A DNA stretch of 38,917 nucleotides from NCBI GenBank assembly GCA_903907925.1, contig CAIVQB010000009.1, forward strand, positions 1-38,917. Direction: 5' to 3'. This stretch comes from an uncultured Verrucomicrobiota bacterium (GTDB taxonomy: Bacteria; Verrucomicrobiota; Verrucomicrobiia; Limisphaerales; UBA9464). The notes beneath the pieces were generated by a model, which did no database searches, had not been told where the DNA came from, and saw nothing but the letters and a program-made list of their open reading frames with translations. Within the stretch, counting starts at the first letter, position 1, and every line of letters starts with the position of its first letter. The translations under genes and the position numbers were made by a program. Positions 1 to 38,917 of the stretch are shown piece after piece.

Positions 1-525
1 CAGACACAAGCCGCCGACTAGTCGAGCCCGCCGGCGTGCTGAGAGCAGAAAGCTCGCGCCGACGGGCGGGTGGACTCCCCATTCCTCGAATCACCCACAC
101 AAACTCATCAGGAGCCGAGTTTTGGGTATTCGTTCTCCGGATAGTCCGATCATGAAACTCTGACAGGGATCGAACCCAGAAGAAGCGATTCAGATGGGAT
201 AAACTGAATGGACGGAATCCGATCCGACTCATTCGGATCATTCTGTCCATTCCGTCTCCATCAATGAATCCGCGTCTTATTGCGGCTTCTTCATGAATGA
301 TCCCGGCTGAGGCATGGTGGGAGAAATCGAATGGAGGCAAACTTCGACGGACCGCCTCCTGCGGAATCGGGAGGTCCTCCTATGCTGGAAGGCGGTGACA
401 GGCCGCCAGCGAAGCCCCACCCATCCATCCCACCACACCCAAGGTTCGATTCCCGGACAATCGGAAACCCTGAGCCGAGTTCGCACAATTGTTGAAGGGG
501 TCGGTGAAGCGGTTGAATCGGGGCG
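1..525. other. Non-coding region left of comEC
   Basis: I see no credible gene in this stretch; the open frames here are short, arginine/proline-rich and lack family features. It contains several potential hairpins: CCCGCC near 27 pairs with GGCGGG near 64, a long imperfect inverted repeat lies at 206-252, and a purine/pyrimidine-rich segment around 345-420 can also fold. A T-loop-like word at about 163-174 is not part of a tRNA. The segment probably carries the comEC leader and dispersed repeat remnants. Confidence 0.5.
206..252. repeat. Long imperfect inverted repeat (hairpin)
   Basis: The left arm at 206-227 and right arm at 233-252 pair over about 20 positions. GAATGGAC and GATCCGA in the left arm match GTCCATTC and TCGGATC in the right arm, with one mismatch and a two-base bulge, around a 5-base loop. 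No T-run follows, so it is not an obvious terminator. It may be a REP-like element or the end of an upstream gene's transcript. Confidence 0.55.
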
Positions 526-2961
526 ATGTCCCGGCCGCTTGTCGTTCCTTGTCTTCTTTTTGCGGCCGGGATTTCCGTCGGGGACGCGTTGGGCGGCGAT
601 CCGGCGCTGTTGTGGATCGCGTTTGCGTCGTCGCTGATTGGGGTTCTTCTGCTTGATCGCGCGCGGCATTGGGGCCTGTGGTGTGGATTCTTTGTCGCGG
701 GCTGGCTGGCCTGGGTGCTTCAGCAGACGCCGCTGAATCCGTACGACCTCCGTTGGATCAGCGATCCGTCCGGGGAATTGGTCACGGTGCGGGGTGTCCT
801 GTCAGAAGCGCCGACGCTTCGGGTGAATGACCTTTCGGGAACCGTTCGATCGCGGACCACCGTCCGCGTTGCGATCGCGGCGGTTCAACGCAATGGAACC
901 TGGGAGCCGGCGTCGGGCGATGTGATGGCCGCCCTTCCCGGAGTTCTGGGGCCGGATTATTTCAGAACCAGTGGCGTTGAAATTCGGGGCGTGCTCAAGG
1001 AACCACGCGGACCGCGGGCGAAGGGCCTGTTCGATGGCCGGACCTATTTCGCGCAGCAGGGGATCTGGCGTGTCCTGGACACCGAGGGGATTTCCGATTG
1101 GCGGTGCGTTGATCCGGGACCGGTGACGCCGCCGTGGAGCGAGCGGTTTCTTCCCTGGGCGCAGGCGCGGCTGGCAGCCGGATTGCCCGACGACGAGGCG
1201 ACCCGATTGCTGGCGGCGATGGCGCTCGGGTGGAAGACCCCGCTGACGGGCGAGGTGGACACTGCGTTCATGGAATCCGGAACGCTGCATGTCTTCGCCA
1301 TCAGCGGCCTGCACATCGCCCTGATTGCCGGTCTCCTGGTCCAGGTGTTGCGGCTCTTCCGGCTGCCACGGGAGGTTTCAGGAATCCTGGCGATTCCGTG
1401 CGTGTGGTTCTACGTGGCCGCCACCGGATGGCAGGCTTCAGCGATCCGATCGGCGATCATGACCTCGGTGATCGCTTCGGGCTGGGCGATGCAACGGCCG
1501 TCCGATTTGGTGAATTCACTCTCGGCGGCGGCCCTGGTGATTCTTGTTCCCGATCCCGGCCAACTCCTCCAGGCCGGTTTTCAGCTTTCGTTTGTGGCGG
1601 TTGCCGGCCTCGCCGTGGTGACGCCTCGATTGCAACCGTTCTTTCTTCGTTGGATCTCCGCGGAGGGCGATCCCTTCCTGCCGGCGGATCTTCGTCCGCG
1701 ATGGCGACGGTGGATGGACGTTCCGTTGCGTTGGCTGGCGTTGTCCCTGGCAACGGGCTGCGCGGCCACCCTGAGCACGCTGCCGTTGATCTGGCATTTT
1801 TTCCATCTCATCAACCCGGTGAGCGTGATCGCGAATCTGGTGGTGGTGCCGCTTTCCAGTCTGGCTCTCGCCGCAAATTTCGCCTCGCTCGTTTCAGGCA
1901 GTGTCTGGCCGTGGATGGGCGAGGTCTTCAACGCCAGTGCCTGGGTCTGGATGAAGGGGATGGTGGCCGGAAGCCGGTTCTGCGCCGCCATTCCGGGCGG
2001 ACACGCCTATGTGGCCGCGCCCTTTTGGTTGTGGTGGGCGCCGTATTATTTGTTGCTGGTCGGTTCCTCGGTCGGGGTTGAGACCACGAGGCTCTTGCGA
2101 TGCGGAGGGTGCGCGGTGGCCGCCGGATGGTTGGTCGCCGGTGGCGTGATGTGGGTGCGAGATCGGACGGTTCCTGAAATCACCTTCTTCGCACGCGGCG
2201 AAGCGGTCTGGACCTCCGGCACGTGGCGGATTCCGGCAAGCCTGATTGATGTTGGCGGAGTGACCGATCCCGCGGGGTTGTTGGTTCCGTTTCTGCACGG
2301 CCACGGCGTGGAGCGACTCCCGTTCCTCATCCTCAGCCGCCGGGACCGTCGGCACAGCGGAGGGCTGGACGCCATGGTCACCGCACTGCCTCCGCATGTG
2401 ATCGCACGGGCTGAGGGAGGGACGTGGAATCCGGAAGTGCTGATGAAATCTCTCCCGACTGGCGTGCAAACGATGCGGGTTCATCCGGGCGAATTCGTCG
2501 CGGGCTGGCGTGTGTTGCATCCCGGCGCGGGCGAATCGGCGTCTCGCGGCGGCGACGTTTCCCTGGTGTTGCTCCGCGACTTTGAAGGACTTCGCGTGGC
2601 CTGGTTGGCGGATCTCGGCGCGATCGGACAGAGTCGTCTGTTGGAGTCGGGGGTCGATTCCGTGGACATCGTTCTTTCGTCTCCTTCGCCTGGAAGCGAA
2701 CCGCTTTCCGATCCACTGCTGGATCGTTTGAATCCGCAGTGTGTGGTGTTCGCGGCCGAGGCGGCACCTTCACCCCGACGGGTGCGATCGTCGACGGTCG
2801 CCCGATTGCGTGCCCGTGGAATCCACGTTGTCTGCACCGATCGCGCCGGTTCCGTGACCCTCCGATTGAAGAATGGGAACGCCCGGGTGGAGGCGATGGA
2901 GGGCGAACCGTTCGAGGTTTCGGCCCGTGAGGCGATCGCATCAACGGCAACGCGACGCTGA
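526..2961 (+). CDS. comEC: ComEC/Rec2-family DNA-uptake channel protein
   Basis: An 811-residue inner-membrane protein of the ComEC/Rec2 family, which forms the channel for single-stranded DNA entry in natural transformation. The N-terminal part has a membrane-associated OB-like region with the phrase VRGVLSEAP. The central polytopic competence domain carries the signature FAISGLHIAL around residues 257-266. The C-terminal ~250 residues have the order of the ComEC metallo-beta-lactamase domain, but its zinc ligands are largely lost: the expected SHxHxDH is SRRDRRH at residues 604-610, and the later PHHGS-type motif is SPSPGS near 719-724. The size matches the family. It converges with the next minus-strand gene 33 bases away. 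No comEA or other competence gene is adjacent. The family call is firm; whether the C-terminal domain is catalytic is doubtful. Confidence 0.93.
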   Translation: MSRPLVVPCLLFAAGISVGDALGGDPALLWIAFASSLIGVLLLDRARHWGLWCGFFVAGWLAWVLQQTPLNPYDLRWISDPSGELVTVRGVLSEAPTLRVNDLSGTVRSRTTVRVAIAAVQRNGTWEPASGDVMAALPGVLGPDYFRTSGVEIRGVLKEPRGPRAKGLFDGRTYFAQQGIWRVLDTEGISDWRCVDPGPVTPPWSERFLPWAQARLAAGLPDDEATRLLAAMALGWKTPLTGEVDTAFMESGTLHVFAISGLHIALIAGLLVQVLRLFRLPREVSGILAIPCVWFYVAATGWQASAIRSAIMTSVIASGWAMQRPSDLVNSLSAAALVILVPDPGQLLQAGFQLSFVAVAGLAVVTPRLQPFFLRWISAEGDPFLPADLRPRWRRWMDVPLRWLALSLATGCAATLSTLPLIWHFFHLINPVSVIANLVVVPLSSLALAANFASLVSGSVWPWMGEVFNASAWVWMKGMVAGSRFCAAIPGGHAYVAAPFWLWWAPYYLLLVGSSVGVETTRLLRCGGCAVAAGWLVAGGVMWVRDRTVPEITFFARGEAVWTSGTWRIPASLIDVGGVTDPAGLLVPFLHGHGVERLPFLILSRRDRRHSGGLDAMVTALPPHVIARAEGGTWNPEVLMKSLPTGVQTMRVHPGEFVAGWRVLHPGAGESASRGGDVSLVLLRDFEGLRVAWLADLGAIGQSRLLESGVDSVDIVLSSPSPGSEPLSDPLLDRLNPQCVVFAAEAAPSPRRVRSSTVARLRARGIHVVCTDRAGSVTLRLKNGNARVEAMEGEPFEVSAREAIASTATRR

Positions 2962-2994
2962 GCCGCGCCACAGCGGCCAGGGAGCGGGCACCCG

Positions 2995-4494
2995 TTACAA
3001 CCGCGGACGCAGAGCCCGGTTGGTATTGCTGAGAAAGGAGTTGGTGCGATTGAAGGTTCGGGTCGGCCGGTTCACCCGGGTGGGGGTGGCCGCGATCGTC
3101 AATGCGTCCTCCGGCAGGATCAGGCCGGACTCGCGTCCCATCCAGAAGGCGAGCAGGTAATCCACGCCGGAATGAGCCACCGGCGCATCCACGCCGCCGC
3201 GGAGCAGGTAGGGGGATTGTGACCACTGGAATGGAGCGACCGGACGAAGATCGAACGGGAGGGCGTAGCGGGACCAGACCTCTCCATTCACGAGGACGGT
3301 GGGACGGTTGGTGGCTTCGGATCCGTCGCGATACATCGACCACCGTGGCGGATTTGGGAATTGCGAGATCGCCCCTTGAAGCACGGCGAGCGCGGCCGGG
3401 TCGTTCGGCGCCTTTTCAAATGCCCCGACATAGCACGCGGCGAGGAGCGGATTGAGCTGCGGGCTGCTTTCGTGCCATTGCTGCGAGATCCGATCCTGGT
3501 ATTGGATCTTTCGACTCTGATTGGTTTCGAGCCGGCTGAGGGCGAAGAGATTGATGGTGTTGAAGAGGCTCGAATGCCCGTCGCCGTAACGGACCATTCC
3601 GGTGGCCGGCTGGCCCAACAATTGGGGTGCTCTTTGTTCGAACAGCCGTCCGTAGAGATCGGGACGAATCGTCGCGCCGGTTCGCAACAGGGCGGCGGCC
3701 AGGGCCGGGGTGACGAAGGTGACGTGTCCCTGGCCGTCGTTGAGTTGCCATCCGTCATCGATGATCCGGTTGAGCAGGCGGCACACGATGTTGGAGGCGC
3801 GACTCCGGATCGACGGATCCCGGATCTGCTGCCAGGTGGAAGCCAGGCCAAGATTAACCGCGGCGTAGGCATCACGCGTGGGACCTCCGAGCCACATCAT
3901 CGGAGAGGCGGCGTTGGTCGAACGATAGGCCAGGCGTCCCAGACCCGGCCGCGCCGGATCGGGTCCTCCGTAGGTCGAATAGTAGGGGATATAGGCGGGG
4001 TCGTTCGCCCGTCCGACGAACCGCGGCAGGTAGCCTTCGTGTCCGCTGCCGGCCGCCCGTGTCACGAGGTCGAGGGCGTCTAGGATTTGCCGGATGGCGG
4101 GCTGACTCGGATTGCCGTGGATGGATTCGCGATCGTCCCGGGTGATGGAGAACCGCAGAGCGTGGACGGTCAGCAGCAGACCGGTGAGCGTGGTGCTGTC
4201 GTCGAGGTTTTCGTAGCGCTCCACCCGTGTTTGGTTGGTGTCGGAGAACCGGACACTGACCAATTGACCGCCCACCAGATGATGGTCGCGAAGGGCGTCG
4301 AGGTAGCCCTCCGCGCGCCGCCGGACGGTGGCCAGTTCATTGGTGTTGAGATCGATCCACCGGGTGGTGAAGCGATCCCGGGAGATGCCGTCCAGCGTGC
4401 GCAACTGAAGATCGCCCAACTGGGCGCGGGCTGGAATGCCGGCGGCCAACGCGACCAGCAGGGTGAGAAGAAGGCGTAGAGGAACGAGCCTCAT
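2995..4494 (-). CDS. Secreted protein of unknown function, possible alpha/alpha-barrel
   Basis: I do not recognise this 499-residue protein. The start at 4494 is chosen because it yields a clean signal peptide (MRLVPLRLLLTLLVALAAG, then cleavage after ARA). The longer frame back to 4614 would add 40 proline-rich residues overlapping trmB. The mature protein is rich in helices with repeated aromatic and Gly-Asn/Asp positions, for example YYSTYGGPDPA and WSMYRDGSEATNRP, and looks like an alpha/alpha-toroid such as glycoside hydrolase or polysaccharide lyase relatives. I see no catalytic signature. It follows trmB by 16 bases on the same strand and may be the last gene of the uvrD-trmB run. Function is unknown. 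Confidence 0.75.
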   Translation of the reverse strand: MRLVPLRLLLTLLVALAAGIPARAQLGDLQLRTLDGISRDRFTTRWIDLNTNELATVRRRAEGYLDALRDHHLVGGQLVSVRFSDTNQTRVERYENLDDSTTLTGLLLTVHALRFSITRDDRESIHGNPSQPAIRQILDALDLVTRAAGSGHEGYLPRFVGRANDPAYIPYYSTYGGPDPARPGLGRLAYRSTNAASPMMWLGGPTRDAYAAVNLGLASTWQQIRDPSIRSRASNIVCRLLNRIIDDGWQLNDGQGHVTFVTPALAAALLRTGATIRPDLYGRLFEQRAPQLLGQPATGMVRYGDGHSSLFNTINLFALSRLETNQSRKIQYQDRISQQWHESSPQLNPLLAACYVGAFEKAPNDPAALAVLQGAISQFPNPPRWSMYRDGSEATNRPTVLVNGEVWSRYALPFDLRPVAPFQWSQSPYLLRGGVDAPVAHSGVDYLLAFWMGRESGLILPEDALTIAATPTRVNRPTRTFNRTNSFLSNTNRALRPRL

Positions 4495-4510
4495 GCGGAA
4501 ATCCTGCGGA

Positions 4511-5227
4511 TCACCCGCCGGAGACGCAAGCGCCGGTGGGGGTCCCGGTGGGATCTGTTTTTCGGTAGGCCAGGACCCGGGTGGAAATGCCCTGCGCATT
4601 GAAATCGCGTTCAAAATCGGTTTTCACCGCGAGAAGATCTTCGGGTGGAGCGCAGGTTTCGAACCCTGCGGCGGCGGCGAACACCTTCTGCATTTGTTCG
4701 TGATATCCAGGATGATCGGTGCGGAGGTGGACGATGCCGCCGGGCATCAACGCCGCGTGGGCGAGGCGGGTGAAGGCCGCGTTGACCAATCGATTCGGCC
4801 AATGTCGGCGTTTGGGCCAGGGATCGGGAAAATAGACATGGATCGCGGCCAGTGAGGCGGGCGGGATCATCCATTCCAATAGATACCCGGCTTCAATCCG
4901 GATCCCGCGCACGTTGGCAATGCCTGCCGTCCGGGCCTTGCGGTCAACCTTTCGCAGCCGGCCCAGCAGGCGCTCGACTCCGAGGAAATTCCGTCCGGGC
5001 GTCGCCCCGGCATGGCGAATCAGGAAGGAACCGTCACCCGCTCCGAGCTCGAGCTCCACAGGATGCCCGTTGCCAAAAAGGGCGGCGTAATCCAGCCGGC
5101 TGAGAATGTCGGGCCGAACCAGCCAGGTGCGGGCATCCGCCGCCGGTGGCCGTGCGGCGGAGATCGGGGTCAGGGGCGAACAGGCGGGTGGGGTCATGTC
5201 CGGAGGCGGCAAGGAAACGCGGTTCAC
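4511..5227 (-). CDS. trmB: tRNA (guanine-N7)-methyltransferase
   Basis: TrmB methylates G46 in the variable loop of tRNA using S-adenosylmethionine. The 238-residue product shows the SAM-binding loop ELELGAGDGSFL, the highly diagnostic FPDPWPKRRHWPNRL motif, and TDHPGYHEQM near the C-terminus, all in family order. The frame begins with GTG at 5227, 9 bases after the helicase stop; an ATG at 5197 is an alternative that removes ten residues, and neither has a strong ribosome-binding site. The Pro/Ala-rich first 30 residues are not conserved in the family, so the true start is uncertain. It is probably co-transcribed with the upstream helicase gene. Confidence 0.92.
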   Translation of the reverse strand: MNRVSLPPPDMTPPACSPLTPISAARPPAADARTWLVRPDILSRLDYAALFGNGHPVELELGAGDGSFLIRHAGATPGRNFLGVERLLGRLRKVDRKARTAGIANVRGIRIEAGYLLEWMIPPASLAAIHVYFPDPWPKRRHWPNRLVNAAFTRLAHAALMPGGIVHLRTDHPGYHEQMQKVFAAAAGFETCAPPEDLLAVKTDFERDFNAQGISTRVLAYRKTDPTGTPTGACVSGG

Positions 5228-5236
5228 GGCCGTTGA

Positions 5237-7282
5237 TCAATCCAATGCCGCCCGCATCGCGGCAAACCAGTCTCCGCCCGATTCGATGGCGACCGGCTTG
5301 TTCGCCGCCGAATCAGCATCCTCCACGCAGTCTTCCGGAAGCTCCTTGAGGAACGGTGACGGATGACAGGGCATCCCTTGACCGTATTTCCGCCGGGTCG
5401 AACAATGGGAAAGCCGGAGGGTGTCCTGCGCCCGGGTGATGCCGACGTAGAACAAACGCCGTTCCTCGTCCAACGTGCCCTCCACCTTGGATCGTGAATG
5501 GGGCAGCAGACCGTCCTCCAATCCCACGATCTGGACGTGCGGAAACTCCAATCCCTTCGCCGCATGGAGGGTGATCAGGGTGACCCCGTCCGTCGTCTCC
5601 TCCTCTTCCTGGCGTTCATGGTCGAGGGTGACCTGCTCGAGGAAATCGGCCAGGCGTTCCGCGGGAGTCGCCGGGGCGGGCCCTACCACCGGGGCATCCA
5701 GGCTGGCGATGACTTCCCGGAGATTCCGGATGCGGTTGTCGGCCGCCTCGGCGTTTTTCTCCTGCCGGGTCAACTCGGCGAGGTAGCCGGTCGATTGCAA
5801 CCAACCGTCCGCCCACGCGCCGAACGCCATCGGGCCGGCGACTTCCAGGGGCTGGCGGGTCTCCTCGATGAACCGAAGGAAGGCCCGGATCGCCTCGGCG
5901 GTGCGGGCCTGGAACCCGGCCTGCACATCGGTGTGGCGCATGACGGCGAACACGCTGCAGTTCCGTTCCTGGCTCGCCCCCAGGATCCGTTCCATCGTCA
6001 CATCGCTCAAGCCGCGGGTCGGCGTGTTGGCGATCCGCAGGAGGCTGACGTCGTCGTGCGGATTCAGGAAGGTGCGGAGATAGGCCAGAAAATCACGGAC
6101 CTCGCGACGATCGAAAAAGCTCTGACCGCCGATCAACCGATAACGAACCTTTGCCTTCCGGAGCGCGGTCTCGATTGGGCGCGACTGCAGATTGGTGCGA
6201 AACAGGATGGCCTGCTGGCTCCAGGGAATGCGGCGGGCGATCCGGTCGTACTCCAGATTCTCAACCACCACCCGGGCTTCCTCTTCATCGTTGGCGAAAC
6301 ACTGCAGCAGAATCCGGGATCCCTCGCCTTTGGCCGACCACAACTGCTTGCCCCGGCGGCGGGTGTTGTTGGCGATCACCTTGTTGGCGGCCCTCAGGAT
6401 GATGTTGGTGGAGCGATAATTCTGCTCGAGCTTGATGATCTTGACCTCGGGGAAGTGTTTCTCGAGGTCGAGAAGGTTGGCGATTTCCGCACCGCGCCAC
6501 CCGTAGATTGATTGGTCGTCATCCCCGACGACGCACAGGTTGCGGGAGACCTGGGTCAGACGGTGCACGAGTTCGAACTGTGCGGCGTTGGTATCCTGAT
6601 ATTCGTCGACCATCACGTACCGGAAACGGTTTCGGCACGCCTCCAGCGCGTCCGGGTGATCCCGAAACAATCGCAGGGTCAGGAGAATGAGATCATCGAA
6701 ATCAACCGCGTTGCACGCCCGCATGGCCGACTCGTAACGGGAGGCGACATGCTCGGCGAGGGCGCGGACGTTGGGGTCTTGGAATGCCGCGGAACGGGAT
6801 CCCCCGTTTCGAAACTGGCTGAGCAACGCGAGAACGGCGGCCGGATCGCTGTTGGGCCCCTTTCCGGAGATGGCGGAGAGGATTTTACGGACGGCCCCTA
6901 GTTGGTCTGATTCGTCAAAAATGACGAAATTACGCTTATAACCCAATTTTTCGATGTGCTGCCGAAGGATGCGCACACAGAGCGAATGAAATGTGCACAG
7001 GGTGGGGCGCTCGACCGGACCCGGTTCCTGGTTGGGATCTTTTGGGCGGGATTTCGCCTTGGGCATCAGTTCCCGGACCCGCGACTGCATCTCCCGGGCG
7101 GCTTTGTTGGTAAAGGTAACCGCGAGGATCTGGCCCGGGGGCAGGCCCTGATGGATCATTGAGGCGATGCGATGGGTAATCACCCGGGTTTTGCCGGTAC
7201 CGGCTCCGGCGAGGATCAGGACGGGACCGCTATGCGTCACAACAGCCTCGCGTTGCTGGGGGTTCAGGGCCGGTGGGTTCAC
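5237..7282 (-). CDS. UvrD/Rep/PcrA-type superfamily 1A DNA helicase
   Basis: A 681-residue ATP-dependent 3'-5' DNA helicase of the UvrD/PcrA/Rep group, acting in repair, removal of proteins from DNA, or replication restart. The motifs are complete and in order: Walker A LAGAGTGKTRVI with Lys31, motif Ia TFTNKAAREM, the DEYQDTN Walker B box, GDDDQSIYGWRGA, QNYRST, TLHAAKGLEFPHV and FYVGITRA. Length is slightly under typical PcrA/UvrD because the C-terminal tail is short. The start is GTG at 7282. It heads a minus-strand run with trmB and the secreted protein, and is divergent from the PEP-CTERM gene. I leave the symbol blank because PcrA, UvrD and Rep cannot be separated by eye. Confidence 0.95.
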   Translation of the reverse strand: MNPPALNPQQREAVVTHSGPVLILAGAGTGKTRVITHRIASMIHQGLPPGQILAVTFTNKAAREMQSRVRELMPKAKSRPKDPNQEPGPVERPTLCTFHSLCVRILRQHIEKLGYKRNFVIFDESDQLGAVRKILSAISGKGPNSDPAAVLALLSQFRNGGSRSAAFQDPNVRALAEHVASRYESAMRACNAVDFDDLILLTLRLFRDHPDALEACRNRFRYVMVDEYQDTNAAQFELVHRLTQVSRNLCVVGDDDQSIYGWRGAEIANLLDLEKHFPEVKIIKLEQNYRSTNIILRAANKVIANNTRRRGKQLWSAKGEGSRILLQCFANDEEEARVVVENLEYDRIARRIPWSQQAILFRTNLQSRPIETALRKAKVRYRLIGGQSFFDRREVRDFLAYLRTFLNPHDDVSLLRIANTPTRGLSDVTMERILGASQERNCSVFAVMRHTDVQAGFQARTAEAIRAFLRFIEETRQPLEVAGPMAFGAWADGWLQSTGYLAELTRQEKNAEAADNRIRNLREVIASLDAPVVGPAPATPAERLADFLEQVTLDHERQEEEETTDGVTLITLHAAKGLEFPHVQIVGLEDGLLPHSRSKVEGTLDEERRLFYVGITRAQDTLRLSHCSTRRKYGQGMPCHPSPFLKELPEDCVEDADSAANKPVAIESGGDWFAAMRAALD

Positions 7283-7527
7283 AAATTGTTCTTGATTTCG
7301 GACGCGCAGCTTCGGCTATAGTCCCACATCGACAAGCTTGCGATTCAAGAAATTGAATTCGAAAAGTGGTTGAGATTCTGCTGGACTACGAGGGCCGAAT
7401 GCGAAAATGCCAGCGCGACCTAGGTGATTCCCTTAGAAGCTCTAGGGTTGGCGGCGAAAGAGGAAAGCTGTTAGTGGTAAGTCGGTACGGCGAGCGAGGT
7501 GCTAAAGTTGGATTTGGAAGTTTTTTT

Positions 7528-8247
7528 ATGAACTTGAAAACAACAGTCGGAATCGTCTTGGGTGCGGCAGCGATCGCGTTGCCGGTGTCGGCACAGCTGT
7601 TTACGGAGAACTACGATGTGACGTCGGGTGCCCCGATCGGTGGGTCGGGACAGCTGGGCCCATCTTCTGCTGGCGCCGGTAGTTATGGGTTTTTCTTCAC
7701 GCCGACGGCCAACCTGACGCTCACTGAAATCGGGATTTTTGACCTCGGCGGTTTCAGCAGCGGCACGGCGAGGGTTGAGCTGTGGGCGCAGGGTGGAGTG
7801 ACTCCCGTTGACTCTTTGACGGCAAACCTCAGCGATGCCGGCAGTGGTGGTGATGGCAATGCGAACTTCGAATACATCCACTACAACGGTTTTTCGGACT
7901 CCCTGACTTCAGGGGTTCAATATGCCCTGATCTGGCGAGACTTCGCTGGTGGGAATGGTAACCCGGCTACGGCTCAATATCTGGGTGCCAAGGATGGCAG
8001 CACTGATCCGAGTTCCTTGGTGACGACGGCCTCGTATGCGATCACCCTCGACCACAAGTTCTCGCATCTGGGTCTGGGTCTCACGGGCAGTCCGTTTATC
8101 GATTTTGCGTCCATTGCTGCCTATTCGACGCCCAACTTGAGCGTGAACATGACGCTGGCTGCTGCCGTTCCTGAGCCCAGCACCTACGCTGCGATCTCCG
8201 GTCTCGGGCTGTTGGGCTTCGCGGCCCTCCGCCGTTTCCGCCGCTAA
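7528..8247 (+). CDS. PEP-CTERM anchored secreted protein
   Basis: A 239-residue exported protein. The start at 7528 is supported by GGAAG eight bases upstream and an immediate signal peptide (MNLKTTVGIVLGAAAIAL, cleavage near VSAQ); the frame runs back to 7366 but the extension is not export-like. The body is rich in Gly, Ser and Thr and looks beta-sandwich-like. The C-terminus carries VPEPSTYA, a hydrophobic stretch and RRFRR, which is the PEP-CTERM sorting signal recognised by an exosortase. A terminator follows at once. It lies next to glycosyltransferase genes, which fits the known pairing of PEP-CTERM proteins with exopolysaccharide production. The specific function is unknown. Confidence 0.88.
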   Translation: MNLKTTVGIVLGAAAIALPVSAQLFTENYDVTSGAPIGGSGQLGPSSAGAGSYGFFFTPTANLTLTEIGIFDLGGFSSGTARVELWAQGGVTPVDSLTANLSDAGSGGDGNANFEYIHYNGFSDSLTSGVQYALIWRDFAGGNGNPATAQYLGAKDGSTDPSSLVTTASYAITLDHKFSHLGLGLTGSPFIDFASIAAYSTPNLSVNMTLAAAVPEPSTYAAISGLGLLGFAALRRFRR

Positions 8248-8263
8248 AAGATCCTCGTTTTTC

Positions 8264-8298
8264 AAAAGGCGCGACCGATACTGGTCGCGCCTTTTTTA
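8264..8298 (+). terminator. Rho-independent terminator of the PEP-CTERM gene
   Basis: A perfect 13-bp stem (AAAAGGCGCGACC at 8264-8276 with GGTCGCGCCTTTT at 8283-8295) and a six-base loop end in a T-rich tract. It lies 16 bases after the PEP-CTERM stop and only 8 bases before the ATG of the next gene, which leaves almost no room for a separate promoter or leader. Confidence 0.9.
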
Positions 8299-8306
8299 TT
8301 GTTCGC

Positions 8307-9437
8307 ATGCCCGAGTGGATTCCGCGTGTCCTGATCCTGCCGTCCTCCTCCTATTCCCGCCAACGGACGATCGGAGGCGGGGAACGTTACGCTCTGGAGT
8401 ACGCCCGCGCCCTCAGCTCCCTCGTCCCGACCACCCTCGGACTCTTTGATCTGACGGAGGGAATCACACACGACGGAACCCTCGAGATTCGCAATTTCCC
8501 GCTGAATCACTTTTCGGAGCGATGGGGTTTTCCTGCCCCATCGGAAACCTTCCAAAAGATCGGCGGTTTCGACGTTGTTCATACTCTTTGCTTTCCCACC
8601 GTGCTGTCGGAGGCGGTGGTGGCCCGATGCCGTTGGAAGCATCAGATCTCTGTTTTGACCGATGTGGGCGGAGGGGGACGGACGCTCAGTGGTTATCTCT
8701 CGCGGATCTCCAGACGATTGGACCTGCACCGGATGACGGACGGTCTGGCTCATCTCTCCCGGTATTCCGGCAGCTTTTTCTCAACCTGGTCCCAACCTCA
8801 AACGGTTCTTTTTGGAGGTGCGGAAGGTGATCTGACTCCGGCCCCGTTTGCCGGCGGTCACGCGCTCTTCGTGGGGCGATTGCTCCCTCACAAGGGCATT
8901 CTCAACGTCATCCGGGCGCTCGACCGGGAGACCCCGCTCCGGGTCGTCGGACGGCCGTACGACCTCGACTACTTCGCCCAACTCCAATCCGAGGCCCGGG
9001 GCAAGAAGGTCACCTTTCTCACGAACGCTTCGGACGCCGATATCCGTCGGGAATATGCTGCCGCCAGTGTCGTGCTCCAGCCCTCCCTGCCGCGTCCGAC
9101 GGCGGGTGGCGACAAATCGGAACTTTTGGGATTGGTGGCACTGGAGGGAATGGCAGCCGGGCGACCGGTCATTGTCACCCGGGTCACCAGCCTCCCGGAG
9201 TTGGTGGTCGATGGTGAGACCGGTTTTGTTGTTCCTCCGGATGATCTGGAAGCTTTGGGGAATCGGATCCGTGAACTGGTGGAAAACCCGGCTCTGTCCG
9301 AGCGCATGGGCCAGAACGCGCGTGCCCATGTCCGTCAACACTTCACCTGGCCGGCGGTCGCCGCCCGGGGCCTGGAATTCTACCGGGCATTGGAACGAAA
9401 ACGACGGGGTCAGAATTCCGTCCCGTCCCGTCCATGA
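8307..9437 (+). CDS. GT4-type glycosyltransferase (first of three)
   Basis: A 376-residue GT-B fold glycosyltransferase, expected to transfer a sugar from a nucleotide-sugar donor during exopolysaccharide or glycan synthesis in the cytoplasm. The N-terminal half starts with the acceptor-domain strand RVLILPSSSYS and GGGERYALEYA. The C-terminal donor domain has FVGRLLPHKGILNVIRAL, the E-x7-E motif ELLGLVALE, and VTSLPELVVDGETGFVVPP. The ATG at 8307 directly follows a strong terminator, and no ribosome-binding site is visible, so a leaderless transcript or read-through is likely. Its stop overlaps the next start (ATGA). Substrate is unknown. Confidence 0.9.
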   Translation: MPEWIPRVLILPSSSYSRQRTIGGGERYALEYARALSSLVPTTLGLFDLTEGITHDGTLEIRNFPLNHFSERWGFPAPSETFQKIGGFDVVHTLCFPTVLSEAVVARCRWKHQISVLTDVGGGGRTLSGYLSRISRRLDLHRMTDGLAHLSRYSGSFFSTWSQPQTVLFGGAEGDLTPAPFAGGHALFVGRLLPHKGILNVIRALDRETPLRVVGRPYDLDYFAQLQSEARGKKVTFLTNASDADIRREYAAASVVLQPSLPRPTAGGDKSELLGLVALEGMAAGRPVIVTRVTSLPELVVDGETGFVVPPDDLEALGNRIRELVENPALSERMGQNARAHVRQHFTWPAVAARGLEFYRALERKRRGQNSVPSRP

Positions 9438-10570
9438 AGGAGCGTTTCAAGGTGGCCCTGGTTTCGAGCGGCCTGGGCCGCGAACTTCGGGGAATTGAAA
9501 CCTGGATGGCGGATCTCGCGCTCCATCTGCCCGATACCCTCCAGGTTGAGGTTTGGTCCGGAGGATCGTTTGTTTCACCGCGGCCCGATCGCGTTGTTCG
9601 CAGGATTTTTGGGATCAATCGGAATCATTCATTTCTGCGCGGAAGATCGTGGAGCTCCCGGTATCTCGCCGAACAGAACACAGCGCTCCCGGGCACCTTG
9701 ATCCGTCTCCTGCTGCACCGGCCTGATGTTGCCTATTGCGGTGATCCCGCACTGGCCTGGCATCTCAAACGGTTCCGTCGCTGGCACGGTTGCCCGATTG
9801 TGTTTTTGAACGGGATGCGACTTTCCCCGTTGTGGGCGGCTTGTTTTGACGGAGTTCATGTCCTTGCCCCGCCGTATCTGGCCGAGGCGGCCGACCTGAT
9901 GCCCGGACGGTCCCTGGAGCATTTCTTTTCCATTCCCCACTCCGTCGACGCCGCCCGATTTCACCCGGTTTCACCCGGAGAACGGCGTGCCACACGGCAT
10001 GCGTTCGGATTGCCGGAGGAAGGGTTCATCGTGCTGACCATCGGCCCGATGGGGACGGCGAGTGGCAAGCGGATCGATCATGTGGCATCGGAAGTGGCCC
10101 GTGCATCGTCAACGGCATTCCTGGTCGCGGCAGGCGCCGACGAAGAGGGGGCGGACGGGGTTCGATCTCGGGTTCAAGAGGCCCTGGGATCACGCGCGAT
10201 CCTGCTCGGGCGTGTCGCACGGGAACGTATGCCGCTGTTGCATCAGGCGGCCGATGTGTTTGCCCTGGGAACACTCGGGGAACCGTTTTCGATCGCGATT
10301 GCCGAGGCTCTCGCCACCGGGAATCCGGTCGTGCACCATGATGATCCGGTGACCAATTGGGTCGCTTCGAGCGGGGGAATCCCGGTGGCGATGAACATGC
10401 AGGGGGCCGCTGCGGCGGCGTTTCGCCGATTGGAAACGGATCCGGACTATCGGGCCGAACTTGGCCTGGCGGGCCGGCGACTTGCCGAGGAACGCTATGC
10501 CCCGGAACAGGTGTGTGCCGGACTCGAGCGTGAGTTCAGGCGGATCGCTGCGCGCGGGAAGGGTACATGA
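9434..10570 (+). CDS. GT4-type glycosyltransferase (second of three)
   Basis: A 378-residue GT-B glycosyltransferase overlapping the preceding gene by four bases (ATGA), which implies translational coupling. The N-terminal half begins FKVALVSSGLGRELRGIETW, a GT4 acceptor-domain pattern. The donor domain carries VLTIGPMGTASGKRID and the E-x7-E motif EPFSIAIAE followed by ALATGNPVVHHD. There is no signal peptide or membrane span, so it acts in the cytoplasm. It differs strongly from its two neighbours, so the three genes are not recent duplicates and probably add different sugars. Donor and acceptor cannot be read from the sequence. Confidence 0.88.
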   Translation: MKERFKVALVSSGLGRELRGIETWMADLALHLPDTLQVEVWSGGSFVSPRPDRVVRRIFGINRNHSFLRGRSWSSRYLAEQNTALPGTLIRLLLHRPDVAYCGDPALAWHLKRFRRWHGCPIVFLNGMRLSPLWAACFDGVHVLAPPYLAEAADLMPGRSLEHFFSIPHSVDAARFHPVSPGERRATRHAFGLPEEGFIVLTIGPMGTASGKRIDHVASEVARASSTAFLVAAGADEEGADGVRSRVQEALGSRAILLGRVARERMPLLHQAADVFALGTLGEPFSIAIAEALATGNPVVHHDDPVTNWVASSGGIPVAMNMQGAAAAAFRRLETDPDYRAELGLAGRRLAEERYAPEQVCAGLEREFRRIAARGKGT

Positions 10571-11688
10571 ACGTCGCCTTTCTCAACGAAAACATGCTGG
10601 GGCATTCCAGCTATCTTCCGCGGTTTGCCGCGGCGCTGGAGCGGCGACCGGAATTGGGAATTCATCCGGTGGTGGTAGATGCCCTTCCGTTGCCGCCGCA
10701 TTTGAAACGGTGGGGTGACACGTCGATCCGTGGACTCCGGAGGTTCGGGCTCGATTTTCATGCCTGCCGCTGGCGCAGCGCCGCCAGCCGGAACATTCGC
10801 GAACAACTGGATCGGATCCGTGCCCGGCAACCGATCGATGCGCTCGTCGTCAACACCCAGAGCGTGGGGCTCAAACTCGGCGAATTTCCGGCGCAGATTC
10901 CGACCTTCGTGGGATTGGATGCGACCTTCCGGCAGCTCGCGGATTCACCCTGGATGGGTCAAAACGCCGCCGCACGATTTTTTCAGCCGCTCACCCTGTC
11001 GGCGCTGCGGCGCGCCGAACGAAGGTTGTTTCAAACCGCGACCCGGCTGCTTCCGTGGTCCGAGAATGCCGCGAAGTCCCTCGAGGCCGACTACGGAATC
11101 GATGGTGCTCGGATCCACGTCCTCCCACCGTCGATGGAGGTCCCCGCCCGGAGGTCGGTTCGCGAACGTCCCCTCCGGCCCCGGTTGCTGTTTGTGGGAG
11201 GGGATTTTTCGCGCAAGGGCGGCCCCTTGCTCCTGGAATGTCACCGCCGTCACTTCGCGGATCGATGCGACCTGGACGTGGTCACCGAGACCGATGTTCC
11301 CCCCGCGCCTGGGCTTCGTATCCACCGCGGGGTTACTGCGGGTAGCGATGCGTGGCGGCAGCGCTGGGAGGCGGCGGATCTGTTCTTATTTCCGTCCCGC
11401 CTGGAAACGTTTGGCATCGTGCTGTTGGAGGCCCTGGCGTTCGAGGTTCCCATCGTCTCCTCCAAAGCAGGCGCGGCCGAAGCCATCCTGGGTGCGGGTG
11501 CCTATGGAAAACTGCTCCCCGAGCTGACGGTGGAGGCGCTTCGGGTCGCGGTGACCGACATTTTGGAGGCACCTGCGGCAGCGGCGGAACGTGCGCGCCT
11601 TGGCCGGCAATCGTTCGAGAAGAAATACGATCTCCAGGCCAACACCAACCGGCTTGCGGAATGGCTTCGGGAAGCCGTCACCGCCTGA
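10567..11688 (+). CDS. GT4-type glycosyltransferase (third of three)
   Basis: A 373-residue GT-B glycosyltransferase, again starting in an ATGA overlap with the upstream gene. The donor domain shows LLFVGGDFSRKGGPLLLE and the E-x7-E motif ETFGIVLLEALAFEVP, with SSKAGAAEAI after it. The N-terminal half (MNVAFLNENMLGHSSYLPR) is the acceptor domain. It closes a three-gene unit and converges with the HNH gene 13 bases away. Given the PEP-CTERM gene just upstream, a role in an extracellular polysaccharide or glycoprotein glycan is the likeliest reading; this is inference from context. Confidence 0.88.
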   Translation: MNVAFLNENMLGHSSYLPRFAAALERRPELGIHPVVVDALPLPPHLKRWGDTSIRGLRRFGLDFHACRWRSAASRNIREQLDRIRARQPIDALVVNTQSVGLKLGEFPAQIPTFVGLDATFRQLADSPWMGQNAAARFFQPLTLSALRRAERRLFQTATRLLPWSENAAKSLEADYGIDGARIHVLPPSMEVPARRSVRERPLRPRLLFVGGDFSRKGGPLLLECHRRHFADRCDLDVVTETDVPPAPGLRIHRGVTAGSDAWRQRWEAADLFLFPSRLETFGIVLLEALAFEVPIVSSKAGAAEAILGAGAYGKLLPELTVEALRVAVTDILEAPAAAAERARLGRQSFEKKYDLQANTNRLAEWLREAVTA

Positions 11689-11701
11689 CGGAATCGGAGG
11701 G

Positions 11702-12322
11702 TCAGGCCGGTTCCTCGCCGAGCTCCACGTTCCAATAGGCGAGATCGAGGAAATGCCGCCAACTGTCGTGCATCTGCACGCCGAAATTCACCTGGACGAA
11801 CGGTCTCCACTTCGGGCGCTTCGGCTTGCGGATCAGGCGCATCCGGGCCTCCAAAGGTGTCTTGTTGGCCTTCCGCGTGTTGCAGGGAATGCAGGAGCAG
11901 ACGATGTTTTCCCAGGTGGTCGGGCCACCCCGGTCCCGCGGAACAACGTGATCGAGATTGAGGTCCTTCCGATCCAGGGTCTGACCGCAATACTGACAGG
12001 TGTTCTTGTCCCGCTCGAAAATGTTGTGACGGGTGAACTTGACCTCCTTTTTCGGCAGGCGATCAAAGGCGAGCAGCAGGATCACGCGCGGAACCCGGAT
12101 GCGAAAGGAGATGGTTCCGACGGTGTCGTCCTCCGGCCGTTTGAGCGAAAAATCGCGCCACTCGCCGAAGCCGTAGGTCTTGAAATCGCCGTCACCGTTC
12201 CCGAAGACGACCTGCGCGTGACCCTCGAAGAGCAAGGTTAGGGCGCGACGCGCCGAGCAGACGTTGACCGCCTGCCACAAGCGGTTGAGCACGAGAACGG
12301 GCTGATTGAGTGCGAGACTCAC
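11702..12322 (-). CDS. HNH endonuclease family protein
   Basis: A 206-residue protein with a central HNH nuclease fold. Two zinc-binding pairs, CQYC and CIPC, flank the catalytic region LDHVVPRDRGGPTTWENIV, giving the His-Asn-His pattern with CNTRKANKTP after it. The N-terminus (LNQPVLVLNRLWQAVNVC) is typical of a stand-alone HNH family common in many phyla as a single chromosomal copy of unclear role. No intron, intein, phage terminase or restriction partner is nearby, so it is not obviously a mobile endonuclease. The start is GTG at 12322. Confidence 0.88.
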   Translation of the reverse strand: MSLALNQPVLVLNRLWQAVNVCSARRALTLLFEGHAQVVFGNGDGDFKTYGFGEWRDFSLKRPEDDTVGTISFRIRVPRVILLLAFDRLPKKEVKFTRHNIFERDKNTCQYCGQTLDRKDLNLDHVVPRDRGGPTTWENIVCSCIPCNTRKANKTPLEARMRLIRKPKRPKWRPFVQVNFGVQMHDSWRHFLDLAYWNVELGEEPA

Positions 12323-12397
12323 AGTAGGCTCTACGCCGGGCGCATGAGCTAGCCGAGACGGCCGATGAAGTCAACGGTGGCCGGTGAGTAACCGGTG

Positions 12398-12424
12398 AAA
12401 AACTCCCGGGCCAACGAGGAGTTT
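12398..12424 (-). terminator. Putative terminator after the helical-repeat gene
   Basis: On the minus strand AAACTCC pairs with GGAGTTT across an 11-base loop, and the descending arm runs into TTTTTC. It lies 15 bases beyond the stop of the gene at 12439-14166. The loop is large, so efficiency is uncertain. Confidence 0.55.
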
Positions 12425-12438
12425 GGCGACCCAGGACT

Positions 12439-14166
12439 CTACCGGTTGAGGACGGATTGGAGTAGCGCGCGCTCCGGAATCTTGAGTTCCGACGCGGGAA
12501 TGGTGGCGGCGAAGGTCCGGGCGGCGGCCCGTTGCTGATTCGCCTGGAGCGAGGCGGCGTAGATCACCCGCCAACGGGCCGGCTGGGCCCGCCAGTCGAT
12601 GTTGGCTGACTCGCAGATCGCCAGTGCTTCCGCCGGTTTCTCGAGGCGCAACTTGGCCAGGGCCAGCGCGGCGCGAAATCGTGCGCTTCCCAGATCATGC
12701 GCCACCAAGTCGGTCAGCGTGGTTTCGGCCTGCACCAGCCCTTCATTGAACAAGACGTTGAGGTAGGCGTGTTGAAAGCGCACTTCGGGCTGATCACGGA
12801 GGGGAACGATCAGGCTGCGGTAGATCATTCGCTCCAGTTCGAAGTCGTCCTGTGACCTGGCGTACCGAAGGAGAATGGCGGAAGCCGGCACGACGGTCGC
12901 CGGGTTCTGCAACATCGCGGTCCAGATGTCGATCGCCAGCGCGTTCTGCCCCATCTGCACTGCGAACAGGGCGATCTGCTGCAGCATTTCCGGGCTTCCG
13001 GTGGCTGCCTGAAACGCATCGCGCAGGAATCGGGTCGCCTCCCCTTTGTCACCCGTGCCGTTGGCCAGCACCGCGTGCAGACAGGCCGAGGCGATTCGAT
13101 TCATGGGAAGCCGCGGTTCACGCAGGAGGGTTTCGAGATCCTTCCAGCGATGAAGATCGGCCAGGAGTTCACCGTAGGCCAGAAGCAGTCCGGAATCGGT
13201 TCTGGCCTGTTGCAAGGGCACCAGGGTCAGTGCCAGATCGAACCGACGGCGTGCCCGCAGCCATTCGACCAGGGTGACAATGTCGGTGGCATTTGTGGGC
13301 GGCGGAAAACTGGCAAGGGCGCGCTCGGGAATGGTTTTGGATTCGGCGGGCTTGAGACGTTCGCGAAGTTCCCATGCCATCATTCGGTCGGCGAGCGGAG
13401 CGTCCGGGACGTGTTCCAATTGATCCGCCACTTTCAGCAGTTCCGCGGGTGGAGGACCGGTCAGGGTCGCAAACGTTCGAAGCGCCGCCTGCCGTTGGGT
13501 GCTTCCATCGCGCATCAACGGCTGGAGGAGGGCGACCGCCCGGCCTCCGAGTTGGGGATTTCCCGTACCGAGATATGCCCGGGCCAGCATGAGTTGAGTG
13601 GCTTCATCGCCCGGGAATTCCTTCACCATTGCTTCGGCGCCGGTCACGACCCGTTTCCAGTCACCGAGCAGCGCCAGTTGGTCGAGAACGAGGAGTTGAT
13701 TCGTGCGATCCCGGGCGTCGGCGGAGACCAATTCCTGAATCAACTGACCGGACAGATCGAGGCGGTTGAGGCTTTGGCAGAGGCGGGCAAACTCCCGCCG
13801 ATCCTCCGGGGTCGCCCGGCCGGAATCGAGGAACAGTTGCCAGTAGTGGATCCCATCCACCAGTCGCATCCGGGTGCAATAGCGGGCCGCGAGATGGAGC
13901 ACGTCCGGGTCGCCGGGAGCCAGCAGGATGGCGGCCCGCACGGACCGTGAGACGGCCGGTAGATTGTTGGTGGCGAGGGCGGCGTTGCCTTCGGTGACGA
14001 ACGAGCCCGCGCGCCACGAATTGATCCGGCGATGCACCGGACGGGCGGCCACCATTCCGATGAGCACCAACGCGACGATTCCGACCAGGGATGGGATCAG
14101 CCAGCGCGATCGGTCCTCAAAAATCGGGGGTCGATCCGCTGGGTTCGGGCTGGGGGGCGCGGTCAT
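12439..14166 (-). CDS. Membrane-anchored TPR-like helical-repeat protein
   Basis: A 575-residue protein with an N-terminal cytoplasmic stretch rich in proline, one transmembrane segment (LIPSLVGIVALVLIGMVAA, about residues 24-42), then a long helical region with TPR-like spacing, for example NAALATNNLPAVSRSVRAAI followed by LAPGDPDVLHLAARY. Proteins of this design usually sit on the periplasmic face of the inner membrane as assembly or secretion scaffolds, and several are linked to exopolysaccharide/PEP-CTERM loci. No catalytic motif is visible. It is divergent from the second PEP-CTERM gene. The TPR call is from pattern only. Confidence 0.75.
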   Translation of the reverse strand: MTAPPSPNPADRPPIFEDRSRWLIPSLVGIVALVLIGMVAARPVHRRINSWRAGSFVTEGNAALATNNLPAVSRSVRAAILLAPGDPDVLHLAARYCTRMRLVDGIHYWQLFLDSGRATPEDRREFARLCQSLNRLDLSGQLIQELVSADARDRTNQLLVLDQLALLGDWKRVVTGAEAMVKEFPGDEATQLMLARAYLGTGNPQLGGRAVALLQPLMRDGSTQRQAALRTFATLTGPPPAELLKVADQLEHVPDAPLADRMMAWELRERLKPAESKTIPERALASFPPPTNATDIVTLVEWLRARRRFDLALTLVPLQQARTDSGLLLAYGELLADLHRWKDLETLLREPRLPMNRIASACLHAVLANGTGDKGEATRFLRDAFQAATGSPEMLQQIALFAVQMGQNALAIDIWTAMLQNPATVVPASAILLRYARSQDDFELERMIYRSLIVPLRDQPEVRFQHAYLNVLFNEGLVQAETTLTDLVAHDLGSARFRAALALAKLRLEKPAEALAICESANIDWRAQPARWRVIYAASLQANQQRAAARTFAATIPASELKIPERALLQSVLNR

Positions 14167-14213
14167 ACAGACGGTTCCAACGCTGCGACTTGGCGGGTTT
14201 TTTTGAAATAAGA

Positions 14214-14257
14214 AATCCCCTTATCCATTCATAGGATTGAAGTCCTAGCGGGGGATT
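14214..14257. promoter_or_regulatory. Nested hairpin in the leader of the second PEP-CTERM gene
   Basis: AATCCCC at 14214-14220 pairs with GGGGATT at 14251-14257, and inside it TAGGA at 14232-14236 pairs with TCCTA at 14243-14247. The structure lies in the 132-base region between two divergent genes, about 40 bases before the PEP-CTERM start. It could be an operator region or a structured 5' leader. Confidence 0.35.
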
Positions 14258-14298
14258 CCCGAGGATCCGCCCCGACGTTGGTCCAACTTCCTCCTGAA

Positions 14299-15189
14299 AT
14301 GCGCATGAAAACGAATCCCACCTCCTCGCGGCTCTCCCTCCTTGCTGCGATCGGCCTTGCGACCTCGGTGCCGGCCTGGGCGACGTACATGAACATCACG
14401 GACTGCCCCTATTGCCAGACCTTTGATACGCTGGCGAAGACGGGTACGGCGACGTGGCAGAACGACATGAGCGGGGCCACGGGTTGGTTCATCCAGTCCA
14501 CCGGATCGATCAGCGGCGGCGGCTCGGGCCTCACCTACACCGCGGACGCCGGGTCAACCTCCGCGGTCGGCGTTTATTCCTACGGATCGAGCGGCTCGTC
14601 GACGGATCGTGCCGTGGGAGCCATCACGGGTGGCACCGGCGCGACGTCCATCGCCTTCGGCAATCTCGTCTACAACAACACCGGCAACACCGTCACCTCC
14701 CTGACGATCACCTACAACGGCGAACAATGGCGGTCGGCGAACACCTCCGCTCAAAGTCTTCAATTCAGCTACGCGGTTGCCGCCGGTCTTTCCGGAAAGT
14801 TTTACGATGTCGATGGAGTCGGCGCCAAAGCCTATCTCTCGCCCGGGATCGTTTCTGGATCGGATGCCACGGGTGACAACAAGGGCCTGACGTGGAATGC
14901 GGTTTCGGCTGGCAATTTTAACGCGCCAAACCTGACCGGCTCGGGCGCGATCGCGGGCGGTGCCAGTACGGCGATCAACATCACGCTGACCGGACTCAAC
15001 ATTCCGTCGGGCTCGGCGATCATGCTGCGCTGGTTGGATGTCTCCGGGCAAACCGACGGACTCGGCATCGACAACGTTTGTGTTTCCGTTCCGGTTCCCG
15101 AACCCAGCACCTACGCCGCCGCGGCTGCGGTTGTGCTGATGGCCGGTCAGGCCGCCTGGCGCCGCCGCAAGGTGGCTGCCAAGAAGTAG
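14299..15189 (+). CDS. PEP-CTERM anchored secreted protein
   Basis: A 296-residue exported protein from the ATG at 14299 (ATG 14305 and TTG 14278 are alternatives; no start has a good ribosome-binding site). The signal peptide is RLSLLAAIGLATSVPAWA. The mature region begins with CPYC and FDTLAKTGTATW, and continues as a Gly/Ser/Thr-rich beta fold seen in the N-terminal part of many verrucomicrobial autotransporter-like and PEP-CTERM proteins. The C-terminus has VPVPEPSTYAA, a hydrophobic span and WRRRK, the exosortase sorting signal. No enzyme motif is visible. It shares only its tail with the PEP-CTERM protein at 7528. Confidence 0.87.
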   Translation: MRMKTNPTSSRLSLLAAIGLATSVPAWATYMNITDCPYCQTFDTLAKTGTATWQNDMSGATGWFIQSTGSISGGGSGLTYTADAGSTSAVGVYSYGSSGSSTDRAVGAITGGTGATSIAFGNLVYNNTGNTVTSLTITYNGEQWRSANTSAQSLQFSYAVAAGLSGKFYDVDGVGAKAYLSPGIVSGSDATGDNKGLTWNAVSAGNFNAPNLTGSGAIAGGASTAINITLTGLNIPSGSAIMLRWLDVSGQTDGLGIDNVCVSVPVPEPSTYAAAAAVVLMAGQAAWRRRKVAAKK

Positions 15190-15602
15190 TCGTTTCCAAA
15201 GTCATCGTCGCGGGAATCCTTCAAACGCGACGGCCCGATGCAGAGATCGCTCTGGGCGTCGCGACAAACTCGGGCACATCTCGACACTACCCCCCCCGAA
15301 CGCCGCGGTCCGAATGTTTGGAGTCCGGCGTTTACGCGGTCAGCGCGCGCCCAAGCCTTCGGCTGTTCTCAGGGCCAAAGGCCCGCCCCATACCAGCCTT
15401 GGGCACCGCCCAAGGTGGAGGCCCCGGTTCCACCCGAGCCCCCTATTCGTTTTGGTACGCGGTGGATTGGCCGCTGTGGGTCGGATGCATGCCCAACGGG
15501 CTTCCACAGGAGGCAGTGTCGAGATGCGCCACGTCAATCTCCGTGGATTGAACTCCGGGTTGCGCCACCCCCGGTCACGGGTCTAAGCTGACCGCCTGTC
15601 GT
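15190..15602. other. Intergenic region occupied by a dispersed repeat
   Basis: This 413-base gap contains the 250-bp MITE-like unit at 15277-15526 and short flanks. The open frames inside it belong to the repeat and also appear in its second copy, so I do not treat them as genes. The last 75 bases form the leader of the LeuC-type gene; no clear promoter or ribosome-binding site stands out. Confidence 0.6.
15277..15526 (+). mobile_element. MITE-like repeat with 18-bp terminal inverted repeats, copy A
   Basis: The unit is bounded by imperfect 18-bp inverted ends: CATCTCGACACTACCCCC at 15277-15294 and the complement of CATCTCGACACTGCCTCC at 15509-15526 (two mismatches). Inside are consecutive hairpins: AACGCCG/CGGCGTT at 15299-15332, GGGCC-AAA-GGCCC at 15372-15384, and CCTTGGGC-ACC-GCCCAAGG at 15397-15415. 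The right 146 bases recur inverted at 38771-38917 at high identity by eye. No transposase is encoded, so movement would need an enzyme supplied elsewhere. Confidence 0.65.
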
Positions 15603-16979
15603 ATGACGCTGACTGAGAAGATTCTTGCCCGTGCCTCCGGTAAGGCGCGGGTCCAGGCCGGAGATAACATCTGGGTGAACGCCGATGTCCTGATGACCCA
15701 CGACGTGTGTGGTCCGGGAACCATCGGGGTGTTCCGCCGCGAGTTCGGCTCCACCGCCAAGGTTTGGGATCGCCAACGGGTGGTCATCATTCCCGATCAC
15801 TACATTTTCACCTCGGATTCGCTCTCGAACCGCAACGTCGACATCCTCCGGGCCTTCGCCCAGGAGCAGGAGTTGCCCTATTTCTACGACGTCATCGACG
15901 ATCCGAAGGGCCAGTGGAAATTTGATTCGACCAAGGGATTGCTGGAACGCCAGTACGGCTCGAACTACGCCGGCGTCTGCCACGCCGCCCTGCCGCAAAA
16001 GGGCCACACCCGCCCCGGGGAAATCCTCTTCGGCACCGATTCCCACACCTGCATGGCGGGTGCGTTCAACCAGTTCGCCACCGGCATCGGCAACACCGAC
16101 GCGGGCTTCGTCATGGGCACCGGCAAGTTGCTGATCAAGGTCCCGGAGACCATGCATTTCCGCATCGAAGGCGCGCTGCAACCCGGAGTGATGGCCAAGG
16201 ATGTCATCCTTCACTGCATCGGCGAGATCGGCTTCGACGGTGCCACCTACCGGGCCATGCAGTTCGACGGACCGGGCGTTGCGAGCCTGTCGATGGACGA
16301 CCGCATGACCATTGCCAACATGGCAATCGAGGCCGGCGGCAAGAACGGCATGTTCGAATTCGATGCCCGCACCCGGGAATACGTCGAGAACCGCACCCGC
16401 CTTAATGGAACCAAGACGACCTTCGATCCGGTGTTTGCGGATGCCGACCAGAAATTCGTTTATGAGACGGTGATTGATCTCGATCGCCTTGAACCCACCG
16501 TCGCCTGCCATCCCGATCCAGGTCAGCGCAAGAAGGCCAAGGAAATGGGCCACGTGAAGCTCGACCGGGCCTATGTCGGTTCGTGCACCGGCGGCAAGAC
16601 GAGCGACTTCGTCGAATTCGCCCGCGTCCTCCGCGGACGTCATGTGACCATCGACACCTTTGGCGTTCCGGCCACTCCGGAGATCGTCGGCGATCTTCAG
16701 CGCACCCGTTGGGGTGATCGTACCATCTGGCAAATCCTGGTGGATGCTGGCGTGCGCATGACCGAAAACGCCGGCTGCGCCGCCTGTTTGGGCGGACCGG
16801 TGGATACCTTCGGCCGGATGAATCAGCCCGGGTTGAAGTGCATCAGCGCCACCAACCGGAATTTCCCCGGCCGGATGGGTCACAAGGAATCGCAGGTGTT
16901 TCTCGCCTCGCCGGCCACGGTCGCCGCCAGTGCCATCGCCGGACGGATCACCGATCCGCGCGAGTACGTCTCGAACTGA
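15603..16979 (+). CDS. leuC: 3-isopropylmalate dehydratase large subunit (LeuC/homoaconitase type)
   Basis: A 458-residue aconitase-superfamily large subunit; it most likely isomerises 2- to 3-isopropylmalate in leucine synthesis as a heterodimer with LeuD. The N-terminus TLTEKILARASGKARVQAGD and MTHDVCGPGT, the GTDSHTCMAGAFNQFATGIG motif, and the [4Fe-4S] ligands Cys328 (VGSCTGGK), Cys392 and Cys395 (GCAACLGG) are all present, with the tail FPGRMGHKESQVFLASPATVAASAIAG. The sequence style is that of the archaeal/homoaconitase-like LeuC branch, so a homoaconitase or methylcitrate role cannot be excluded. No leuD follows; a terminator comes 30 bases later, so the small subunit is encoded elsewhere. 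Confidence 0.87.
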   Translation: MTLTEKILARASGKARVQAGDNIWVNADVLMTHDVCGPGTIGVFRREFGSTAKVWDRQRVVIIPDHYIFTSDSLSNRNVDILRAFAQEQELPYFYDVIDDPKGQWKFDSTKGLLERQYGSNYAGVCHAALPQKGHTRPGEILFGTDSHTCMAGAFNQFATGIGNTDAGFVMGTGKLLIKVPETMHFRIEGALQPGVMAKDVILHCIGEIGFDGATYRAMQFDGPGVASLSMDDRMTIANMAIEAGGKNGMFEFDARTREYVENRTRLNGTKTTFDPVFADADQKFVYETVIDLDRLEPTVACHPDPGQRKKAKEMGHVKLDRAYVGSCTGGKTSDFVEFARVLRGRHVTIDTFGVPATPEIVGDLQRTRWGDRTIWQILVDAGVRMTENAGCAACLGGPVDTFGRMNQPGLKCISATNRNFPGRMGHKESQVFLASPATVAASAIAGRITDPREYVSN

Positions 16980-17008
16980 GGCGGCACCCGCAATCTGGAG
17001 TCTCGATC

Positions 17009-17034
17009 GAGCCCCGCTTCGGCGGGGTTTTTTC
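17009..17034 (+). terminator. Rho-independent terminator after leuC
   Basis: CCCCGC at 17012-17017 and GCGGGG at 17022-17027 close a stable UUCG tetraloop, with two extra outer pairs and six T residues at 17028-17033. It ends the leuC transcript before any leuD-like gene. Confidence 0.92.
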
Positions 17035-17111
17035 GTTGCGACGACTCAAGGCGGTTCCCCGGGCTGCTCTCCGGGCTCGCCTTGACGCCGTACCCTGTTG
17101 ACGCTGCCGCC

Positions 17112-17876
17112 ATGGCACAGGACGACATCGTTACCGGGATGCAGGAACACTACGCGGCGCACCTGGCCCCGATCTACACGTGGATGGTGGGCGACGTGGA
17201 CGCCGCCCTGGAACGCTCACGAGAATTGCTGTCGAAGGCTGGAGTCCTGGGAGCGTCGGCCGCCGGGCTCGGAAAGCAGGCGATCGATCTGGGATGCGGA
17301 TTCGGCCTGCAGAGCCTTCCGCTGGCGGAGGCGGGCTATGCCGTGGTGAGCATCGATCTTTCGGCGGAACTCCTGGCGGAACTTGAGCGTCGCCGGGGAC
17401 CTCATGCCATCCGCACGGTGCTCGCGGACCTCCGCGATTTTCCCGCACACGTCGCGACGCCGGTGGAGGTGATCACCTGCCTCGGCGATACGTTGACGCA
17501 CATGCCTGATCGCGAGTCGGTGGACGATCTCCTGGGAGCGATGAGCCGGGCACTGGTACCGGGCGGGAAGATGCTTTTGGGGTTTCGCGATTTCCATTCG
17601 GTGGAACTCAAGGGTGTGGATCGGATCATTCCGGTGCGAAGTGATGCGGACCGCATCCTGACCTGCCTTCTGGAGTACGAAACCGGGCGGGTGGCCGTTA
17701 CCGATCTCGTACACGAGCGAACCCTGACCGGGTGGCGGCAGCGGGCGAGCCGCTATTGGAAGCTGCGCCTCGATCCGGACCAGATGATTCAGCGGATCGA
17801 ATCTGTTGGGCTCAAACTCGAGTCGAAAAGCGTGGAGCGGGGAATGGTCACGCTGGCGGCCTGTCGCAAGCAGTGA
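17112..17876 (+). CDS. Class I SAM-dependent methyltransferase
   Basis: A 254-residue Rossmann-fold methyltransferase from the ATG at 17112; the open frame also allows a TTG at 17082 that adds ten residues. The SAM-binding motif I is AIDLGCGFGLQSLPLAEAGY followed by the acidic strand VVSIDLS. The post-motif region VEVITCLGDTLTHMPDRESV and the LVPGGKMLLGFRDF strand fit the methyltransferase_11/25 type. There is no signal peptide. The substrate cannot be told. It stands alone between the leuC terminator and the DUF2721 gene, 86 bases before the latter. Confidence 0.85.
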   Translation: MAQDDIVTGMQEHYAAHLAPIYTWMVGDVDAALERSRELLSKAGVLGASAAGLGKQAIDLGCGFGLQSLPLAEAGYAVVSIDLSAELLAELERRRGPHAIRTVLADLRDFPAHVATPVEVITCLGDTLTHMPDRESVDDLLGAMSRALVPGGKMLLGFRDFHSVELKGVDRIIPVRSDADRILTCLLEYETGRVAVTDLVHERTLTGWRQRASRYWKLRLDPDQMIQRIESVGLKLESKSVERGMVTLAACRKQ

Positions 17877-17962
17877 ATGTTTGAGTCGGTGAAGTGCCGA
17901 ACGGTCTTGCCTTGGCAGGAACCAGAATGCGGGCTAGGGGTTTCGTCGGCTGCACCTGACCC

Positions 17963-18412
17963 ATGCAACGCTCCGTCACTGAAATTCTTCCCTACCTGCA
18001 GACCGCCATCGGTCCCGTAATCCTGATCTCAGGCGTGGGCATGCTGCTGCTGGTGATGACCAACCGCTTCGGCCGGGTGGTGGATCGTTCGCGGCAGATC
18101 ATGGCCGATCTGCGGCGGGGCACCGGTCCAGTGGTTCCGGGTGCCCGCGAACAAATCCGGATCCTGTTCCTCCGGGCGCGGGTGCTTCGATGGGCTATTG
18201 GAATGGCCTCGGGCAGCGTGTTGTTGTCGGGTCTGCTGGTGGCCACCTTGTTTGGAGCGTCGGCGTTCCACTGGGCCGTCGCGGGAGCGGTCGAACTGCA
18301 ATTCACCGGAAGCGTTCTGGCGCTGGTGGTGGCGGTGCTGTTCTTCCTCTACGACATCCACCTCTCACTGGTGGCACTGCGGTTGGAACTGCGGGAAACC
18401 GGGGTCGAATGA
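17963..18412 (+). CDS. DUF2721 family membrane protein
   Basis: A 149-residue inner-membrane protein of the uncharacterised DUF2721 family. The diagnostic N-terminal block is IGPVILISGVGMLLLVMTNR followed by the RVVDRSR motif. Two more hydrophobic segments follow at about residues 76-99 and 112-130, giving three spans. Length is typical of the family. The function of the family is unknown, and the neighbours (methyltransferase upstream, purC convergent) do not suggest one. Confidence 0.88.
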   Translation: MQRSVTEILPYLQTAIGPVILISGVGMLLLVMTNRFGRVVDRSRQIMADLRRGTGPVVPGAREQIRILFLRARVLRWAIGMASGSVLLSGLLVATLFGASAFHWAVAGAVELQFTGSVLALVVAVLFFLYDIHLSLVALRLELRETGVE

Positions 18413-18450
18413 TTCGAGCGTGCTCGGAATGCGTCAGAAGAAACCGAAAA

Positions 18451-18483
18451 GGGACACTGATTTCACGGATTCACACGGATTCC
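18451..18483. repeat. Short ACGGATT-type repeat remnant
   Basis: The segment GACACTGATTTCACGGATTC is followed by CACACGGATTCC, so the word CACGGATTC or CACGGATT recurs in tandem. Similar phrases flank small accessory genes in many environmental bacteria. Here no such gene remains; it lies in the 114-base gap between the DUF2721 gene and purC. Confidence 0.4.
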
Positions 18484-18526
18484 TGAAGAGCCAATCGGAT
18501 CATCTCTTCGCCCGCATGGATTCGGA

Positions 18527-19417
18527 CTACAGCGTCCGCCCGGTCAGCCGTTCGTAGGCCTCTACGTATTTCGCCTGGGTCCGGCGGACCACGTCGTCCG
18601 GCAGGGCAGGGGCGGGCGGGGTCTTGTTCCAGGACAGGGTTTCCAGGTAGTCGCGGACAAACTGCTTGTCGTAGCTGGCCTGGCTGCGGCCCGGCGCGTA
18701 CTGGTCGGCTGGCCAGAATCGCGACGAATCCGGTGTCAGCACCTCGTCGATCAGGAGCAGTTGGTCTCCGAAATAGCCGAACTCGAACTTGGTATCGGCG
18801 ATGATGATCCCGCGCTGCCGCGCCTGGTCGCGGGCGAAGGCGTAGAGTTTCAGGCTGAGGTCCCGAACGCGCGCCGCCGTGTCGGCCCCGACGATGGCGG
18901 ATGCCTGCTCGAAGGAGATGTTCTCGTCATGCCCACTCTCGGCCTTGGTGGCCGGGGTGAAGATCGGTTCAGGGAGTTCGGAGGATTCCAGAAGCCCTGT
19001 TGGAAGGCGAACGCCGCAGACGGTTCCGGAGGTGCGATACTCCTTCCAGCCGGACCCGGCCAGATATCCGCGCACCACGCACTCGATGGCCAGGGGTTTG
19101 GCCTTCTTCACGATCATGCTTCGGCCCCGGAGCTGTTGCGCGAACGGTCGGAGCGATTCCGGAAGCGGAGAGTCCTCGGTGCCGATTCGGTGGTTGGGAA
19201 GCCAGGCGCCGGTGAGGTCGAACCAGTAGTGCGACAGCCGGGTCAGGATCTCGCCCTTGCGCGGAATGCCGTTGGGCATGACGCAATCGAAGGCCGAGAT
19301 GCGGTCCGTGGCGACGAACAGCAGGCAGTCGCCGAGATCGAACACTTCACGCACCTTGCCGCGCCGCGGGGGCGGCAGTCCGGGAATCTGGAGGGTGAGC
19401 AGGGGCTCATCAGGCAT
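18527..19417 (-). CDS. purC: Phosphoribosylaminoimidazole-succinocarboxamide synthase
   Basis: SAICAR synthetase, the purine-pathway enzyme that joins aspartate to CAIR using ATP. The 296-residue product from the ATG at 19417 is of the longer, single-domain type (also found in yeast Ade1). Motifs include RRGKVREVFDLGDCLLFVAT, DRISAFDCVMPNGIPRKG, VVRGYLAGSGWKEY, ADTKFEFGYFGDQLLLIDEV and LTPDSSRFWPADQY. The open frame allows a start at 19447 but the extra ten residues are not conserved in the family. It stands alone; no other pur gene is adjacent. Confidence 0.96.
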   Translation of the reverse strand: MPDEPLLTLQIPGLPPPRRGKVREVFDLGDCLLFVATDRISAFDCVMPNGIPRKGEILTRLSHYWFDLTGAWLPNHRIGTEDSPLPESLRPFAQQLRGRSMIVKKAKPLAIECVVRGYLAGSGWKEYRTSGTVCGVRLPTGLLESSELPEPIFTPATKAESGHDENISFEQASAIVGADTAARVRDLSLKLYAFARDQARQRGIIIADTKFEFGYFGDQLLLIDEVLTPDSSRFWPADQYAPGRSQASYDKQFVRDYLETLSWNKTPPAPALPDDVVRRTQAKYVEAYERLTGRTL

Positions 19418-19503
19418 GCGCGACGCTAAGAGCGCGCCTGAAACCATTCAAACTAAACCACGCCGGACACCGACGGAGACGACTCGCAGTACCCGCGAAC
19501 CGA

Positions 19504-19590
19504 TCCCAATCGATCACACCCTCCAAAACCCACCAGACCTCTGCAAACACGGCTTCTTCTTCAACATGGCCACGTCAACGTCCGTACCGT
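19504..19590 (+). repeat. Diverged direct repeat, left copy, flanking the Tudor-knot gene
   Basis: These 87 bases match 21047-21132 in the same orientation at roughly 75-80% by eye with one gap. Shared blocks include TCCCAATCG, TGCAAACAC, CTTCTTCAAC, and a TGTCAA/CGTCAA-type end before CCG. The copy ends 57 bases before the Tudor-knot gene. Confidence 0.65.
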
Positions 19591-19647
19591 TTGGCAATGT
19601 GATCCCGCACCCTTGCGTTTTGTCGGATTCTGAAGAGTCATTATCGC

Positions 19648-20586
19648 GTGACCAAACGGATCGCCCTTTCCCGCCTGCTGACGGCCTGGATCATCATCGA
19701 AACGGCCGTCTCGCTCCGCGTCCAGGCCCGCGCCGCGGAGGTGGGTCCGCCCAAGGTCGGCGAAGTCCTCGAGGTCAAGGACACGGCCGGCGTGTGGTAC
19801 AAATCAACGGTCCTGAAGATCGATGGCGAAAAACGATTCATCCATTACGAAGGCTGGTCCGACACCTGGAACGAATGGGTGATGCCTGACCGCGTCCGGC
19901 CCATCGCGATCGCCCCGATCCCCGCCGTGCTCGGTGCCCCCGTGGTCGGCGAATTGATCGACGCCAAGGATAAGGGCGGCGGTTGGTACAAGGCCACGGT
20001 GCTCAAGATCGACGGCGACAAGCGTTTCATCCACTACGATGGATACAACGACACTTGGGACGAGTGGCTCGGACCGGACCACGTCAAGCCGAGGGGAACA
20101 CCGGCGCCCGCCGATGTGGCCGCGGGCGCGGGTGCCGCCCCGAAGAGTGTGGAACGTCCCAGGAATCTGACCTATCCGACAACCCTTGGCGTGCCCAAGG
20201 TCGGCGAGGTCCTGAAGGCCCGTGACAGGCAGGGACAATGGTATCTGGCGACCGTCCTGCAAGTGGACGGCGAAAAGAGGTTTGTGCACTTCCACGGTTG
20301 GGGCGACGGCGACAACGAATGGGTTGCGTCCGACGCCGTGAAACCGCTGACGGCTTCCGAGGCGGCCGCAGCCAGCACGAAACACACGCTCGATGGATGG
20401 TTCGCCAAGACAGAGATTGTCTTCTTTGGAGGCGCCCATATCCGAAGCACCCATTATGGTTCCGACCCGACGGAGGCGTCTATTTCGGGACTCCTCCGGC
20501 CGGCCTGGGCGACGGCGATTTCGCCGCGCTGCAGAAATCCGATCCCGGCAATTGCGGGACCTACGAACTGGTGGGCCGGCAATTGA
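19648..20586 (+). CDS. Secreted protein with three Tudor-knot/chromo-barrel-like repeats (frameshifted)
   Basis: The frame opens at GTG 19648 with a signal-peptide-like start (RLLTAWIIIETAVSLRVQA). Three tandem repeats follow at about residues 33-86, 96-149 and 181-233. Each has VGE(V/L)(L/I), an aromatic pair (WYK or WYL), TVLxxDGxKRFxH, and an aromatic cluster ending in EWV or EWL, for example FIHYEGWSDTWNEWV. This is the pattern of the Tudor-knot/chromo-barrel fold of eukaryotic MRG15 and MOF, an aromatic-cage peptide-binding module. In phase, the frame should continue into YWFRPDGGVYFG, but one base (a T between 20457 and 20458) is missing, so residues after about 270 are out of frame and stop at 20586. 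It is flanked by direct repeats. What it binds is unknown. Confidence 0.72.
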   Translation: MTKRIALSRLLTAWIIIETAVSLRVQARAAEVGPPKVGEVLEVKDTAGVWYKSTVLKIDGEKRFIHYEGWSDTWNEWVMPDRVRPIAIAPIPAVLGAPVVGELIDAKDKGGGWYKATVLKIDGDKRFIHYDGYNDTWDEWLGPDHVKPRGTPAPADVAAGAGAAPKSVERPRNLTYPTTLGVPKVGEVLKARDRQGQWYLATVLQVDGEKRFVHFHGWGDGDNEWVASDAVKPLTASEAAAASTKHTLDGWFAKTEIVFFGGAHIRSTHYGSDPTEASISGLLRPAWATAISPRCRNPIPAIAGPTNWWAGN

Positions 20587-21038
20587 CCCTGATCAAAAAC
20601 GGCGGGGAGCCCGAGGAACATACCTACAGTCCCGGCGCCGGCGGTGTCATGGACAGCAGCCCCCTCTCGCACGTCTATCGTTTCCGGCCCGGTGCCCGTC
20701 TTGAGGGGACTTGGGAAGTCAGTACGTCCAGCAACTTCGGCGGCGTCAGCGCAGTGGGCGCCAATACCTGGAACTTCCACAAGGATGGCACCGTCGAACA
20801 CACGACGTTCGGCGGAGTGGAAACCACCAAAACAAAAGGGATCGACGGTGCTGCGCCCGGACAGGCTCTGGGCCAGACAACCGCGATTGCCCGCGGAACC
20901 TACGACTTCGTCGGCGGAAAACTGATTGTGACCGGTGCCGATGGAATGACCGAGGCCCATTCCGCATCGGCTACGGACTCCGAGGAAAAACCACGCATTC
21001 TCAATATCGACGGTTCGGATCTGAACCAGACCCGATAG
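20458..21038 (+). pseudogene. Out-of-phase 3' half of the Tudor-knot gene
   Basis: This part continues the gene that starts at 19648, in the frame shifted by minus one. It reads FRPDGGVYFGTPPAGLGDGD, then NCGTYELVGRQLTLIKNGGE and FRPGARLEGTWEVSTSSNFG, a beta-rich lipocalin- or META-like region of about 190 residues ending at TGA/TAG 21038. Inserting one T at 20457/20458 rejoins both parts into one product of about 463 residues. No slippery heptamer for programmed frameshifting is present, so this is either a real inactivating deletion or a sequencing error; the reading is otherwise intact, which favours a recent event or an error. Confidence 0.68.
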
Positions 21039-21046
21039 GTGGACGC

Positions 21047-21132
21047 TCCCAATCGCTCACTCCTCGAACCTTCACCGGACCTTTGCAAACACTGCACCTT
21101 CTTCAACGTTGCCCTGTCAATGTCCGGACCGT
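21047..21132 (+). repeat. Diverged direct repeat, right copy, flanking the Tudor-knot gene
   Basis: This is the right-hand partner of 19504-19590, in the same orientation and starting 8 bases after the stop of the Tudor-knot reading frame. The best-matching core is TTTGCAAACACTGC and CTTCTTCAACGTTG. Together the pair brackets the gene as an island of about 1.6 kb. Confidence 0.65.
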
Positions 21133-21165
21133 TGTGGGACTGACCAACTTGCTCCGGGATTTCAG

Positions 21166-21192
21166 TTGACCGTTAAATTACACATGTAATAT
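21166..21192 (+). promoter_or_regulatory. Candidate promoter with a 14-bp dyad
   Basis: TTGACC at 21166-21171 and TAATAT at 21187-21192 resemble -35 and -10 boxes with a 15-base spacer, short of ideal. The -10 overlaps a dyad, ATTACA-CA-TGTAAT at 21177-21190, which could be an operator. The next ATG is at 21202, so a transcript from here would be nearly leaderless. Confidence 0.35.
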
Positions 21193-21201
21193 TAAGCGGC
21201 G

Positions 21202-21489
21202 ATGATGACACCAACACCGAGGTTGCGGGTACCGATTGAGGTCAATCGGCTGAATGGATTCTTCTACTCGCTCAGTGAAGATCCGGGCGGAGATATTTAC
21301 ATGGAACTCAGACGTCGATCGAACGATGGTGATCCTGAGTTTCGGTTCCTGCCGACCGAGAAGGTTGACCTCCGGGACAGCTATCGGCAGCCGACTGCTT
21401 CCGAATTCGTTCGGGAATTCGGGGTTCCTCCCAACCGAGGCCGCAGGAGTCCCGAAACAGGCTTGTTTAACCGTTTTGTCTCGGCGTAG
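21202..21489 (+). CDS. Small hypothetical protein
   Basis: A 95-residue open frame that I do not recognise. It is hydrophilic, with no signal peptide or membrane span. The middle (FFYSLSEDPGGDIYMELRRR) and FRFLPTEKVDLRDSY could be a small beta-rich fold, and the C-terminal part is Arg/Pro-rich. A promoter-like sequence lies just upstream, and no longer frame competes on either strand, so it may be real. The base composition of this stretch and the 145 bases after it is visibly less GC-rich than the neighbouring housekeeping genes. Confidence 0.4.
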   Translation: MMTPTPRLRVPIEVNRLNGFFYSLSEDPGGDIYMELRRRSNDGDPEFRFLPTEKVDLRDSYRQPTASEFVREFGVPPNRGRRSPETGLFNRFVSA

Positions 21490-21634
21490 CGGTGAAGCGT
21501 TATCGCTTTCCAAGACAAAAGGACTGGAGTTTTCTAGGCTTGGCCAATTCCAGAGCGCTTAGTTGCCTTAGAAAGTCGAAAAGGGTTCGGTCCTCCCTAA
21601 TGACACTTTTTGTGCGACGGAAGGGCCTCAATGG

Positions 21635-22564
21635 TCATTTTTCCGCGGTGGCCAGGAGGGTCTCGAAATGCGGGGGTTGTTCCTCGCGGGCGACGACGCT
21701 TACCTCGATGTTGCGAAACCCGGCGGATTCCAGCCAACGGTGCAGGTCCGCCTCCTCGAATCCCAGCCAGCGGTCGCCGTAAAGTTCCTGAGCCTGGGTG
21801 AAGGTATGACGGAGCAAATCGAGGACGATGATGCGTCCACCGGCCTTGAGAATCCGGTGCGCACCGAGGATGGTCTTCTGGGGATCCTCCGCGTGGTGCA
21901 ACGCCTGGCTGAGGATTACCAAGTCGACGGAGGCGTCATCAATGGGCGGGTTGGACAGGTCGCCGAGGCGGAATTCGAGGTTCTTGAGACCGTTCTTCCG
22001 GGCCTTGCGTGCGCCGAATTCGACCATCTTTTCGGAGTTGTCGACTGCGATTACCTGATGGCAGCTCCGGGCGAGCAGTTCGGCGAGGAGTCCTTCGCCG
22101 GAACCGAGATCGGCAACCACCAGCGGCGGGAGGATGCGCAACAGGAGATGCCCAAAGGCCTGCCAGGAACGGCCCGGTCCGTAGCTGCGGTCGAACCGGC
22201 CGGCCACTTGATTGAAATAGACCTGGGCCTGCTCGTCCCGCAGGGCCACGACCCGCCGGCGGTTGAGCTGGTCCCGTTCGTGTTCGGGTAATTCGGCCGC
22301 GCCTTGAACGGCCAGTTCGACGAGTCGGCGACCTTCCGGGGCCTTGTCGGGCTGGAGCCGGTAGTAGGTGCGTTTCCCCTCGCGCCGCGCGGCGACGATG
22401 CGGGTCTCGCTCAGCAAACCGAGGTGGGTCGAGATGCGTGACTGGGCGAGCTTGGTGATTTCCTGGAGCTCGGCGACCGACAACTCACCTTCTTCCAGCA
22501 ACGCCACGATGCGCAGCCGGGTCGGATCGGCGAGTGCTCGGAGGGATTTGAGGGTCGCTGGCAC
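21635..22564 (-). CDS. ArsR-family regulator fused to a SAM-dependent methyltransferase
   Basis: A 309-residue two-domain protein. I place the start at GTG 22564, because the family begins at PATLKSLRALADPTRLRIV; the frame runs open to 22759 but the extra residues look untranslated. Residues 1-90 form an ArsR winged helix (LADPTRLRIVALLEEGELSV, LAQSRISTHLGLL, REGKRTYYRL). Residues ~120-309 form a class I methyltransferase with VVADLGSGEGLLAELLA, VIAVDNSEKMVEFGARKA and LVILSQALHHAEDP. It is divergent from metK-ahcY. ArsR-type regulators of the SAM cycle (SahR, SamR) are known in Proteobacteria, so a SAM or SAH-sensing repressor of metK is the natural hypothesis, with the methyltransferase fold as effector pocket. 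Confidence 0.85.
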   Translation of the reverse strand: MPATLKSLRALADPTRLRIVALLEEGELSVAELQEITKLAQSRISTHLGLLSETRIVAARREGKRTYYRLQPDKAPEGRRLVELAVQGAAELPEHERDQLNRRRVVALRDEQAQVYFNQVAGRFDRSYGPGRSWQAFGHLLLRILPPLVVADLGSGEGLLAELLARSCHQVIAVDNSEKMVEFGARKARKNGLKNLEFRLGDLSNPPIDDASVDLVILSQALHHAEDPQKTILGAHRILKAGGRIIVLDLLRHTFTQAQELYGDRWLGFEEADLHRWLESAGFRNIEVSVVAREEQPPHFETLLATAEK

Positions 22565-22726
22565 CCCGGCAGGATAAGAGCCTGTCTGAAAATGGGGAAG
22601 GATCCTGTTTTTGGGGCGGCACTGGCGGATCGACTGGGACGGCCGTGAGCGGGCGTTCCCTCGTTTCAGGCCGGCAACCCACGAATCACCTCGTCCGTTC
22701 TGCCCCATTTTTCTCCAAAATCGGCA

Positions 22727-22768
22727 TTGACCCCTTTGTTTGTTTTCGTATCGTCGCATCCAGATACG
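22727..22768 (+). promoter_or_regulatory. Candidate metK promoter with overlapping operator
   Basis: TTGACC at 22727-22732 and TATCGT at 22749-22754 make a plausible promoter with a 16-base spacer. The inverted repeat CGTATC at 22747-22752 and GATACG at 22763-22768, with a 10-base spacer, covers the -10 box and start point, where a repressor would block transcription. It lies in the divergent region shared with the ArsR-methyltransferase gene, which makes that protein the best candidate to bind it. Confidence 0.42.
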
Positions 22769-22824
22769 TAAATATGTTGGTCGTCTGATCGGTTCAATTC
22801 ACTCCGTTTTAACCAGAAAACTTC

Positions 22825-24006
22825 ATGAGCAAGCGTTTCATTTTCTCTTCCGAATCCGTCGGTGAAGGGCATCCGGACAAGGTGGCTGACACGATTTCCG
22901 ACGCAGTGTTGGACGCCTGTCTGACGCAGGACAAATACAGCCGGGTCGCCTGCGAAACCTACGTGAAGTCGAACGTCGCCATCGTCGGCGGCGAGATCAC
23001 CACGAAAGCCAAGCTCGACTACGTCAAGATCACGCGCGACGCGATCCGCGAGATCGGTTACGTGAACGACGACGACGTGTTCCACGCCGACAAGGTGTTC
23101 GTGAATCTGCTCATCACCCAGCAGTCGCCCGACATCGCCCAGGGCGTCGATGCCAAGGCTGCCAAGGGCAAGAAGAAGGCCGAGCAGGGTGCTGGAGACC
23201 AGGGCCTGATGTTCGGTTACGCGTGCAATGAGACGCCGGAATTGATGCCGACGCCGATCATGTTCGCCCATCGGCTGGGCCGGGAACTCACCCGCATCCG
23301 CAAGGCCGGCAAGCTGGCCAAGTGGCTCCGCCCGGATGCCAAGTCGCAGGTTTCGGTCGTGTATGAAGACGACAAGCCGGTTTCGATTTCCAACGTTGTC
23401 ATCTCCACCCAGCACGCCGCCAACGTCGAGCACGCCTTGATCGAGGAGTTCTGCATCGAGCAGATCATCAAGAAGGTTCTGCCGAAGGACATGCTGACCA
23501 AGGACACACAGTTCCTCATCAATCCGACCGGCAATTTCGTGGTGGGTGGACCTCAAGGCGACACCGGCCTGACCGGACGCAAGATCATCGTCGACAGCTA
23601 CGGTGGCTGGGGCCGTCACGGTGGCGGTGCCTTCTCCGGCAAGGATCCGAGCAAGGTGGACCGCAGCGCCGCGTACATGGGCCGCTACGTCGCCAAAAAC
23701 ATCGTGGCTGCCGGTTTTGCGACCCACGCTGAAATCCAGTTTGCCTATGCCATCGGTTATCCCGATCCCGTCAGCGTGTATGTCAGCACCTTCGGCACGG
23801 CCCGCGAAGGCCTCACCGATCAGGCCATCACCGACGCGGTGCAGAAGGTTTTCAGCTTCAAGCCCGCCGACATCGTCAAGCAGCTCAACCTGCTCCGCCC
23901 GATCTACGGCAAGACCACCAACTACGGTCACTTCGGCAAGATCGACGCTGATCTCCCGTGGGAAGTGACCGACAAGGTGGCCGCGCTGAAGAAGGCCATA
24001 AAGTAA
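22825..24006 (+). CDS. metK: S-adenosylmethionine synthetase
   Basis: MetK makes S-adenosylmethionine from methionine and ATP. The 393-residue product has [20 protein letters not shown] at the start, the hexapeptide GAGDQG of the ATP site, [17 protein letters not shown] and the phosphate loop [19 protein letters not shown]. Length is standard. A Lys/Ala-rich insertion ([10 protein letters not shown]) sits before GAGDQG. It is followed by ahcY with the four-helix-bundle element between them; the element's terminal repeat begins at the base after the TAA. Control is probably by the divergent ArsR-methyltransferase. Confidence 0.97.
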
Positions 24007-24479
24007 GTTTTCAGTTTTCGGTTTTCAGTTTTCGGCGAGCCGTGACGCGCGGCTTGCCGAACTGAAAACTGAAAACAGTAAACCGAAAACTCAATCGATG
24101 GCCTTTCAGTCCTTTGAAGAACTTGAAGTTTGGAAGAGAGGCTGCCGGCTCGCTGTGGAAGTGAATCGCGCGCTGGCCGATTCGAAGGAGTACGCGCTGC
24201 GTGACCAGATGATCCGGGCGTCGATCTCGATTCCGTCCAACATCGCCGAAGGGCACGAACGCGACAGCAGGCTCGATTTCATTCGTTTTCTTCGGATTGC
24301 CAAAGGCTCGGCCGCTGAATTGCGAACCCAGCTTTACATTGCCCAACGACTCTCGGTCCTCCCCAAAGAACAAATCGAGATGCTCATTCAAGAGACCCGA
24401 GAATTGTGTCCGATGCTGCAGGCGTTGATCCGCTCGCTGCGCCCCGTTCCCGCCCCGCTGAAAACCGAAAACTGAAAAC
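24007..24479 (+). mobile_element. TIR-bounded element carrying a four-helix-bundle gene
   Basis: A 473-bp unit with perfect 22-bp inverted ends built from GTTTTC words: 24007-24028 reads GTTTTCAGTTTTCGGTTTTC plus AG, and 24458-24479 is its exact complement. A third copy of the GAAAAC run at 24061-24090 pairs with the left end, forming a long hairpin at 24007-24090 with GGCGAGCCG/CGGCTTGCC at its tip. The unit starts at the base after the metK stop and ends 10 bases before the ahcY ATG. It encodes no transposase. Similar repeat-flanked four-helix-bundle genes are scattered in many bacteria, which suggests mobility. Confidence 0.72.
24098..24475 (+). CDS. Four-helix-bundle protein (23S rRNA intervening-sequence/Avd-like)
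   Basis: A 125-residue protein of the four-helix-bundle family first found in 23S rRNA intervening sequences and related to Avd, the accessory protein of diversity-generating retroelements. Motifs are [57 protein letters not shown] and the C-terminal helix. Its last codons (APLKTEN) are encoded by the right terminal repeat of the surrounding element. The ATG at 24098 lies eight bases after a long hairpin and has no clear ribosome-binding site. No reverse transcriptase or rRNA gene is in the window. Its role is unknown; members are thought to bind nucleic acid as pentamers. Confidence 0.9.
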
Positions 24480-24489
24480 CGAATACTTT

Positions 24490-25992
24490 ATGGCCAAGCC
24501 CAAACTCAAACCCGCCGCCGCCGCCGTCCTCGCCGAGGTCGGATCCGCCACCGCCAACCTCACCCTGTTGTCCGCGCAGACTCCCGCCGGCAAGGATTAC
24601 ATCGTCCGCGACATCGGCCTGGCCGAGTGGGGTCGCAAGGAAATCGCCGTCGCCGAGCACGAGATGCCCGGCCTGATGTCGGTCCGGAAAAAGTACGCCA
24701 AGCGGAAGCCGCTCAAGGGCGTTCGCATCACCGGTTCGCTGCACATGACCATCCAGACGGCGGTCCTGATCGAGACCCTCGTCGAACTGGGCGCGTCAGT
24801 CCGCTGGGCCAGCTGCAACATTTTCTCGACCCAGGACCACGCCGCCTCGGCCATCGCCGCCACCGGCACCCCGGTGTTTGCCTGGAAAGGCGAATCGCTC
24901 GAGGAATATTGGGAACTGACCCTGAAGGCCGTGATTCATCCCGGTGACACGGGTCCCGAACTCGTCGTCGACGACGGCGGCGACGTCACGCTGTTGATCC
25001 ACAAGGGCTATGAACTCGAGAAGGGTGACACTTGGGTCAACACCAAGAGCGGTTCCCACGAGGAACAAGTCATCAAGAATCTCCTCAAACGGGTTGCCAA
25101 GGAGAAGCCCGGCATCTGGACCAAGATCGTCAAGGCTTGGAAGGGTGTCTCCGAAGAGACCACCACCGGTGTTCACCGGCTCTACAAGTTCGCCGAGCAG
25201 GGCAAGCTGCTGGTGCCCGCCATCAACGTGAACGACTCGGTCACCAAGTCGAAGTTCGACAATCTCTACGGCTGCCGCGAATCGCTGGCGGACGGACTCA
25301 AGCGCGCCACCGACGTCATGATTGCCGGCAAGGTCGCCGTGGTCTGCGGCTACGGTGATGTCGGCAAGGGCAGCGCTCACTCGCTCCGTGCCTACGGAGC
25401 CCGCGTGGTGGTCACTGAAATCGATCCGATCAACGCGCTGCAGGCGGCGATGGAAGGCTTCGAGGTCAATACCATCGAGAGCACGCTCGGAACCGGCGAC
25501 ATCTACGTCACCACCACCGGCAACTGCGACATCATCACCGTGGATCACATCCTCAAGATGAAGGACCAGGCGATCGTTTGTAACATCGGCCACTTCGACA
25601 ACGAGATCCAGGTCGACAAGCTCAAGGCCGCCAAGGGCGTGACCATCGAGAACATCAAGCCGCAGTACGACCGCTATTATCTCCCCGGCAACAAGAGCAT
25701 CTATCTGCTCGCCGAAGGCCGCCTGGTGAACCTCGGTTGCGCCACCGGCCATCCGTCGTTCGTGATGTCCAATTCCTTCACCAACCAGACGCTCGCGCAG
25801 CTCGATCTCTGGGCGAACAAAGACACCTACGAGAGGACGGTCTATCGTCTGCCCAAGAAGCTCGATGAGGAAGTCGCCCGCCTGCATCTGGAGAAAATCG
25901 GCGTCGTGCTGACCAAGCTGACCAAGTCCCAGGCCGAATACCTCGGCGTCCCGGCGGACGGCCCCTACAAGCCGGAACACTACCGCTACTAA
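24490..25992 (+). CDS. ahcY: Adenosylhomocysteinase
   Basis: S-adenosylhomocysteine hydrolase, the NAD-dependent enzyme that splits SAH to adenosine and homocysteine and keeps methyltransferases active. The 500-residue product from the ATG at 24490 has [50 protein letters not shown], the NAD loop [20 protein letters not shown] and the tail KPEHYRY. It includes the roughly 40-residue insertion of the long bacterial form. The frame extends to 24406, but this would run through the element's terminal repeat. It forms the SAM-cycle operon with metK. Confidence 0.97.
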
Positions 25993-26040
25993 ACGATGCA
26001 GCGGGATCCGGTCGTAACATCGGGTCTCTCAGTCACCCTC

Positions 26041-26080
26041 AACGGCCGTCCGGCTTCGCGCCGGGCGGCCGTTTGGTTTT
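26041..26080 (+). terminator. Rho-independent terminator after ahcY
   Basis: AACGGCCG at 26041-26048 pairs with CGGCCGTT at 26066-26073, with an inner CCGGC/GCCGG stem and the loop TTCGC, followed by TTGGTTTTC. It closes the metK-ahcY transcript. Confidence 0.85.
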
Positions 26081-26248
26081 CGTCCCCCGGGTGCCTTCTG
26101 AGAAGCGGAAAGATTCCGCCAGTTTTCAGACGTGCTCTTAAGGCTAGGATGTTTCCCGGGTTTTTGTCAGGTTGTCGGCCGTCACCGCTCCAGCAAACCT
26201 TTTCATACCGCCGCCGCAGTCTCGTTGCTGCCAATTCGGCGAACTATT

Positions 26249-27022
26249 ATGCGGATCTTGGTGGTCGAAGACAATTCAGTGAGCCGGGAGCTCGCCATGC
26301 ACATGCTCAAGCAGTTGGGGCATGAGGTGGCCACGGTCGGCAACGGGCGCGCAGCAGTCGATCTTCAGACGACGCAGCCGTTTGACCTGATCGTGATGGA
26401 TGTCTGGATGCCCGAGATGGACGGCCTTGAGGCGTGTCGCAAGATCCGGGAATTGGAGGTTCCCAACGGACGGCGCACTCCGATCATCGCGCTGACGGCC
26501 CATGCGATTCGAGGGGATCGCGCCGCCTGCATCGCTGCCGGGATGGATGAATACCTGACCAAACCGATCCGGCGGCAGACACTCCTCGAGGCCATTCAAA
26601 GAGTCACGGCAGCTGAACCTCGTCCGGTAGTGAATCCCGCGGGTTCATCTGCACCGGCGGTGCCGATCGCCGAGAATTCCCTTCTGGGTCCTTGGGTCGG
26701 GGCGGATGCCGACGTCTTATACAAACTGGGACCGGTGATGATCGAATCCACCAAGACCTCTGTGTCCGACATGTATCGGGCGCTGGAAACGCGCGAATGG
26801 ATCACCCTGGAACGCGAAGCGCATTCGTTAAAGGGTTCGCTCGGGATTTTTCACGCGGCACCCGTTGTTGACACGGTCCGCAGGATTGAGGAATGCGCGC
26901 GGCGGCATGAACAGGGCAACTCGGAAGTGTTGATGCAACGCCTCCAGAGCGAGCTTGAATTGGTGCACCGCGAAGTGGAAGTCCGCTGCGCCGGTCCGGC
27001 ACCCAGCGTCACGGGTGCCTAG
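26249..27022 (+). CDS. Response regulator-HPt fusion protein
   Basis: A 257-residue signalling protein from the ATG at 26249. The receiver domain (residues 1-120) is intact: the acidic pair Glu7-Asp8 in VVEDN, phospho-acceptor Asp51 in VMDVWMP, and Lys105 in YLTKPI. A linker leads to a histidine phosphotransfer domain (about 145-245) with the site His192 in REAHSLKGSLGIF. There is no DNA-binding output. It faces the large sensor kinase tail to tail; the two stop codons overlap by four bases. It is likely the phosphorelay partner of that kinase, taking a phosphate on Asp51 and passing it through His192 to an unseen regulator. Confidence 0.9.
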   Translation: MRILVVEDNSVSRELAMHMLKQLGHEVATVGNGRAAVDLQTTQPFDLIVMDVWMPEMDGLEACRKIRELEVPNGRRTPIIALTAHAIRGDRAACIAAGMDEYLTKPIRRQTLLEAIQRVTAAEPRPVVNPAGSSAPAVPIAENSLLGPWVGADADVLYKLGPVMIESTKTSVSDMYRALETREWITLEREAHSLKGSLGIFHAAPVVDTVRRIEECARRHEQGNSEVLMQRLQSELELVHREVEVRCAGPAPSVTGA

Positions 27023-30000
27023 CCGGGCTCCACGCGTTGCCGTGCCCGGCTGAGTGCGGTGGTCAAAGCCGCCTGGAGCGGCTCGGGGGCCGCCAGCGGT
27101 TTGCACAACGTGGCCTCGCAGGCTTCGGCAAAGTATGCCGCCGGTGTCGATCGCCGATGGATGGCCACCAGGCCCACGGGCGGCCAGTCGCCGGTCCGAA
27201 TCTCCCGCGCCAGTTTTGCCAGAACGCCGTTGGCGGGATTGGACAAGTCCAGCAACACAACTTCCCATGGGCGTCCCGATTGCGCGCCTCCGGCCAGCAG
27301 TTCGAGGACCCGTTCCGGCTCCACCAGATCAGTGGCGCAACCCCAGGAGGAGAGCTGTCGGCGCAACACCCGCTGCAACACCGGGGTCGCAGTGACGATG
27401 AGCACGCGGGTTCCCAGCAGGGCCGCCGGGGGCCGGGATGGCTTCCCTTCGGACGGTGGCGGGCAGGGCAGTCGGAACCAGAAACGCGAGCCCCCCTCGG
27501 GAGCGTCGGTCTGGCCGATGGTGCCGCCCATCATGGTCACCAATTCCTTGGAGATCGCCAGCCCGAGCCCGGTTCCGCCGTGATGACGCGTCGACGGGGA
27601 CTCGATTTGCGAGAATCGCTGGAACAATCGCTCGCGTTTGTCCGACGGAATCCCCGGACCGGAATCGGTCACGGAAATCAGCAATCCCTCCCCGTCGCGA
27701 TCCACCTCCACCAGCACGTGGCCGCGATCGGTGAACTTCACCGCGTTGCCGACCAGATTCATCAGGATTTGTCGGACGCGGGCACCGTCCCCGACGATCT
27801 GTTGGGGAAGATCGCCGGCAATGCAGAGGGCCAGTTCGATCTCCTTTTCCTCGGCGCGGACGGACATGATTCCGACGACGTCGACGAGGAGATCGAGGAA
27901 GCCGTAGGGGTGATGATGGAGTTCCAGCCGGCCCGCCTCGATCTTCGAGAGATCCAGGATGTCGGTGATCAGTGCGAGGAGGATTTCGCCCGATTGTTTG
28001 ATGGTTTCGGCGAACTGCCGGTGTTCCTCGGCCAGCCGGCTGTTGAGCAACAGGTCGGTGAAACCGATCACTCCGTTCAACGGCGTTCGAATTTCGTGAC
28101 TCATGATGGCCAGGAAATCGGTCTTCGCCTGGTTTGCCGCCTCGGCCTCTTCCTTGGCGCGGATCAACTCCTCCTGGGCCTGCTTTCGCGTCGTGATGTC
28201 TGCGAAGGAAACGACCACGCTCTCGACCCGGCCCTGTGGATGGACGACCGCGGCGCGGCAGTTGACCGACAGCCATTGAAGCTGACCGGAGATGTGGCGG
28301 ATTCCGATCACGACATCCCGCTGGGGCTCGCCGGTCCGCAGCGTGACGGCGGGCGGGTATTCCGACGGATCCATCGCGGCACCGTCTTCGCGCAGAATCT
28401 CCCAAAGCACCGGATCCTCCGGCCTGCGGAAGAACGGCATCCCGTCCGGTCCCAAGAGTGTTCCGACCTGTTCATTGAACGCTGACACGGTGCCGTCGCG
28501 TTCGATGAGAAGCACCCCCTCGGCTAGGGACGCGATGACCATGCGCTGGCGTTGTTCGCTGTCGAGAAGGGCGGCTTCGGCCTGTCGGCGGGCGGTGACA
28601 TCGACGTCCATGCAAACGAACAGGAGCGGACCATTGCCTGCGGGCAGGCGAAACACCGTGGACAGGCAGGTGCCGCTCTGGCCGTCCCGGGTGTGGAAGG
28701 GGAACTCCTGGGGACCGAATTGTCCGCCGGACCGTTTCAATTCCCCGATGATTTCGAGAAACCCCGCCCCTTGTTCCGGCGTGAAGATCAGATTCTCCAG
28801 TGTCCGGCCCATCGCATCCTCCGAGGACCATCCAAAGATCCGTTCCGAGGCGCGGTTCCAAAACACAACCCGGCCGGCTTCGTCATACCATTGCACCCCA
28901 ACGTGGGGAGCCTCGGTGATGCAGGCCAGGAGGCGTTCCTCGCTGTTGCGCAGGGCAGCTTCCGCCTCACTGCGCTCCAACGCGACGCTCGCCAGCGACC
29001 GTCCGATTTCGATGAGGGCGAGTTCCTCGGGGGTTGGCGTCGCGACCTCCCTCCGATATAGCGCAAAGGTCCCGAGAATCTTGCCGGCCGTTGAATGAAT
29101 CGGAAACGACCAGCAGGCGCGAAGACCATGCGACGCCGCCACGGCGCGAAACGGGCCGGCCCAAAGAGGATCGATCAGGATGTCTCTGACGATCACCGCC
29201 TTGCCTCGGGCGATGGCGGTTCCGCAACTCCCGACGCCTTCCCCGGACTTCACCCCGTCGATCGCCGCATTGTACGCCGCGGGAAGGGAGGGTGCGGCGG
29301 ACGAGCGCAGCGTCACACCGTCGGGATCCAGTCGGAGGATCGATCCGAGCAATCCGGGACTCGCACTTTCGATAAACCGCATCAGTTCTTCAAGGACGTC
29401 ATCGGTCGCCGAGCCGCTGGCGATCATCCCGAGAATGCGTCCCTGACCGTCGCGTTGCTCCTGGGCCCGATTTCGTGCCGTCACGTCGCGGGCGACAATC
29501 TCCAGAGTCGCGGGTTTGCCGTCCTTGTGGACCAGATGGGAGCTCGCCTCGACGGTGACCACGTCTCCCGAGGCGGAGAGAATGTCCATCGTGGCTACTT
29601 TGAACTCGGTTTTCCCCGTCTTCTGAATCGACACGAATCGTTCCGCCACCCAGTCGCGGTTGCGGGGTGCAACATGGGTGAGAACGTTTGTGCCGATCAC
29701 CTGATTCGGCCGGAATCCCAACAATGGTGTGACCGCGGCATTCACGCTGAGCACGGTTCCGTCCAGCTTCAGCGTGAGGATCAGGTCGGCGGCGTTTTCG
29801 GCGAGGTCCAGATAGCGCCGCTCCATCTCGCGTTCCTGCTCGAGCTTGTTCTGGATCGCCCGGGTCTGGCGTTCGACCTTGCGGCGCAGGGCGACGTTCC
29901 AGGACACCGCGCCCAGGACGACAGCGACCAACAGTCCGCCGACCATCATGGCCCGACGGTCGGTGAGCCAGGGGCCTTCCTTCAAAACCACCACATCGTC

Positions 30001-31302
30001 CATGGACCGCAGGAACAGCGTGGCCCGGTGAGGATTCAGTTCCATGGAATTGGCGGTATCGATTACACCGGTGACCAGAATCACGGTGCCCTTGCGCAAC
30101 CCGGCGAGACGGGTCGAGGCCAAACTTCCATCCTCCAGGGTGGCCTCGACAAACCGGCGTTCGGGCTTGTCGGCGGCGATCACCGCAATCACCGTCCCGC
30201 TCTGCACGAACGTGCCTTCCACACGGCCCTTAAATCGGACGAGCAGCGAATCTGCGTCCCGCAGTGACCCGAAGGTTTCGGCGTCGGCGGGAATGACGGG
30301 CTGACCGTGTTGACGAACCCGAAACCGCGCACTCTTCAGGATCGGCGTTCCGAGAACCAATTCCGGTGATTCCACATTCTGGGTGCCGTGATCCAGAGTC
30401 GGGAAACCGACCGCGTCGATCACATCGCCGGCGTGGACGTCGCTGGGACCCGCCGGGATCGCCCGGAGGCCGGCGTCGCCCGACTGGAGGAAGACCCGGC
30501 CTCCGGAGCGGCGCAGGATAACGGTGCCGACGATATGCGCCTGTCGGTGTGTCGGGAGATTGGGCAAAAAGGTGAGAACAGAGGCCAGCGGTTCCACCGG
30601 AAGTTCGAAGGAATTGGTGGGACCCTCGGTCAGGATCTGGATCGTCTTGAGGCTGGGTGCGTGCAGCTTGACCCCGAGGAATTGACCGCGGTCGTTGTAC
30701 CCCGAGGCGACGACTCCCCGCACCCGGATTTCCGTGCCCAGGGTGAAGACTGGAGGCGGCACTCCGATCCCACGAAACACCGTGACGGTCAGCGATCCGA
30801 AGTGTCCCCCGAGTTGAAGGACGGTATGGATGCCAACCTCCGTCACATCTTCGATGACACCCTCCAATTCCACCCATTGGCTGTCCTCGCGCCCGGTAAG
30901 AAGCCGGTCCAGCGGCGGCCGGGTGGGGTTCGGATAAGTGCCTGGACCGAGGATGATCTCGTTGGTGACCGAGAGCACCGGAGCGAATCCACCCTGCCGG
31001 ATGATTCCCTGCACCCGGACTCGTTCGCCTGGTTTTCCGTGGAGGGTGTAGTTATCGCCGACGATGTAGATGCCCTCCTCACCGTCGTGGAGGAACCAAT
31101 TGTTCCAGTTGGTATCCACGAGGAGCATGGTGCCCTCAATGATTGCGGGATGTGGATGATCCTTGATCCCGGTGTTGGAAAGAAGGCGCGCCTCGTGGAC
31201 CCGGGTCAGTACAGGGTCTGCGGACCACGACCGGAATCCACCGGTGCACAGCAGGATCACCAGCCCAAGGGCTTGCGACCACGCGGTGGATCTACGCGAC
31301 AT
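27019..31302 (-). CDS. Large hybrid-type sensor histidine kinase with OB-fold-like periplasmic domain
   Basis: A 1427-residue membrane sensor. After a signal/anchor helix, about 420 periplasmic residues contain repeated OB-fold-like strands (RVRVQGIIRQGGFAPVL, EIRVRGVVASGYNDRGQFLG, HIVGTVILRRSGGRVFLQ). A transmembrane helix lies near residues 452-472 (GGLLVAVVLGAVSW), then a short coiled coil. Cytoplasmic parts: PAS (~500-615), GAF (~620-780), PAS (~790-900), PAS (~910-1040), HisKA with His1069 in IMSHEIRTPLNG, HATPase with NLVGNAVKF, DSGPGIP and GTGLGL. The C-terminal ~120 residues are receiver-like with LLDLSNP and LCKPL but lack the acidic pair (IVTATP), so phosphoryl acceptance is doubtful. 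It is convergent with the REC-HPt protein. Confidence 0.9.
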   Translation of the reverse strand: MSRRSTAWSQALGLVILLCTGGFRSWSADPVLTRVHEARLLSNTGIKDHPHPAIIEGTMLLVDTNWNNWFLHDGEEGIYIVGDNYTLHGKPGERVRVQGIIRQGGFAPVLSVTNEIILGPGTYPNPTRPPLDRLLTGREDSQWVELEGVIEDVTEVGIHTVLQLGGHFGSLTVTVFRGIGVPPPVFTLGTEIRVRGVVASGYNDRGQFLGVKLHAPSLKTIQILTEGPTNSFELPVEPLASVLTFLPNLPTHRQAHIVGTVILRRSGGRVFLQSGDAGLRAIPAGPSDVHAGDVIDAVGFPTLDHGTQNVESPELVLGTPILKSARFRVRQHGQPVIPADAETFGSLRDADSLLVRFKGRVEGTFVQSGTVIAVIAADKPERRFVEATLEDGSLASTRLAGLRKGTVILVTGVIDTANSMELNPHRATLFLRSMDDVVVLKEGPWLTDRRAMMVGGLLVAVVLGAVSWNVALRRKVERQTRAIQNKLEQEREMERRYLDLAENAADLILTLKLDGTVLSVNAAVTPLLGFRPNQVIGTNVLTHVAPRNRDWVAERFVSIQKTGKTEFKVATMDILSASGDVVTVEASSHLVHKDGKPATLEIVARDVTARNRAQEQRDGQGRILGMIASGSATDDVLEELMRFIESASPGLLGSILRLDPDGVTLRSSAAPSLPAAYNAAIDGVKSGEGVGSCGTAIARGKAVIVRDILIDPLWAGPFRAVAASHGLRACWSFPIHSTAGKILGTFALYRREVATPTPEELALIEIGRSLASVALERSEAEAALRNSEERLLACITEAPHVGVQWYDEAGRVVFWNRASERIFGWSSEDAMGRTLENLIFTPEQGAGFLEIIGELKRSGGQFGPQEFPFHTRDGQSGTCLSTVFRLPAGNGPLLFVCMDVDVTARRQAEAALLDSEQRQRMVIASLAEGVLLIERDGTVSAFNEQVGTLLGPDGMPFFRRPEDPVLWEILREDGAAMDPSEYPPAVTLRTGEPQRDVVIGIRHISGQLQWLSVNCRAAVVHPQGRVESVVVSFADITTRKQAQEELIRAKEEAEAANQAKTDFLAIMSHEIRTPLNGVIGFTDLLLNSRLAEEHRQFAETIKQSGEILLALITDILDLSKIEAGRLELHHHPYGFLDLLVDVVGIMSVRAEEKEIELALCIAGDLPQQIVGDGARVRQILMNLVGNAVKFTDRGHVLVEVDRDGEGLLISVTDSGPGIPSDKRERLFQRFSQIESPSTRHHGGTGLGLAISKELVTMMGGTIGQTDAPEGGSRFWFRLPCPPPSEGKPSRPPAALLGTRVLIVTATPVLQRVLRRQLSSWGCATDLVEPERVLELLAGGAQSGRPWEVVLLDLSNPANGVLAKLAREIRTGDWPPVGLVAIHRRSTPAAYFAEACEATLCKPLAAPEPLQAALTTALSRARQRVEPG

Positions 31303-31362
31303 CGCCTCGTCTTAACCTTCACCGCCCGTGGGGGAAAGCCGTAAAACGAATTTGAAGGGCTC

Positions 31363-32547
31363 TTACCGCAGTCCGCGAGTTTCCCCGGTGGCGGTGTCGG
31401 CAATCCGAACGTGCATCCCGGTGGCGAGGGCGTCGGGCGGATTGAGGACGATCCGGGTGGTCGGATCGAGTCCAGCCGTGACTTCCACCGTGGCCCCGAG
31501 GTCGCGGCCGGTGGTGATCCGACGAAGTTCCACCACACCGTTGGTGTCGACGACCGCCACCACCAGGCCTTCCGCTCGGAACAACAGGGTGTTGGCGGGA
31601 ATGGTCCAACCCATTGGTGTGCCCTGGGTGGGAAATTCGATCTGGGCAAAGGTTCCGGGGAGCAGGGTCCCGTCAGGATTCGGCAACTCCAATTCGACGA
31701 GCAGGGTTCGTGACGCCGGATCAATGGCTCCGGCGGTGCGGATCAATCGCGCCGGATAGGTCCGACCCGGTTGTTCATTGAGCAGGACCTGCGCGACGAT
31801 TCCGTTTTGGGCTGATCCCGCCAGACTCTGGGGCACCCGGACAAACACCCGGAGGACGCGGGTCTGCGCGAGGCGAAACAATTCAACACCGCTGCCGGCA
31901 ACCACCAGTTGACCGGTGTCGGTCCGGCGCGCGGTGATGATGCCGTCGAAAGGCGCGGTCAATCGTGCGAACCCGACCAATTCCTCCAGACGTCGGACCT
32001 CCGAAGCCGCCGAGCCGAGGGCCGCCACCTTGAGTTCCGCGTCAGCCGCTTTTTCGTCGGCTTCCTGGGAACTGACGATCTTGGCCGCGCGCATTTCCGA
32101 CCAGCGGGCGGCGGTGGTCTTCGCCAGATTCAGGGCCGCCTCCGCCTGTTGTTTCATCGCCCGAGCACTCCCGAGCTGCTGATTGAGTTCGGGGGTTTCC
32201 AACTCGGCCAGCACCTGCCCGTTGGTGACCGAGCTGCCGATGTCCACCGAAAGGTTTCGGACGTAGCCGGTCGCCCGCGCCAGAATGGGAGCCTCCGTCA
32301 AAGCCTTGATCTCCGCCGGGAGCCGGACCACGGAGGGCGGGGCGGATCGTGAAGGTTCGACCAGGATCACCGTGGGAATGGCGAGTTCCCCGGTCGTGAC
32401 CGCCACCGCGGCGTGTTGTCGAAGGCGCGGAAAAACACCTGCAGCCAGGGCGATCAGAACCACTGCCAGCACGATCACTCCGTAGACCGTCAGGCGGGAA
32501 CGGGAGGCTTCGACGCCGACCGGATCAGGTGGGGAGGGATTCGACAT
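31363..32547 (-). CDS. RND efflux pump periplasmic adaptor (membrane fusion protein)
   Basis: A 394-residue HlyD/AcrA-type adaptor linking an inner-membrane RND pump to an outer-membrane channel. It has one N-terminal membrane anchor (LTVYGVIVLAVVLIALAAGV), the lipoyl halves (ILARATGYVRNLSVDIGSSV and LTAPFDGIITARRTDTGQLV) around a helical hairpin, and beta-barrel strands (VRVPQSLAGSAQNGIVAQVL, LLVELELPNPDGTLLPGTFA). It follows the permease gene by 12 bases on the same strand. No TolC-like gene is adjacent. Confidence 0.93.
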   Translation of the reverse strand: MSNPSPPDPVGVEASRSRLTVYGVIVLAVVLIALAAGVFPRLRQHAAVAVTTGELAIPTVILVEPSRSAPPSVVRLPAEIKALTEAPILARATGYVRNLSVDIGSSVTNGQVLAELETPELNQQLGSARAMKQQAEAALNLAKTTAARWSEMRAAKIVSSQEADEKAADAELKVAALGSAASEVRRLEELVGFARLTAPFDGIITARRTDTGQLVVAGSGVELFRLAQTRVLRVFVRVPQSLAGSAQNGIVAQVLLNEQPGRTYPARLIRTAGAIDPASRTLLVELELPNPDGTLLPGTFAQIEFPTQGTPMGWTIPANTLLFRAEGLVVAVVDTNGVVELRRITTGRDLGATVEVTAGLDPTTRIVLNPPDALATGMHVRIADTATGETRGLR

Positions 32548-32559
32548 GAAAGTTCAGGT

Positions 32560-35500
32560 TCAAGTGGGAGACGCCACGGCGCCCCCGGGCGGGGTGATGG
32601 AAACGTCGGTGGATTCCTCGTCCGGGCGATGCCGGTGCACCAGTGAGAAAACCACCGGGACAAACAGGAGAGTGGCGACGGTGGCGAGCAGGAGTCCGGC
32701 GATCACCGCGCGGCCGAGCGGGGCGTTCTGTTCGCCGCCTTCACCAAGGCCCAGGCTCATTGGCACCATGCCCAGCATCATGGCGGTCGCGGTCATGACC
32801 ACGGCGCGTAGCCGTGTTGTGCCCGCCGAGAGCGCCGCGGCGATCGGTGAACCGCCCCGACGCAATTCTTCGCGGGCGAAGCTGACCACCAACACGGAAT
32901 TCGCGGTGGCGACACCGACCGACATGATCGCCCCCATCAACGCCGGAACGCTCAGTGGAGTCTGGGTGATCCACAGGCCCCACGCCGCGCCGGCCACGGT
33001 TCCAGGCAATGCGGTGATGATGACAAACGGGTCGAGCCAGCTTTGGAAATTTACGACCAACAGGAGGTAAACCAGCACGATGGCTCCGGCCAGGCCCACC
33101 AGCAGGCCGGTGTAGCTTGATCGCATCGTTTCTGCCTGGCCGCGCATGACGATGTAACTGCCGCGGGGCAGTTCCTTTTTGGCCTGCTCCACCCAGGGTT
33201 CGATGTCCTTCAGCACCGAACCGAGGTCGCGGCCGTCCACACCGCCAAATACGTCGATGACCGGAGCGACGTTGAAATGCGAGATGACCGCGGGTCCGTT
33301 GGTCCGAGTCAAACTTGCGAGATTGGCGAGGACCTGGCCATCGCCGGAGTCGCCGATTCCGGCGCTGATCGGGATTCCTTCCAGCGCGGCGAGGGAATTC
33401 ATCGCGTACTCAGGAGTGCGGATGTTCACCAGATACTGGATTCCTTTGTCCGGGTTGAGCCAGTAGGCGGGCGCCACCTGGCCGCTGCCGGTGAGGCTCA
33501 TCAACACTGAGTTGGCCACGTCGCGTTCGGTCAGACCGATTTCCGCGGACTTGTCGCGGTTCACTTCCACGTGAAACCGGGGAAGGTCGGCCGGTTGCTG
33601 CACCCGGACATCCACCGCGCCGGAGACCGCGCGGATCCGCTGGGCCAGTCGGTTGGCGATCGCCCGGTTCGAGGTCTGATCGCGCCCGACGATCTGCACG
33701 TCGAAGGGGGCCGGCAGTCCGAAGTTGACCGTCTGACTGACGATATCGGCCGGCAAGAAATAGAATGTCGTTCCAGGAAAGGTTCGGTGCAGCCGCAATC
33801 GCAACCGGCGGATGTAGTCGAGGGTCGGCCCGTGCTCCGGCACCAACGACAACAATACATCGGCGTCCCCGGTGCCGATCACGCCATTGTTGGAATAGCT
33901 CAGGCTGATTCCGGAATTCGGAATGCCGATGTTGTCGAGGATGCCGGCGATCTCGTGGCCGGGAATCTCCTCGCGGATCGCCGCTTCGACAGCGTCGACC
34001 AGTTGGACGGTTTCCTCAATGCGGGTGCCTGTCCGCGCCCGCAGGTGAAGCCGAATTTGGCCGGCGTCGACAGTGGGAAAGAAATCCTGTCCCAGCCACG
34101 GAAACAAAAGACACGAGGCTCCGCAGAAAACGAGGAACAGGATCGCGAACCCGGTCCTTCGATGCAGCAGCGCCGACAGGAGTTCCTGATAAGCGGTTCG
34201 AAAGCGTTCAAACCCCGCTTCAAACCGTTCCTGGAGAGCCGCCCAGGGCCGGTTCCAACCCGCGAGTGTTGCCGGCGCAGTGCCGTGGCCGCCGTGTCCG
34301 ACGAACGGTGTGTTGCGGTAAAACCACATCACCAGCGTGGGGATCAGCGTCCGGCTGAGGATGTAACTCGCCATCATCGCAAACACCACCGCCTCAGCCA
34401 GCGGAGTGAAAAGATGCCGGGCCACGCCGGTGAGGAAAAACATCGGGACGAATACGATGCAGATGCAGAGCGTGCTGACGAAGGCGGGCAGGGCGATCTC
34501 CTGAGCGCCGTCGAGAATGGCCGTTTGAAGCGGTTTCCCAAACGCCATCTGCCGGTGGATGTTTTCAATCTCCACCGTCGCGTCGTCCACCAGGATGCCG
34601 ACCGCGAGGGCCAGGCCGCCGAGGGTCATGAGGTTGATGGTTTCGCCCAACGCGCTGAGAGTGGCGAGCGAGGCGAGGACGCTGAGTGGAATCGACAACG
34701 CGATGATCACCGTGCTCCGCCACGAACCGATGAAGAGGAGAATCATCACTGCAGTGAGACCGGCCGCGATGACACCCTCACGCACGACGCCGCTGATCGC
34801 CGAGCGCACGAACCGTGATTGATCGCCGAATTCCTTCACCTTCAGTTCCGGCGGCAGCGCGGCGAGGATGCGGGGCATCGCCTGTTTGACCCGATTGACC
34901 ACGTCCAGGGTCGACGCCGAGCCGCCCTTGAGGATGGTGAGCAGGGTGCCGCGCTGTCCGTCCTGCCGGACCACGTTGATCTGGGGCAGGTAGCCGTCGC
35001 GCACCTGGGCGACGTCCCGGAGCCGGAGGGTCGCGCCATTGATCACCTTTAGCGGCAGGTCATTGAGATCCGCCAACACCCGGGGTTGGGCGTTCAGTTC
35101 GACGTCGTATTCGGTCGCCCCGATCTTGGCCGTCCCGCTCGGCAGGATCAGGTTTTGAGCGGAGAAGGCATTGACGACCTCCTGCGCGGTCATGTTTTTG
35201 GCCTGCAGAGCCGGGAGATTGAGATCGACGGAAACCAGACGCGTCTTGCCGCCGTACGGCCAGGGAATCTGCGCGCCGAACACCGTCGAAAGCCCGATGC
35301 GCAACTGATTCTGGCCAATGTCGTACAGTTCCTGTTCCGAAAGAGTCGGCGAACTCAAACCGTATTGCAGGATGGGAACCGTCGATGCGTTGTAGCGGAT
35401 CACCAGCGGGGGCGTCTGCCCCGGAGGCATCTGACGAAGGATCGTCTGGGCGACCGCGGTGATCTGCGCCACGCCGGCGTCCACCGATGCCCCTTCCCGC

Positions 35501-35787
35501 AGGAAAACCTTGATGATGCCAACCCCGGGATAGGCGTTGGATTCGACGTGTTCGATGTCGTTGACCGTGGCGCTGAGCGAGCGCTCGTGGTTGTACAGGA
35601 TGCGCTGCTCGATCTCCTGCGCGCTCAGGCCGGCGTACTGCCAGATCACCGAAATGACCGGGATGTTGATCGACGGGAAGATGTCGATGGGCGTCCGGAA
35701 CAGCACCAGGGGCGTGATCAACAGCAGGACCAGCGACGCGACGACGAAGGTGTAGGGCCTCTTGAGGGCCAGGCGGACGATCCACAT
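32560..35787 (-). CDS. RND-family multidrug/solute efflux permease
   Basis: A 1075-residue inner-membrane proton-driven transporter of the AcrB/HAE1 type. It starts IVRLALKRPYTFVVASLVLL with the first membrane helix, then PIDIFPSINIPVISVIWQYA and the porter region. The proton-relay aspartates are kept in GILVDDATVEIENIH, and a second set of helices ends with TVAGAAWGLWITQ, GVATANSVLVVSFARE and LFVPVVFSL. Length fits AcrB-like pumps. The gene precedes its adaptor, the reverse of the acrAB order, and is divergent from a LysR regulator that probably controls it. Substrate is unknown. Confidence 0.95.
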   Translation of the reverse strand: MWIVRLALKRPYTFVVASLVLLLITPLVLFRTPIDIFPSINIPVISVIWQYAGLSAQEIEQRILYNHERSLSATVNDIEHVESNAYPGVGIIKVFLREGASVDAGVAQITAVAQTILRQMPPGQTPPLVIRYNASTVPILQYGLSSPTLSEQELYDIGQNQLRIGLSTVFGAQIPWPYGGKTRLVSVDLNLPALQAKNMTAQEVVNAFSAQNLILPSGTAKIGATEYDVELNAQPRVLADLNDLPLKVINGATLRLRDVAQVRDGYLPQINVVRQDGQRGTLLTILKGGSASTLDVVNRVKQAMPRILAALPPELKVKEFGDQSRFVRSAISGVVREGVIAAGLTAVMILLFIGSWRSTVIIALSIPLSVLASLATLSALGETINLMTLGGLALAVGILVDDATVEIENIHRQMAFGKPLQTAILDGAQEIALPAFVSTLCICIVFVPMFFLTGVARHLFTPLAEAVVFAMMASYILSRTLIPTLVMWFYRNTPFVGHGGHGTAPATLAGWNRPWAALQERFEAGFERFRTAYQELLSALLHRRTGFAILFLVFCGASCLLFPWLGQDFFPTVDAGQIRLHLRARTGTRIEETVQLVDAVEAAIREEIPGHEIAGILDNIGIPNSGISLSYSNNGVIGTGDADVLLSLVPEHGPTLDYIRRLRLRLHRTFPGTTFYFLPADIVSQTVNFGLPAPFDVQIVGRDQTSNRAIANRLAQRIRAVSGAVDVRVQQPADLPRFHVEVNRDKSAEIGLTERDVANSVLMSLTGSGQVAPAYWLNPDKGIQYLVNIRTPEYAMNSLAALEGIPISAGIGDSGDGQVLANLASLTRTNGPAVISHFNVAPVIDVFGGVDGRDLGSVLKDIEPWVEQAKKELPRGSYIVMRGQAETMRSSYTGLLVGLAGAIVLVYLLLVVNFQSWLDPFVIITALPGTVAGAAWGLWITQTPLSVPALMGAIMSVGVATANSVLVVSFAREELRRGGSPIAAALSAGTTRLRAVVMTATAMMLGMVPMSLGLGEGGEQNAPLGRAVIAGLLLATVATLLFVPVVFSLVHRHRPDEESTDVSITPPGGAVASPT

Positions 35788-35930
35788 ACGTCAACCTGCG
35801 GTGGTCCGGAGCACGAAAATGTGCGACGGAAGCGGCCAGAGCGAGGGCCACACTGTTGAATCGGCGAAAACCACGGGCGTAGTAGTCGGGGAGCCGGCCT
35901 TCGGTGGCCAATACAAGTTTGCGCGCGGAT

Positions 35931-35949
35931 TGATACCTTGGAAGTATCA
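35931..35949. promoter_or_regulatory. LysR-type binding box in the RND/lysR divergent region
   Basis: TGATAC and GTATCA form a perfect dyad with a 7-base spacer, giving ATAC-N7-GTAT, which fits the T-N11-A consensus of LysR regulators. It lies six bases before the lysR ATG, and its spacer contains GGAAG (35940-35944), the likely ribosome-binding site of lysR. Binding would therefore also cover the regulator's translation start region. Confidence 0.6.
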
Positions 35950-35954
35950 GTGAA

Positions 35955-36893
35955 ATGGAACTGCGTCATCTGCGGTATTTCACGGCCGTCGCCGAGGAAC
36001 TCAGTTTTCGGAAGGCCGCCGAACGGCTGCGGCTGGCGCAACCGCCGCTCAGCGCGCAGATCAAGTCCCTCGAATCGGAACTCGGGGTCCGTCTGTTCGA
36101 GCGGACGACCCGGTCGGTGAAACTGACGCCTGCGGGACGGGTGTTCCTGACCGAGGCCCGGACGGTTCTCACCGCGGCGGCGCGGGCGGAGGACCGGGTT
36201 CGCAAGGCGGAGGCCGGCCTGGTCGGGACATTGCGGATCGGAATGATTGCTCCCTCGGCCAATGCCTGGCTCGCCCGGATTCTGCGCGATTTCCAACAGC
36301 GGTTTCCCGGGGTCCAGTTGTCGGTGTTCGACCTTGTCAGCACCGAGCAGTTGCGCCGTCTCCACAATGATCAACTCGACGTCGGACTGCTGCGGCCGCC
36401 GGTGGGGTTTGCCGAGTTGGAGTATCAATTTGTCGAGGAATCAATGCAGGTGATCGCCCTGCCGGCCGGGCATCGACTGGCGCGCAAACGGGGCCTGACA
36501 TGGGCCGATTTCCACGATGAGTCCATGGTTCTAATGCATCCCAGCGTGCAGCACGGATATTATGACGCCTTCTTTGCCGCCTGCGCAAAGGCCGGAGCCG
36601 TCCCGCGACCGACCCAGTACGCCAACGACATCCAAACCAAGATGTGGCTGATCTCGGCGGGATTCGGTGTGGCGCCTACCACGGCGACGTTGGCGGAGGT
36701 CACCCGGCCGGGCCTGGTTTTCCGGGATCCACCGCCGGGTCTGCCGCCCGTTCGCACCGTGCTGGCGTGGCGGCGGGCGGATGAATCCCCGTTGGTGCGC
36801 GCTTTCCGCGACAGTTTTCCGCCGCAGGGAATCCCCCAGCCTCCGACCAAAATGACAAACGCCGCCGGCGCAGTAGCGCGGGCGGCGTTGTGA
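35955..36893 (+). CDS. LysR-family transcriptional regulator
   Basis: A 312-residue LysR regulator. The N-terminal winged helix is canonical: MELRHLRYFTAVAEELSFRK, AAERLRLAQPPLSAQIKSLE, LGVRLFERTTRSVKLTPAG. The effector-binding domain follows (LRIGMIAPSANAWLARILRD and LDVGLLRPPVGFAELEYQFV), of the CatR/BenM-like group that often senses aromatic acids. It is divergent from the RND pump with a LysR box between them, so it likely controls the pump and itself. Its last residues (NAAGAVARAAL) are encoded by the hairpin that also serves as the ilvC terminator. Confidence 0.93.
   Translation: MELRHLRYFTAVAEELSFRKAAERLRLAQPPLSAQIKSLESELGVRLFERTTRSVKLTPAGRVFLTEARTVLTAAARAEDRVRKAEAGLVGTLRIGMIAPSANAWLARILRDFQQRFPGVQLSVFDLVSTEQLRRLHNDQLDVGLLRPPVGFAELEYQFVEESMQVIALPAGHRLARKRGLTWADFHDESMVLMHPSVQHGYYDAFFAACAKAGAVPRPTQYANDIQTKMWLISAGFGVAPTTATLAEVTRPGLVFRDPPPGLPPVRTVLAWRRADESPLVRAFRDSFPPQGIPQPPTKMTNAAGAVARAAL
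36858..36889. terminator. Hairpin at the lysR 3' end, terminator for ilvC
   Basis: AACGCCGCC at 36858-36866 pairs with GGCGGCGTT at 36881-36889, with an inner GCGC-AGTA-GCGC stem. On the minus strand the stem is followed by TTTGTCATTTT, so it can stop ilvC transcription. It lies wholly inside the lysR coding end. Confidence 0.72.
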
Positions 36894-36921
36894 ATGGGAT
36901 GTTGTCGATCCGTTGCCGGGA

Positions 36922-37944
36922 TCAGTAGGCGGCCTGGGCGCCCTTGATCGAGCGCTTCTGCATCCAAGGCATCATCGCCCGCAGCTTTGCTCCGGTCTTC
37001 TCGATCGGATGCTGCTCGCCCTTCTTCAACAGCGCGTTGTAGCGCTTGTAGCCGGTCTGATATTCGCGCACCCAGTCCTTGGCGAATTTCCCGGACTGAA
37101 TGTTCTTCAGCGCCACCTTCATGCGTTTCTTGACCGAGGCGTCGATGATCTTGGGACCGACGGTGATGTCGCCCCACTTGGCGGTTTCAGAAATGGAGAA
37201 GCGCATGCCACTGACGCCGGCCTCGTTCATGAGATCGACGATCAGCTTGAGCTCGTGGAGGCACTCGAAATAGGCCATCTCCGGCGAATAACCGGCTTCG
37301 ACCAACACTTCGAATCCGGCCTGCACCAGCGCGCTTGCGCCACCGCACAATACGGTCTGCTCGCCGAACAGATCGGTCTCGGTCTCTTCCTTGAACGAGG
37401 TCTCGAGCACGCCGGCGCGGGTGCCGCCGATGCCCTTGGCCCAGGCGAGGGCGATCTTCTTCGCGTCACGGCCGGGGTTTTGATAGATGGCGATCAGGCT
37501 GGGCACGCCCTTGCCCTCGGTGAACTGGCGCCGGACGATGTGGCCGGGGCCCTTGGGGGCGACCAGGATCACATTGACGTTCTTGGGCGGCACGACGGTC
37601 TTGAAATGGATCGCGAAACCGTGGCTGAAGAGGAGGGTCTTGCCCTTGGTCAGGTTCGGGGCGATGTCCTTTTCGTAGGCCGCGGCCTGCTTGGTGTCGG
37701 GCAACGCCACGAAGATGACGTCGGCCCGTTTGACAGCTTCGGCGGTCGGATAAACCTCAAATCCCTTTTCCTGGGCAACGGCGATCGACTTCGAGCCTTC
37801 GTAGAGGCCGATGATCACCTTGCATCCGGATTCCTTGAGGTTGAGCGCGTGCGCGTGGCCCTGGGAACCGAATCCGAGGACGGCGAGGGTTTTGCCTTTG
37901 AAGACGCTCAAGTCGGCGTCCTGGTCGTGATAGACTTTTGCCAT
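36922..37944 (-). CDS. ilvC: Ketol-acid reductoisomerase
   Basis: Class I acetohydroxyacid isomeroreductase, second step of valine and isoleucine synthesis (NADPH, Mg2+). The 340-residue product has the nucleotide loop [58 protein letters not shown] and [19 protein letters not shown], all in place. Length is standard for the short form. It lies 65 bases downstream of ilvN in the same direction, the usual ilvBNC order, but ilvB is not in the window. Confidence 0.97.
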
Positions 37945-38009
37945 AAATGGGAACGAATGAAGTGACGGTGGAGAATGAAGACGGCGGATGTGAACGGCGG
38001 AACGGCGGA

Positions 38010-38483
38010 TCAGTCGCGGGGCAGGGCGACCTGGCCGGTGCGGGTCAGGTCCAGAATCCCAAAATCCTTCACCAGCAGGAGGAACTTCTCGATCTTGGAC
38101 TCGCTGCCGGTCAGTTCGATGGTCAATGATTTCGGCTGCACGTCGATGATCTTGGCCCGGAAGAGCTCGGCCATCTGGGCGACTTCGGCGCGGTGATCGG
38201 CGCCGGCGGCGACCTTCACCAGGACCAGTTCGCGGTCGATGTAGCCGCCCGACGAGTAGGGGGTGACCTTGACGACGTCGATCAGCTTGTTGAGCTGCTT
38301 GCAGATCTGTTCGACCGTGGCGTCGTCGCCGCGGGTGACGATGGTCATCCGGCTGAGGGAGGGATCGTGGGTGGGCCCAACATTGAGGGTATCAATGTTG
38401 TAGCCACGGCCGCTGAAGAGGCCGGTGACCCGGGTGAGGACCCCGAACTTGTTTTCGACCAGGACTGAGATGGTGTGTCGCAT
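38010..38483 (-). CDS. ilvN: Acetolactate synthase regulatory (small) subunit
   Basis: A 157-residue small subunit that gives valine feedback control to acetohydroxyacid synthase. The ACT domain is at the N-terminus: [38 protein letters not shown] and [17 protein letters not shown]. The C-terminal domain follows ([38 protein letters not shown]). The name ilvH would be equally valid. It precedes ilvC. A terminator-like hairpin lies 94 bases upstream, so ilvN-ilvC may have its own promoter or an attenuator. Confidence 0.95.
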
Positions 38484-38770
38484 GTTGCTTTTTCAGTGTG
38501 AGCCGTGAGTTTCTGTCGCCTGCTGCCGACTTCCGGGATCACGTTTCACACCGCTGGATGCCACTCCCGAAAATCGAAAACCCGCGTCCCGTCCTGCGAA
38601 CCGGGAACCGCGGGCGACCTGGGAGCCGATCAACAACACTCCAGGCCGCCGTCAGTCCGCAAGGACTACGACGACGAACTCGGGGTTGCGTACCGGAAAC
38701 ATCGGGCGCGGACGCTACCGGCGGGCCTGCCGTCGGGTCAACGGTTTTTCCGGCGGTCTCGCGCGGGCAC
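38484..38770. other. Leader region upstream of ilvN
   Basis: I see no gene in this stretch. It holds the hairpin at 38577-38614, the ilvN leader, and an unassigned segment at 38615-38770 leading into the dispersed repeat. No strong promoter or leader peptide rich in branched-chain codons is obvious. Confidence 0.45.
38577..38614 (-). terminator. Terminator-like or attenuator hairpin upstream of ilvN
   Basis: On the minus strand CCCGCG pairs with CGCGGG, with an inner CCCG/CGGG stem and a loop of about ten bases, and TTTTCGATTTTC follows. It lies before ilvN in the direction of transcription, so it either ends an upstream gene or acts as an attenuator for ilvN-ilvC. Confidence 0.6.
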
Positions 38771-38917
38771 AGCTTGACACTGCCCCCTATGGAGGCCCGT
38801 TGGACATGCATCCGACCCGCGGCGGCCGATCCACCGCGTACCCAAACGACTCGGGGGCTCGGGTGGAACCGAGCCCTCCACCTGGGGCGGTGCCCAAGGC
38901 TGGTATGGGGCGGGCCG
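38771..38917 (-). mobile_element. MITE-like repeat, copy B (inverted, cut by the window end)
   Basis: The reverse complement of these 147 bases matches 15380-15525 at high identity by eye. It begins at the TIR-like AGCTTGACACTGCCCCC at 38771-38787 and keeps GTTGGACATGCATCCGACCC and the hairpin GGGCTCGG/CCGAGCCC. The other end lies outside the window. Confidence 0.65.

Follow-up and report, generated by a model that had tools for sequence, protein, structure and literature searches.

A tandem Tudor/chromo-barrel array with a weakly lipocalin-like partner domain in exported-looking proteins of Verrucomicrobia, frame-broken in one assembly

What would an exported bacterial protein do with a row of repeats resembling the chromo-barrels of eukaryotic chromatin proteins? 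The question is raised by positions 19648-21038 of the window, the 38,917-nucleotide stretch of Verrucomicrobiota DNA analyzed here, which belongs to a genome of 4.6 Mb in 148 contigs. The original prediction placed a single secreted protein there, with three tandem Tudor-knot repeats of about 53 residues each followed by a C-terminal beta-rich domain. The tandem repeats are indeed present, occupying 19741-20346 on the plus strand (the strand of all features of the gene and of the direct repeats described below). Repeat 1 spans 19741-19902, repeat 2 spans 19930-20091 and repeat 3 spans 20185-20346. Their pairwise identity is 54-63%, and the pairs reach local alignment scores of 213, 193 and 173; the highest values obtained from 2000 shuffles of each pair were 49, 45 and 52.

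Profiles, the sequences of solved structures and fold comparison all support the predicted Tudor-knot/chromo-barrel assignment. Four Pfam families match the window protein above their cut-offs: Agenet (6.4e-12), Tudor-knot (4.8e-10), MSL3_chromo-like (2.4e-9) and MBT (4.8e-8). The Tudor-knot and agenet families, which the original prediction had singled out as a check, both pass, with Agenet (PF05641; 46.2 bits, cut-off 27) scoring slightly above Tudor-knot (PF11717; 39.6 bits, cut-off 20.8). Scanned alone, repeat 1 remains below both cut-offs (Tudor-knot 18.8 bits, Agenet 23.6 bits), and NCBIfam returned no match above cut-off. Six homologous proteins together contain 15 repeats, 14 of which we assembled for comparison across the family, excluding the second repeat of the homologue L009 owing to a shortened loop; scanned singly, every one of the 14 matches Tudor-knot at E up to 0.1.

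Searched against the PDB with phmmer, the window protein recovered L3MBTL3 with the lowest whole-sequence E-value (8.5e-10, summed over three modules and with no strong single stretch), and also PHF20L1, Eaf3 and MRG proteins. Profile A4, built from the 14 aligned repeats, likewise reached L3MBTL3 (1.3e-17, summed over modules), MRG2 (7.4e-11), Eaf3 and PHF20L1. The MBT repeats of L3MBTL1 and L3MBTL3 are however longer and form a fixed three-leaved propeller, whereas the window repeats span only some 53 residues and are joined by linkers. When repeat 1 was the only query, the first Tudor domain of PHF20L1 gave the best single-stretch match (31.4 bits), and no single L3MBTL stretch passed; PHF20L1 is, on the other hand, a eukaryotic protein, in which the Tudor is a single domain within a PHD finger protein architecture.

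The closest fold is that of the MRG/Eaf3 chromo-barrels (Eaf3, MRG15 and MRG2). Fold comparison was performed on an AlphaFold model of L006, the closest intact homologue, which stands in for the window protein. This model has a mean pLDDT of 54.3, with the repeats at block values of about 64-85 and an unreliable C-terminus, and displays five strands each in repeats 1 and 2 and four listed in repeat 3. In VIA-align, repeat 1 of L006 superimposes on MRG2 bound to H3K4me3 (4pl6_A) with Z 10.0 and an rmsd of 0.8 A over 53 residues at 32% identity, and on human MRG15 with Z 9.3; best Z values of 7-8 can arise with this method in the absence of a clear relative, a range that Z 10 exceeds, although not by far. 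As the fold matches cover mostly residues 30-89, the fold of repeats 2 and 3 rests mainly on sequence.

The aromatic cage of Eaf3 comprises Tyr23, Tyr81, Trp84 and Trp88, with alanine at each position abolishing binding and W84Y being tolerated (excerpt of PMC7033311). Repeat 1 of the window aligns without gaps to the Y-x-x-W-x-x-x-W stretch of Eaf3, fitting Tyr81, Trp84 and Trp88, while the first cage position, Tyr23, was mapped by its place in the alignment. All four aromatics are complete in repeat 1 (Y, Y, W, W) and in repeat 2 (Y, Y, Y, W), where the third position carries the very change that Eaf3 tolerates; repeat 3 (Y, F, W, D) has lost the fourth. Repeats 1 and 2 of L006 equally keep the complete pattern. 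A fifth cage residue of the MRG proteins, His37 of MRG701 (excerpt of PMC5084153), separates these eukaryotic chromatin proteins from the window repeats, which have the non-aromatic T, K and R there as read by eye. Among the 14 repeats, cage positions 1 to 4 are aromatic in 13, 14, 14 and 9 cases, respectively, and all four are aromatic in eight (the second repeat of L009 being uncounted). The expected conservation among homologues holds for most positions and less so for the fourth. The homologue L010 has no complete repeat, the first lacking position 1 and the others position 4, which counts against a universal cage.

The idea of one protein across 19648-21038 was in contrast not borne out, as the repeats and the C-terminal domain lie in different frames. 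ORF A, found by ORF calling at 19648-20586 (312 aa, with a GTG start at the same place as in L006), encodes a signal-like N-terminus, the three repeats and the beginning of the C-terminal domain (20389-20451, still in frame A in comparison with homologues); its final 45 or so codons, up to the stop at 20586, are out-of-frame read-through. The remaining C-terminal beta-rich domain (20454-21038, with a weak Lipocalin_4 match at about 20700-20978) follows in the other frame, within an ORF of 20238-21038, and reading against L006 and L007 positions the frame break at about 20449-20457. The gene as assembled here hence yields only the repeat half and an out-of-frame tail.

We consider it very probable that this copy is a fresh pseudogene or a sequence with a consensus error, two origins that the assembled sequence does not separate. 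Two relatives from uncultured Verrucomicrobia bacteria, L006 with three repeats in 463 aa and L007 with two in 394 aa, are intact and read through the junction in a single frame; L007 is the same gene as one in genome G001, judged by protein and neighbours (G001:C31). Compared with L006, the repeat part has a dN/dS of about 0.14 (dN 0.126, dS 0.872) and the C-terminal part one of 0.11 (dN 0.117, dS 1.056). With L007 as outgroup, the C-terminal part (193 columns) has accumulated seven residue changes along the lineage of the window and 17 along that of L006, and the repeat part minus repeat 1 has accumulated seven and nine (168 columns); the part behind the break contains no stops. Purifying selection on both halves and the intact homologues thus indicate a break that is either very recent or a consensus error, as does the undecayed state of the part behind it. 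Translational frameshifting is an alternative, with no typical slippery heptamer seen at the junction when the sequence was read by eye. A pseudogene or a consensus error is compatible with either of the functional readings weighed below, and only the intact homologues would then matter functionally.

The C-terminal beta-rich domain of the original prediction stands as a conserved module that is out of frame in the window, its likeness to Lipocalin_4 (PF13648) being weak. The window matches that family at 20.2 and 21.7 bits, under the cut-off of 22.4. Among full-length proteins, L006, L009 and L013 match at E up to 0.01 and L007 and L010 do not, L009 being the only member above the cut-off (23.0 bits). 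When excised, the domain is matched in each of the six members at E up to 1, the lowest value being 1.5e-7. Folded alone, the domain reached a mean pLDDT of 39.7, too low for a fold search (the C-terminal alignment used for modelling had three rows), and its profile gave two PDB matches, best E 0.075, both taken as chance. Judged from these comparisons, the domain would be lipocalin-like only weakly. Its profile, A3, matched strongly in four of 387 genomes of the phylum, each time directly behind the repeats; all four had supplied rows of A3, so that the search mainly shows there to be no further or free-standing copy in the sample. A fifth match, in genome G052 (8.1e-4), was set aside as chance and is not part of this count; from reading, the protein resembles a pyruvate:ferredoxin oxidoreductase.

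At the other end, residues 1-29 (19648-19734) form a hydrophobic, signal-like segment by hydropathy, matched by a helix at residues 2-25 of the L006 model. The 12-residue hydropathy is 1.93-2.61 at the N-termini of the six proteins read, and the version in the window carries a Glu within the hydrophobic stretch. Of the predicted signal peptide and extracytoplasmic action, the hydrophobic N-terminus is retained on the basis of hydropathy, and export appears likely rather than proven. Two more exported-looking proteins are encoded in the window (7366-8247 and 14278-15189), both ending in a PEP-CTERM-like sorting motif.

How widespread is this arrangement? Among 39 genomes, made up of the nearest relatives and the own genome, the same two contain the repeat half and also the C-terminal half. 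In the 387 genomes of the phylum, six match the full-length alignment, eight the repeat profile (four of these having supplied rows of that profile) and three the plain PF11717, which is also matched in one of 14 controls; of these three, the match in G369 lies in a frame of 37 residues interrupted by a stop and was not counted as a gene. The eight repeat-profile genomes hold, from reading and Pfam, four Tudor plus lipocalin-like proteins, two caspase-domain fusions and two FG-GAP proteins, the repeat of the latter (G207 and G219) being detected by A4 and not by Pfam at E 0.01. Three repeats per protein are present in the window protein, L006 and L010, and two in L007, L013 and L009. Outside the phylum, Deinococcus ficus WP_027462321.1, annotated as agenet, is also bacterial and has related repeats, but the match covers only 26% of the query, the repeat part, at 31% identity. 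A search of viral contigs for the repeats gave nine pattern matches and no relative.

The other architectures are of some interest in their own right. L019 and L028 (genomes G351 and G272) are caspase-domain proteins with two C-terminal Tudor/Agenet-like repeats, whereas the exported-looking L011 and L012 (G219 and G207) have one Tudor-like repeat ahead of FG-GAP repeats. A second protein of genome G113, L037 (G113:C53), has two near-identical Tudor-like repeats behind a sub-cut-off carboxypeptidase-regulatory-like match. Fusions to caspase and carboxypeptidase-regulatory domains have already been published for this superfamily (main text of PMC5906684), the caspase architecture for other phyla.

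The gene lies in different genomic settings. In all seven other genomes of the same genus sampled, purC and the ArsR-methyltransferase gene adjoin, with 61-143 bp between the matches, while in the window they are separated by 19448-21634 (edges approximate; the purC start may be 19417). The approximately 2.1 kb carrying the gene is accordingly absent at this place in the seven, and the 2187-bp gap has no blastn match at E 0.001 in their loci. Besides the gene and the two copies of a direct repeat that flank it, the gap contains a further 0.5 kb or so, including an open frame of 95 codons (21202-21489) behind the downstream repeat. Repeat comparison places the 94-nt copies at 19501-19594 and 21044-21137, the latter starting 6 nt behind the stop codon; they are 78% identical across 72 nt and 85% identical across another 20 nt, and their alignment score of 83 compares with at most 28 among 300 shuffles. 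A full third copy was not found in the genome by a search that also missed the known other copy, and which is therefore insensitive at 78% identity. The copies fold no better than shuffled sequence (z 0.32 and -0.01), Rfam has nothing in the window at gathering scores, and the loci of L006 and L007 showed no flanking repeat of this kind. In G001 the gene and purC are on different contigs, and the neighbours of L006 differ again, which places the gene at three different sites in three genomes.

Close to the gene are two methyltransferase genes, one of them ArsR-fused, and genes for SAM synthetase and SAH hydrolase (17082-17876 and 21635-25992). We rejected these SAM-cycle and methyltransferase genes as partners, since the neighbours differ at two homologous loci. 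The genes for SAM synthetase and SAH hydrolase are separated by a small ORF (24098-24475) that resembles four-helix-bundle (23S rRNA intervening sequence) proteins.

For the function of the intact proteins we propose, with about an even chance of being right, a non-enzymatic adaptor that is exported and belongs to the secreted bacterial chromo-like superfamily, in which repeats 1 and 2 hold methylated side chains. With the signal peptide removed, three SH3-like barrels would be displayed outside the cytoplasm, followed by the lipocalin-like beta domain. In repeat 1 and in repeat 2, the four-aromatic cage would accommodate one cationic side chain that is probably methylated; the ligand would be methyl-lysine or a related methylammonium group carried by a surface protein or by a peptide of the matrix, and the array may sum weak single contacts. 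The repeats, their fold relationship, the cage residues, the conserved two-module architecture and the purifying selection are demonstrated, whereas export, the ligand, additive binding and the role of the C-terminal domain are what we infer. Heavily methylated lysines occur on a Gram-negative surface adhesin (excerpt of PMC11784438), and such ligands thus exist outside cells. A FliB-type methylase is matched in two of nine genomes (G000 and G001) and absent in seven, with little bearing on other methylases; as both matches are below cut-off, we claim no methylase partner.

A Tudor fold can also bind nucleic acid or unmodified peptide, and the ligands of the barrels might instead be peptides without modification, material of the cell wall, polysaccharide or nucleic acid outside the cell; the aromatics would then serve mainly to support the fold, with no methyl mark being read. 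This is the less probable of the two readings, if by no means a negligible one: the fourth cage position is non-aromatic in five of the 14 repeats, and the main text of PMC5906684 draws a parallel to bacterial SH3 domains binding cell-wall peptides and allows for nucleic acid binding. It sits less well with the near-invariant aromatics at positions 1 to 3 and with the intact Eaf3 pattern in the first two repeats of both the window and L006. That the repeats clearly resemble chromatin readers of animals, yeast and plants could also indicate recent transfer of such domains from a eukaryote. We regard this as most improbable, given related repeats in other exported-looking Verrucomicrobia proteins and in Deinococcus, an attached C-terminal domain with no significant PDB match, and the argument in the main text of PMC5906684 that the bacterial versions are ancestral. 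Returning to the methyl-binding adaptor, a bolder version is conceivable though doubtful, namely a mobile gene for an extracellular protein-methylation reader, its Tudor array and dedicated lipocalin-like partner occupying three sites in three related genomes and recognizing methylated surface proteins of the same or neighbouring Verrucomicrobia cells.

Exported bacterial Tudor-type repeats are not a new idea, having been published in 2018 (Kaur, Iyer, Subramanian and Aravind; PMC5906684), where the main text reports chromo-like domains of secreted bacterial proteins, arranged as 2-6 tandem copies and endowed with an aromatic cage, and proposes a methyl-lysine-like ligand in murein or matrix. 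The proteins studied here share with those the Tudor-type cage, tandem copies and joining to other extracellular domains, and may have a signal peptide in common with them; they differ in having two or three repeats followed by a conserved Lipocalin_4-like domain. The main text of PMC5906684 mentions neither Verrucomicrobia nor lipocalin, and it was the sole fitting report among the matches listed in the open-access literature, where no report joining chromo-like or agenet domains with Verrucomicrobia was found. A TUDOR-domain protein is named among proteins released by Asaia in an excerpt of PMC12502724, which leaves a tandem array unmentioned.

Aggregated, the locus harbors a real, conserved, exported-looking Tudor array that is frame-broken in this assembly. 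Measured against the main text of the 2018 report, it brings Verrucomicrobia into the secreted bacterial chromo-like superfamily, to which it adds a conserved architecture of Tudor repeats and a lipocalin-like domain. As a single chain that combines two complete cages with a degenerate one, L006 represents a good test protein for the 2018 proposal of methyl reading outside the cell.
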